Below are positions 1-64,000 of a stretch of 64,000 nucleotides of DNA, one piece after another; within the stretch, counting starts at the first letter, position 1; every line of letters starts with the position of its first letter. The stretch comes from Calliopum simillimum (taxonomy: Eukaryota > Arthropoda > Insecta > Diptera > Lauxaniidae). The notes beneath the pieces were generated by a model that saw only the letters and a program-made list of their open reading frames with translations, was not told the DNA's origin and did no database searches. The translations under genes and the position numbers were made by a program. Where the stretch lies: positions 84,178,909 through 84,242,908 of the forward strand of contig OX638368.1 of assembly GCA_951812925.1 (NCBI GenBank), in the 5' to 3' direction.

Positions 1-531
1 ATATCAAATTTTGTTGAACAAAACATGGCTCTTTTTTTTAGTAACTGAACTAAGAAAAAAATCAACACACTTATGCAGTTTTTGAAAACAGGATGAAAAA
101 CTTTTTTTATGATCAAAAACTCCCAATCAAAACAAAGGCAGCAATCTCCATTGGAGATTGTAGCTTTTGTTGTGATTGCTACCAATTTTTATAGAGGGGT
201 GTTTTTCACAATTTACTGATTTTTCCACCCCATCAAAACCACAAAAAATCGGATAAATTTTTTTTGCTATTTTTATCGGTTTTGGCAACTTACGAAGCCA
301 TGTACCAAATGTCAGCGAAATCGAAAGGGGTTGTTGCAGTTCGATCATTACCAACCCAGCAATGTCCACACTTGGCTGAAAAAAACACGAAAATCTCCAA
401 ATTTCTTATCGAATTTGTCCATAAACCTCTTGGAGGGTTTGGTTCAAACTTGGTTTGCACCCTCATCTAACTCTATTCTACTAAATCTCAAATCATACAG
501 CATAATAATTTCGTGAATCTTCAGAGATATA
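1..531. other. Intergenic or intronic, no gene
   Basis: No coding region is convincing here. A phrase around 150-180 (GGAGATTGT followed by CTTTTGTT) recurs in variant form near 3980 and 23660, so the stretch is probably decayed repeat. If the CHP1 exon at 7450 is real, this is within or beyond its first intron. Confidence 0.4.
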
Positions 532-831
532 CAGCTGTGTCCAAAATAATAGTAGTGCTTTTTATAAAATTGAAAACGACCTTAAAAATATCTGAATTTT
601 TATTTTGATCAAATTGAAATACATTTTTTTTACAAGAGTGGTATCCTAAGGAGAAATTAAAAAAATAATTAACAAGATTTCAAGGCAGTTGCGATAAAAA
701 AATTAAAGTTTTCACAAGTCCTTAATATTTGGCTGCTCAAAAAAATAGTAGTGGTAACTTTGCAGTCGTGTAACTTTTGCAAAATAGCCACGTTTTTAAA
801 ATTATGGGTTATTTAAAACACAATTTTATCA

Positions 832-1818
832 CTAGTATTTAGTTGCATGGCTTTTATTCGCAATAACACAAGCACAGCGCTTTGGCATCGACTCCACAAA
901 CTTTTGGCATCTTTGGACAGGTATGGATTTCCAGGCGTCTTTAACTGTTTCCCAAAGTTGCGAAACATTGGTCGGTCGACATTGGGCGACTGCATTCTTC
1001 ACGTCGCACCATAGGTTCTCAATGGGATTCAGATCTGGCGACTGGGCGGGCCATTCAAGAACATTCATGTCGTTGGCCTGAAACCATTGTTAAGCGACTT
1101 TACTAGTGTGCTTGGGGTCGTTGTCCTGTTGAAAGACCCAATTCAGTGGCATTTGGTAACTAGCATATGGCAACACGACTTCCTGCAGTATATGGACGTA
1201 TAGGTGCCGATCCATGATTTCTTGGATCCAATATATAGGCCTCACACCGTTGTACGAAAAGCATGCCCAAATCATTATGCTAGCTCCCCCGTGTTTGATT
1301 GTTTTTCATGTAAATCTTGGATCGAATTTCGTATTTGGTGGTCGTCTCACGTATTGCCGAGACCCCCTTCCACCATAAAGCACAATTTTGGATTCATCAG
1401 TCCATAAAATATTTCTCCATTTCTGAACTGGCCAGTCGATGTGTTTTTGAGCGAATTTTATTCTTGCTGCTACATGTTTTTTATTTAGAAGCGGAACATT
1501 TCTTGGGCAAATTGCTACCAAATTATTTTCCCGCAAATGTCTTCGTATTGTTTGTGTACTGGCATTGACTTTAATATCATCCTTTATCTTGGAAGAGCTC
1601 GCAAAAGGATTTAGTCTTGAGTATCTCACCACACGATTTACTTCTTTCTTAAAGGTCGGCCGCGTTTTTGAAGGCGTGGGGTGAACGTGATAGCATTTCG
1701 AACCATCGTCGGTGAACAACCTACTAAATTTTCCACTTCCTTGTAAGTTTTGCCCTTCGAAATCAATTTTTTTTATAAGTGCACTCCGCTCAGAGCTGCA
1801 ATGCTTACCTCGTCCCAT
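832..1818 (-). pseudogene. Tc1 family transposase, two premature stops
   Basis: This was a DD34E cut-and-paste transposase of about 328 residues, the usual Tc1 length. The start MGRGKHCS at 1818 is followed by a helix-turn-helix-like N-terminus and the linker region. Catalytic motifs are visible in order: WTDESK (first Asp), QQDNDPKHTS (second Asp) and SPDLNPIENLW (Glu). The reading frame is continuous from 1818 to 832 except for two in-frame stops: TGA just after KFDPRFT near 1304 and TAA after HTSKVA near 1087. No frameshift was found, so decay is recent. The catalytic residues are all kept, but the protein cannot be made full length. Family assignment is firm; the exact subfamily is not. 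Confidence 0.9.
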
Positions 1819-1885
1819 TTTTGGAAAAGTTTATGTTGCACGCCGATGAGAAACTGATAAATAACACAGGTTTACAAAAAAAAAA

Positions 1886-2447
1886 AATGGTCATGTGTTG
1901 TTTAGTGATAAATTCGCTAAAATTCTGAATTTAATTTTTTATCATTGAATTCTTAGTACTTAAAAATAATATGTGATCAAAAAGGGTATCTCGGACCTAA
2001 TTTCGGAGATATAGCCATCGGAAGATCTGGATATATCTTCTATGAAAACCTCTATAAGTTGGGAACCCCTGGATGGATTTAAAAAACATTGTTGTCATAT
2101 GAAAGGTATTTTGACAACCTATAAAATTGGATTCATAGTTTTGGAGATATGACTTTTTTGGAAATTTTTCAACTACAACAACAAATATATCAACATCAGC
2201 AATAACAAAAACAACAACAACAAAATACCTTTCATATGACATCAATATTTTCCAAATCCATCCAGTGGTTCCCAACTTATAGCGGTTTTCATAGAAGATA
2301 TATCCAGATCTTCCGATGGCTATATCTCCGAAATTAGGTCAAAAATACCCTTTTTGATCACATATTATTTTTAAGTACTTAGAATTTAATGATAAAAAAT
2401 TAAATTCAGAATTTTAGCGAATTTATCACTAAACAACACATGACCAT
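1886..2447. repeat. Foldback (palindromic) element A
   Basis: The left arm (from ATGGTCATGTGTTGTTTAGT) is repeated inverted at the right end (ACTAAACAACACATGACCAT), with arms of roughly 250 bp and a CAA-rich spacer near 2170-2225. The arms contain the phrase GGAGATATAGCCATCGGAAG, which is also in the larger foldback at 4115-7142. It sits inside the Tc1 element. Confidence 0.8.
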
Positions 2448-2570
2448 TTTGACCTCCATATGACCTTGAAATCTTTTTTCTCAGACGTTCTGGAAAAAAA
2501 ACGGACCCCGGATTCAGATTCAGGACGTCGAAGTCCCTTGGAAACACATAGTCTGATCAAAACGCCATGA

Positions 2571-3663
2571 CAAACCATTTCAAAACGATCAAGATTTTTT
2601 TTATGGCATCCGATTTGGCTATAAATTGGCATAAGCAATAGTTGCATAGTGGAAAAAATTACTACCAAATATTTTTTCAAAATTTTAAAAAATGGCGGAG
2701 ATATGGGACTTTGAAATTTTTAGGTTAGTTTTTTTTGAGAAGCTATAACTTCGGTTGCATTACTCCAATTTTCAATTTTATAGTGTTAAATGATTTGTCT
2801 TAAAACAGGCTTTGAAATAAAAACCAGCAAACATTTTTTTTTTATATATATATAGCTTACACTGAAAAAAAAAATTTAAATTGAGTTTCCCCAAAATACG
2901 TCCTTTTTAATATTTTTTATTTTTCTTGTAAAAAAAGCTACAAGTGTAACTTACCAGTCCTCCAAAAATTGGAGTGGGCCTGCCAGTGGTTCTCCAGAAA
3001 AACAATAAAATGTAGCATCTTCCCCAATTTTTCAGTACATTTTTTTAATTTAAAATTTTTATTTAAAAAATTTTTTAAATGCTGAAAATAGTTTATTGAC
3101 TGTTTTTTTGCTTGTATAGTACTAATATAAGTACCAACGCACTTTTTTCAAATTCGAATTAACGTTTAATTAAAAATTTCAAATTCAAAAAAATTGTACT
3201 GAAAAATTGCGGCAAAAGCTACATTTTATTGTTTTTCTGGAGAACCACTGGGAGGCCCACTCTAATTTTTGGAGGACTCGTAAGTTACACTCGTAGCTTT
3301 TTTTACAAGAAAAATAAAAAATATTAAGAAGGACGTATTTTGGGAAACTCAATTTAAATTTTTTTTTTCAGTGTAAACTATATATATATAAAAAAAAAAA
3401 TGTTTGCTAGTTTTACTTTCAAAGCCTGTTTTAAGACAAATCATTTAACACTATAAAATTGAAAATTGGATAAATTCAACCGAAGTTATAGCTTCTCAAA
3501 AAAAACTAACCTAAAAATTTCAAAGTCCCATATCTCCGCCATTTTTTAAATTTTGAAAAAATATTTGGTAGTAATTTTTTCCACTATGCAACTATTTCTT
3601 ATGCCAATTTATAGCCAAATCGGATGCCATGAACAAATTTCTTGATCGTTTACACATGGTTTG
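2571..3663. repeat. Foldback element B, copy 1
   Basis: Arms of about 500 bp run inward from CAAACCATTTCAAAACGATC and outward to its near-complement ending at 3663. They include GGCATCCGATTTGGCT and GCTATAACTTCGGTTG, both found inverted on the other arm. A second, independently placed copy is at 32532-33482. The centre is AT-rich and no protein is encoded. Confidence 0.85.
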
Positions 3664-4794
3664 TACCAATACCCTTTTTGTTTGGAATATCCGGTTTATT
3701 CTAATTTTTTGACAAAATTTTCACATACACTACTATTATTTTGATCACACCAGCTCAACTGCGAATTTTTCAAATAAAAATTAGAACAAGTACGTAAAAA
3801 TTGAAAGTAGTGGGTCTTCTTATTATGCTTTCATAGAGTTACAAATTGGTAAAAAAAAAATATCGAAAATTCAAATAATCAGTTAGATATGACAAAAACA
3901 AGCTAACCGGTAGTATCACTACTATTTTTTTGAGCACAACTGTACGTTTTTGCTAGCTATTACAAAAATCAAAAAAGTGGAGATTGTCGCCTTTGTTTCT
4001 ATACCCCTCATATCTTGTGTGATTATCTGACCCAAAATGTTCAAAAACACGATTTTTGAGGTTGTATAGAAGACGTACGAAATTGTTTTGCTCTTTTTTA
4101 TTAAATGCATCACTTCGTCCTACTTTTCATCTTCAAAATGAGTTATCAATTGGCCTTGCATGATTTTTCTTTAAAAAGTTATGACCATTTGAAAACGCCA
4201 CCATGGAGAGAAAAATCATATGAGAATACGGAACACTTTTTAACTTTATCGACTGTTGTTGTTTTTTTTTTTTTTTGCCCAAATAGGGCTCTGGGAATTA
4301 ATTACAACAACAACAACCTCTGAGCGGATCTACTTTCGGAGATATAGCCATCGGAAGATCGGGATATATATTTTATAAAAATCGGTATAAGTTGGGAACC
4401 CCTTGGATGGATTTTAAAAATATTGGTGTCATATGAAAGATATTTTACCAGGCTATATAATTGCAATACAAAGTTTTTCAATTTGAGTGATAGTTTTCGA
4501 GATATGACAATTTTTCAAAAATTAACCCCTTTTTTTCGCAAAAAACCGTTATTTTTCCTAAAAAGTATGTTATTAACCTATAATTTCAATAACTAAATTA
4601 GAAAGCCTAATTTATTTCCTTTCATTTGATATGCAACATGTATCTGAAATTGCATCATTAATAAATTTTTATACAAAAAAACAAAAATGGACCAAATCAA
4701 TTTTCTTCAAATTTGGAACTTTAAACAAAAACAATGCCAGGACAGACAACAACAACAACAACTTTACTACCAGTACAACAACAGTAATTTTACA

Positions 4795-4925
4795 TAAGAG
4801 TAGGGGTAATTGGGTGGACTGCGGCCGCAGCTCAGGATTTAAAACTCCCAAAAATCCAACACCGGCTTCGCGGCGGCCTTCGGCCGCGGATCAGTCTATA
4901 ATATATCCAACACATAGTTTGCTAG
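4795..4925. repeat. GC-rich palindromic repeat unit
   Basis: A dense GC island in AT-rich DNA, with GCGGCCGCAGCTCAGGATTT and CGGCGGCCTTCGGCCGCGGA. The same unit occurs inverted at about 6600-6720 and twice in direct order at 36905-37140. It is shared between otherwise unrelated palindromic elements. Confidence 0.75.
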
Positions 4926-5399
4926 CCAAATTGCGCGCGCAATTTTTAATAAAAATTTAAAATTTTTTTTAATATAAAAAGTAGCTGCTGCGCTTGTACA
5001 AGTAGCTGATCCTCTTTGTTGAATAATAAAAAAAATTTGTTTTATGAATTTTCATTCTAGGATTTTTTTTTTTTATTTTCTTTGTTTTTTGGTTTTTTGG
5101 GTAGTTTTGTGTGTTACGTCTTTTCATTTTAAAATTTTTTTTAAAAAAAAGTGAGTTAGGGCTTTTTACAATAAATCAAAAATTATGAATAAAATTTAAG
5201 TTATTCAATATATAATGAAGAGGAACACTTTAACAACGAAAATTAATTGGATTGGACAAAAATTTTAACGAAAATGTTTATGTTTTGTAGGGAAGATTAT
5301 CATAAAAGTGGTGACAATCAGCAGGTAACAACAATTTAAAACATTAAAGTGTACATCAAGTAAAGTTTATATAAAGTTTATAATAATAAAGTACCAACA

Positions 5400-5890
5400 G
5401 CAACTCAACTCATAGATGCTATTGATGTTTTCCGATCTGTATACCTTGATACTCTTCGTATTGACTATGAAGCCTTCGGGAACCTTCGGATGCATTAGTA
5501 AACTATCAATTAAGGCTTGTTGATAGTCCGCCATATTCTTTAAATACCTAGGAAATCTTTGTTTTGATTTGGAAGCCTTCGGGTGAACTACTGGAACCTT
5601 CGGATGTTCCAAAAAATAACCAGTTAGACCTTTTTGATAGTCCGCCAATTATATTTTCCCTCTAGTATACCGAAAAATTCTTCGTTTTGACTATCAAGCC
5701 TTCGGGTGGCCTTCGAGAACCTTCGGGTATCTTAGAAAACTATCAAATAAGGTTCGTTGATAGTCTACCATAGATGTTTTTCCTCTAGTATACCAAGATG
5801 TTCTTCGTTCTGACCAGAAAACCTTCGGATGGCCTTCGGGAACCTTCGTGTATAGCATAAAAAACTTCTCATATTTGAGATACACTCACT
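5400..5890. repeat. Minisatellite, about 130-bp unit, about 4 copies
   Basis: Units repeat the motifs CCTTCGGGAACCTTCGG, TTGATAGTCCGCCA and CCTCTAGTATACC. Read on the minus strand, adjacent units give related peptides (ADYQ followed by HPKVPEGHPK), but stops and frame changes separate them. It occupies the loop of foldback C. Confidence 0.75.
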
Positions 5891-6469
5891 GCCAAGTTTT
5901 CAGCTTAATTAACCGAATAGTTTCTGAGTGATTTTAACACTATTTAAACGCTACATATTGTGAGTTAGGGCTTTTTTCTTTCAAGAATTTTTTGTTATGT
6001 GTTAGGGCTTTTTTAAAATTGACTATAACTTGGCTATTTTTGATGTTATCATGCCTAAGTTTTGTAGGGAGGTGTATTAGAGAGTGGCCAACCAGAATAG
6101 GCAAAAAAGTCAATTTCGAAAAAATTTGAGTTACGCCTTTTCCATATTAAGCTAACGATATGCAAAAAATTATTTGTGTATGTTTTTATTTTCCGAGTGA
6201 AAAGCAATCCCGAAAAACAACTACTTTTTGACGTGTTACATGAGAAGCCCCCTTAATGATGCAATTTCAGATACATGTTATATATCAAATGAAAGGAAAT
6301 GAAATGGGCTTTCTAATTTAGTTTATAAAATTTTAGGTTAATAATACATTTTTTGGGAAAAATACTGTTTTTTTGGGAAAAATATGGGGTGAAATTTTTG
6401 AAAAATTGTCATATCTCAAAAACTATCACTCAAATTGAAAAACTTTGTACAGCAATTGTATATGGAAAT

Positions 6470-6827
6470 GTCTATACGGGGCGTTCCGCGTACGCGAAAG
6501 CTCCTCTCTCTCTCAATTTACTCAATTAGCGTACGCGAAACTCAATTAGCGTACGCGAAATCCAGTGAAGTTTTTTCCCCCGGGGAACTTGATTAATTTA
6601 TGTACTGATCCGCGGCCGAAGGCCGCCGCGAAGCCGATATCGGATTTTTGGGAGTTTTAAATCCTGAGCTGCGGCCGCAGGCCGCCCACTTACCCCTACT
6701 TTTATGTAAAATTACTGTTGTAACGAAAATGCGTCCCGGGGGAAAAAACTTCACTGGATTTCGCGTACGCTAATTGAGTAAATTGAGAGAGAGAAGCTTT
6801 CGCGTACGCGGAACGCCCCGTATAGAC
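6470..6827. mobile_element. Palindromic MITE with repeated CGCGTACGCG ends
   Basis: The left terminus GTCTATACGGGGCGTTCCGC and the right terminus are perfect inverted repeats of about 33 bp. GCGTACGCG-type palindromes occur several times near each end, and the GC-rich unit with GCGGCCGC lies in the middle. It interrupts the right arm of foldback C. I see no clear target duplication and no coding sequence. Confidence 0.75.
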
Positions 6828-7449
6828 AAACTCTTTTTAAAATGCATCCAGGGGTTCCCAACTTATACCGATTTTTATAAAAGATATATCCCGATCTTGC
6901 GATGGCTATATCTCCGAAAGTAGATCCGCTCAGAGGTTGTTGTTGTTATGATTAATTTTCAAAGCCCTATTTGGGCAAAAAAAAAATAAAATAAAAACAA
7001 CAACAGTCGATAAAGTTAAATTAAGCCGAGAATACACATACAATTTTTAACTTTCATGTATCACTTTAAAGTGGTCATAACTTTTTAAAGAAAAATCCAA
7101 CAATGTCAGTTTGTAACTCATTTTAAAGATGAAAAGTATTCCTTATTTCAAACGAAGTCGTGTGACGGCTGAATAAACGTCCTTCCCTTCACAAAACGTG
7201 ACGCTTGATCAAACCTGACAGCACCTAACCTAATCGACAAGAGAGCAATGTTTACTCAACAAACGTTTAATGCAAATATTATCACATGCAAATGGTTGCG
7301 CAGATTATATTTATAAATATTTACAGATAAACTTTCCATTGATACTCAAAAAAAAAAGAATTGAAATTGTGTCCGTTCAATCATTTTGTACATATGCACA
7401 TATTTACATAATAGTTATTGGAATGAGAAATTTTTAATTCCAAACTCAC

Positions 7450-7516
7450 ATCCTGTTTCTTCATTAATTTGTGCTATTTCTTCTGCACGTAATAGAAGGG
7501 AAGATTTATTGCCCAT
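7450..7516 (-). CDS. CHP1: Calcineurin B homologous protein (CHP1-like), first coding exon
   Basis: Twenty-two codons from an ATG at 7516 read MGNKSSLLLRAEEIAQINEE plus TG, then a perfect GTGAGT donor at 7449. The phase-1 exon end leaves a T, so the next residue could be Phe as in the family's ETGF. In CHP proteins this N-terminus carries Gly2, the N-myristoylation site, before four EF hands; the protein binds Na+/H+ exchangers and vesicle cargo. Gly2 and the MGNKSS context are present. The EF-hand exons were not found in 1-7449, which is almost wholly repeats, so the intron probably runs out of the window. Identification rests on a short peptide plus a correct splice site; another small myristoylated EF-hand protein is possible. 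Confidence 0.6.
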
Positions 7517-7715
7517 TTTTTTTTATATATATATATACTAAAAAAAAATAAAAATAAAACTGCACTATACAAAATTTAAAATTTTATGTAAAATGTACAA
7601 TGACAGAATTTTTGACAATAAAGTATTTTATACGGTCAAACAAACCGGACTAACAATGTCAAATTTCGTGTCTGATTTCGAAATTGTTTGGCATCACTTA
7701 ATTTCGCCTCCACCA

Positions 7716-8343
7716 TGGTTACGTTGTATACGACTTCGTACGCAAATTAAGTCGTACGACCAAAACTATATATAATTTTTCAATATTCATCTCTTTGTAT
7801 TAGTCGAACGAGTTCATCTGATGCAAACCATGGTTCAATAACAAAGGTTATGTTGTAAAAAAAATGAAACCCTGCATCTTGCCCAGCTATCTGTTAAAAG
7901 ACTAAAATCAAAACAAACAAAGAACGTCATTTGAAAATTTTTAGATTTATAATTTATTGTAGAATGATTACCCCAGCAGCTTTGACCACATGCATTGGTT
8001 GCTCCATAACTATTGTAGATAATCCATTTGTTGAAACAGTTGTAGAATTGAATATTTAAAAATTTATATATAAAATTTTTCATTCACAATTCAATTGTCA
8101 ATTTTTGTTTTGGTCACTGATTTTGACACTTTCGTAGTTTTAAAATAATAAGAAGAAGCATCATTTGTTATCGCTGCAATCAGGGTAATTCAACCATAAT
8201 GCACAAATTCTATTTTGGTTGCATCAGAATAAATTTACGAATAATTCCAAGAGATGATCATAGAAAAATTGATTATATTTATTTTATATTTTGGTCGTAC
8301 GACTTAATTTTTGTACGAAGTTTTATCTAATGCAACCTTATGC
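7716..8343. repeat. Inverted-repeat element with CGTACGAC ends
   Basis: AATTAAGTCGTACGACCAAA near 7747 is matched in inverted order near 8293-8312, and both arms continue outward (ACTTCGTAC) and inward (CATCTCTT, TCTGATGCAACC-like). The interior has a short open stretch after a TTATTGTAG acceptor-like site at 7962 that reads MITPAALTTC and ends at 8060; I do not recognise it. Confidence 0.65.
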
Positions 8344-8463
8344 TATGTTTACACCAAAGATTTAGCTGTGAAGATATAAATAAATCTTGTTGAAAGATAT
8401 TTAGTTTTGACAATAGCTGTCATTTTGATTTTTGAAGTGTGAATTTTCTCAAATTTTAAACAA

Positions 8464-8640
8464 TTAAAAATTATATATAAAAATTAGTAAAGAAACTATT
8501 GTAATAAATGCTGTTAAATGCCTTTGGAAAAGATAATCGTCAAAATATATAATACGTGACAAGTCAAATAAGGCTCCAGAATTTGCACGTCGTCCAGTTT
8601 GATTTGAATCCACATAGTTCATAAAAATAAAAATCACCAT
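8464..8640 (-). CDS. Possible small membrane protein, unknown
   Basis: An ATG-initiated frame of 58 codons on the minus strand. The N-terminus MVIFIFMNYVDSNQTG is followed by a polar stretch (GRRANSGALFDLSRI), and the last 18 or so residues (TAFITIVSLLIFIYNF) form a plausible membrane helix. I do not recognise a family. The upstream frame has a stop directly before the start. In this AT-rich sequence a chance frame of this size is quite possible, so the call rests only on composition and the hydrophobic tail. Confidence 0.2.
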   Translation of the reverse strand: MVIFIFMNYVDSNQTGRRANSGALFDLSRIIYFDDYLFQRHLTAFITIVSLLIFIYNF

Positions 8641-8820
8641 TGCCAAACATGGAACTTATTGATATTTTATTTATTTCAATTAAAACTTAAAATTGTCATA
8701 TTGTTTTGTTCACTTCACAGCTCTAAAACAGGTTTCTAGCAATGAAGTTCACAAATATAGAAAGAAAGTGTTCTTATATTGATACAATGTCATTGTAAAA
8801 TGTATGAACACAGAAGCATC

Positions 8821-9013
8821 CTAATTATCACTGGATTTATTTAATATTTCTTCAATGCCACTCGGATCAATTGACTCTTCGATAGGAGAATTTTTAAGCG
8901 AATCCAATCCAATGACTCTTTCGCCACCACTAGTGATTAACGATAAAGTCGCAACCGATGCTGCTGTGGAAGTTGGAAATAATTCCATGTCCAATGCATA
9001 GTTTGATAGCGGG
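8821..9013 (-). CDS. Possible 3'-terminal coding exon, unknown protein
   Basis: On the minus strand a TTTCTAG acceptor ending at 9014 is followed by 63 open codons and a TAG at 8821. The peptide has the composition of a real protein rather than translated AT-rich spacer: it includes LDMELFPTSTAASVATLSLI, then GGERVIGLDSLK and ends EEILNKSSDN. An upstream open stretch around 9117-9150 (MTREVFAFSQN before a GTAGTG) could be the previous exon. No family recognised. The I-type LINE begins 200 bp away at 9219, so the gene's 5' part may be displaced to beyond 14948. Confidence 0.35.
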
Positions 9014-9738
9014 CTAGAAATTCAACTCTAATATCGGCTTCCTCTGGATACAAAATGATAATCAACGAAATCCATTTTTCTGGTTGCTGAAATGCCCCAG
9101 CACTACATTTTGCGAAAAAGCAAAAACTTCTCGAGTCATCCTTTCACCAAAAAATGGAAAACAATAACTAAAAAGTTATAAAAGATGAAATTTAACAAAT
9201 AAAAATTACGTTCTTCTTATTCTTCTTCTTATAATATGACATTTATATCGAACATCGTATGCGCGTTAAGAAAGAGCTACCACAAACATGCCGTTTTTTT
9301 TGTAGCTCTTAGCGTTGACATATAAACAAAATGCCTTTCCAAAGGCTGCAACGATAACCTGTTCCAAACAGGTAAGACCAAGTTTATAAAGGATACAGCA
9401 GTTGATTAGATTTCCGCAGAGCTAAAATGAAATGCTCTATTCTTGCAAAATTGATTATATACATGATCTTAGTATAAATATACAAATATTTCTTATTATC
9501 TTTGTTTATCTTTTTCCTATTTTTTTTTTTCTTTTTTTATCTTTTTTACGATCTCTTTTTTTTTTAATTAATTTAGAAAATTAATTGATATTTTCTGTTT
9601 TAAAACGATCGTTTTTTTTTCATATTTTTTCAAAAAACGTTATAAAATTTATTAGCTTACATCTAACGATACCAATAAATTGGTAAGGGACTTTCGATTT
9701 GAGTGACTCGGTAACTAAAAACTGCAATTTACAGCTGA

Positions 9739-12700
9739 CTAAATGTCAACCTTGGCTTCCGAAAGAAACCGACAAATTGATATGAAAACGTCAATATTAT
9801 TAGACTTCAAAAGATCAATTACACTGTGGGTGCTGAAACCACAGCTGTGCACTACACTCAGCATTTGATTCCTCACTGACACATTTATATCAGGACAATG
9901 AAAAAGTAAATGCTGCGTTGACTGAACATCACCACATGAACAGACGTTACTGTTGATGATATTAATTCTATGAAGATGATCCTTACATCTGGTGTGATTA
10001 AACTTCATCCTATTTATAGTGGTAACAGTTTTACGCGGCAAACAGAGATTATTAAACCAAAAACGTTTATTAACAAGAGGTGCAACATGATAAAAAAATC
10101 GCCCAAACTCGGAAGAATTCCAACGAGACTGCCAAGCAGTAACCCCCACTGCTCTATCCGCAGATTTAACGTCCGTGAAGTTTACAGAAAGACTGGATGC
10201 TGCCAGCCCTGGAGGATGCTCTGAAGCAACTCGATCAACAAACTCATTACCCTCTATACCCATATGACTAGGCACCCAAAGAAAATGAATCTGCTTCCCC
10301 CTACTTCTAGACTCAAACAAAAGCGATCTAATTTTAAGAATAAACGGATGCGTTTTGTTGCTGCATACACTAGCAATAGCCGTAAGTACAGATTTACTGT
10401 CAGAAACAATGAGAAATTTAGATGTATCCTGCAAAGAAATCAGTTTGATTGCTTCAACAATTGCAAGGGCTTCAGCTGAGTAAACAGAAGAAAAAGCATT
10501 AAGAGGAAAGTACGCCTCGATATTAATATCAGGCAACCACACTCCGCAACCAACAGATAAATCAGTCTTCGATCCGTCCGTGAAAACTCTTTTAAAGTCA
10601 CTCCGACGAGCCAAAAACGAGTTAAATCTGTCAGAGACCTCCCTCACTGTGGTTAAAGATTTATTTACATTAAGAAACCTTACAACAGGCTTCAGCACTA
10701 ACGCCTCAAAAGGAGTCTGAAAAATAGGGTGCATATTAAAGGTTGTAAAGGTCAGATTTTGAGACTTTTGCCTTAACCTTTGATAAAAAAGAGGTATATT
10801 AGAAAATGTCAAAATTTCGGAAATAAAAAGCCTAGCTGGATGATCATTGATAGATAAAATTTTGTTAATAACACCTTCAGCTAAGAAGTTAAAACGTTCC
10901 ACTAAGGGCATGACATTACTCATTTGTTCCATACTAAGCGTATGAGTGGAAATCATGGCACCAAGTGAAATACGAAGTGCCTTCCACTGCACACGCTGCA
11001 ACTTTAACATATCTTTCTTTGAACATCCCAAAAGCAAAGGAGCCATATACTCCAATTTCGGCCTAATTAAACCAATATAGAGGCGGATCAGACACTGGGG
11101 GTCAGAACCCCACGTTACCCCACAAAGAGAGCGCAAAACATTCGTGAAGTGAAAACAACTACTAACTACACGATCCACTTGGTACCTTAAAACAAGTCTT
11201 TTGTGAAATGTGAACCCCAAAAAATTAAACGTGTTAACATATTCCAAGCTACTAGCTCCCAACAGCAGTGGCATAACAGAAACCGTATTTTTTTTTGTGA
11301 AAATCATAGCTTTAGTTTTGTTCAATGACAACTCTAATTGCAACTGCAAGAGTCTATCCCTAATTGACGAGATAGCATATTGAACTCTTGCCCTGGCCTG
11401 ATCAGCATCAGGATCTGAACTGAAAACAACAATGTCATCAGCATAACCCAAAATATGCACTTTCTCAAAATTCATATCAAAAATTTCATCAATGTAAATA
11501 TTAAAGCAAATAGGACTTAAAACACAGCCTTGCGGCACTCCTGTAAAGGAATGTCTATTAACAAATCCGTCATCACATTGTATGTAAAGATCTTTAAACT
11601 GAAAAAGACAGTAGAAGAAGTCACAAAATTTGTTAGGAATACCCAACAAATTCAGCCTAGACCATAAAAGTCGAACATTGACATTGTCAAACGCCCCCTT
11701 TAAATCCAGAAAGACCGCAACTAGACTTTCTCTCTTAAGAAATGCAAGCTGTATAGCAGACCAAAGCGTAATAACATTATCGGAGGTGGACTTCCACTTC
11801 CTAAAGTCAGATTGACGAGCATTTATTTTCCCGCGCGATTCAAGAAACCACTCAAGCCTATTGCAGAGAATGCGCTCAAAAATTTCCCTGAGTGAAGCCG
11901 CAAGCGCTATGGAACGATAAGATGAAGCAGAAGCAGGTGGACAATTTTTCTTTTTAAGAGGCATTATTTTATACTGAAACCAGCAGTATGGAATAAAACC
12001 ACTGGCCAAGACTTCATTAAACATACCAAGTAACTTAAATTTGTGATCAGCGTTAAAAGACTTCAAATGTTGATTACGCAAACCGTCAATGCCAGGAGCC
12101 GTATTTTTCGAGCTCATTATTGCTTTATCCAATTCCGCATACGTAATTGGTACCAGCAAAAAATGATCATTTTGCTCCGCAAGAGGTGAAAAAAATTGAA
12201 AGGGACCAACTGGCCCCGCTAAGGCATCACAGAACCCGGATAAACATTCATTAAAACCTGACAAGCAACTCGAAAAATTCCCTTTAAAACAGCGGACCGT
12301 CTTCCACAGTTCAGAAACTGTCATATTGCTGTTTATACTTTCGCAGAAAGATTTCCAACCTCTTCTTTTTTCAACTCTCAACACATACTTATAATCTTTT
12401 TTGGCTTTCAAAAGCTCTTGATAATTTCTACTGGAGGGGCAAGATTTGAATCTGTTTAAAGCCAGTTTCAAAACAGCGCTGATCCTCCTGCAAGCTTCGT
12501 TCCACCAGGGATTCGGGTTTCTCATTTTACTTTTTGTTTTGACCTTAAAGGTGTCATGAAAGACTTGTGCAAAAGTATCAAAATCACTGTCAGAAGACGG
12601 AGAGTTAAATTGAGGAGACGCAAAAACTTCATATAGTTTTTTGTTGAGAAAGCTTTTTTCAATACACTTAGGGATGATGTGCTTAGCAAAACTTTTCAAA

Positions 12701-13365
12701 GTAGGCGCAGAGGCAAGCGTAATTTCAATGACACAATGAGTACTTCCAAGTGTGACATTAGTGGTTTTCCAAGAGGAGTTTAACCCTACATTTCCTGAAC
12801 AGAAGGTCAGATCAAGACAAGAAACAGTTAGTCCAAAATGAGTTGGCTCACCAGTATTAAGTAACATTAAGTTATTATCTTCAATAAAGTCTAAGACTTT
12901 CCTGCCCCTAGAGTCCGTGGAGACACTGCCCCAGCACACATTGTGAGCATTAAAGTCGCCGCAAATCAGAAGGGAGGAATATGAAATACTATTTATAATA
13001 CTGTTTAAATGAGTAACAGAAATATTACAATTAGGTGGTATGTAAAAAGATAGAACAGTAAGAACTCCATTATTTGTAACAATTTCGCAGCCACAAACTT
13101 CAATGGACTCAGATGAAGAAACCACATTTAGTACTTTAAATTGAAAAGTTTTATCAACAACAATGGCTACGCCCCCGCCACGGTTAGAGTGAGAAGGACG
13201 ATCTGCTCTAACAACATCAAAATTCTTAAAACACAAAACATCAGAAGGCAAAAGAAAAGTTTCGGAAAGGCAACCTATAGAAACCTTACTATCCAAAAAA
13301 TACTGCTCTAAAAGATCTTTCTTATTTCTGACACTAGTGCAATTGAACTGTGCTACTTTCATCAA
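9739..13365 (-). CDS. LINE ORF2: endonuclease, reverse transcriptase, RNase H
   Basis: An uninterrupted 1208-codon frame starting MMKVAQFNCTSVRNKK. Domains in order: AP-type endonuclease (about residues 1-225) with SETFL near 35 and GDFNAH near 136; reverse transcriptase (about 420-700) with motif A FLDLKGAFDNV, the PQGCVLSP motif and catalytic YADD near 640; RNase H (about 925-1055) with FTDGSK near 929, SAEALAI, SDSK and WVPSHMGIEGNE; then a C-terminal Cys/His knuckle (CSCGDVQSTQHLLFHC). RNase H after RT is typical of the I group. It overlaps the end of ORF1 by about 32 bases, so translation probably depends on reinitiation. All catalytic residues I can check are present; this copy may be, or recently have been, active. 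Confidence 0.95.
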   Translation of the reverse strand: MMKVAQFNCTSVRNKKDLLEQYFLDSKVSIGCLSETFLLPSDVLCFKNFDVVRADRPSHSNRGGGVAIVVDKTFQFKVLNVVSSSESIEVCGCEIVTNNGVLTVLSFYIPPNCNISVTHLNSIINSISYSSLLICGDFNAHNVCWGSVSTDSRGRKVLDFIEDNNLMLLNTGEPTHFGLTVSCLDLTFCSGNVGLNSSWKTTNVTLGSTHCVIEITLASAPTLKSFAKHIIPKCIEKSFLNKKLYEVFASPQFNSPSSDSDFDTFAQVFHDTFKVKTKSKMRNPNPWWNEACRRISAVLKLALNRFKSCPSSRNYQELLKAKKDYKYVLRVEKRRGWKSFCESINSNMTVSELWKTVRCFKGNFSSCLSGFNECLSGFCDALAGPVGPFQFFSPLAEQNDHFLLVPITYAELDKAIMSSKNTAPGIDGLRNQHLKSFNADHKFKLLGMFNEVLASGFIPYCWFQYKIMPLKKKNCPPASASSYRSIALAASLREIFERILCNRLEWFLESRGKINARQSDFRKWKSTSDNVITLWSAIQLAFLKRESLVAVFLDLKGAFDNVNVRLLWSRLNLLGIPNKFCDFFYCLFQFKDLYIQCDDGFVNRHSFTGVPQGCVLSPICFNIYIDEIFDMNFEKVHILGYADDIVVFSSDPDADQARARVQYAISSIRDRLLQLQLELSLNKTKAMIFTKKNTVSVMPLLLGASSLEYVNTFNFLGFTFHKRLVLRYQVDRVVSSCFHFTNVLRSLCGVTWGSDPQCLIRLYIGLIRPKLEYMAPLLLGCSKKDMLKLQRVQWKALRISLGAMISTHTLSMEQMSNVMPLVERFNFLAEGVINKILSINDHPARLFISEILTFSNIPLFYQRLRQKSQNLTFTTFNMHPIFQTPFEALVLKPVVRFLNVNKSLTTVREVSDRFNSFLARRSDFKRVFTDGSKTDLSVGCGVWLPDINIEAYFPLNAFSSVYSAEALAIVEAIKLISLQDTSKFLIVSDSKSVLTAIASVCSNKTHPFILKIRSLLFESRSRGKQIHFLWVPSHMGIEGNEFVDRVASEHPPGLAASSLSVNFTDVKSADRAVGVTAWQSRWNSSEFGRFFYHVAPLVNKRFWFNNLCLPRKTVTTINRMKFNHTRCKDHLHRINIINSNVCSCGDVQSTQHLLFHCPDINVSVRNQMLSVVHSCGFSTHSVIDLLKSNNIDVFISICRFLSEAKVDI

Positions 13366-14591
13366 TATGATTGATGTTACTTAAGATAGCACTAAATAAA
13401 GGTTTCAAGTTGCCCAAGCGTGCATCCACAGAAGAATTACCTTCCACACCCAGCGAATTAACAATAGCCTCAAAAAAAGGCTTAACCTGTTTTACTAGCT
13501 CAGTGCTAGAATTGCTTAATTGTACATTAATGACTGATTCAATATCAGCAACTTCTGAAGCCTTTGCAGCATGAGCCACGCTACTAGCTTCAGCCTCCGC
13601 ACCTTCCTTAATCAACGAAACTTCAGAGTTACTTTCCTCCACACGTGGTCTTTTGGCAGGCACAACTGCCCTTTGACCAGAACCCACAGAGCGGCGCGAG
13701 GCCCCCAGGAGAGGAAACTCCAATGCGCTAAAAGCATAATCCGCTTGAACATTATTAGAAATTACATTATTTTGACCTTTATTAAGAGGCACACGTGCAT
13801 GAGGATCTGCGTAAGATGCAGCAGAAAATGTAACCATTTTTGGTTTAAGTAAATTGGCCTTTTCAATCTTTTCATTAAACAATTTTTTATACAACGGACA
13901 TGATTTAGAAGATGCCTGACCACACCCCACACAAAGATGACCACCACGCCTACAACCCCTTTCCGAATGACCATACCTCCAGCACTTTCTGCACTGAAGT
14001 ACATTCTCCCGGTAAGGATTGACAGGGAAGTTAACACCATCCACTGAGACGTGTGAAGGAAGCACCTGTCCCGAAAAACAAATCAAGACTGTATCAGACA
14101 CCACAAGAGCTCCAGACCTGGCAGCATCCCTTCTATTCAATCTCTTCACTTCTGAAATCTTGCAATTGGCAGACAATATACCATACTGAGCTGAGTTTTT
14201 ACCATAACCCCCTTTAAAAATCTCCTCCTCAGTATAAGCAATAGGAATAGGGACAACCCCCTTTACCTCACAAAGCTCGGACGGAATGAATGTATTATAT
14301 TGCTCGAGCAAATGCTCATCACTAGCAATGTCGTTGGCAGTCTTACAATTTTGAGCAACTACTTTCACTTTTTTTTTCGACAAAAAAAAAGACGTCAATT
14401 TTGTTGTATTTGCTATACAAATACTTCCCAATAGCCACAATATTTAGAGCGCTATCACTCTTGGATTGAATGATAACCTCAAATTCCCTTATAAAATTTG
14501 ACTCAACATAAAAGCGCGGGCGAGGAACCCTAACCTCACTGTTAACACCTGCAACAGCCTCACGCAAAATGCGATCAGGCGGGAACACCAT
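13334..14591 (-). pseudogene. LINE ORF1 (Gag-like, CCHC knuckles), one frameshift
   Basis: The nucleic-acid-binding first protein of the I-type LINE. The N-terminal part starts MVFPPDRILREAV at 14591. The frame changes at the homopolymer stretch around 14365-14392 (two runs of eight or more identical bases), after which the second frame runs open to 13334. The C-terminal part has three Cys-rich knuckles beginning CRKCWRYGHSERGC, then CVGCG, then an acidic Ser-rich tail. Only a one-base change separates the two frames, so a sequencing error in a homopolymer is as likely as a real mutation. About 418 residues if the frames are one gene. Confidence 0.85.
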
Positions 14592-14948
14592 TTTGCGTTT
14601 GTACAAAAAAAAGCACCACGTAACACACACAAAAGCACAACTATGTGTATATGTATGCACCAAAAAAAATGTCAAAAAAAATAAAAAATTAAGTTAAAAA
14701 CACCAAATATAAGCCTCCTCACAAAAGAAAAAGCAGTCAAAAAACAAATAACTAAAGTTAAGTATATATAAAAATTATATAATGGTCAAAATACTAAGTG
14801 CAGTGCACAGCAAAATTATAAAAAATCACAACTCACGAAAGTTTCTAAAAAAAAAAATTTTTTCCAATTATAAGATGGCGGCAGTAGAACAAATTTATCA
14901 GCACAATAAAAAACACGTCCAGTCGTCACCACACTCAAATCAAAAGTC

Positions 14949-15142
14949 AAAATTACGTTCTTCTTGGCTTTTGTAAACAAATAAATGACATTCATGTCAA
15001 CAAAACTTCAAATTATCAAAGTTTAGAGGTGCCACATGCTTGAAAATAGCAAAAATCGGTAGCCCTGTTCAGATTTATTCGAAGATATAAATTAAATCCT
15101 GTTGGAAGTAGATATATTTTTGTATGGTAAATTACGTGATAT
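14949..15142. other. Short interval between LINE and gap
   Basis: It begins with the right copy of the LINE target duplication (14949-14965). The remainder is AT-rich and holds no recognisable gene. From about 15016 it may already be part of the retroelement beyond the gap, but nothing in it shows this. Confidence 0.4.
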
Positions 15143-15342
15143 NNNNNNNNNNNNNNNNNNNNNNNNNNNNNNNNNNNNNNNNNNNNNNNNNNNNNNNNNN
15201 NNNNNNNNNNNNNNNNNNNNNNNNNNNNNNNNNNNNNNNNNNNNNNNNNNNNNNNNNNNNNNNNNNNNNNNNNNNNNNNNNNNNNNNNNNNNNNNNNNNN
15301 NNNNNNNNNNNNNNNNNNNNNNNNNNNNNNNNNNNNNNNNNN
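15143..15342. other. Assembly gap, 200 Ns
   Basis: Exactly 200 consecutive Ns, a round number that suggests a placeholder gap of unknown true size. It cuts the reverse transcriptase of the retroelement to its right. Any frame that reads across it is not real evidence. Confidence 0.98.
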
Positions 15343-16033
15343 ATGGCCTCCAATCATTGGGTTCCTTTTTGGGAACGAGATGCAGTGGTGAGGCAATGTG
15401 GGAGTTTGATGGCTTGCAGATGCCTGTTTTAACTAAATATTCGAATTCAGTTTTTGCAATTTTGTGCTTAATAGGATCTAGCCTTCTTGGTTTGGAGAAG
15501 GGCAGAATTCCTTTTGTAACTATCCTGTGAACCGTATTGTGCTTTACTGTTTTTGTATAATCAGGTTCAGCAGTGATAGTTGGAAACTCTTGAAGTAGTT
15601 TTGTGAATTTGTTGTGAGGAATTGCAACTTTTAAACTAAAAATTTCGCTATATCCTTTTATTGTAGAAAATTTTAAATTTGTTTCAGAATCTATAATTAG
15701 TTTATTTTTGACGTCAACTATAATACCAAGTTTTTCTAAAAAATTGGCTCCAATGATTGGTGTTGATATGTCCGCAATAATAAATGGATAAGTGAAATCT
15801 CGACGAAGTCCTAAATCGATTTGAAGTAATTTGGTTCCAAAAGTTTTAATGGTTGAACCATTTGCAGCACATAAATCTAAGTATGAATATCTTTTACTGT
15901 TTTTAAATTTTGAAACTGCGATAACGGAAACAACTGCTCCTGTGTCAATTAAAAAGTTTAATTTATTTTGATTGTCATGTATAAATAGGCGACGTGCTGG
16001 TTTTTGGTAGTTCTCATCATGTGTCACCTTCAT
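15343..16033 (-). CDS. Retrotransposon pol fragment: aspartic protease and RT start
   Basis: The frame starts MKVTHDENYQKPARRLFIHD. The protease active site is FLIDTGAVVSVI at about residues 31-42, and IIGANFLEKLGI farther on is the second conserved protease block. The linker and the first RT motif (GICKPSNSHIASPLHLVPKK) follow, as in Ty3/gypsy polyproteins, where protease precedes RT. The frame then enters the run of Ns right at the RT core. It is open up to the gap. It lies 12 bases downstream of the gag stop and needs a frame change from gag. Confidence 0.8.
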
Positions 16034-16044
16034 GATGGAACTTT

Positions 16045-16953
16045 CTAGTTTAAAAAATTTGGATGTTTTTCAAAAGATTTTGTAGTGAAATTACAAGGTT
16101 TAATACATTTGTAAGCCTTATTACCAAATCGTTTATGGTACCAACATTGTAAATTTCTTGAATTGGATCTAGACCGTCTTTGAAAATTAAAATTTAAGTT
16201 GTTTCGTTCTCTAGATTTATTTCTGCTTTTTAATTCAGCTACTTCAATTGTTAATTTATTTAATTGCTCAAAAAGTGTGTTTGTTAAGCCAGAGTATTCA
16301 TGTTGATTTTGCATATTTGTTGAAGATGTTGGGATATCTTTAATTATTGTTGAAATTTGTTTGTTGTGTAATTCATAAATTTTATCTGCCAAGTTTAATT
16401 TTTCATTAAGAGAATTAAGGTTGGAAGAATATAAATGACTCTGGATTGAGTGTGGTAATTTTCGTTGCCATAGTTTAAGGATAAGCTCTTGACTAATTAT
16501 GGAGGTGGAACCAGCTAAAGTGGTCATGTCTCTAAAAAATTCTGAGGGCTTACGATCTCCAATTTCAGATTCAGAGAGTAGTTTTTCTAAACGTATTTCA
16601 TCGCTTAGTGAAAATCTAGATAAGAGAGCTTTTTTAATAGTATCATATTTGTTTATGGTTGGTGGATTTTGGATTACATCAATGATTTTAGATATGACAT
16701 CTTCTTGTAAAGCTATAATAATATTTTGGTATTTGACGAGACATCATCATTGATATTTTTTAACTGAAAGTGTTTCACACTGAATGAACCATGCGTCTGG
16801 GCAAGTGGTCCAAAATTGTGGTAATTTAATGAAATTTGTAGTGTTTTGTCTCTCCATGTTTGTATCTGCTCTATTATCTTGTGGGGTGTCTTCAGTGTCG
16901 TGGAATTCCGTATTTTGCGGATTTCTGTTTGTGAAAGATCTTGTAAGGGGCAT
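16045..16953 (-). pseudogene. Retrotransposon gag, frameshifted
   Basis: The start MPLTRSFTNRNPQNTEFHDT at 16953 leads into FWTTCPDAWFIQCE, a capsid motif seen in insect Ty3/gypsy Gags of this type. The first frame stops at 16747. Coding similarity continues in other frames through about 16530-16745 (ALLSRFSLSDE, GDRKPSEFFRDM), and a second long frame runs to 16045. The C-terminus has the zinc-finger-like block CWYHKRFGNKAYKCIKPC in place of a plain CCHC box. At least one frameshift breaks the protein, so this copy is probably dead. Confidence 0.75.
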
Positions 16954-17614
16954 TGAACCTTAAGAAAAAGGTTACTTTTATGTATAGTTATGCCAAAAAA
17001 GGAAATGTTTATGTAGCGCTAGAGGGAGAGCTTACAGTATAAAATTGTACTTACAATTGTTGCTTAAATTATACGTAATATTATATAAATCTTAATATAA
17101 CTTATCTTAAAATTGTTGAATTATACTCGTACATATATGTATGTGCACAGATTAATAGAGATGAGATATACAGCTATATGGAGTTAATACACGTATCATA
17201 TGATTATCCTGATTCACTGCTCCAGATTGAAATTCTTAAAATTTTGAATTCCTTTTTGAAAGTTTATGCACAGCGTCAGATAAAGGGAATTGTGGGATAA
17301 ATTTTTCATTAGCAATAAAATGCTTTATTTATTGTTTGCAGGATCGCCAAATATGTGTAGATTAATATTTACACATATGAGTATCAATAATTATATTATT
17401 AAATTTTTATATTTATTAAGTTATGTTGTTTTAATATTGAATTCCAAATTTATATGAATGATATAAAAATTATTTGAGTAAAATTAAAAATATGAACAAA
17501 GATACAAATTATGAAAACACTGTGCAAAGTGAATTAAACAAAGTAGCAAACCCTACAGTACCAATAAAAACGATTGTTATTAAAAATAAATCTTGCCCAT
17601 AGTTTAATTCTTAT

Positions 17615-19110
17615 GTGCAAAGGGCTACAAAAAAACGTAATAAAATGCATAAAGTCTGGAAAAGAAATCCAACACCTGAAAATTGGGAAAGGTTTAGATA
17701 TGCTAGAAATGAATCAATCTTGATAACTAGGCAGTCTAAGAAGAGGTTCTGCTCCACTAAGTTAAAAACAACACTTCCATCGAAAGTTTTATGGAGAAAT
17801 CTAAAAAGTGTCTGCTTCGGTGACGAATGCTCTGCTGAATGTCTTGTTGATCCGAATGAACTCAATGAATATTTTCTCTCACATACATCGACGACCCTTG
17901 ACAGAAACTATGTAGATACATCTGGCACTGCTACTCCTCAAACTTTTGAGTTCAAAACCGTTTGTGAAAATGATGTTAAAAAAGTATCTTAAAAATTAAA
18001 TCGAATGCCATAAGAGAAGATGGAATCTCGCTTAAATTTATTAAGCTGATTATGCCGTATGTTCTGAGTCCATTAACACACATTATAAATCACTGTTTTA
18101 CGACATCTTCATTTCCCCATTCCTGGAAAATCGCTATTGTAGTTCCAATTGCAAAAAAAACCTGCAAGTGCTGCTAATGATTTCAGGCCTATTAGCTTAT
18201 TGTCTTCTCTGCCCAAAATATGTGAAGCTCTTATGGCAGCTCAAATACTAGAATTCTTAACCATTTATAAACTCATGTCTCCGCTCCAATCTGGTTTTCG
18301 AGCTGGACATAGCTGCTCAACCGCCACCGTGAAAGTGCTTGATGATATAAGATGCAAGTTTGACGAAGGACTAGTAACTCTTTTATGCTTGCTCGATTTC
18401 TTGAAAGCTTTTGACTCTGTCAATCATTTTTTATTGTGCCAGAAGTTGAAACATTTGTATGGCTTCAGTGTTAACAGCACTAAACTACTTAGTAGCTATT
18501 TATCGAATCGTGTACAAAGAGTTAAAGTGAAGGAACAGTACTCGCAATATAAATTGGTTTGTCTGAGGAAGTTTGATCATATATCACAGTTCAAAAAAAG
18601 TATCCTTGGCTGTGATATATTGAACTACCTTAATTTTAGAAACTGCTTGTTTCTACATATGCTTATTCATTTAAAAACCCCATTGTATTTATTTGAAAAG
18701 TTACTATTCAGTCACTCAGCAAGGAGCAATGTTTTGATCTTACCAAGTTTTTATTATCTAAACTCAACAAGACTCTTTTTTGTTAGACTCTGGAATTCAC
18801 TGCCAGTTCATCTAAGATCAACTATTACAGCAAAAAGATTTAGGCTTGCCGCTCTTGAATATTTCTCTAGTTAAAAAATAAAATAAAAACCATTTTTTTA
18901 TTTCATATATTTTTTCATCTCTAAACATATTTTTTTTATCTTTCTCTCTTCTCTTTATTATTTTTTCTCTTTCTGTTTTCTTCCTTTTTTCTCAAAATTG
19001 AAGTTAAATCCCAGATATATTTCTTTATGCTATAAAAGAACTTAGTTCTTATTGTACTTATATTTGTAATTATAATTAAATAAATTGAACTGAATTGAAA
19101 TTGAACCCTC
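17615..19110 (+). mobile_element. Jockey/CR1-like LINE fragment, truncated and internally deleted
   Basis: The 5'-truncated ORF2 is read in two frames: 17615-17992 (RT upstream region) and 18149-18874. The second has FRPISLLSSLPKICEAL, GFRAGHSCSTA, and motif A as LLDFLKAFDSV, then jumps from SNRVQRVKV directly to the C-terminal region (SHSARSNVLILPS, VRLWNSLPVHLRS), so the catalytic YADD block and much of the thumb are missing. The 3' tail has AATTGAACTGAATTGAAATT-type repeats typical of CR1-like and Jockey-like LINEs. It cannot encode RT. Confidence 0.8.
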
Positions 19111-19727
19111 ACATGTGGGTCATTTTTGCCCTTTTCTTAAAAACGTACAAAAATGACACCTAAAACAGGGCACACCTCCCGGGAAGATAGGGACAACCTC
19201 GACTTGGAGTCACTGAAGATTTTTTGATGAGGTTTTGTTCGTTTATCTCTCCTGAGTTGGTAACTGTGAAAACGAAAATCCCGACTCGTCCTTCTTGCAA
19301 TTAAACTGAGTTTAAGTAATTTTTTACGAAGCAAGTTTAAATTACTAATATTATAGTGAACTCGAAGTCTTGGAAGTGAAATTTTTTTGATGAGGTTTCG
19401 TTCGTTTATTTGCTCAGAGTTGAAAATTAGAAAATTAAATCGGAATAGTGGCTTATTGCGAATAAGCCGAGCTTAAGTGCCTTTTTTCTTTGTATGTTAA
19501 AACTATTAATATTAAATCGACCTCGAAATACTGGCAGTGAATACTTTTGATGAGGATTTGTTCAATAAGTTTGCTTGAGTGGGATAAGGTGAACAAATTA
19601 ATCAAAACAGCTCCTTCTTGCGCAGAAATTGGCTTTAAGCACCCTTTTTGCCTCTAAATTTTTAATAAAACATACTACTTTTAACTCGCAATAACTAAGC
19701 TCACAGTCGTTTTATTTCAGATAGATA

Positions 19728-20925
19728 TTGGGTGTACAACTTAAAAACCGGAATTTGACGGTGGATGTCCGTACTAACAAATATCGTGAAAGCTCGAACT
19801 TTATATATATGTCATTTTGAAGGTACATTTGACAGCTGTCAAAATCAGCCAACAAAACAATTTTATCTTGTGTGCATCATTATTATTTTTCACGATTAAT
19901 AACTTCGAAAATTGGAGAAAAAGACAGCATTTGCGGGAGGCTCTGTTGGGACATTTTTTTGCAAAGAAAACTGCTGCGGAAAGTCATAGTTTGCTTGTAG
20001 AAGTTTATGGGGACTATGCTCCAGCTGAATCAAGCTGTCGTGAGTGGTTTCGACGGTTTAAAAGTGGTGACTTTGATGTCGAAGGCAAAGAACGTCCTGG
20101 TCAGCCGAAAAAGTTTGAGGATGAAGAATTGGAGGCATTACTCGATCAAGATTCATGTCAAACGCAAAAAAGAACTTACAGAACCATTGGAAGTTGATCG
20201 AGCAACAATTTCCAGACGTTTGAAAGCCTTGGGAATTTTTCAAAAGATGGGAAATTGGGTGCCATACGAGTTGAAGCCAAGGGACGTCGAACGCCGATTT
20301 TTGATGTCCACAATGCTGCTTGAACGCTACAAAAGGAAGGGTTTTTTGCATCGTTTTGTCACTGGCGATGAGAAGTGGATCCATTACGATAATCCCAAGC
20401 GGAAGGTAATGCACTGTATTTGGTGGGACCAGCTAGGTGTGATCCATTATGAGCTGTTGCCAGGTGGCCAAACCATTAATGCTCAACTCTATCGTCAACA
20501 ATTGATCCGATTGAAGCAGAAAATCCAGGCAGAGCGGCCAACGTATGCGACCAGATACGAGTCAATCATTTACCACCACTATAACGCTCGGGCACATATT
20601 GCTGCCCCAGTCAAAAATTATTTTGCCTCACCCGCTTATAGCCCAGACCTTGCACCATCTGACTACCATTTGTTTCGATCGATGCAGAATGCCCTATCAG
20701 GAATACGGTTCACTTAAGTTCAAGATATCGAAAATTGGCTCGATTCATTTTTGGCCGCCAAGCCGGCGCAATTTTTTTGGGATGGAATTCATAAATTGCC
20801 TGAAAGATGGGGAAATGTTGTAGCTTCCAATGGACAATACTTTGAATAAAATATATTGTAACATTTTTCCACAATAAAGCATCAAATTTCGCTAAAAAAT
20901 TCCGGTTTTTAAGTTGTACGCCCAA
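19728..20925 (+). mobile_element. mariner element with intact ends
   Basis: The left end TTGGGTGTACAACTTAAAAA and the right end (reverse complement TTGGGCGTACAACTTAAAAA) are about 28-bp inverted repeats flanked by TA (19726-19727, 20926-20927). The size of 1198 bp is close to a full mariner. The transposase is defective. The insertion interrupts the 160-bp repeat array exactly at GATATA. Confidence 0.92.
19817..20849 (+). pseudogene. mariner transposase, frameshift, stop and catalytic loss
   Basis: A D,D34D transposase relic. The paired HTH region starts near NWRKRQHLREALLGHF, and VTGDEKWIHYDNPKRK carries the first catalytic Asp. The second catalytic motif reads HHYNARAH where mariners have HHDNARPH, so Asp has become Tyr. 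SPDLAPSDYHLFRSM carries the third Asp, but the spacing to the second is about 11 residues short because the segment after KNYF is deleted; another gap of about 20 residues follows NPKRK. A frameshift near 20160-20170 and a TAA near 20714 (RFT then VQDIENW) complete the damage. The C-terminus NVVASNGQYFE is intact. Inactive. Confidence 0.9.
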
Positions 20926-21130
20926 TATATAGAGAAATGTTCATGGTACATACATATATTTGTTCAATAAGTTTGCTTGAGTGGGATAAGGTGAAAAAAT
21001 TAATCAAAACAGCTCCTTCTTGCCAAGAAATCGGCTTTAAGCACCCATTTTGCCTCTAAATTTTGAATAAAACATACTACTTTTAACTCGCAATAACTAA
21101 GCTCACAGTCGTTTTATTTCAGATAGATAT

Positions 21131-21480
21131 ATAGAGAAATGTTCATGGTGCATACATATAAATATTTTCATCAAATGTTTTAGAAAACCAATGCTTTATT
21201 GATTGATAAATCAGCGCAAAATCCTATGTTTTGTCAGAAAAATTTTTATATTTTTTATATTAAGTTCATAAATTAGTTTGCTTTTGTAGACATATACAGC
21301 ACTTAAAACTTGGATACCATTATCATCGCGATTGTCAGATATTTAAAACTAGTCCATATTGATAGAAAGTCGAAATGTAATGATCCAAAAGCCTCATCAC
21401 ATTCGTGAATATGGCCTAAGAGTGACGATATGTAAGGGGCATCGGGAACGAGCGAACAAAGCCTAGCGGGTCAGCTAGTA
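21131..21480. other. Spacer ending in a Helitron-like 3' end
   Basis: No gene. At 21440-21478 the sequence GAACGAGCGAACAAAGCC then GCGGGTCAGCTAGT has the short GC hairpin plus terminal CTAG of an arthropod Helitron, which inserts between A and T. The 5' end (TC) was not located. Confidence 0.4.
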
Positions 21481-21949
21481 TCATTATAAAATACAATAAA
21501 AAATGTTGAAAAGGATTTGTTACTTTTTTAAGAGACTTCGCTGATAAAGCCACAATATAAGTTTATAGATATGCGATATGTACTTGAAATTACTTTATAA
21601 GTGCAGGTATATTCGGAAATGCATCTAAATTTAGTTGTACTGCTCAGTAAATTCTTTCGAGCGCAAAACAAAACAGATTACTGTACAATTTGCTTAAATT
21701 ATGCTCCAGAGTTGGTACAGAGTGCGTCTATAACTGCATCTATGTATGTAAATATAAATATTGCTACTGCGTCAGTACTTACGCTGTATTGCATTTCCGA
21801 AAACACCTCACATTTCTGTAGAAAAATAGCAAAACGGACCATAGCATTTTTCTTGAAATAATAACAACGCCAGAATAGACAACAACAACACCAACCGCAA
21901 CAAAAAAGTGGAAACTGGACAATTTATACACATTCTCCAAGCACGCAAC

Positions 21950-22440
21950 TGAAGTTTACTCCAAATTAAGCAAAAGAAACAGTGTAGTGAGGGCCTTTGC
22001 TGGTACCTCCTGGGGGAAAGAAAAGGAGACCTTGGACGGAACATATAAGGCGATCAATTTTTAATAACGTCGCCTAGATCTAGTCCCCGGCGCTCAGTAA
22101 CACGAAGTGAAGCAAAATTCACCTCATGTCCCATCCCGAACATTTGCATAGTGAAACGGGGCTCCTCAATGTCCAAGAGCATAACACCCTACTTACGCAG
22201 CAGTGTTTGTTACTCTGCCAAAATCCCGCGCACCCCTCATGGCATAGCAAATAAGCCTCACCACAGCGTACCGATACGCTGCACTGGCAGTCCTCAAGGC
22301 ACTTCCCACTTATTTAACTGTGCCTCCCTTCCTACCGACCACACAGTAATTGACCTCTGATCCCGCCAGTTGAGGTAGCACACTTTCTGGGCCTTCCGGA
22401 CTAGGTTCGATCCACAAAAACTAGTAGACGAAACGAATAA
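21950..22440 (+). mobile_element. Jockey-clade LINE, 3' fragment
   Basis: Frame pieces include KLSKRNSVVRAFAGTSWGKE and, after stops, SHLFNCASLPTDHTVIDL, which resemble the post-RT region and the terminal Cys/His motif of Jockey-type ORF2. Several stops and frame changes interrupt it. No RT core is left. A CAACAACAACA run precedes it at 21880. Confidence 0.6.
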
Positions 22441-22883
22441 TTTTTATCTCTAATTTCGAGTCGCTACAGCATAAACCATACAAAAACAACAACAATCGAT
22501 ACTAGTTTTGATTTGAAAAAATTGAAAATTCTAATTCAAAATAGGGTTCATAAAATCCTCATTCGAATTTTTAAGCAGCTGGAATTGAATGAGTAGAATG
22601 AAAAATAGCGCCGTTCGGTGCGTGGCCACATGTGTATATAACGCTCCTGTACATAAACGGCTCACGAAACTAAACTCACGCACGACAGAATGAAAAAAAT
22701 TATCACGTTCATGCGTGATATCGTATGACAATAATATCACTTTTATTTGGAGGATTTCAATACATAGATTAAGCAGAATTTGCACAAAGAACATTTTACT
22801 TTTATAGGATGAGGATAAAATAGTGGTATAGAAACAAAGACTACAATCTCTTTTTTTTTACATGAACGTGTCTGTTTTTGATA
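22441..22883. other. AT-rich spacer, no gene
   Basis: I see no coding exon or named repeat here. It lies directly upstream of the MED27 exons, but no stretch resembling the MED27 N-terminus was recognised, so the first exon or exons must lie farther left or be too diverged to see. Confidence 0.4.
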
Positions 22884-23064
22884 ACAAGCTATCATCAAAT
22901 GCAAGTAGAAGCTCTAAGTATTAGATACGCCCATGACAAAATTGGAGATTTATTTATTTATTCGTTTCAGTCTACAGATTATATGATCTTACAGATTATT
23001 TAATTATCACCTCATTTTCTATACCCCAATGATAGCGCCTAGTTGCATTTGATGATAGCTTCTG
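22884..23064. repeat. Small inverted-repeat element (MITE)
   Basis: AGCTATCATCAAATGCAA at 22888-22905 is exactly complementary to TTGCATTTGATGATAGCT at 23043-23060; the interior of about 140 bp is non-coding. Class unknown. Confidence 0.6.
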
Positions 23065-23081
23065 ATCATACAAGTTTATTA

Positions 23082-23640
23082 GGGCGGTCCAAAATTTTAA
23101 TTTTTTCTTCAAATTGCGCTCGCACAGAAGCAAAATGTTCTATTTGGTCGTTTTGCATTAAATTTTATTTTCACTAAAATTAGAGCTAGTGAAAAAAGGT
23201 TCACTATCAAGAAATTTATTTGGAGTTACCCAGTGTGCCAAACGGTTCATATCCCCATTTTTTTATCCGTTACGGATCCGTTACTGATCCATTTGCGGGA
23301 GAAATTCCCAAAAAAAAAACGATCCGTAACGGATAAAAAAGCGGAGATATGAACCGCTTGGCACACTGGGTAGTGAAAAATCTCTCACTATCAATAAATG
23401 CATTTTGTGGTAGTGAAAAGATTTTCATTATCACCAAATTTAGTTTTCAATTTTTAATAAAAATTCCACTAAATATAGTGATAGTGACATTTCTTTCACA
23501 ATTGATTTACTATTATCACTTAATTTAATCAAAGGAAGAATTTGTTCCATTGAATTTAATGAAACCTTAATGAAAATGTTCACTAATTTTGGTGCTGCAG
23601 GAGCGCAATTCCAAGAAAAATTAAAAATATTGAGCCACCC
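23082..23640. mobile_element. PIF/Harbinger-like MITE with TTA duplication
   Basis: The ends GGGCGGTCCAAAATTTTAA (left) and its imperfect complement ending GAGCCACCC (right) are flanked by TTA at 23079-23081 and 23641-23643. Both arms then have AATTGCGCTC. A TWA duplication with GGG-starting ends fits PIF/Harbinger. It contains a second palindrome (23227-23372). Confidence 0.75.
23227..23372. mobile_element. Nested palindromic MITE, 146 bp
   Basis: The termini TACCCAGTGTGCCAAACGG and CCGCTTGGCACACTGGGTA are nearly perfect inverses. TTATCCGTTACGGATCC recurs inverted inside. It sits within the Harbinger-like MITE, so it is younger. Target duplication not clear. Confidence 0.7.
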
Positions 23641-23727
23641 TTACGTTTTTGAAAAAAATGGCGATTGTCAGCTTTGTTTCTATACTCTTTAAAGGAAACA
23701 TAATTTATGTAATTTATATTTTAACAG

Positions 23728-25948
23728 GGAAGTGGAGACACTTATTAACGGTTTGCAGGTGCCACCGGCTCCTTACTACCTGGGTAACACGACTTATTTG
23801 GCACAAGAGACTACACAAGATCGCCAGGCTTTGTATTCACAACTAGTAAACAGTTATAAATGGATTGATAAGGTATGGGAAACTTGACTAATTATTTCTA
23901 AACTTTGTAACAGTAACCATCTCGCATTTCTGCCTAGGTTCACGATCATAGCTTTCTGGCGTTTAATAACCTGAATCAAAATAGTTTAAGACGTTCTTAT
24001 ACATATTGCTCACAGAAACGAGGCCGACTACCATTTTCATCGTGTAACAATACCGACCCAGAGTAAGATCTTTTAAATTAATTATGTAGTGAAGTCTTAT
24101 AAATTTATTACTCTCTAGTCATACAGATAAATTATTAAGTGAAATAAATCATCTTCATACCAGCTATAAAGTTTGTCGTCCATATGGCTCCAATCCTGTT
24201 GTAATTGTAAGTTACATTTAGTAAGAAATATTTCAATAAGTTTTCGAAGGAACAAATCCATAGAATGTATATACATTAGACTGCTTCATAATTTTTTTTT
24301 TGCTTCCGATTTGCTTTCCAACAAGTTTTTTTGTTAAAAAGATAGAAACTAAAAATTCTGGTGCAAGGAGAGCCCATGATATTAATATTTACTGGTGGCG
24401 TATCGCATTTCTTTGTTTTAAGTGTAAAAGAGTACTCTTCTAAACACTTTTGTACATATCTCGTAAAAGAGAAAACGCATACTGCTACCATAAGGAAGAG
24501 CATGAAATTTTTCTTAAAAAGTTTATAATAATTTTTTTCATAAATATGTCACTTCGGTAGGTTTTAGCTTTCAAAGTTAAAAATCGTTTTGAAAACTAAA
24601 TATTTCGCTTTAAAACTAAAAGTCTAAGATCCGGCAGTAAAAAAACGTATCGATCGAGTTTTTAGTTAAAACCTAATTTTTACATTTATTTAGGAATGGG
24701 GGAATATATTTCTGCTGGGCTGCCTCTCAAAATGTCGCCGCAAGTATTATCAAATTCCGATAACTTATAAACCGTCAGTCTCACGGAGAAAAGTGTCAAA
24801 ATCTTTTTTATGAAGAGTCATATGCTCTACATGTAATTTTTATTATATGTTAAAAAAAATTTACCGTTTAAGAATTATTTATTAAAAACCGATTTTTGTT
24901 ACGCAATAAACAATAAACGGGGAAAAAATCGGTTTTTAATAAATAACTCCTAAACGGTACATTTTTTTACATATAATAAAAATAACTTGTAGAGCATATG
25001 ACTTTCCATAAAAAAGATCTGGGCACTCTCGTGCGACTCACGGTTCATAAGTTATCGCAATTTGATAATACTTGCGGCCACATTTTGATAGGCAACCCGC
25101 CAAAAATATGTTCCTCCAGTCATAAATATATGTAAAAACTAGATTTTAACTAAAAACTCGATGGATGCGTTTTTTACTGCCGGATCTCGTACTATAAACA
25201 CAGTTTTTTTCAAGTTTTAAAACGATTTTAAACTTTGGAAGTTAAAAAACTACCGAAGTGACATATATACGAAAAAAATTATTATAAACTTTTTTATGAA
25301 AAATTTTATGCTCTTTCTAATGGTAGCAGTCTCATTTGTCTGTGTCTCTTTCACGAGATATATACAAAAGTGTTTAGAAGAGTAGTCTTTCACACTTAAA
25401 ACAAAGAAATGCGATGCGCCACCAGTAAATATTAATATTATGGGCTCTCCTTGCACCAGAATTTTTAGTTTTTATCGTTTTAACAAAAAAACTTGTTGGA
25501 AAGCAAATTGGAAGCAAAAAAAAAAAAATATTATAGGTAAGCATTAGCCGTGTTTTAAAAGCAGCTATCGTATGCAAAGGCGTTCTTATTGAATGGGTCA
25601 CAGTCAAGGGATTCGATGAACCACTAGATCATGAAGACCTATGGGCTGAGTCACGTTATGAAGTATTTCGAAAAGTTCAGGAGCACACACACTCAGCGAT
25701 GCTGCATTTCTTTTCACCTACTCTACCGGACCTGGCTGTTAAAAGTTATATGGTTGGCTTCAATATTAATTTGTTCAATTTAACAGGAATTCATTGTTTT
25801 TTTATTGCAGACTTGGTTGAATAGCTACAGCAAACTATTTTTAGAACCATGTAAGCGTTGTGGAAAATATGTTTCGAATGGATTACCACCGACATGGCGA
25901 GATTTACGCACTTTAGAGCCATTTCATGAGGAGTGTAGGAATTGTTAA
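23728..25948 (+). CDS. MED27: Mediator complex subunit 27, C-terminal five exons
   Basis: Exons: 23728-23872, 23938-24062, 24119-24206, 25537-25752 and 25811-25948 (TAA). All introns are GT-AG and the phases join. Motifs match MED27 throughout: YYLGNTTYLAQETTQDRQ in the first exon, SRVLKAAIVC and SRYEVFRKVQEHT in the fourth, and the family's hallmark C-terminus CKRCGKYVSNGLPPTWRDLR then FHEECRNC in the last, with a Cys-x2-Cys zinc-binding pair. MED27 is a nuclear Mediator tail/head-junction subunit linking activators to RNA polymerase II. About 237 residues are present of roughly 290-310; the N-terminal exon or exons were not found. The third intron (24207-25536) is enlarged by a 1.24-kb palindrome; the others are 65, 56 and 58 nt. 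No disabling change seen. Confidence 0.93.
24288..25527. repeat. Foldback element in MED27 intron 3
   Basis: Two arms of about 600 bp with the axis near 24915. Left TTGCTTCCGATTTGCTTTCC is matched by the complement near 25490-25515, and GATCCGGCAGTAAAAAA and GGTTTTTAATAAATAACTC-type blocks are also mirrored. It covers most of the intron and ends about 9 bp before the exon at 25537. Confidence 0.88.
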
Positions 25949-25988
25949 ATGATTTAAGATTCCAAATTACCCTATGTTAAGTATCAAC

Positions 25989-25994
25989 AATAAA
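25989..25994 (+). terminator. Polyadenylation signal of MED27
   Basis: AATAAA about 40 bp after the stop codon at 25946-25948, at the usual distance for a compact 3' UTR. Confidence 0.6.
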
Positions 25995-26129
25995 AACAAA
26001 ATATCTTTTAAGTATTTCAGGGATTTCTTTTTATTGTATCAAGATAATTTTATAGCATAAATTTTAAACTTGCTTAGGTATACAGCCCTGTTCCAAAATC
26101 CTTGTGATTTCAATTACTTTTCATTTAGG

Positions 26130-26390
26130 AGGCGGTTTGATGAAAACGGTGAGTCGGACGATAAAAATTATGAGAATCTTTTTTGTGGAGAATTACAGGT
26201 TCTACAAATAATGTTGTTTTGCATTAACGAAAAAGTAACCGTTTAGGAAATATTCTTAAAAAACCGCAAAATGTCGAAAAATTTGATTTTATCAGATATT
26301 TCCTAAGCGATTACTTTTCCTTTAGTGCAAATCGATATTATTTGCAGAATCTGTGATTCTCCACGAAAATATTTTTGTACCTAAGAGGTT
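26130..26390. repeat. Small foldback sharing phrases with foldback D
   Basis: Mirrored arms, GAGAATTACAGGTTCTAC at about 26189 against a complement near 26345-26360, with AAGTAACCGTTTAGGAAATA inside. Closely similar phrases lie at the centre of the palindrome at 37550-38861. Confidence 0.6.
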
Positions 26391-26779
26391 TTTGTATTTT
26401 ATCAATGTTGACAATATTAAGTACAAATGCATAAAATAATTAAAATGAATCGATAAAATATGAATAACTCTGTAGCTTATATGTGTGTATTTTTTTTTAA
26501 ATTTCATCAATAAAACATCTTCAAAAAAGCTAAATTAATTGAAAAATCGTAGCATAAACTCATTAGTTTTGCGCACTTTTCAAAAAGTTTTGCATTGCAC
26601 TTCATATCCACTTCCGTGTGAAAGTGGAATTGGGAACAGAGCGGAGTACTTTTTCCGATGACGAGTAAAAAGTCGACTTTTGGCATTTTCGAACTCAGTG
26701 TCTGTATGAGTCGTTTGACATGTTATTATATCATGGTGTAAGTAAGGGCTCGTTTACATACTTAGGCATTCATAATTAA
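26391..26779. other. Spacer and edge of an older inverted repeat
   Basis: No gene. TTAGGCATTCATAATTAA at 26762-26779 recurs inverted at about 32050-32070 (TTATGAATGCCTAA), so the transposon at 26780-31233 seems to have entered an older inverted-repeat element. Confidence 0.4.
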
Positions 26780-26917
26780 CCCTGTGGGAAATTGGTCTAG
26801 TCCATCACTAAACAAAAACTATTTCCAAACAAGATAACACTAGTCCGCAACTGACTCGTTTCCCATACAACGAACTAATGATTTTTACATGGGCTTATCC
26901 TAGGAGCAAGTCAATTG

Positions 26918-27200
26918 TACCGCTCTGCATTCGGTGGAAGTAGTCGAAAAACAGTCTTTACAAAGCAGCTTGTAGCAATTATCTCGTTACGCATACGTTT
27001 GGAATAGTTTCATACCAACCATTTGAAATAAAATCGTATGAATTGTACAGCCCTGCATTCGGTGTAACTAGTCACAGAACAGTCTTTACAAAGCAGCCTA
27101 TAGCAATTATCTCGATACGCATTCGTTTGGAATAGTTTCAAACCAAACATTGCAAATAAAATCGTATGAATTGTACCGCCCTGCATTCAGTGTAACAAGT
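26918..27200. repeat. 127-bp tandem repeat near the left end of element I
   Basis: TGTACCGCTCTGCATTCGG, TGTACAGCCCTGCATTCGG and TGTACCGCCCTGCATTCAG start at about 26918, 27045 and 27172: two full units and a partial one. Each has GTAGTC or CTAGTC shortly after, like the right-end repeats of the same element. Confidence 0.8.
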
Positions 27201-27239
27201 TGTAAGCCAATCTTCATGAATGTACTAATTGTCATGATT

Positions 27240-27545
27240 GGGCTAGTTAAAAATTAAATTTCTATAACTAATAAACTATAAATCGTACGTAAACAATCAT
27301 GACAACTTTTCTCTTGCAAATTTTCTGAGCTAAAACTTGTGGCTAACAATTTTTCTGTAAAATTAACCGTTAGCAAGATATTTGCGAAATACTGCTTTTC
27401 GCAACCCTTGAGCCTGAATAACTTTATGCGCCAGTGACTTCGATGCCGGGTTTTTACCATTTGTTCTGAAACATCAAAATGATGCGATTCCAATTAAAAA
27501 ATTTATGGCTCCAAGTTTTTTTAATCATTGCAGTCCAATTTCAGT
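27240..27545. repeat. Single arm of a foldback-D-like sequence
   Basis: The phrases TTTTTCTGTAAAATTAACCG, GCAAGATATTTGCGAAA, CTTGAGCCTGAATAACTTTA and TATGCGCC follow the same order as 38640-38740 in the foldback at 37550-38861, but no mirrored arm follows. It lies just downstream of the accessory gene of element I. Confidence 0.55.
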
Positions 27546-27864
27546 GGACTATTAAACTTAGTTCGGCAACAATTTTGTATTTTTAGAAACTTAAAGTACG
27601 TTTTTCGTCTATCGCCCTTTCTGCATTAAACGATTCAGTTGAAAAAGTACAATTTAAATGAATAACGGCAAGTTTTGGAAAATTAGGACTTCATTGGTTT
27701 CGATTTTTTTATAACTTTTAATAAAAAACAATATTAGGATTAAAGTTCAGAGTTACATAACAATTCATAGTTTAGAACAATAAAAAAAGTTAAGTTATTT
27801 TCATATCAAATTTCTATCATATGATTAGAAAGATAAGTATAAAAGTTGTAATATTAATATATTT

Positions 27865-28850
27865 TTATGGTGTATCCTTATTTTTTGTACAAATTTGTCG
27901 AAAATGACGCTTTTTGACTTTTTGAAATGCTTTTCTAATTGCGTTTTCTTTTTCCGCATCTGGTATAGCATCTGAAGTATTTAAATTTATTTACTCTTTG
28001 AAAAACAATGATCTCAAGCGTCATAAGACTTACCCATGATTGCACTGTAAAGATTTTTAAAATCTTTTAGCCGTTTTTTTCCATGGGTGCCATCGCCGTT
28101 ATACATGATGACAACATCTCTATGAAGAATGTTCTCTAAATTCCTTGCAATTTTACCACCAAGTTTGTTTCTAATTGCTTTCACCTATTAATGAAAATAT
28201 TAAAAATTTACCTTAAAAAAATTTGATTTCTTTCTTACATAAATCTGTCGATTAAAGCATATAATTTGGTCTGCGTCCTGTAGTTCTTTTTCGTTGCACA
28301 ACGGGAAGTTTGCTCCTATGGCTCCTGCTTCATTTTCCTCGGAAACCAGTTTGGTAATTAGTCCCGTCTGCTTCGCCAGCGTTTCCAAAATTATTTTATT
28401 TTGATCTTCCATTTTAGCTTCAAACAAAAGAAACTAATTAGTGACAATAAAAAGTCACAAAAAAAGGAAAAAACTGTTGACCAGCCCTTAATTTGAATGA
28501 ATGATAATTTGGAAAGTAAGGACCCAATTAAATAAGTTGATGCCATTTAAAACAATATGCAATCTGAGTCAGAAAAATGTGATGCACCCACGAAATTTCA
28601 ATCCTAGGTCGGCCAAGAAACTGCACTGCAAAAATGAATTGTACTGTTTCTTGGAAATGTACCATACAACATATTTCTGGTCAATAATTCTTTAATGATA
28701 TACGATTTTCGAAATACATTCTCGAGAACATACGTATACAATTTATAACTTACTTGTAAGCTCCTTGATGTCTTTTCTCAATTTTTTGCAGCCCTTACAG
28801 GAGTCTTCTTCGTTAAGGCGCACGATTTTTCTTGGTGGCAACGACGACAT
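27865..28850 (-). CDS. DUF4806-like accessory protein of element I, intact, four exons
   Basis: Exons on the minus strand: 28754-28850, 28239-28417, 28034-28184 and 27865-27971. Donors are GTAAGT, GTAAGA and GTAAGT, acceptors end in AG, and all phases join to give 177 residues with no defect. It starts MSSLPPRKIVRLNEEDSCKG, followed by a CKGC pair and a helical, probably coiled-coil stretch (about 20-65). The C-terminal half (NFPLCNEKELQ, AIRNKLGG, NILHRDVVIMYNG, HGKKRLKDFKNLY) follows the pattern I know from insect DUF4806 domains, and the tail is basic. Role unknown; position beside a transposase and the basic tail suggest a DNA-binding helper, as TnpA is in En/Spm. The intron set was inferred from sequence only. 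Confidence 0.7.
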
Positions 28851-28947
28851 AGTAATATTGAGTTCTCTTTTATATGTTATTTAAGTAATTTTAAGTTGCC
28901 TTAATGTAAGTAATAAGAAAATGTGTAAGTGGTGCTAAGGATTGGTT

Positions 28948-30807
28948 TTAGATTCGTCCGTGCAGCATTGGAATTAAAAGTAGTTTATCATTGTATGGAA
29001 GAGTAAATAATTTACAGTCAAGGAAACATAATTTAAAACTTTCTAAAAGTTGCAATGGAATAGAATCTACCAGAGATATCCCGAGATCAAGGGAATCAAT
29101 GGGTTCCTTGAAAAAGGGCTGAATGTTTCTTAATCGACGTCCGATGATGCATATACCAAATTCATCTTCCCGAAAAGAATCAATTTTTATTGGGATGTAT
29201 GGTTCAATCAAACAGTAATTATCAGGACTTGCCGTACCTAAAACATAATTTTTTACACTGAGAGTTGATTTATTTTTGTTAATACATTTTATTTCTATAG
29301 GCTCCAATCTTCGTATGAAGTTAATGTTCATGACTGCATGTGAAATTTGTTCTAAAATTTTTGATGGCTTTTTAACATATTTTTTAAATATTTGTAGAAA
29401 ATGTTCAAAAGGATACGCTGAAAAGTTTATAAGGGGTCCGAAATTTTGAACACATTCCGCCAAATGCAAAAGCCCATGAATGTTGTAAGACACACTGTTA
29501 CGTCCAAAAATTGTAGGAAAATTAAATACAAATACCTCAATCATTTTATTGGCGATATCAATATTTTTCAAATAGTTTTTAGGACAACTTAGCAATCTAA
29601 CGGAGCAATGGAGTAGTAAAAATTCATAATACAAGTCATCTTCAATGTTATCTCTTAAAACTAAGGGGCCAATGTAAAATTAAAAGCAACGAAACTCAGT
29701 TGCTTTCCAATACGCAATTTCTTCCAATCCTCTCGGCTTACGTTGAAATTCTTGGGGTACAAGATTGCTCAATGATTTCAATTGCTTCGATATATTGTCT
29801 TTGCTGTCCTGGTCAATATTGTTAACTAATTTATTTTTCCAAATTCTCTTTAAAAATTTTCGCATTACGCCTAAATCTACTAAATGCATAGGATCTAAGG
29901 GAACCTGAGTCACCATATTTAAACCTAGCTTTCGAAAGGCGACTTTTCTTTATAAAATTTCTTTTTATGGTGTAATAAATATTTTCTTTCATTGAAATCT
30001 GTGTCAGAAAGAAGGATGCCTGATGTCGTACTATAAGTTAGGGACTTGTTTATTTTTTTAGCTACTTGTGTGCATTTTATACATCCATGTGACGATGTAT
30101 GCGATACTGTGCCACATGTAAAAGCCCTAGCTGGTGCATCACAAATAAGAGCCCTAACTTTGAAAGGAATATTTATTTCGTCTATTTTTACACCGTTATC
30201 TAAAAAGTGTTTTATTTCTTCAACGAAATTTGCCAAATAATCTGCACTGTTCTCAAGTTTTTTTCTTCCTAAGTATACACCAACAGGTATAACTGATATA
30301 TTAGGCATGTTAACTATTTTAATTAATATTGGCCAAAGCTGCACACTTGAGCTTTTATATAATGGTACTCCGTCGATATTAATGTCAATAACTATTTCGT
30401 TACTGGTCGAAATAACATTTTTAATTTTTAAAAACTGCTTAGCTAATCCAAAATAGCAGAATGTGCCAGGAGAAACTGGTTTTATAGCAAATTTTTCTTT
30501 TTCTGGTAAAAGGGAGCTAAGGGACAGAGGAACGTCATGTTTTTCGTCTTTTAATATTCTCAAATCTCTCAGTTTTTCTTTTAGAGTTAATTTTAAGTTA
30601 TCGGTATTTATATTTAAAATTATGTCGTCGTTATTTTCCTCATGACAAGCATGCGATGTGTTTGCTCTCATATTTTCATTTTCACTGTCGCCACTGTTTT
30701 CACTTAAATTTTCTTCAACTTCTTTCGTGTAAAGTTTTGTAAGAAGTTCTTCTTTTTTCCTTTTAATAATCCTTCGAAGGTTGAACTTAAGCCTCTTTTC
30801 GACATTT
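28948..30807 (-). pseudogene. TNP2/DUF4218-like transposase of element I, damaged
   Basis: About 600 codons. The N-terminal part (basic FNLRRIIKRKKEELL) is followed by a region with INIDGVPLYKSSSVQLWPIL, PVGVYLGRKK, ICDAPARAFTCGT and HTSSHGCIKC, the order seen in TNP2-type transposases, then VPLDPMHLVDLGVMRKFL, RKPRGLEEIAYWKATEFR and a DUF4218-like part (YNIHGLLHLAEC, FSAYPFEHFLQIFKKYVKKP). Defects: a likely one-base shift near the start (about 30795), another near 29935 between the KSPF and RKLGLNM frames, and one in-frame TAA after EFRCF near 29676. These are few, so the copy is fairly young. Family placement rests on motif order, not on a database search. Confidence 0.7.
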
Positions 30808-31003
30808 TTTTTTTTTTTGTTCTTTTAAACTAAAATGCACCTTCACTTTCACAGCTTGCACTTGTAAAGTAAACTTTATAACTGAAAATCAAAACATATT
30901 TAGAAATTTGACAAATCAATAATTTCAAAAGTTACAAAGTTTTCAAAATTTTTTTTTTTTTTTTATCAAATAGAAAAATTCTAAATTTTATGGCAACTTT
31001 CCT

Positions 31004-31160
31004 TTTACACATTCGCTTGGAGTATATTAAAGTGACTTCTACATTCGCTTGGAGTAGTTGCGAGTGTATTGTCTGTTTTAGTTTATAATGAGTTTAGTGG
31101 GAGAACGCACGAACTAGTCTTTACCTGCATTCGCTTGGAGTAGTTTCGGATGAGTTCGTG
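31004..31160. repeat. Subterminal repeats at the right end of element I
   Basis: CATTCGCTTGGAGTA occurs three times (about 31010, 31042 and 31128), each followed by an AGTT or TATT variant. The left-end array has the related GCATTCGGTGGAAGTAG. Confidence 0.75.
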
Positions 31161-31233
31161 AAAGGCTAGGGATAGTGAAAAACTAGTTTTGAGTTAGAAC
31201 GTTTTGCGAACTAACTCGCTTCTTCCGACAGGG

Positions 31234-31617
31234 AAAATAATCATATATTTGGTGATTATTTTAATCATGAAATGAATGAGCAAACGATGCCACTTCACGA
31301 AATCTAACAGAGCTGTGTTGTAAAATATTTCACAAAAATAGAGATGTGTTATAAAATGTTTCACAATTTGTTCCTTTTTAGAGTAAAATAATACAGTTTT
31401 CGTGAAGAAATCTACGAGATGGATGAAATAAGTGGTTAATAGCAATCTTTGCATCAGTACCTACAAAATTTGAGAGACCAAACAAAATTAACTCACAGTT
31501 TGACACATATTTGTCGCATTAAAAAATAACACAAAAAAGTATTAAAATAAATAGCATTAAAAAAGTAGTTAAATAGTGCTAGTAATCTTAAATCACATGA
31601 ATGTGAACAAAATATAA
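31234..31617. other. Spacer, no gene
   Basis: AT-rich. TAATCAT and ATTATTTTAATCATGA motifs echo the 32020-32060 region, so this is probably the remainder of the older inverted-repeat element split by element I. No open frame of note. Confidence 0.35.
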
Positions 31618-32010
31618 GAGTTATTCACGATCTGGAGTAACGTGCTGAGTAACAGGGTAAAAGTGCACTCGGTTACTCGGAATTGAGAGCAAACTCAACA
31701 CTTTTGCACGTACATTTTTTTTTGTTTATCAAAATAATTTCAACTGACAACAAACAATTTTTAAATGAATATTTTGCTCTCATTCTAATTTTTATTTTTG
31801 ATGAACGAGGATTGTCTCTCAATAGTAAACAAGTTCAAACGTTTCTATAGAAATAGAAATAGTAAAAAAAGGCAAAAGTGTAAGATTATTTTACACTACT
31901 AAATAGCTTGACTAAAAGGGTAAAAGAGTAACAGAGTAACTTACATATATTTTGTTGTTGAGGTTGTGCACTGTTACTCAGGACGTTACTCCAGATCGTG
32001 AATACCCCTA
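31618..32010. mobile_element. MITE with TTCACGATCTGGAGTAAC ends, copy 1
   Basis: Left ATTCACGATCTGGAGTAACG and right CGTTACTCCAGATCGTGAAT are inverted repeats, and GAGTAACAGGGTAAAAGTG inside also has a mirrored partner. No coding sequence. A second copy at 33931-34804 shares the whole interior plus insertions. Confidence 0.8.
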
Positions 32011-32531
32011 TAGTTTTAATCATGAAGCAAAAAATTCATGATTATTTTGATTATGAATGCCTAATTTTATTTCTTAAATTGCAATAGAACATCCAATAAA
32101 CCCAATGAAATGCAAAGAGCATGAAAAAACTTTCTAAAATTTCCTCAAATCAGAGGAAACCCCATTATTGGGCATCTCGCCATAATTCGCTACATAATAG
32201 CTCTTGCATGACAACTCCAACAACTACAAAGGAAGTTAAAAGTAAAAATACAAAAAAATTAATATAGTTCTGCCTCTACAAGAAGCTTAAAACCACAGAA
32301 AGTTCCACCTTTAAAGAAAGCTCTAATGCAAGAGAAGCTCCTACATAACAGAACTAAAGGACAAAAACGAGCTTAAGTGAAACAGAAACCTCTGTTAGAT
32401 CCACTGTTAGTAACAACCCAGCACACATTTTGTCTAAAACTAAGTCCTATAGTGCGTGCAACAAATGGTGCAACTATGTGTCCAACTCCTCCCACCTAAA
32501 CTGGCTTAGATAGGTACATAACTATTGATAC
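32011..32531. other. Spacer, no gene recognised
   Basis: Mixed AT-rich sequence with a CTCTTGCATGA/CTCTAATGCAAGAG near-mirror pair around 32202 and 32320. No credible coding frame. Confidence 0.35.
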
Positions 32532-33482
32532 CAACCACGTGTAAACGATCAAGATTTTTTTTATGGCATCCGATTTGGCTGAAAATTGGCATAAGTAATA
32601 GTAGCATAGTGAGAAAAATTACTACCAAATATTTTTTCAAAATTTAAAAAAATGGCGGTGATAAAGGACTTTTAAATTTTTAGGTTAGTTTTTTTTAAGA
32701 AGCTATAACTTTAGTTGCATTTATCCAATTCTCAATTTTATGGTGTCAAATGATTTGAAGTGTAACTTAGCAGTCCTCCAAAAATTGGAGTGGGACTGCC
32801 AGTGGTTCTCCAGAAAAACAATAAAATGTGGCTTCTACCGCAATTTTTCAGTCCATTTTTTTTGAATTTTAAATTTTTAATTAAACGTTAATTTGAATTT
32901 GAAAAAAGTGCGTTGGTACTTTCATTAGTACTACACAAGCCAAAAAACAGTCAACAAACTAACTTCAGCATTTGAAAATTTTATTTAATAAAAATTTTAA
33001 ATTAAAAAAAAAATTCTGAAAAATTGCGGAAGATACTACATTTTATTGTTTTCTGGAGAGCCACTGGCAGTCCCACTCCAATTTTTGGAGGACTGGTAAG
33101 TTACACTTGTAGCTTTGTTTACAAGAAAAATAAAAAATATCAAAAATTACGCATTCTGGGAAACTCAATTTAAAAGTTTTTTTCAGTGTAAACTAAAAAA
33201 AAAAAAAATAACATTTTTTGCTAGTTTTTATTTTAAAGCCTGTTTTAAGACAAATCATTTGACACCACAAAATTGAGAATTGGATAAATGCAACTAAAGT
33301 TATAGCTTCTCAAAAAAAACTAACCTAAAAATTTTAAAGTCCTATATCTCCGCCATTTTTTTTTTTAATTTTAAAAAAATATTCGGTAGTAATTTTTCTC
33401 ACTATGCTACTATTACTTATGCCAATTTTCAGCCAAATCGGATTCCATGAACAAATTTCTTGATCGTTTACACGTGGTTTGC
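32532..33482. repeat. Foldback element B, copy 2
   Basis: The termini CAACCACGTGTAAACGATCA and the inverse ending near CACGTGGTTTG, with the same inner phrases as copy 1 at 2571-3663 (GGCATCCGATTTGGCT, TTACTACCAAATATT, GCGTTGGTACTTTCATTAGT). The two copies are recognisably the same family but differ in many places. Confidence 0.85.
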
Positions 33483-33719
33483 ATCTATTACCAAAAGAAA
33501 GCGTAGTCCAAAAGCGCTAAATATCTCATAGGGAAACGGCAAAAAACAAAAAATTGATACCTTCCCAAAATCGGTTCTAAGTAAGTATTTCGTAATGAAG
33601 AATCACTTTTGTTTTAATCTGCCTTTTTATAAATTTATGTATTCGTATTGGGCTTTGGACGTAAAAAATTAAAAAAACATAAATCTTTCATTTTGTATTT
33701 TCTTTTTTTTCTATTGTAT

Positions 33720-33852
33720 AAAATAGTTTTCGGTCGCGCGCGACATCATGTTCGCTTCCTACGTCTTTCGCACAGAGTGGAAGAGAGAATTAAAAAGAGG
33801 AAGAGCTACGCGCTGGTTGGGGAGCGAGCAGGGGGCAGAACCCCATAGTTTT
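33720..33852. other. Helitron-like 3' end
   Basis: GGAGCGAGCAGGGGGCAGAA then CCCCATAGT forms a GC-rich hairpin followed by a near-CTAGT terminus, a pattern common at arthropod Helitron 3' ends. No RepHel helicase is in the window, so at best this is a non-autonomous end. Weak call. Confidence 0.3.
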
Positions 33853-33993
33853 ATTAAAAAATTAATTTCTGAAATAATAAAATATGGGAAAAACGACAAT
33901 TTTAACAATATCACAATTTTTAACACAGTAGAGTTATTCACGATCTGGAGTAACGAGTTGAGTAACAGGTTAAAAGTGCACTGGTTACTTTGA

Positions 33994-34141
33994 ATTGAGG
34001 CTATGAGCGCAGCAGTGGCCTAACCTTTACTTCGTTGATAAAGCAAAAGCACATAACCTGAGTCGGTACAAGCACAAGTTATTTGCTTTTGATTTTTTAA
34101 CGAAGTGAGGGTTAGGCCACTATTGCGCTCATTGCCTCAAT
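33994..34141. mobile_element. Nested MITE with ATGAGCGCA ends
   Basis: Left ATTGAGGCTATGAGCGCAGC and right (reverse complement ATTGAGGCAATGAGCGCAAT) continue into AGTGGCCTAACC and ACTTCGTT on both sides. Short, non-coding. Target duplication unclear. Confidence 0.65.
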
Positions 34142-34166
34142 TGTGAGTATACTCAATACTTTTGCA

Positions 34167-34419
34167 CATGGTACAATTATAGAGGTAGCGCCAAATTGTC
34201 AAAACGAATAATGCGGAGACATAATTGGTAGCAAGTTCTGTCAATAAGAGCAAAGCGGAGAACGAAATCAACCAATCAAATCGCCTAGAGACAAATGTCA
34301 AAATCAGAAAACTGTAAAATTGTTGTTGTTTTGCTTGTTAATTTTGACAGTACTTGCTACCAAAAAAGAAGAACAAGAAACGTGTCAGTTACTGACGTTA
34401 CCTTGTTAATTGTACCATG
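34167..34419. mobile_element. Nested MITE with 8-bp target duplication
   Basis: The ends CATGGTACAATTA and TAATTGTACCATG are exact inverses, flanked by CTTTTGCA at 34159-34166 and 34420-34427. Copy 1 of the host MITE has a single CTTTTGCA at this point, confirming the empty site. An 8-bp duplication fits hAT or P-type transposition. 253 bp, no coding. Confidence 0.85.
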
Positions 34420-34804
34420 CTTTTGCACGTATATTTTCTTTTTGTTTATTAAAATAATTTAAACTGACAACAAAAACAAAATTTTTTTTAATGAATATTT
34501 TGCTCTCATTCTAATTTTTATTTTTGATGAACCAAAATTTTTTCTCAATAATTAACATGTTCAAAAGTTTTTATAGAAATAGAAATATTAAAAAAAAGGC
34601 AAAAGTATAAGATTATTTTACACTTCAAAATAGCTTGACTTAAAGTCAGAGAAAAAATCATACAGAAAAACATAAGGAAACGCATATGACTTCTCAGATA
34701 GTCTGAAGTGCCTTTAACAGAGTCACTCACGTATGTTTTGCTGTTGGGGTTGTGCACTGTTACCCTGTTACTCAGGACGTTACTTCAGATCGTGAATACC
34801 CCTA

Positions 34805-35200
34805 CTAGGGGTAAGTACACATTTGGAAAACTTACTTTTTAAAGAAATTGTGATATATTTGTTTAAATTGTCGTTTTTTTCATATTTTATACTTTCAGAA
34901 CCTGATGATGACAAGCAGTTTTAGCCAAAATATTGGAAATTAAATTTAAAATAAAATACAAAATAAAAGATTTGTGTTTTTGTTTTTCACGGCTAAAGCG
35001 TTATACGAATACACTAATGAAGAACCTCAAAACAATATTCCAACCGTTAGGGACCAGAAACTACCACCAATATATCTGAGAACATAATTTCAGCTTATAA
35101 GTAAATAATTTAATAACTTTTGGGTGAAAATAATTTTCGGTGATTTCTATAAAAAAGGGTAATATAGCTGAGACTTAAATCCAAATTTACAATGAAAAAA
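34805..35200. other. Spacer, no gene
   Basis: AT-rich, no credible frame or repeat recognised. Confidence 0.35.
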
Positions 35201-35204
35201 ACTA

Positions 35205-35650
35205 CAGAAAAGAAGTTATACCCACCTTCCACCTGATATCACCCTCGTGTCGTACGCGAACAATTGCTCGGTAGTCTCTTCGGGGAAAACCGTCGAAGAG
35301 GTGGCAAGTAGGATAAATGTATACCTTGACGTTTTGCAAGATGTCTTTGCCAAGCGTAAGCTACAGCTTACAACACAAAAGTCATCAGTGACAATCTTTT
35401 AGTCAACTAGGCGGCCCCCGTCTGGTCTCCACTCCTTAGCGATACACAGTATGGCAGATTGCAAAATAAGCAGAATGATGCGCTGCTACGTATCGCAACC
35501 GGATGCCACCAGATGGCACACGTGGATCATCTTCATGATGAAACCTGCATGCTATCGGTCCGACAGCATAATTTCCTGTTGCCAAACAATTTCTACTGGC
35601 TACCCATAACCCCAACCACAATTGTTCACTGAAACCCTTTCCCTACCGTT
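35205..35650 (+). mobile_element. Jockey-type LINE fragment, RT remnant
   Basis: Translated pieces: DITLVSYANNCSVVSSGKT, where the catalytic YADD has become YANN, then INVYLDVLQDVFAKRKLQL, and in another frame LLRIATGCHQMAHVDHLHDE, a Jockey-type post-RT motif. Several frame changes; no start or poly(A) tail. Dead. Confidence 0.65.
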
Positions 35651-36056
35651 AAATATGCAGTGAACTATTTTTTCATTCCTTATATTTGGGATCCCAGGTC
35701 ATCCAGGTTAGCGTTAAGCCAACTGCATCAGCAAGCAGTATATGTGTCCATTAAAACCAACGTTTACAAAGAATGAGTAATGGCTCTTCTAACGAGTATA
35801 CCAATGATTATGCTCCGATCATAATTGAATAAGTTATAGCAAGAAAAATTTTCATATCAACCTCACACGGTGATACGAAAGAAAATTATTTACGTATAAA
35901 AGTGTCGCTAAAATCGGTTTCGATGTGAAAATTTGTTCTTTTTTGCTCATTCAAGATCTGTTTTTAGCGAAATCCTATCAGATCCCGTTAAAAGTTATAC
36001 TAAAAATACCTTTTAATAAGTATTTTAGGAATTCTTCAATTAAAAATATGTTGTTA

Positions 36057-37291
36057 CATTTGCCTAAGGTTACGAAGTTTCTGGGAGGTAATAGGGGAGG
36101 CCTAGGTTTAAAAAAAATTGCACCCGGAGGGGGGTCTAAAATGTACCCCTAAGGAGTTATAGGGTTAAAACCGATTTTCTGCCTCTTTTAAGAAAAAAAA
36201 TTTTCTTGGAACACCCTAACATTTTAGGGAAAACATTTCTTGCACAATGTGCAAGGACAAGACCAAGACTGCTATGGTCTTGGTCTTGGTTTGCTCATCA
36301 CTACACCATATGCAGCGCAACGCATGCGAGTAACCCGTGTGTTACATAGAAAAGTATTGTTGTCTAACCTCAATCAAAAAAATTGGTATGACAAATGTAC
36401 TATAGTATCGGATTAAAGAAAATTTAACGAAGATTTCAAAAAAAAAAAATTACAAAAAGCTATATTAATAGGACCTTTTTCATACTAAAATGGTTATCAA
36501 AGTCAAAAAATGGGGAAAAAGGTCCAGAACTTTGATAAATCCTTTTAAACCCTATAAACCATATATAAAATTAGCTAAAACTTTGCCATAGAAATGTTTT
36601 CCCTAAAACGTTAGGGTGATCCAAGAAAATTTTTTTTTTCTGAAAAGAGGCAGAAAATCAGTTTTAACCCTATAACTCCTTAGGGGTACATTTTAGACCC
36701 CCCTCCGGGTGCATTTTTTTTTAAACCTAGGCCTCCCCTATTACCTCCCAGAAGCTTCGTAACCTTATGCAAATGTAGGTGCCGTGACATAGTCCCCACG
36801 GACATAATCCCCATTTTAGAAATGGGGATTATGTCCGCAAGTGTTTCGGACATAATCCCCAGGAAAAAAGGGACAAAGTCCCCATAACGATATTTTGTTA
36901 TTGACAACAGAAGCAGCTCAGGATTTACAACTCCCAAAAATTCCAATACCGTTTCAGCGGCGGCCTTCAGCCGCTGATCAGTCTATAATATATCCAACAC
37001 CTAGTTTGTTAGCCACAGTAATTTTTCATAAGAGTAGGGGTAAGTGGGTGGCCTGCGGCCGCAGCTCAGGATTTAAAACTCCCAAAAATCTAACATCGGC
37101 TTCGCGGCGGCCTTTGGCCGCGGATCGGTCTATAACATCCAACACTATATAAATTTTTTAAATGGATTAATGCAAAAATTTTGTTCATTGGGATTATGTC
37201 CGAAAAATTTGCGGACATAACCCCATGACCAAAATGGGGGTTATGACCGAAAAATTTCGTAAATGGGGATTATGTCCAGTAACCGCAAATG
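36057..37291. repeat. Foldback element with CATTTGC ends and TA duplication
   Basis: Left CATTTGCCTAAGGTTACGAA and its inverse, ending GCAAATG, flanked by TA (36055-36056, 37292-37293). Arms include GGGAGGTAATAGGGGAGGCC and CCCGGAGGGGGGTCTAAAAT, both mirrored at 36690-36750. A 507-bp element has split its right terminus. A small CCAAGACC/GGTCTTGG palindrome lies at 36260-36290. Confidence 0.8.
36778..37284. mobile_element. Element with GGACATAATCCCC repeats and 9-bp duplication
   Basis: Termini GGTGCCGTGACATAGTCCCC and (reverse complement) GGTTACTGGACATAATCCCC, flanked by GCAAATGTA at 36769-36777 and 37285-37293. GGACATAATCCCC or its complement recurs at least eight times, in both orientations, in the outer 100 bp of each side. 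The middle has two copies of the GC-rich GCGGCC unit also seen at 4795 and 6600. A 9-bp duplication suggests a Mutator-like class. Non-coding. Confidence 0.75.
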
Positions 37292-37549
37292 TAACCACGG
37301 TGGTTTTTAAAAAATTTTAACTTTTTGAAATACCAGCCGCGATTTTTTTCAGGGATAATGTTGGGGGACCCTTCTAGTATCTAAATCCGCAAACTGCGAA
37401 ATAGAACGTCCAGCCGTTTTTTTTTTTTTCGACATTTTAGTTTTTTTAACGATTTTTGAGTATGTCTCGGTGTTTATGTATGTATGTATGTATATTTATT
37501 CACATTTCTTCAAGTAGGTATATAAAAATTTACAAAATAATTTCTAATA

Positions 37550-38861
37550 GCCCAGGAAAATAAGACATTTTCTGCGAAAAAATTCCCAGTGGAAATTTTT
37601 CACCGGAATTGTCTTTATTTATGCATGATACACAAACTGTGAAAAGTCCATTGCAAAGTCGTGTGCGCATAAAAAGTTATTAAGGCTCAAAGGTCGCTAA
37701 AATCAGTTTTTTGCAAATATCTCGCTAATGCTAACTTTTACAGAAAAATGTTGGTCTCCAATTTTGTAGCACAGGAAATTTCCTACAAAAGTACGTTAAA
37801 AGTATTTGCGTACGACTTCTAGTTTAGGAGATCACCCAATTTAAAAAGTTGTTAACAGTTATGATATGAAATAATACCTATGAGTTCATATTAAAATATC
37901 TTACTTTTTAAATTGCAATAACTCTTCAATGAGAAGTTGTACAAACAAAATTAAAATGCCGTTTGAAAGATAATTTAATTTTCTATATACCTTAAAAATA
38001 TTCTTGAATAACCGCTAAGACTTCGAAATTACTGGTTTTTTAAGGATATCTGCGAATTGGTAAGTACTTCGATAAAAAGTAATGGGACCAAATTTGCAGA
38101 GAATTACAAGATCTACAATAAATAAGCGATATGTGTACACATAGAAGTAACCGTTTAGAAGATATTCCAAAAAAAACCCTTAAAATGCCAAAAAACCGGT
38201 TTCTATTGAATATCTTCTATACGGTTACTTCTATGTGTACACATATCGCTTATTTTTTGTAGATCTTGTAATTCTCTACAAATTTGGTCCCATTACTTTT
38301 TATCGTAGTACTTACCAATTCGCAGATATCCTTAAAAAACCAGTAATTTCGAAGCCTTAACGGTTATTCAAGAATTGTTGTTGAGCCGTTTGAAAAAAAA
38401 ATTTTGTACGGTATATAGAAAATTAAATTATCTTTCAAACGGCATTTTAACTTTGTTTGTACAACTTCTCATTGAAGAGTTATTGCAATTTAAAAAGTAA
38501 GATATTTTAATATGAACTCATAGGTATTATTTCATATCATAACTGTTAACAACTTTTTAAATTGGGTGACCTCATAAACTAGAAGTCGTACGCAAATACT
38601 TTTAACGTACTTTTGTAGGAAATTTCCTGTGCTACAAAATTGGAGACCAACATTTTTCTGTAAAAGTTAGCATTAGCGAGATATTTGCAAAAAACTGATT
38701 TTAGCGACCTTTGAGCCTTAATAACTTTTTATGCGCACACGACTTTGCAATGGATTTTTCACAGTTTGTGTATCATGCATAAATAAAGGCAATTCCGGTG
38801 AAAAATTTCCACTGGGAATTTTTTCGCACAGAAGCTCTTTTTTCGTCTTATTTTCCTGGGC
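37550..38861. repeat. Foldback element D, copy 1 (1.3-kb palindrome)
   Basis: GCCCAGGAAAATAAGAC at the left is mirrored at 38845-38861, with long matching arms of about 640 bp and axis near 38200. Inner phrases: GCGAGATATTTGCAAAAAAC and its complement, TTATTAAGGCTCAAAGGTCG and its complement. Left flank TA; the right flank is TT, beside the start of a LINE tail. A full second copy is at 62003-62724. Confidence 0.9.
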
Positions 38862-41800
38862 TTTAATAAAAATAAGAAACAATTCAAATTATAAAATACA
38901 CTAAATAAAGATAACAAACTGTAATAATTATATACTTATATTGAAGAATGGTAGGTGACATTGTATGTATAAAAAATACAGTATTTAATGCCACGTCGAT
39001 GAAAGATAATTTCATTAAAAGATTAAAATGACCAAAAATAGAATAACTTTAATTAAGTGTCGTAGGTGTAGAGAATTGAAAAATATGGAGAAAACGTGAA
39101 AAAAAGGAAATAAAAATATTTAAAAAGAAAGTTACAAAATTATGGAAAATTTATAGATTTAATTTAAAATTTAAAAGTGCAACAAAAGCAAAAAATAAAA
39201 ATCTAAGTGAATTAATAATAACGTATGGAAAGCAAACAAATATATCATAAAAAACCTCAAACAAAGCCTTGATCTACTCAATGGGAAAAATCAAATACAG
39301 GGACGCAGCAAAACTTCAATTTCAGCTAAATCAAAACCAAGCAGCCATGACTTGACTTGACTTAGAAACGTCGTTAAGATACGAAGCATTTTCAAAGATT
39401 CCGGAAGTTTATTGAAAAGCCTACAAGAAATAATATGAAAGGAATTGCGGTAACCTGTTGTCCGAAATGTTAAGACATTCACAGTATGACCATATCGCAG
39501 AGAATATCTGTCAGATAGTCTGCTGCTCAGGTAACCGCACCTCAAGAAAAAAACTTTAAGGACTTTATAATAAAAAAGGTGTCGAGTAGGAAGAATTTTA
39601 AGGGATCTAAACAGTTCCATCGAATGAGCAAAACGATTTCTGCTGCACATTTTTTTAATAATAGCTTTTTGCAAAATCAACAATGGTCTTGTTCTACTTT
39701 CATAAGCTCCACTCCAGCAAGAAATGCCGTAATTGAGTTTTGAATGAAATAGTCCAAAGTAAAAGGATTTTAAAACGCTTGCAGGACAGAGCTTCTTAAT
39801 ATTATAAAAATTTCTCACCACATTACGAAAATATATTTTGAGGCTATTTGTATGTTCATACCAATTAAAATTTTGGTCGATAGTGATTCCTAAATATTTA
39901 AAATGAGGTACAGTGTTAATCAAAAAGCAATCAGAGCTACATGCAGTATCAGGGTCGTAAGGAAGTGAATGAGAAGGGCATATTTTATATTTAAGACAAC
40001 ATGGATCATAAAAAATTATATCGTAGACAGGTTGAGTTTGCGATGTCAGGTTAAAATACATTAGTCTAGTTTTGCAGCTTATTAGTAGTTTATGTTGCAA
40101 AAACCATTTCCTCAGCACATCTACATCGTGGTTTATATAAACTGGCAAGTCAAGAAGCGAATTACAAATATAGCTTATACCCAAATCATCAGCGAACGCT
40201 GTTACTTTTCCTTTTAAATCTTGTTGAAAAACTGAATTTATGTATATAAGGAATAGGATAGGCCCAAGGACTGACCCTTGCGGAACACCTACATTAACCA
40301 TACCCTCACAACTAAGACTTGTACCAATTTTAACTTTATGAATTCGATTTGAAAGGTAAGATGCAAACCAATCAAACATGTGACCTCTAAAACCAATTGA
40401 ATGGAGTTTATTTAAAAGTATTTGGTGATCGACCATGTCAAATGCCTTATCTACAAAAAGACTAGCACAGAAATTTTTATCATCTAGACCTTTTTGAAGA
40501 TTAGAGCAAAAATTCAACAATGCATCTTCAGTAGACAAATTTTCCCTAAAACCAAATTGATTTGAACTAAAAAAATTTAGGCGAGTGAGAAAAGAAACAA
40601 CTCGTTTCTTAACTACTATTTCAAACACTTTAGCAATAGCAGGTAGCAAAGAGATTGGTCTATAATTACTCTTTTCATTGCGGTTACCCTTTTTGAAAAG
40701 AGGAGTAATTATGGCACTCTTGAACTGATCAGGAAAAACTCCTGTCAAAATACTTTTATTGAAAAGGTAGGCAAGAATATCTACAATATTATAAGCAACA
40801 TTTTTCAATAGGGCATTCGAAATGCCATCAATAGCACAAGATTTTGAATTATCCAGAGATTGAATAGTTTTTAGCAATTCCAATGCTGAAATATGTTCAA
40901 AAAAGAAACTACATGAAGACGTAATGTCTGATTTTAATGCTGGACAATCGCAAAAACTAGAGTGCAGTTCTATAAAAGGAAAAGAACCAATTGAGGCAAA
41001 ATATTGATTAAATATGTTAGCAATTGAAGTGCTATTAGAAATGGTATTGCCGTCATCAATTAAGCTGATAGGAGAAGAATATTTAGAAGATCTACCACAT
41101 AAATTATTTAAAAGTTGCCATTCTTTTCTTAAGTTACCTTGGCAGTTAGAAAATTCAGTTTGATAATAATTTTCACGAATTTTTGGAATTTCAATTTTAA
41201 TTTGTTTAGCTAAAATATCATGTCTAGTTTTTAATTGTGAATTATTGGGGTGCTTATAACATTTTAGTCTTAGCTTTTGCTTAAGTTTAATTTTTTTCAC
41301 AAGAACCGTGCTTATCCAAGGCTTGAGTTTTTTATCTTTAGAATGAAGAATTGGAACAGGATAGGTTGCATCATTAACAAAATTTTTGAGAATTTTTTCG
41401 AAATTGGAATACGCTGGAGACATATCACTGGCTCTGAATACACTGCTCCAGCCCTCAAAAAGTAGTTGCCTGTTCAGATCAACGTAGTTGATTTTTGTAA
41501 GAATTAAATGACTTGCTGAAGATTTAACTATTTTGACATTATTGATTATAAGGCCAGTCATACAGTGATCTGTTATACTTAAATCAATATTGATATTTTT
41601 AAATGGAACTACCGGACTAAGGAATCTCCCAAGTACATGGTCAAGACAGGATTGAGAAACGTGTCTAGTTGGTTCATTCAAAAACGAAAATAGACCGTGT
41701 TCAGCTAAAAGGGTGGTATAATAATCTACGTTTTCACAATCATTTAAGATGTCTAAATTAAAATCTCCTATTAGAAGTAAGTTGGTAGCATTTTCGTTCG

Positions 41801-42430
41801 CAAGAAAATAGCCAAGCTCATTCAAAAACTGACTTGCTGAATGAGAGTGCAGTCTATTAAAACAGACAAAAGTGAACAAAACCTTATTAATTTCGCAAGT
41901 TATCTTAATGACATCAGCAGTGCTGAAATGACACAAAGAAGAACAACAGTTAAAACCAGATTTTGCATAGACACAAACACCACCCGCACAATAGGTATCA
42001 TTGGGGATTGCAAAAAAATCATAACCTGGCATACTAAAATCATTCAATTCAGTAGAATAGATCCAAATTTCGGAGAGAAAAATAAAATCTGGAAATCTAT
42101 GAAAAGCATTTAAATTTGAAAGCAATAAGTTAAAGTTTTGCCTCATACTCCTTATATTTTGTTGTACAATAACAATAGAATTATCCGCATTGAGAGAAAA
42201 AGAAAAGTCCGAGATATCTCTAATAATATCTAAAGAAAAGTTGTTGTTTATAAGATCATCGTTCAAAATATCCATTGTTTACTAGTTTTTTTCTTTAATA
42301 GTTTTTACTTTTATTAGTTCGTTAAGTTCATCAAATGATCTAACAACAACCTTGTCTTTAGCTTTCTTCTTCAAAAGAATGCGACAGTCTTTATACCAGA
42401 CAAATTCAAAACTTTTGATCAAACTTTTGA
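38862..42430 (-). mobile_element. CR1/L2-group LINE, 5'-truncated in ORF1
   Basis: Minus strand. 42285-42420 encodes the end of ORF1 (FEFVWYKDCRILLKKK, then VVVRSFDELNEL and a stop), the pattern at the C-terminus of CR1/L2-type ORF1. ORF2 follows (39291-42275). The 3' UTR of about 400 bp is AT-rich. The 3' end abuts foldback D and the 5' end lies beside foldback E. I did not find a target duplication. Confidence 0.75.
39291..42275 (-). CDS. LINE ORF2: endonuclease and reverse transcriptase
   Basis: An open 994-codon frame from MDILNDDLINNNF. The endonuclease (about 35-250) has VVQQNIRSM, FLSEIW near 68 and LIGDFNLDIL near 170, and ends with SITDH. The RT (about 510-760) has FKSAIITPLFKKG, NYRPISLLPAIAKVFE, NQFGFRENLSTEDAL, PQGSVLGPILFLIYIN and the catalytic box AFADDLGIS near 692. 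Motif A reads SLFVDKAFDMVDH, two residues shorter than the usual FVDLSKAFD spacing. There is no RNase H; the C-terminus has the CR1-like FHIISCRLFNKLPESL. The frame is otherwise intact, so the short motif A may be the only block to activity. Confidence 0.92.
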   Translation of the reverse strand: MDILNDDLINNNFSLDIIRDISDFSFSLNADNSIVIVQQNIRSMRQNFNLLLSNLNAFHRFPDFIFLSEIWIYSTELNDFSMPGYDFFAIPNDTYCAGGVCVYAKSGFNCCSSLCHFSTADVIKITCEINKVLFTFVCFNRLHSHSASQFLNELGYFLANENATNLLLIGDFNLDILNDCENVDYYTTLLAEHGLFSFLNEPTRHVSQSCLDHVLGRFLSPVVPFKNINIDLSITDHCMTGLIINNVKIVKSSASHLILTKINYVDLNRQLLFEGWSSVFRASDMSPAYSNFEKILKNFVNDATYPVPILHSKDKKLKPWISTVLVKKIKLKQKLRLKCYKHPNNSQLKTRHDILAKQIKIEIPKIRENYYQTEFSNCQGNLRKEWQLLNNLCGRSSKYSSPISLIDDGNTISNSTSIANIFNQYFASIGSFPFIELHSSFCDCPALKSDITSSCSFFFEHISALELLKTIQSLDNSKSCAIDGISNALLKNVAYNIVDILAYLFNKSILTGVFPDQFKSAIITPLFKKGNRNEKSNYRPISLLPAIAKVFEIVVKKRVVSFLTRLNFFSSNQFGFRENLSTEDALLNFCSNLQKGLDDKNFCASLFVDKAFDMVDHQILLNKLHSIGFRGHMFDWFASYLSNRIHKVKIGTSLSCEGMVNVGVPQGSVLGPILFLIYINSVFQQDLKGKVTAFADDLGISYICNSLLDLPVYINHDVDVLRKWFLQHKLLISCKTRLMYFNLTSQTQPVYDIIFYDPCCLKYKICPSHSLPYDPDTACSSDCFLINTVPHFKYLGITIDQNFNWYEHTNSLKIYFRNVVRNFYNIKKLCPASVLKSFYFGLFHSKLNYGISCWSGAYESRTRPLLILQKAIIKKMCSRNRFAHSMELFRSLKILPTRHLFYYKVLKVFFLRCGYLSSRLSDRYSLRYGHTVNVLTFRTTGYRNSFHIISCRLFNKLPESLKMLRILTTFLSQVKSWLLGFDLAEIEVLLRPCI

Positions 42431-42442
42431 TCAAAGTACATA

Positions 42443-43062
42443 CCCAGAAACCGGACTATATATTTCCGTAGGTTTTCGATGCGCTGATTCCGAATCTGGT
42501 CGCAGAATTGCTCCATCACGTCAGGTTTTTGAGATATCCTAACCTAAAAGTGCCAAAAATGACGATTTTTCTCAATTTTGAGGTTAAATAGCTCTAAGGA
42601 TTTTATTTTTCTTGGAAAACTATGAACGATATTTTAAAGTACTAGTCTTCCTCTTTCAAATGCCGTTGAGTTTGTTTGAATATCTTTGTTTTTCTCTCAG
42701 ATATGGCATTTTGAAGAATGCATATAAGAATGCATATAAAGTTTCCTCTACGGACTTTTAGATATAGGGAAATCCTCTTACATGCATTCTTAAAAATGCC
42801 ATATCTCAGAGAAAAAAAAAGATATTCAAACTAACTCAACGGCATTTGAAAGAGGAAGACTAGTATTTTAAGATGCCGTTCATAGTTTTCCTACAAAAAT
42901 CAAATCCTTAGAGCTATTTAACCTCAAAATTGAGAAAAATCGTCATTTTTGGCACTTTTAGGTTAGGATATCTCAAAAACCTGACGTGATGGAGCAATTC
43001 TGCGACCAGATTCGGAATCAGCGCATCGAAAACCTACGGAAATATATAATCTGGTTTCTGGG
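42443..43062. repeat. Foldback element E, 620-bp palindrome
   Basis: The ends CCCAGAAACCGGACTATATA and its inverse ending TTTCTGGG, flanked by TA on both sides (42441-42442, 43063-43064). The arms, mirrored about 42745, carry GAATCTGGTCGCAGAATTGC and TTTGAGATATCCTAACC. A diverged half copy is at about 46240-46330. Confidence 0.88.
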
Positions 43063-43140
43063 TATAATTTTTGTCGGCCTGTGTAATTTTTTAAATGTAT
43101 ATACGTATATATATGTGTAATATATATATATGTATATATG

Positions 43141-43462
43141 CCCGATCAAGAAAATGAAGGCGGCGGATATCGGTAGATGTCGGTCCGATATCGTTTTTGT
43201 GTCGGCGGCCGGACTTGGCGGCATCGGAGAGCGGTAGCATCGCGGGCCGCTTTTCGATTAGCCGAACTGCGCAAACGTGGTTGAACCCGTCATCGGGCCG
43301 ATAAATATTAGAGATTAACGGGCCGATATTCGCTAGCTGACAAAGGGCCGAATGCGGCTACATCTTGGATGCGCCGAACTGCGCGAACGCCAGAAATAAT
43401 AATGTCAATCACACTTGAAACGTGACATGGAAATTAATTAATTTAACCGCATGTGATACGAA
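43141..43462 (+). repeat. 322-bp left terminal segment, duplicated at 44785-45106
   Basis: The two copies are the same length and I count three mismatches. Outside this segment the neighbours differ completely. It carries the terminal repeat and several CGGGCCGATA-type motifs. Confidence 0.92.
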
Positions 43463-43470
43463 TTCCACAA

Positions 43471-44783
43471 TGAGTTATCAAGGCAACGCCGAAAGAATAA
43501 GACGATGTCGGCAGAGGCAACACGAATTGGATTTAATTCAGAGACAAGCACTTCAGGATATCGCAAATTTGGACAATGAAAGTAATATAACCATTATTAA
43601 TAAAAAAAATTATAATTTGCGTAGCTATGTAATTCGCTGTATTCCTGGCCAATTTGAAATGCATGTTTCACGTTGCCCTGGAAAGATGGAAAAATTTTCG
43701 CTACTCCGATGTAAATTATTTATTGTATACCTATAACACTTGCACATCTATTGCATTGAAGGGCACGAGCAAGAGGAGCAAGGGCACGAGCAAGAGGAGC
43801 AAGGGCACGAGCAAGAGGAGCAAGGGTACGAGCAAGAGGAGCAAGGGCAAGAGCAAGTGCCTCCGCAACCGAATTTAGTGAATGATGTAGTCATGCGTGG
43901 CGAAAATCAGAGTATGTATATAATTATGAAAATTCAAACTCATATCTAGAGAGGATTCATTACTACTCAATTATGAATTTAACTTTGAAGGACCCGATGA
44001 TAACATGGAAGTTGACAGAAATTCAGATGATTCGGATGTCGGTGCTGAAAGTGAAAGCCACCATTCTGATGAGGATAATGCGGATGGTGACGATGATACC
44101 GAGAGTTATTATAGCTATAATGACGATGATATTGATGATCTACATAACGATGATTTAGATCCAATTGTCGAGGATCCAGTAATATATGAAGACAATGAGA
44201 ATTTGGATCTAGCCGAGGAATTGAAAATTGGGCCTACGATGGCAATATACCATTAATGCAGGTATCAAAATTGTTATTGGTGCTTAGGCGTCATGGACAT
44301 CCTGAATTGCCAAAAACTGCAGCTACCTTGATGAAAACTAAGCACAATTTTGAAATAATTACCATTGACGGCACATTTGGTAGTAAATCGCAATTTGTTT
44401 ACTTTGGGGTTGAGAGGGGCTTACAAATGTGTGTAAATCCTGAACTGCATTTGGACCGAATAGTATCCCTAGTTTTTCATGTAGACGGGGCAAAAATGTA
44501 CAGATCGAATTTCAATCAATTTTGGCCTATTTTGTGTATGGTTTTTCATGAATGTAATGTTTATAAACCATTTCCGGTATGCATTTACATGGGAACTACA
44601 AAGCCTGATCCACACATTTTATTCACCGATTTTCTACGTGAAATGCGAACGTTATTGGATGAAGGCATGGAATTGAACGGGATGATATTTCGAGTAAGAA
44701 TAAAATGTTGGACTGCAGATACTCCTGCAAGGGCTTTGATAAAATGTGTCAAGGGACATACAGGATTTGATTCGTGCGAAAGA
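43471..44783 (+). pseudogene. TNP2-like transposase of element II, truncated
   Basis: N-terminal exon from ATG 43471 (MSYQGNAERIRRCRQRQHEL), then a heptad repeat region (EQEEQGH units, 43758-43860), an apparent intron near 43910-43970 and a long acidic stretch (44005-44220). A one-base frame change near 44230 leads into NWAYDGNIPLMQVSKLLLVL, then FHVDGAKMYRSNFNQFWPIL, FPVCIYMGTTKPDPH, TADTPARALIKCVKGHTGF and a broken CER, where the 5'-end copy begins. The motif order matches the transposase of element I (IDGVPLYKSS, WPIL, DAPARAF, HTSSHGC). The catalytic core C-terminal half and the DUF4218-like part are missing. Dead as it stands. Confidence 0.7.
43758..43862 (+). repeat. 21-bp coding minisatellite
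   Basis: GGGCACGAGCAAGAGGAGCAA is repeated about four and a half times with one or two changes, coding for heptads of Gly-His-Glu-Gln-Glu-Glu-Gln. It lies in the transposase N-terminal region of element II. Confidence 0.9.
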
Positions 44784-45106
44784 TCCCGATCAAGAAAATG
44801 AAGGCGGCGGATATCGGTAGATGTCGGTCCGATATCGTTTTTGTGTCGGCGGCCGGACTTGGCGGCATCGGAGAGCGGTAGCATCTCGGGCCGCTTTTCG
44901 ATTAGCCGAACTGCGCAAACGTGGTTGAACCCGTCATCGGGCCGATAAATATTAGAGATTAACGGGCCGATATTCGCTAGCTGACAAAGGGCCGAATGCG
45001 GCTTCATCTTGGATGCGCCGAACTGCGCGAACGCCAGAAATAATAATGTCACTCACACTTGAAACGTGACATGGAAATTAATTAATTTAACCGCATGTGA
45101 TACGAA

Positions 45107-45685
45107 GGAAAATTGTCAATGATGAAGAATCTTTAAAGCGATTGAAAAGTGGAAAAGAAAATGGTATGGAAAACAATAACCAAAAATTACATGAAAGACA
45201 ATAAATAATTCATTTAATTTTTTTTTAGCAAAAGATGGCCTGATGTCAAACAAAGAAAATGACAATGAAAAATTTGATTCGTGTGAGATCACGAAGGGAA
45301 AGAAGAATATTCTACGGGAAAATGTGATAAACGCGTTCAGAAAGTTAACAGATGCAGGTATTTTTTATTAATTCAAATATTTAATGTAAACAATAGAATG
45401 TTCTTGAAAATATATATTTTTTCTCCCTTTTCAGATAAATTGACGCTCATATACACTACTCAACTGGAGGAAAAAGCCCTTGCTTCCCAAAGACACCGGG
45501 AAATCCTGCAGGCCATCAACAACAGGCCTGATTTCAAGGAAGCTGCTGGAAGTAGCAGTTTTTCAAGTGAATGCTGCAAAGATGAGCTGAAAAATTATGA
45601 CTTCCAATTCCCAATGAAAACGTTGGAGGAATTTGAGAAATTCGAAACTACGGTAGCATCAAACCCGTCATTCCGAGCAGCTGTT
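45107..45685 (+). pseudogene. DUF4806-like accessory gene of element II, both ends lost
   Basis: Exons about 45107-45161 (RKIVNDEESLKRLKSGKEN), 45229-45357 and 45435-45685, with acceptors TTTTTTTAG and TTTTCAG and donors GTATGG, GTATTT and GTAAGT. The last exon has an amphipathic stretch (LEEKALASQRHREILQAI) and then FPMKTLEEFEKFETTVASNP and FRAAV, the start of a DUF4806 domain as I know it. The N-terminal KIV resembles PRKIVRLNEED in element I's accessory protein. The natural start is missing because the duplicated 5' terminus joins directly at 45106, and the C-terminal exon is absent or merges into the right-end repeats after 45828. Confidence 0.55.
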
Positions 45686-45844
45686 GTAAGTTTATCCAAT
45701 TTATCGTTCTTGTCTTCACACGAACCAACTGTTTGTACTTTCTTAATATAACAAAGTTGCACTTTATATTTTATATTTGTATTTTATATTGATAATTTGA
45801 TAATAAATTCATCTAAAATATTTTAGGTCGTTTTATATTTATTT

Positions 45845-46125
45845 TCAACCCTCGAATTTAATATCGGCAATGTAATTTCGGCCCGATATCGGCGATGCAT
45901 GTCGGCCCGATATCGGCGATGCATGTCGGCCCGATATCCCTATTTGGATATCGGGCCGATATTTATGTACAACATCGGTCCGCCATCATTTTTCGATGGC
46001 GGCCCGCTTTGAAAACATTTCAAATTGCTATCGGGTGGAGTGCGGTCGGATATCGGTTGCCGACATCCGCCGACTTCAAACCGATGGCATACCGACATCG
46101 GACCGCCTTCATTTTCTTGATCGGG
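45845..46125. repeat. Right-end repeat cluster of element II
   Basis: CGGCCCGATATCGGCGATGC occurs twice in tandem with a third partial copy (45880-45945), followed by inverted GATATCGGGCCGATAT and more CCGACATCCGCCGAC motifs up to the terminus. Subterminal repeat clusters of this type are transposase-binding regions in CACTA elements; that role here is inference. Confidence 0.8.
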
Positions 46126-46929
46126 TGTATACATACACACATACAAACATATAAAAGGTATCGTTTCCGCACCATTTATTTTTAAAAAAAATCGGTTTTT
46201 TCATATTTTAGAAAAACACAAACAAAAACCGGAAACAGCAATAGTAATTCCAGATGTGATTTTTGACGCTTAATCCGAATCAGGTCTTAGAATTGCTCTA
46301 TTACGTCTGGACTTTGATATATCCTTACATTAATGTTTAAAGGACACCATTTTTTTCCTATTTTTGAAGTTATATAACAAGATAAGGTAATATTATGCCG
46401 TAAAATCTGGTATGACAGTTAATAGCCCTAGCTTTTTTCTTGAATACTCAATCAAACCGATAACGATATCTTTTTTTTGTCGGAGATATCTTAACCTTAA
46501 AAGTTTAAAAAGTGCAAAAACACGATTTTTAGCTATATTAGATTTTATATGCAGGACACACAAAATTTTTTTGTGAATTTCTATTACCAGAAGCATTTGG
46601 TACTTTCTTTTGGCTTTAAATTGAGCTATCAAATGTTTATCTGCAATATTTTTCTGCAAAGTTTAGAAATTGATATTGATTGAGATTCATCTCAAGAATA
46701 AAATTAAAAAAAATAAATTAAAAAAAAATAAAATAAAAAATTTATAAATTCAAATAAAACAAATACCATCTTATTAACTTTAAAATCTCACCATGAAACT
46801 CAAAGTGAAAAATCTCGGTTTTCGGCTATATTCGAGGTTGTACACAGTACGGACGAAATTTGTCTGCTCTTTTTTACTAACCGACTCATTTTAAACCATT
46901 CTTTATCTTAAAAATGAGCTATCAAAAAA
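46126..46929. other. Spacer with foldback remnants
   Basis: A TACATACACACATACA microsatellite-like start, then a diverged half of foldback E (46240-46330), then AT-rich sequence. No gene. Confidence 0.45.
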
Positions 46930-47264
46930 AAAAAAACGGCTGGCCGTTCGATTTCGCAGATTGCGGATTTAGATACTAGAAGGGTCCCCCATTATTATCC
47001 CTGAAAAAAATCGCGGGTGGTATTTCAAAAAGTTAAAATTTTTTAAAAACCACCGTGTAACAACATATTTTTAATTGAAGAATTCCTAAAATACTTATTA
47101 AAAGGTATTTTTAGTATAACTTTTAAACGGGATCTGATAGGATTTCGCTAAAAACAGATCCTAAATCAGCAAAAAAGAACAAATTTGTTCATCGAAACCG
47201 ATTTTAGCGACACTTTTATACGTAAATAATTTTCTTCCGTATCACCGTGCTCAAATAAAACACT

Positions 47265-47752
47265 TAGTTTTTCGCACATATTGTTTTTAAATAAATTTTT
47301 TTAGCAATTTTATTTAATGGCACATTAAATTCCAAACATTTTAAGCTTGTGATGAGCAAAATCGAATGAAATTTCGTGAAGATATTGAGGATTTAGTGCA
47401 ATAATGATGATGAGAAGTTGTCCAGTGCATTTTCAAAATGCTCAGCCTTAGTCAACAGATCCAATTTTTCTGCTTCCAGATCAGCCACTCTACACTCACT
47501 GAACATTTTAAAGATGCTTCTCATCATTTTCTGTAGAAACATTGCGGATCATGTTGCAATTGTATCAAAAATACTAATTTTTGAAAGAAATCGAAATGTC
47601 TCTATTGCACTAAAACCTTAATATCTTCTCGAAATTTCATTCGATTTTGCTCAGCGTAGGCTTAAAATGTTTGCAATTTAATGTGCCATTAAATAAAATT
47701 GTTAAAAAAAATACAATTAAAACAATATATACGAAAAACTAAGTGTTTCATT
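47265..47752. repeat. Foldback inserted in the right arm of the giant repeat
   Basis: AACACTTAGTTTTTCG at 47265 is mirrored by CGAAAAACTAAGTGTT at about 47740, and TTTAATGGCACATTAAA, TCGAATGAAATTTCG and AAGATATTGAGG are also mirrored. The interior is non-coding. Confidence 0.75.
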
Positions 47753-47910
47753 TAAAATTGATATGAAAAATTTTTAAATTTTTTCAAAAAATCTAAGTTT
47801 TTCTTGGTACGTGTATAACTCTGTTAATTTTGTTCGGAGCAGAATCATTGGTATATTCGTTAGAAGCGTCATTAGTCACTCTTTGTAAATGTGGTAAAAC
47901 AAAATCGATC

Positions 47911-49637
47911 GAATTTGGTGTCATACAAATATATAAATACATATGAAGCTATAATCTCGAAAATAGAAATGTCCGAATAACTCGGGAACGACTAAAAGGA
48001 ATAAAAAATAATTGGGTTTTTCATGTTCAGCGACTTCAAATTAGTTTAAAAAAATGGTTTGCAAAATGTTACAATTATTTTTAATGTAGTGTTGTACTAA
48101 CTTTTTATAGTTCAAGTACAAAAGAAGAAAAAATTTTGCATTAAAAAAAAATCCCATCTCAACCATATAAATTCATTCGGTCTTGTAGAAATCCTAGGTT
48201 AAAAGCCCCAGGCACTCTACTATGCTTTTTAAAAGTTGAAAAGGCCATAAGTCGTAAACCGTTTGAGATTTTGTTTTCCTATCTTCAACAAAGTTATAGA
48301 TATAGACTAAGGGAAAGAAATTGTTGCAAAAACTGACCCGAAAAAATTGGGTTTTGGGTTTAAAATCACTAAAATGTCGAAAAATTGTAACATTTTTGGT
48401 CATAGCTATAAAACTGTTCTGTATTTTGCCAAACAATTAAAACAAAATTTTAGCCAAGACTTAACTGAACAATTCTCTTGAACATGTCAATAGCATATGA
48501 GTACTCCTTCCCAACGGGAAGAAATTAAGCTGCTTACAAAAAGAGCGCAATAGAAGCACATCTCTGGTAGTATACAAAAATTTTTTAAATTCTATTTTTT
48601 TATTGCTTATAAAAGTTAATAAATCTACCAAGTTACAGAAAAAAAAAAAAAATTCTGAAAAACTTCCACGAAAGCTTATTCCATATGCTTCCAAATGTGT
48701 GCTTCTACGGATGCGAATTTGAAGCGTATTTCATGTGCTTCTAAAAATGTCCATCTCCGCTAGGACATGCTGTGTTAAAAAAGATAAGCAGTGAGAACAG
48801 CAATGGAAGCATTGATGTATCAAAAAATGCTTGAGGTCCTATGTGACCCCATCGGTCTCAAAGGGAACTCTTTTATATATTTCAAGCTTCAATTATACCA
48901 GGGATGATTAATGAGCTTTTCTATTTTGTACCAAATAGCAACAAAAAAAAGTTTTAAATTGTCCAATAAGTACCAAAATTATTTAATACATTTGGTCGAA
49001 TTTTGACCACTGGGTGATTCTAGTATTTACTAAATATTATTTTAAACAATTTAAGATAATACCAAAGAAAGGAAAAATACACAAATAAGTAAAGCTATCA
49101 CGGCATTCAAAATATTGAAAAAAGACAAATAAGTGTTAAATTCTTAAAAGCTTTCCTCGAGCAAAACGGAGGAAGTTTGCATTAGCCGAGCTTCAACGAT
49201 GATGAATGGACTGAAACTCTACCTAGAATGGATACAACGTGTCCATTTTGAAACAAATACTTCTATGTATATGAACACGAAAGTTCAAATTTGGGTACAA
49301 TGCTTACAATGCGAGATAATGCACAGTGAGTGTCTCCCAAGACGGCAAGCAATTTTTGCGTGCAAATCTTGCTTTTTACCTCAACTACAACTAATATTTT
49401 CTTATTTATATATATGTACATATTTTCGCTTTTAACTTTCTCTATTAATCTAACTTTCATTAGAATGTGTATTCTTTTAGTTCTAGTTGAGTTAATTTTT
49501 GTTAGTATATTTAATAAATCGATCCAAAATATTGATTTTAGAACAACGTTTCTGTTATTGTTTACTGTTACATACAGTCGACGTCAAATAATACGAATTA
49601 TATAATGACAGGCCTATTCGTAAAATCGAAAAATTAG
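47911..49637. other. No recognisable gene
   Basis: AT-rich sequence with only short chance frames. A few foldback-type phrases occur at 48230-48440 (AAAAGTTGAAAAGGCCATAA). Nothing else can be supported. Confidence 0.4.
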
Positions 49638-49639
49638 TA

Positions 49640-50876
49640 GGGGAGGGGGGGGCTAGTGTGGACAATTTTTATATAATTACAAAATTATATATGTAAATAT
49701 ATCATTTTTGTAAAAAATTAATTTTTAGCGATTACTTATACCTCTTGCCTTCATAATTGCATCAATAGTTATGATTTTTTATTTTCATAAATGCTTTATT
49801 AATGCATTTTAAAAAGAGCTTACATTTGTCCACACTAGTCCCGTATAAGGGGCTAGTGTGGACAACCATTGATTTAACTGGGGGCTAATGTGGACACCAT
49901 AAGAAACTTGATAATTCATACAAAAACGTTAAGAATGAGTTCAGATACATGTTTATTCAAGAAAGTAATGATGTAATACAAATAATAATACAAATAAAAA
50001 ATTAACTGCTATCCCATGTTGTATTTGAAGAAATTTATATCAAACTTCATATAACTTGCTGATCGAGATGTTCCCGGCAGTTATTGTGCTTGTGGCAGCT
50101 TTGCCACTATTTCATTTCGGTGAATTTGGCTGGTATTCGGTATATCGGGATACGTGAATCTATCGTTCTTTCTTTTTAGAAACGTAATGTCGAAATCTTC
50201 AGAACCGTGGATCGTGACAATTTGGCCAATATAAAATACTTTTTGTCCATGTTGTTTCAAACTTCATATAACTTGCTGATCGCGATGTTTCCGACAGTTG
50301 TTGTGGTTGTGGCAGCTTTGCCACTATTTCATTTCGGTAAATTTCGCTGGTATCCGGTAAATCGGGATACGTGAATCTGTCGTTCTTTCTTTTTAGTAAC
50401 GTACTCTCTTGGAACTGCTTTTAGAAATGGTCTGACGATTTCTGGAGTCATTTCAGCTGCTGTGGACATGTCCACACTAGTCCCATTTCAGTTGTCCACA
50501 CTAGCCCCTTCATGTCTTTTTAAACAAAAATAGTTTTTTTTTAATCTTACGGTAAAGTTCTTCAAAAATAATTTCAATGGTTTAAATAAACACTATTTTA
50601 AGTTGTATTATCTATTAACACTGCAGCAGAAGAATAATTAGTTTAAAAGTATCACTGAAATAACGAAACAACAAAAAAATTACTTTTTGCTGCGTAAAAC
50701 ACGTTCGGTCACGTTATCATGGAAAGCTGAACTGTCAACAAATGAATTTTTTTTTGGTGATGCAGAGTGCAAATACCAACCTGAAAAATATAAACCAGAA
50801 ACAAAAAATTCAAAACGGAGCGAGAATTTGAATTTGTCCACACTAGCCCCCAGTCCACACTAGCCCCCCTCTCCCC
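49640..50876. mobile_element. pogo-like non-autonomous element with GCTAGTGTGGAC repeats
   Basis: Ends GGGGAGGGGGGGGCTAGTGT and its near inverse CTAGCCCCCCTCTCCCC, flanked by TA (49638-49639, 50877-50878). GGGCTAGTGTGGACA or its complement occurs about eight times, near both ends and at about 49830-49895 and 50465-50510. The interior has a 150-bp segment present twice (50038-50188 and 50257-50400). On the minus strand 50395-50475 reads EMTPEIVRPFLKAVPRE, and the duplicated parts read YPDLPDTSEIYRNEI; both resemble the C-terminal tail of pogo/Tigger transposases. No catalytic domain. Confidence 0.65.
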
Positions 50877-50889
50877 TATTATCGCAATT

Positions 50890-51805
50890 TTTGCCTCAAT
50901 TTAAATTAGGATATCTCCCAGACTATAAATCGCATGAAAACAAAATGTGAGACAATTTTATAGGAAATTTTATAAGCTACAAAATTGCCAACAAAAATTT
51001 TTCTCTAGAAGTTACGGCTGGCGAGATATTTCCAAAAAACTATTTTTTGTGACGTTTGTTTATTGACTGTTTTCTAAATTGAAAAAGCGCGTTGGTACTT
51101 TCATTAGTACTATACAAGCAAAAAAAACAGTCAATAAACAAACTTCATAATTTATCTAGGGGAACCTGCCTATCTATCATTAAAATTCTCGTAATTTCGA
51201 GAGCCTGCATTGTATGTGGAAAACAAATCCGTCCTTGTAGGTTTTAATTGTAGCTAGCGTAGCATGTCTCAAAACCAGAGTGTGTTACCAACTAACAATT
51301 CGGCAATTTTTCACAACAGACGGCGCTAGTGAGCCTTATGATTTGTTCATAATGGCGATCCTGCTCAGAGAGTTTACTCGTGACCTATAGCACAATCGCT
51401 TAAGCACCGCGTTCTCTTTCATTAGAAAACCGGAGTCACGGGTTCGAGTACGGTTTCTGGCAAGATTTAACTAAAACTGATCTGATGAGGCTATATACAT
51501 GTTTATATATGAAAATATATAAATATGTATGTGGAAGTAGCCGAAACATATGTAATCAATTTCCATGTTAACACTTGCTTTCGTCTGTTGTTGAAAAGTT
51601 GCAAAAATGACTGTTTAATTAGTTCAATATAAAATTATCATTTTTTGTGACCTTTGACCTTGAATAACTTTTTTAGCTCACATGGGATGAATGGGGACTT
51701 TTGCCAGATTATTTGTAATGCTGTTTCTAAGGTCTGTACCGATTTTCAGCTTTCCCCTAATTATTGTTATTTAACGTCTATTTTTATGCTAATTTGCCTG
51801 GGCTA
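50890..51805. repeat. Diverged foldback-D-like sequence with tRNA-like insert
   Basis: Phrases of foldback D (GGCGAGATATTTCCAAAAAA, CCTTGAATAACTTTTT, final GCCTGGGCTA) are spread over 50890-51140 and 51640-51805. The centre has a GTTTATTGACTGTTTT mirror pair also found in foldback B. The 51303-51608 block looks like a later insertion. Confidence 0.55.
51303..51608. repeat. Inverted-repeat cassette holding a tRNA-like core
   Basis: GCAATTTTTCACAACAGACG at the left and CGTCTGTTGTTGAAAAGTTG at the right are inverse with a few mismatches. Between them, 51379-51470 has an A-box-like TAGCACAATCGCTTAAGC and a B box GGGTTCGAGTACG at tRNA-like spacing, on the plus strand. Likely a tRNA-derived SINE or tRNA pseudogene; no clean cloverleaf was drawn. 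Confidence 0.45.
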
Positions 51806-52551
51806 TTAAGAAATACTCATATATACCATATCACGTTACCCGAACCCAGTATATCACATTACCCACCAGTTTTATCAAGGGGTATTATTTGACTTTTTCG
51901 AATTTTGTTAAATATATCCAAATTGGATTACCATATAGGACTCCAAAGGAGTAATATATTGCGCAATTCATTAAGAAACCATAATACATAAAGCGGTAGC
52001 GGCTATGCTACATAAGTTACGTGTAATTTAAAAAACAAAAATGCCTATAACACATTACCCGAAGTTACTATATTTCCGGGAAAGCAACCAAAATAATACA
52101 TTCTAATACAGAAGCAACGTATAAGAGCGAAGTCCGTACAAAACTTTATGAATTCGGTCAAGAGGCCGTGCCACGCGCCAAAATTCTCAAAATGATGTAG
52201 CGTGTTTTTTGATGTATTTTATTTAAGATAATTCAGCCAAATTGCATTAGGAATAGTCGGTGCATGCTCAAAATAAAAACTAGGTGTTTTCGGGAATGAG
52301 GGCGTGGCACTTTCCATACAAGCAAAAGATAGCACCCTTACTTGTTTTCTTTTTTTGGTATACGGAGATACGTTTTCTTCCCTCATGAATTAAAAACGTT
52401 TTGTATTACTTGATGTGTAGTTAACTTTACCTATCAGTAACAACAAAAAATAAATTTTCCATTAATATTCTTGTATTATTATTGCAGAAACATAATTCTC
52501 AATTCACTATTTTTGAAATGAATTGTACACAATAATATATTAATTTTATGA
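51806..52551. other. 3' flank of GGNBP2, no other gene
   Basis: Unremarkable. ATCACGTTACCCGAACCCAG, CACATTACCCACCAG and CACATTACCCGAAG recur at 51828-52055, a short repeat of unknown kind. It should hold the GGNBP2 3' UTR (minus strand, leftward of 52552). Confidence 0.4.
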
Positions 52552-54087
52552 TTATTTACAATTATAAATTGGCATTTTTTTTTGCATGCAAAGGCGCGCA
52601 AAGTTTTGCTTCAGAGTTTCGCGCAACTGCTGACGCTGTTGCTGAACTTTTTCGTGCTGACATTGATATTCTAAGACCACTTCTTGGGGAATGTAACAGT
52701 TTTCTTCGTTTTCGAAGTCATCCTGCGAAAAAATTTGTTTATTTTAGTAAACTTTAAACGAAAAATGACAAATATTAAAATTGTTTTAACTTACAAGCAT
52801 TTGCAATAAGCTAAACGTAGTGTTCATCTGTGGCTGACATGTCAATACAGATGAACAATCATCGTTATCGCTTTGTTGCTCATGTTCATGATTTTCATTC
52901 ATATGACGTTCCACATCATTTTCCGAATCGTGACCACCTGCAACATGATCATGTTCATGATTGCAGAAACCGTCAGAACAGGATACTTCCGATCCTTCGG
53001 GTGTGGATACTACACTCGAAGTGCGTGAGTTCAAATGTGAATTAGGATCAGTTCCGTAGCCCGCATCTAGGGATTTGGTACATATATCGCTTTCGCATGG
53101 ACAGTTCGATGTTGTCTCTAGACACTCAATACATTTGCCACCGTTAGCATTCGTTGGTGGTACATCAAAATCAACAACCTGTTTGGCATTACAGATGCTT
53201 TTCTCACCAGATTTTTGATACTGTTTTTTCTTTTTATTCTTCTTTTGCGGCGGTTTTTGTTTTTGCTTCGATGGCTGTATCTTTTTCTTCGGTTGCAACG
53301 GTAATGGTGACAAAGATCGTTCAGAAATAAAATTCTCTTCTTCTCCCTCTATTTCATTATCACTATTTGACTGCATGCTATTTTCAGTAATTGCAAGAAG
53401 TTCTTCTTCCTCCTCATAATCTTCATCTCTAGTTATGTCCAATGCTTCATCAGCTAAATCTTCATCACCTTCAGCTGTATCAGAACCAGCACCCGGATCA
53501 GCATCCATACATGAACGACAGTTGTTTTTCTTTTCATTCTTCTTCTTCTTTTTCTTTAGTTTTTTTTGTTCGCGCTTATGCTCCTTAGCTTTTTCTGCAC
53601 GACTGATTTCTTGATATAGCAATTCTAAATTGCTGATACCTTGTTTCTTTTCAACTGACATATCAAAGCTGCGACAGAGTGCATGTACTCCAACTGCAGC
53701 CAACACTTGACATGCTCGCTCTTCCTCGCGCAAACTAATATGGATGCGTCGCAGGCGTTCATACATGATCATGCCAACACAAGTTAAGACTTCTTCTTGG
53801 GCGATTTCCAAAGTTTTAGCATGTCGTTCACGTTGTTTCGAAAAACTGAAATACAAAGGACTTTTAATAACCACTCGAATTAAAATAATTATTTTTGACT
53901 GCACAAACCTTCCGTTGACTTCAGGTTCGGCGCGTCGAATTAGCGCGTCGAGAAAATCTACTTTATTCGTAACTACGTGGATATGCTTGTCGGGATGACA
54001 CTTTTTGATATTTGCATAAAGCGCGGCGACAAATCCTTTTTCTTTTGATGTTGTTTCTCCAACCAAAATATTGTAAGCCTTCTCAAT
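52552..54087 (-). CDS. GGNBP2: Gametogenetin-binding protein 2 orthologue, last three exons
   Basis: Exons 53909-54087, 52795-53845 and 52552-52722 (TAA at 52552-52554), with GT-AG introns of 63 and 72 nt. The conserved block RERHAKTLEIAQEEVLTCVG, then YERLRRIHISLREEE, LAAVGVHALCRSFDMSVEKK and QGISNLELLYQEISR matches GGNBP2. A Lys-rich stretch, an acidic stretch and the DAGYGTDPNSHLNSRTSSV to SCSDGFCNHEHD region follow in family order. The last exon ends LRETLKQNFARLC. Vertebrate GGNBP2 is a nuclear/cytoplasmic protein linked to spermatogenesis and tumour suppression; the fly role is not shown here. The first visible exon opens in phase 0 (IEKAYNILVGE) after a TTTCAG acceptor, so upstream exons exist but were not found in 54090-64000. 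The 63-nt intron is in frame without stops. Confidence 0.92.
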
Positions 54088-54148
54088 CTGAAATTATTAA
54101 AATGTTTTAAAATTTTCAAAGTGCTTAAATTTGATAATTGATTTATTT

Positions 54149-54480
54149 AATGGGCCTAATCATGAATAAACATTCTTAAGAATTTTTTTTCGGCTCCCTA
54201 GCATGCAATCACAAAATAAAATTTCTTGAAGGGCAAAATTCACTGGAAGTATTGTTATCGGGTATAATTTTAAAATTTTTTGTAAGAATTTATTCTCCAA
54301 TTTTTTAAAAGAGAATTCGAAGCGTGTATAAATTGTGTATCATTGTAAATAAATATTCTAGAGAATTTATTCTCTTACTCACTCCTTCAAAATTTTTTGA
54401 GACGTTTTACAAATTTTCAAAAATTGGTCAAAAAAAAAAAAAATTTCCAAAAATTCACACGTATTTTTTGGACAATTCTA
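54149..54480. repeat. Copy of the GGGCCT-end MITE family, partial
   Basis: GGGCCTAATCATGAATAAAC then GAATTTTTTTTCGGCTCCCT follows the order of the element at 59822 (GGGCCTTATCGTAAATAAAT). Another stretch at 54345-54390 (TAAATAAATATTCTAGAGAA) repeats the same start. The right end is not seen; the Harbinger element begins at 54482. Confidence 0.5.
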
Positions 54481-54481
54481 A

Positions 54482-55864
54482 GGCCCAATTTCACAGTGTG
54501 AGCTTAAGCGTAGTTTATCTGTTAAGTGTAGTTTAACTTCAAATTTAATTTTCAGTCATTTTAATTTAAGGGCCGCTTAAGCGCCAGTCAATCGACACTA
54601 TAAATAGTTAGGGAGGTTTAAGCGTTGTTTATGTCACAATTGACATTGTCAAAAAATTAAAAATAAACAGAATAACTTGAATTCAAAAATTAATTTAAAT
54701 AAACAATTATTGAAATTTTGAGTAAATGGAACAGTTTGGGTATGTGTATAATATAAATGATTTATATTTACTTTCAATAAATTTCCAGGAATAAGTTACA
54801 TTTGCACCAGAATGGCAAAATTTGGGGTGCATACATTTGCATCATGATGACTTCGATGGATGGGATCTATGTATTCTCTTGAAACTTTTAAGGGAAGCAT
54901 AGGGCCAGTGGGATGAATATCTCAATTTATTTAGAACACGCAGCGTTTTATTATTTAAAAACGTCAAATTGTAACCCAACGTCTTCAATTGCAAGCGTTC
55001 AATTCTGACTGCTTTCTCTCCAACACCGGCATCAACAAGGAAGAATCGAATTGGAAGTTTGGTTTCAATAAAAGTTAAAAGAAAATAACTTAATTTGGTT
55101 GTGTTTATTTATGCCTACAATTTCAAATTTTTATGAAAACTACATCTATTAATTGCGATACTCCAATGTATTCTGTACATTATTTATTCCATATTTCAAT
55201 ACTCCCATCATCTTCAATTTCAATAAATTTTGACTCATTGCGTGCCAAATTGCTAAGCATTTCGGTAACCATATTCATACTCTTTACGCCCTGTAGTATC
55301 ATGTTCGCTAAATGCATTGACAGCATTGTGCCAAGATTGTGTTAAGATTAATGCCATCAATATCTCAAAGAGATTAGCATTTTATTGCTTTGATAAACAC
55401 TTCGGATGAGGCGCAACGAATAAAAACCTGGTTCAGGAACCTCTTCCATGATGGGTTTTCCAATCTCATATTGATTAAAATTTTGTGATAAGTAACGTGG
55501 CAGTAGTTACGCGGTTCATAGGGCTTCTTGCAAGACAAATGCCACGTTAACATCATAATGTGCCCCAATATCTTGACTGCTGGTTAAGACTATTATGCAG
55601 CTTTTTTTTAAAAAAAAAAACACTAAAAGCAGTGCGACGGCACAATTGCGGTTTGCTTGCTACGAATTAAATATTTTTTTAAGAAATTCCATATAAACAA
55701 ATTTTGTTTACTGTCAAATTTATTTACATTTTTCTGGTTCGTATCTATGCTAATGACAAAAGTAAACTAGTCAACTGTGAAATTTGAAAATATTTAAGGG
55801 CCGCTTAAGTTACCCTAACGGTTTAGTTAAGCTAAAGCTTAAGCGCACACTGTGAAATTGGCCC
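54482..55864. mobile_element. PIF/Harbinger-type element with TAA duplication
   Basis: Left GGCCCAATTTCACAGTGTGA and right (reverse complement) GGGCCAATTTCACAGTGTGC, continuing into GCTTAAGC on both, flanked by TAA (54479-54481, 55865-55867). Inverted GGGCCGCTTAAG blocks lie at about 54570 and 55798. On the minus strand, 55150-55330 reads MLSMHLANMILQGVKSMNMV, then NESKFIEIEDDGSIEIW and a stop, perhaps the end of an accessory protein; no DDE nuclease is seen. 1383 bp, inside the presumed GGNBP2 intron. Confidence 0.8.
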
Positions 55865-55867
55865 TAA

Positions 55868-56277
55868 GCATTTTATGCCTTGTTCGATTTTTTCGTAAGA
55901 TGCCTTGCTTTTGAGTAAAAAATCGTTTTTCCGACCGCGTAGTTGAAAATCGGAAAAAATCGATTTTCGGAACCGAATATTATTTATAATACAAAAAAAA
56001 TTTATAATTTTTAACTCCAAAATTTTTGCAAGAACATACCTGCGAAGCTGACTTTTGTCAGTTTCGTTTGTGTGTTAATACGTAAGCCTTGATGACATAA
56101 TTGTTGTTTGTTTTATTTATTGATATTTGGTAAAGCTATTCCATTGGAATTAGATTCAATACCGATTGGTCGGTGGCAAGTGTTGCCACCTTATCAGGGC
56201 GTGTTCTCCCAAATAACTTTAAGAATTTTAAAGTGTGTTACTTAATGACATTTATATATTCAACATTAATTTTTAAT
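55868..56277. other. Spacer, no gene
   Basis: Includes the mirrored pair AAAAATCGTTTTTCCGACC and GGAAAAAATCGATTTT near 55918-55965; otherwise nothing recognised. Confidence 0.35.
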
Positions 56278-56650
56278 TGAACTTTTAGTCATATATTTGC
56301 AAAAGTCGGCTTCGCAGCCGGGCAAGGATGGTGCATTGGTCTAACGACTGGCACTGCGATTGAGAGTTGTGCTACCAATCGGCACGTCCTTGGTTCAACT
56401 CCCGCCCAGGCCAATAACACAAAAGTTTTTCAACTTGCTATTTTTCAATTATAATTAATTTAGTGAAATAAATATAATTATAATTACAACAAAAATAGTC
56501 TGATCAGTCTTTGTGGCGACAGACGAAACATGTCACTATAGCCGTGTTTTTAATCCGTTCCTTAATTTGTCATAATTATGTGTTAGAAAATGCATTGATA
56601 GATTTATATGTAAATCGATCTTTGCAAATATATGACTAAAAGTTCATTAT
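56278..56650. repeat. 26-bp inverted repeat around a tRNA-like SINE core
   Basis: TGAACTTTTAGTCATATATT at about 56278 and AATATATGACTAAAAGTTCA at about 56631-56650 are exact inverses over 26 bp. Inside, 56325-56415 on the plus strand has an A-box-like GGTGCATTGGTCTAACGACT and a B box GGTTCAACTCC about 45 bp later, as in a tRNA-derived SINE head. Confidence 0.6.
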
Positions 56651-56719
56651 AAAGAGACAATTTATATAATATTTGTCTCGTCTCTAAAAATAACGCTTCA
56701 TCTAAACAATTCGTTGCAA

Positions 56720-57463
56720 TTTAATGTTTTTTGCAAACTATAAGAACTTTTTGCGGTTGGCCTTACTTATAAATGATTTAAGACGTTGAGTTCTTCCATT
56801 ATAACTAGCATTTCTGAGTGTCCTGCGATCAGTTTCATCACTTATGTTAACTCCATTATATTAAGTGAGGTTTTTATTAACGTGCACTGCTGAAGTACGT
56901 GGTTGATATTAAGTTTTTCGTATGATATCCGACCTCACTCGAATCCCTAGTTTCGATAATCTACCAAAACGTTGTGAATTATGGAACTTTTTTCTTTCTT
57001 TGGATAGTCTAAATACTTTTTCCAACGCATCTTGCAATCTCCTACAGGGTTTTTCCGTCCTCACTCGCTATAATTTTTTTTATTCAAGAGTGGTTTTTTC
57101 TGATTTTCTTCCCATCTTACTTTTCTAAAAAACGAAGTCTTTCGCTTAAAAAAAAAACTGACAAAACAGAACTGAGCTACCCCAAATTAACTAAGTTGAA
57201 TTTTAAGAGTGTCGCCAATACTTGTGGATTAATCTTTGATTTCGCAATATTTTTGGAATTCCGAAAACTTTTGTGTTTTGAATTTAAGTAGGATTTTGCT
57301 TATAAGCTCTTTTTTACATTTTTAAGTTACATTTTAGAAAAGTTTATTTTAATAACTAAAACTAGGAACTTACCGAATTATAATTATTAGGAGTGATTCA
57401 AAAAAAAAAAAATTAATTCGTAATTAAAAAATTTTCAAACTCCGAATACTTTTGTGAGCCACT
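56720..57463 (-). mobile_element. Tc1-like remnant
   Basis: The right terminus (minus strand) CAGTGGCTCACAAAAGTATT at about 57463 is a common Tc1 end. From 57113 leftward the minus strand reads MGRKSEKTTLE and then, through stops, IASEDGKTL and ETDRRTLRNASYNGR, matching the N-terminal HTH region of Tc1 transposases. The catalytic part and the left end are missing. Confidence 0.6.
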
Positions 57464-59821
57464 GTACATGTAAATGTATGGATGTATTCTCCTTTAACTT
57501 CTAGGAGGAGCATAGGGACAATATGAGACGTTTCCATTTGTTGCGATCCCTTGCGATGACTTTGATCTCTTGCCACGACTTGTATTTCCTTTTCCAGCGC
57601 CCTTTTCCAGTTGGTTTTGAGTCTACCACGTCCTCTACTGCCTTGTGGATTCCACTCAAGAGCCTGGCGACAAACTTCGCTGTGTGGTTTCCGGAGAGTA
57701 TGACCAATCCATCTCCATTTGCGCAGCTTGACCTCATTTGCTAAGGTCTTCTGATTGCATTTTTGATGTAGCTCGGCATTTGATATAGTGCGAGGCCACC
57801 AAACCTTTAGTATACTCCTTAAGCATTTGTTGACGAATACTTGCAGCTTGCTTGTTAGTTGTTCAGTAACAAGCCATGTTTCGCACCCATATAACAAAAC
57901 CGATTTCACATTCGAATCAAAAATGCGTACTCTCGTTTTGGTGGATATAACGGATGAAGACCATATTTTGTTCAGTTGAGCAAACGCGCCTTTTGCTTTT
58001 GCTATTCTTGAGTTAATATCCTCTTTTGCTCCACCATCCATGGAGATAATGCTGCCTAAATACGTGAAGCTTTCGACGTTTTCGATGTCATCACTGCCAG
58101 CTCCAAATGTGATGTCATTCCGGTTTGCCTTTAGCTTCATGCTTTTAGTCTTGGATACGTTGATTTTCAGGCCGGCTTTTTGTGATTCCAAGACAAGGTC
58201 TTCAATTTTGTTTTGCATATCTGAATGTTTGGACGATAAGAGGCAGATGTCGTCAGCCTAGTCGAGGTCTTCTAGATGTTCAGTAAAGTTCCATTGAATA
58301 CCCCTTTTGGCCTTATTAAGAGCTTTATCTAGAATATCGTCAAGAACGATAAGGAAGAGAGATGGTGATAGTAAACACCCCTGCCGTACGCCTGAATTAG
58401 TGGTGAATGTCGGTGACAACAACCCGTTGTGTAACACACTGCATTAAAAGCCTTCATATTGTGCACGTACTAAGTTCATGGCCTATGCGGCAATACCTCT
58501 TCGCTGCAGTGCTATAGTCTACGAAGACAAGTTGAAATGCAATTATTCTAAGAGTGTTGATTTGATCAACGCATGATCGGTTTGACCGGAATCCTGCTTG
58601 TTGCCTTCGGATGGCCGAATCAAGTTTTTCGCGTACCCTGTTTAGAAGCACTTTTGTCAGTACTTTTGATGGTACTGAGAGCAAAGTTATTCCTCTATAA
58701 TTTCGGCACTCGCTTAGGTCACCTTTTTTCGGCAATTTGACTAGCATGCCAATCTTCTGGCAAACGCTTTTCGCTCCAGATTCTGGAAATCAGAGGATGA
58801 AGAATCTTAGCTGATGCAATGGGACATGCTTTTAGTAGGCGGTTGTGTTTGTATTCGACTACTACTGCGAGTCACTGCGGCTGTTATAGTTGGTGATTCT
58901 GGTTGCGGGAATGTGGTAGACATGGGATTCAGTATGTCACAAAAATACTCTTTCCATCTACTTAGTTGGTCGTCCGCAGATGTTAAGAGATTTCCGTTTT
59001 TGTCTTTAATAGGGCGATTCTGTTGGTGTTTTCTGCCAGATAGTCTACGGGTGATATGGTAAAGCTGCCTGAGATTTTGAGCATTAGCAGCGCTTTCGGC
59101 TTCGCTCGCGAGGTCGTTACACATTCTTCTTTTGTCTTGTCTGCACGAACACCTGACTGTTTATTGAGAGAGTCAAAAACCTTTTCGGCGTCGTTCTTTT
59201 GCGCTCTAGTTTTAGCGTCATCTCTCAGTTTTTCTGCGCTTCTTCTTTTTTCAACAAGACACCACGTTTCCTCGCTCATCCAGTGTTTCTTATTCGAGGG
59301 TCGGAACCCAAGTATTTTTCACTGGAGTTTAAGAAAGCAGCCTTAGCGGTACTCCATGATGTTTCAATGCTTCCATCACAATTGATCTGGGCTGTTTTAA
59401 GTTCTTCAACGAAAGATCTGCGGATATCGTCATTCTTAAGCTTAAGCACGTCGAATTTTTTGCCACAGATTGTTCACTGGGACGTTTTATAGCGGCAAGT
59501 TTTAGTCGAATGACTGCGACGAGAAGATGGTGGTCGGCCCTCTTTACTCGTACGTCCAGAAGACTCCCTCTCCATTTTCTGCTAATGCAAAAGTGGTCGA
59601 TTTGGTTTTCAGTGATGTTGTCTGGAGACACCCAAGTAGCTTTATGGCATTTTTTGTGTGGAAATAGCGTACCTCCAACAACAAGACCGGCTGTATTGCA
59701 GGCGTCAATGGGAAGCACTCCATTGTCGTTTCTTGTACCCAAACCATGTTTTCCAATCACGTGCTCAAGGTTAAGGTTTTCTGAGCCTACTTTCGCATTC
59801 AAATCACCCATAACCATTATT

Positions 59822-60691
59822 GGGCCTTATCGTAAATAAATATTCTCGAGAATTTATTCACTAACTCCCTGGTTTGCAATCGCAAAAAAATTTCGTGGAA
59901 AGGTAAAATTTACTGGAAAAATTATGTAATCGGCAATAAGTTGGGAGCGAGTTTTTTCACTTTTATTTGTTAAATTTGCTCCTCAACTTTTTGCTAGGGA
60001 GTACTAAAGTATAAATGAATAGTTATAAATAACGTTCGACAACAATTTTAAAGCTTATTGAAATAGCTTTCATATGACACTAAAGTTTTTAATATCCACC
60101 TCACCGTTTCCAATTTATACTGGTTCTGCTAAAACTATTTTTCACTTAAATTTTTTTTTTTTGGCAATTTTTTGGTGCAATCTTTTGATTTTTGAAATCC
60201 ACAAAAATGATTAAAAAACTTTAAAAAGCAAAGCATTAATTTAAATTTCACTGCTGCAATTGCTTCTTTTTCTTCTTTTGCAATTGCTGTTTCTTGTTTA
60301 TCTTTTTTTTATAAGTCAGCTGTCAATATCCAGTGGAAAATGGAAAAAAATGTCAACGATTTATGGAAAAAAACGTTGCCACATGTTTTTTTTTTGTGCA
60401 AATTGTCTACGAAATTGGAAAAAATCTGCGTTCAGATTGGTTGTTTGCGCAAAATGTCAAAGATATGGGAAAGACTTAGCGTTGCCAGATGTTGTTTTTG
60501 TGTAAAATGTCAACGCTCTTGGAAAAACACAGCGTTGCAAACTGGTTATTTCTGAAAATGTCAACGATATTAAAATAAGAAAAGTATCCCTGCAGGAAAG
60601 GGAGTTTCCATTCATGAAATATTCACTACTTCCAGTGCTCCTTCTCCGGGAGGGAGAGAATGGAACTCCCTTCAGATTTACGATAAGGCCC
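59822..60691. mobile_element. MITE with GGGCCTTATCGTAAAT ends, 870 bp
   Basis: GGGCCTTATCGTAAAT at the left is exactly inverse to ATTTACGATAAGGCCC at the right, flanked by ATT on both sides (59819-59821, 60692-60694). It splits the endonuclease of the RTE-like LINE between ENDI and VMGDLN; removing it and one ATT restores the coding frame. Inside is a 52-bp tandem array. Confidence 0.88.
60343..60570. repeat. 52-bp tandem repeat, about 4.5 units
   Basis: Units begin AAAATGTCAACGAT or a variant (AAATTGTCTACGAA, AAAATGTCAAAGAT, AAAATGTCAACGCT, AAAATGTCAACGAT), with TGGAAAAA and GCGTTGC farther on. Located inside the GGGCCT-end MITE. Confidence 0.8.
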
Positions 60692-61573
60692 ATTATGTCG
60701 TTCTCTGCCATCTCGGTGAGCGCGTATGCTTGGAAGATGGTAATATTTCTAGCGGGGGTTCGAAATCTGCACCATTCCATCACTGCTTTTACTGCATTTT
60801 TACTTAACAAAAATCCAACTCCATCCCTGTGGATGTCATTTTGTGCTCTGCCGGAGTATAGAAACTTTTCGCCGTCAGGAAGTACATATTCGTCGGCACC
60901 GTTCCATCTACACTCACTTAATCCCAATATTTCAAGGTTAAATTTGTGGAATTCTCTTACGGCTTGATGTATTTTGCCAGTATCATTAAGAGTTCGGACA
61001 TTCCAAGAGCCGATGCGTGTTTGAGTTTTCATCGAAAGGATTTTAAAATTTTGACGAACCATATTGGTTCCGATTATAGGAGAATCATTCCTAATTATTC
61101 ATGTTTCTTGCACCTCCAAATCTGATGTGCATGCTGCCGAGGCAGGTGGATTAACCACATTCTCGTGAGTACCACTTGGAGGGATACATATTTTCCATCG
61201 TTTTTCGATCCATGCTTCATTAGTATAATCTTCTCGGCAACGCCCCACGCAGTAAGTTATAAGCTTAAGGCTGGATCCGGCAAGCGCTGCAAATGTAGTG
61301 GCCAAATTCACTTTCACGTACAGCCGCCCAATCTAGAAAAGACGCTGAGTTGGCAGCCGCCCACTCTGGGTCAGACGCTTCAGGATTTCCATAAGATTGT
61401 TATTTTAAGGCGGCATCGACTCGCCTTGTCAGTGCCAGGTACGGGCATTGTGGGTTTTCTTTCAAGGCGCAACGCTGTCCAACGCTACGACCTTCCCCGC
61501 TGGTCACCCGCTTTTAGTCGCCTCTTACGCTTACCTCGGGCATATTCTGACCCCTTACCCGCAGGGAGAATGT

Positions 61574-62002
61574 AAATGTAAACGTTGTAAACGTTTTTGC
61601 CTTGTTTTATGTGTTTTTATTGTTGTTTTACTCAAAAACACTGAACAGTAAGCTCCAACCATCAATGTATTTTCATTGTTGGTAGCTAATAATATAAACG
61701 TTGTTATTTCTGACAGTTTTCAATTTTCAAAAAAAATTTAAAAAAACAAAAAAATTTGTCAACAAAATTAAAATTTTTATTCGCAAGGAAAGGAGGTATT
61801 TAATCGCACTTTGGAAGTGCATTTCGCTAATGCAGTATTTTTGGAACCCACAGGTAAGCTTAACGAAACTTGTGGTTTTTTATACCCTACACCCAGGGTA
61901 TATTCACTTTGTCCTTCCGTTTGTAACGCAAAGAAGGAGGCGTGGCAGGTATAGAAAAGTATATATATTCTTGATCAGCGTCACCTCCTGAATCGATATA
62001 TA
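61574..62002. other. Spacer, no gene
   Basis: 61890-61980 has TATACCCTACACCCAGGGTA and GTCCTTCCGTTTGTAACG, a dispersed motif seen in many fly intergenic repeats. No gene. Confidence 0.4.
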
Positions 62003-62724
62003 GCCCAGGAAAATAAGACGAGAAAAGAGCTGCTGTGCGAAATAATTCCAAGTGAATTTTTCTCACCGGAATTGTCTTTATTAAAGCATGATGAATAATG
62101 TGTAAAAAGTCCATTGAAGTCATTGTGCGCATAAAAAGTTATTCAGGCTCAAAGGTCACTACAATCAGTTTTTTGCAAATATCTCGCTAACGCAAACTTT
62201 TACAGAAAAATTTTGTAACACAGGAAATTTCCTATGTAAAGATGTAAAAAATGTTTTCGTGTAGTTTATAGCTTAGGAAATAACCCAATTTAAAAAGTTG
62301 TACACAGTTTTAATATGTAAATGCTACGTATAAGTTCATATTAAAATGTGTTACATTTAAAATTGCGAATACTCTTTAAGTAGGAGTTGTACAAAAAAAA
62401 TTAGAAAACCGTTCAAAAGATAATTGGATTCTGTAAACACCGTATTAAATTTTTTTTGGAGCCACTCCTGGTCTAAAAGATATTCTTCGAAAACCGTTAA
62501 GGTCTCGAAAATACTGGTTTTTGAAGGATATCTCTGAAACGGTAAGTCATACGATATTTGCAAAAAACTGATTTTAGCGACCTTTGAGCCTTAATAACTT
62601 TTTATGCGCACACGACTTTGCAATGGACTTTTCACACTTTATTTATCATGCATAAATAAAGATAATTCCGGTGAAAAAAATTCACTTGGAATTATTTCAC
62701 AGATAAATTCTTATTTTCCTGGGC
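62003..62724. repeat. Foldback element D, copy 2, with TA duplication
   Basis: GCCCAGGAAAATAAGAC at the left and CTTATTTTCCTGGGC at the right, flanked by TA (62001-62002, 62725-62726). Same phrase order as 37550-38861, but the right arm is shorter: it jumps at about 62550 straight to the outer half. Confidence 0.88.
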
Positions 62725-62737
62725 TACTACGTACATA

Positions 62738-63620
62738 TGCTGTAAAAATTAAAGAAACGAGTTTTTAAATTATTTTACAATTTTTATTTTTTATTTTAAA
62801 GATAATCTTTCTAAAAATACAAAAAATTATTCAAAATGATGGCCTTTTGCTTTGATACAGGCTCTTAAACAGTCTGGTCATTGGTAACAGCGGCACGATG
62901 AAAAAAATTTTACAATAGAGGACGTTTTAAATGAACAAAATGACAAAATAATAGGAGTTGTTTAGTTAGCTCCAGGTCATAAAACAAAATATAAAGCAAA
63001 AATGACAAAGTTTATGCTAGAAAATCCCAGGAAGCCAAAAATACAGTACCTCGGATTCAGAGAGGCCATCATCCTGCATGCGACATCGTTTGGTGGGCAG
63101 TATCGTCCAAATGCTTCATATCACTGAATTTTTGTGTAAAAGGTGTAAAAACTGGATTGAAAGTATACCAACAAGATGTGAAAAATTTAACAACTTAACT
63201 CTTCAATAGAGAACACTGGGTCTTTCAATAAGACTCTGCACCAGCTCATAAAGCTAAAACAATGCAGGAATGGTTACGCCAAAATATTCAAGCTTTTATT
63301 TCTGCTAAAGATTGGCCCTCAGGAAGCTGCCTTAAATCCTCTTGATTAAAAATTATGGTCGGAGTTAGAGAGTATGGCTTGCAAAGTTCGCTACCGAAAT
63401 TTGGGAAGTCTCAAGCAAGCGCTTATTGCAGCAGCATCATCAATACCAATGGAAACCATACGTGCCGCTGTACCCAATGGCCAGACCGTTTGAGAGCCTG
63501 TATCAAAGCAAAAGGCCATCATTTTGAATAATTTTTTGGATTTTTAGAAAGATTATCTTTAAATTAAAAAATTAAAATCGCAAAATAATTTAAAAACTCG
63601 TTCCTTTAATTTTTACAGCA
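62738..63620 (+). mobile_element. ITm-type (DD37D-like) transposon rebuilt as an inverted duplication
   Basis: Ends TGCTGTAAAAATTAAAG and its exact inverse, flanked by TA (62736-62737, 63621-63622). Inverted arms are about 140 bp. The plus strand 63060-63525 carries the C-terminal half of an IS630-Tc1-mariner transposase in broken frames: HHPACDIVWWAV, QDSAPAHKAKTMQEWL-like, LKIMVGVRE-like and a tail GHHFE. The left arm is an inverted copy of the transposase gene's own 3' end, so the N-terminal half is absent. Confidence 0.75.
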
Positions 63621-63622
63621 TA

Positions 63623-63896
63623 CTTAGTGTGTAACAGAACATGGAAAAATTGTATTTTAAGCTCCCAAATCCTCAGTCTCCTGGCATGTATCCCTTCCAT
63701 TTTTTTTAATGCTAAATAACACTCAATTTCGAGTACACTTTGCGCTAAAAATGAGAAGTGTAATCAATAGTGTTTCAATATAACTGAAAAATGCTGCTAT
63801 TAATTTTATATTAAAAAATACGTTATTGAACTTTGTCATTCGACTTTTACCTCAGCCTCCTTCCTATCTAATCAAAACATTTAAAAATTTTTTATG
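63623..63896. other. Spacer, no gene
   Basis: AT-rich, nothing recognised. Confidence 0.35.
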
Positions 63897-64000
63897 GATT
63901 TGCGTATCTATCGCGTTGCTGCTTTATTGATGCGAATGATCGAAGTAAACTTGCCTTAGAATCGCATTCATTTGCCTCGGGTCGTGGATATTTTAGTCGA
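63897..64000 (-). CDS. Possible partial coding exon at the window edge
   Basis: On the minus strand 34 codons are open from the window edge to a stop at about 63897, reading RLKYPRPEANECDSKASLLR, then SFASIKQQRDRYANP. The composition is protein-like (charged, few AT-biased residues) compared with neighbouring spacer. No family recognised, and no acceptor can be judged because the window ends. It could belong to an unrelated gene or be chance. Confidence 0.25.

Follow-up and report, generated by a model that had tools for sequence, protein, structure and literature searches.

The stretch from 26780 to 31233 of the window, the 64,000 nucleotides of Calliopum simillimum DNA analysed here (C1:84178909-84242908 of the 690-Mb assembly), is a real DNA transposon. 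It is probably a decayed cut-and-paste element of the CMC/RAG1-fold group with CCC..GGG ends, 2-bp target duplications and two proteins, of which a DUF4806 protein would be the end-binding helper. This reading is carried by the ends and duplications, the two genes with their constant order and strand, purifying selection, the fold of a transposase relative and subterminal repeat arrays. The features of the element are as follows:

26780..31233, minus strand: whole element, 4,454 bp, with AA flanks on each side and ends common to the copies L031, L032/L033 and L034
26780..26790, plus strand: terminal inverted repeat at the low-coordinate end, CCCTGTGGGAA
26913..27200, no strand assigned: subterminal repeat array, 2.2 copies of a 128-bp tandem unit; motif copies at 26927, 27055, 27119 and 27183
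27865..27971, minus strand: accessory gene, exon 4 and stop codon
28034..28184, minus strand: accessory gene, exon 3, DUF4806 core
28239..28417, minus strand: accessory gene, exon 2
28754..28850, minus strand: accessory gene, exon 1, ATG at 28850
28948..30824, minus strand: broken transposase gene, CMC type with RAG1-like core, in pieces 30824-29925, 29949-29680 and 29679-28948; open in the relatives L032 and L037
31041..31144, no strand assigned: subterminal motif copies of the opposite end, at 31041 and 31127, in the same orientation as those at 26927-27183
31223..31233, minus strand: terminal inverted repeat at the high-coordinate end, CCCTGTCGGAA read on the minus strand

Ends, target duplications and subterminal repeats

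Ten of the first 11 bases of the two termini are identical, and the consensus CCCTGTsGGAA with AA on both sides was seen at 26780 and 31233 just as the original prediction had described it. A DNA search of the species' own genome with the element returned 66 matching stretches. L031, L034 and a single copy split by about 15 kb (L032/L033) stop at the bases equivalent to 26780 and 31233 and have different flanks; the proposed boundaries are thus shared by other copies, which do not end elsewhere. The two bases on either side are equal in 14 of 14 two-ended copies (all families pooled), in agreement with the 2-bp duplication that had been proposed; chance agreement is estimated from base composition at ~8% of cases, and the search for the ends of L055 required equal flanks. 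The flanks are:

window family: window AA, L031 AA, L032/L033 TA, L034 TT
sister family: L037 TA, L038 AT
51% family: L051 TT, L052 TT
41% family: L053 GT, L054 AA, derivative L059 TA
39% family: L055 AA, derivative L058 AG
second window element, 43141-46125: TG

Every family with located ends has CCC..GGG termini (CCCTGTsGGAA, CCCAGCAG, CCCGATCAAG) followed by differing bases, which upholds the claim of non-CACTA ends; the same kind of end search located no ends for L056 and L057.

Repeats are present at both ends, as had been claimed. With up to 4 mismatches allowed, the window element contains six sites of an 18-base motif, all in one orientation; 40 shuffles gave at most 5 and internal DNA at most 2. 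Two of the sites lie at one end and four at the opposite end, where they coincide in part with the 128-bp tandem repeat. The window element fails, however, a stricter 10-mer test (1 mismatch), with 5 occurrences against a shuffle maximum of 7. The 10-mer arrays of other families each exceed both the maximum of 30 shuffles and internal DNA: AACTAGTTTC occurs 12 times in L037 and 12 times in its sister copy L038, AACCGGTTTA 13 times in L051, GAAGGCGCAA 20 times in L053 and AGGTAATGCA 10 times in L055.

The transposase and DUF4806 genes

The motifs from which a transposase had been proposed (IDGVPLYKSS, WPIL, DAPARAF and PLDPMHLVDLG) are found in the minus-strand frames 30824..29925 and 29949..29680, followed by 29679..28948; by eye against L032, the frame is interrupted by frameshifts and an in-frame deletion. 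In L032 and L037, it is open over 635 and 634 amino acids, respectively, and these intact relatives encode a transposase of ~635 residues that carries the CMC-group signature (D, D, C(2)C, H(3)H, E) as defined for CMC/CMCT DDE transposases in PMC12730594. Among 30 relatives, D172 is present in 29, and D250, C269, C272, H471, H475 and E495 in all 30 each. A relative of the window transposase also has the RAG1/Transib-like RNase H fold that belongs to the criteria for CMC/CMCT transposases. Named families are matched only weakly: the window pieces score with DUF4218 (E=1.7e-5) and DUF1258 (E=1.3e-4), both below Pfam's cut-offs, and the intact relative L032 with Transposase_21/tnp2 at E=8.2e-5, 22.3 bits compared with a cut-off of 28.6; in the Pfam search, Transposase_21 is not listed for L037 and appears at E up to 1 in eight of 30 relatives. 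The predicted TNP2-like character thus holds as a relationship to TNP2, which is weak by sequence, whereas the placement in the wider CMC/RAG1-fold group is clearer. The closest transposase relatives that carry an organism name come from higher flies (Musca, Drosophila pseudoobscura, Rhagoletis and Bactrocera).

The accessory gene has the predicted four exons and 177 codons, with three GT..AG introns of 336, 54 and 62 bp, and its spliced product matches DUF4806 (PF16064) above the Pfam cut-off (33.5 bits compared with 25, E 5.5e-8). The proposed HMM comparison hence links both genes to named families, the transposase weakly. The gap between them (28851-28947) measures 97 bp, not the 98 bp given before. 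In a sister family ~70% identical, gene order, strand and splice sites are kept, and an alignment of eight copies shows conserved exon borders with introns that have diverged or shrunk. The DUF4806 protein is predicted to consist of a long N-terminal helix and a BEN-like domain. A TATA-like stretch was noted by eye immediately 5' of the accessory ATG in both sister families.

Purifying selection acts on both genes, as seen between families and as the suggested dN/dS estimate bears out: the ratio between the sister and window families is 0.175 for the transposase and 0.07-0.14 (about 0.1) for the accessory gene, the latter at a dS of 1.5-3, which makes it unreliable in absolute terms. Within the window family, the accessory genes of the window and L034 differ by six synonymous and four non-synonymous changes (P=0.007 against equal rates in a simple Fisher test), and the same test gives P=0.06 for L032 and L034.

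The original prediction had taken it as a special sign, of recent decay or of selection on the accessory gene, that this gene is intact next to a transposase that is broken. Such a combination is found in the window copy, L034 and L040; both frames are open in L032, both are broken in L031, L038 and L039, and in L037 the transposase is open, as is the accessory frame apart from an in-frame loss, so that the accessory frame is unbroken in five of the eight copies over the columns compared. The reverse pattern, an intact transposase with a broken accessory gene, does not occur among these eight copies. The transposase is a 3.6 times longer target, and with three to four lesions in its 1.9 kb the probability of none in the 0.53 kb of the accessory gene is 0.43-0.33; the sign is therefore not significant (P about 0.3-0.4), and selection is seen on both genes.

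Shared history of the two genes

The two genes have a shared history with fixed order and strand across families, as expected of the two-gene transposon that had been proposed. A PF16064 profile search of the genome yielded 25 DUF4806 matches, a list that is incomplete in that it lacks the window's accessory gene and its close copies, where introns split the domain. Eleven of the 25 lie 667-1,829 bp downstream of a transposase relative on the same strand, compared with a chance expectation of 0.0035 (65 of the 75 transposase entries were used in this test), and none of the 25 lies upstream of, or on the strand opposite to, a transposase entry. The neighbouring transposases are distant relatives of that in the window, some only 36-51% identical to that of L032. 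Five of the other 14 matches were inspected, and four (L058, L059, L060 and L061) are non-autonomous deletion derivatives of the same elements that have lost most or all of the transposase; the accessory gene thus does not occur mostly apart from the transposase. DUF4806 sequence lies downstream in 15 of the 16 transposase-bearing loci inspected, the exception being the decayed L041; this count is biased, as L053-L057 were picked for a nearby DUF4806, the window and L031-L041 came from a whole-element DNA match, and only L051 and L052 were chosen by transposase alone. L035 and L036 keep accessory pieces and gave no transposase match. Outside this genome, DUF4806 relatives were found in Teleopsis, Eurosta, Lucilia and Ceratitis, and a Eurosta gene model (P0052) reads from transposase into DUF4806. 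At L062 (C3:112135500-112139000), the fifth of the inspected matches, two tandem DUF4806-like genes were recognized by eye, with no transposase match in the 3.5 kb inspected.

A second, very divergent element of the window (43141-46125, plus strand) has perfect 23-bp inverted repeats (CCCGATCAAG..) and TG on both sides. Both of its genes are fragmentary and show the order and strand of the first element: of the 128 proteins compared, 119 match a truncated CMC transposase piece (44199-44801; best E 1.2e-38), and downstream of it lies a DUF4806 piece (45287-45751) with a weak match below the cut-off (E 0.0031), for which BLAST gave no match up to an E of 1e-3. An extra copy of the left end of this element is present at 44785. 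Elsewhere in the window, the segments 9739-13380 and 39291-42278 (minus strand) contain open reading frames of 1,213 and 995 amino acids that by eye resemble non-LTR retrotransposon proteins.

Mechanism, rival readings and related elements

In plants, CACTA/En-Spm elements encode a transposase with a TNP2 domain, TnpD, and a DNA-binding protein, TnpA. The parallel that had been drawn to this pair is supported: like the plant elements, the fly element encodes two proteins, one of them a DDE transposase with C(2)C and H(3)H, and has terminal inverted repeats as well as subterminal repeats at each end. It differs in its CCC..GGG instead of CACTA termini, a duplication of 2 instead of 3 bp and a second protein of the DUF4806/BEN-like type. 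None of the marks of EnSpm/CACTA proper (CACTA or CAC..GTG ends, a 3-bp duplication, tnp2 above cut-off) is present in the fly element. A TnpA-like role of the DUF4806 protein at the subterminal repeats is likely because DUF4806 has been reported to be a BEN-type DNA-binding domain, a structural subtype of BEN; family-specific arrays beside a candidate DNA-binding protein are what a TnpA-like protein predicts. The two proteins could act in the following manner: the DUF4806 protein, probably in dimeric or oligomeric form, would bind the subterminal repeats specific to its family, may join the two ends and may recruit or regulate the transposase, which would cut via its D-D-E centre and insert with a 2-bp stagger. 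TnpA and TnpD of plant En/Spm divide their labour in the same way.

The second protein could instead act as a regulator or repressor: bound to the subterminal repeats or to an internal promoter, it would limit transposition or the expression of the transposase without being required for transposition. The derivative L058, in which the DUF4806 frame is still open and the transposase is gone, shows how repressor-making copies could spread; L059, L060 and L061, however, have lost the first part of the accessory gene as well, and a required partner would account at least as well for the conservation of the gene together with the transposase despite wide divergence, so that we regard a dispensable repressor as unlikely. 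Far less probable still is a captured host gene carried as a passenger with no role in transposition. Papers on zebrafish, Hydra and an ambrosia beetle (PMC11075544, PMC7642931, PMC13270666) count DUF4806 genes among those of the host, but order and strand are constant even beside the transposases of 36-51% identity, the accessory gene is under purifying selection and a weak DUF4806 match follows the transposase piece of the more distant element in the same window.

A different kind of objection concerns novelty: the element may fall into an EnSpm- or Mirage-like group already catalogued in Repbase, with its second protein noted there and absent from the open literature searched. CACTA elements that make 2-bp duplications are known from animals (ENS1_Cis; PMC6004678), yet those described there have CAC..GTG ends, and the passages on DUF4806 in the open literature searched give no transposon link; we consider this somewhat unlikely. 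Among the titles and abstract starts listed, neither the literature on BEN domains and transposons or transposases nor that on CMC, EnSpm and accessory proteins contains such an element, and the literature searched holds no paper that combines DUF4218, transposase and insect.

Among known relatives, RAG1 and Transib show 9-13% identity in the alignments listed; to our knowledge, Transib makes 5-bp duplications and has no such partner gene. CMC/CMCT DDE transposases as described in PMC12730594 share D-D-E with C(2)C and H(3-4)H, the RAG1/Transib-like fold and a duplication within 2-5 bp; unlike the 5'-CA..TG-3' ends stated there for "most cases", the located ends of the fly families are not CA..TG, and a DUF4806 gene is present. 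CNEST of Cryptococcus (PMC12810828) and ESTA (PMC12730594) likewise combine a CMC-type transposase with a 2-bp duplication, but CNEST starts with CACGG, and TA is the duplication given for both elements, whereas the fly copies have AA, TT, TA, AT, GT, AG and TG. Sly1-1 of Neurospora (PMC4592977) is a CMC element whose second gene, of unknown function, sits in a conserved arrangement; it is 11.5 kb long, its two genes are described as divergently transcribed in a relative, and the passages on the second gene do not describe it as DUF4806.

Table 2 of PMC7642931 lists 47 DUF4218 and 69 DUF4806 genes for Hydra viridissima and 13 and 54, respectively, for Hydra vulgaris; both counts are high in Hydra viridissima, as expected if DUF4218 and DUF4806 belonged to the same elements. 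Tentatively, and with the balance somewhat against it, the element may represent a lineage of RAG1-fold transposons that is old and widespread in animals and uses two modules of chromatin type, one a BAH-like domain at the transposase C-terminus and the other a separate BEN-type (DUF4806) protein that binds the ends; in that case, much of the animal DUF4806 family, including the numbers for Hydra, the ambrosia beetle and the zebrafish sex chromosome, would be transposon-borne or transposon-derived. DUF4806 gains a concrete setting and a likely job, and two-protein transposition of the TnpA/TnpD type can be put to the test in animals. Host expansions of DUF4806 described in genome papers may consist of transposon genes. 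If the BAH-like C-terminus is real, the elements could read chromatin in their choice of targets.
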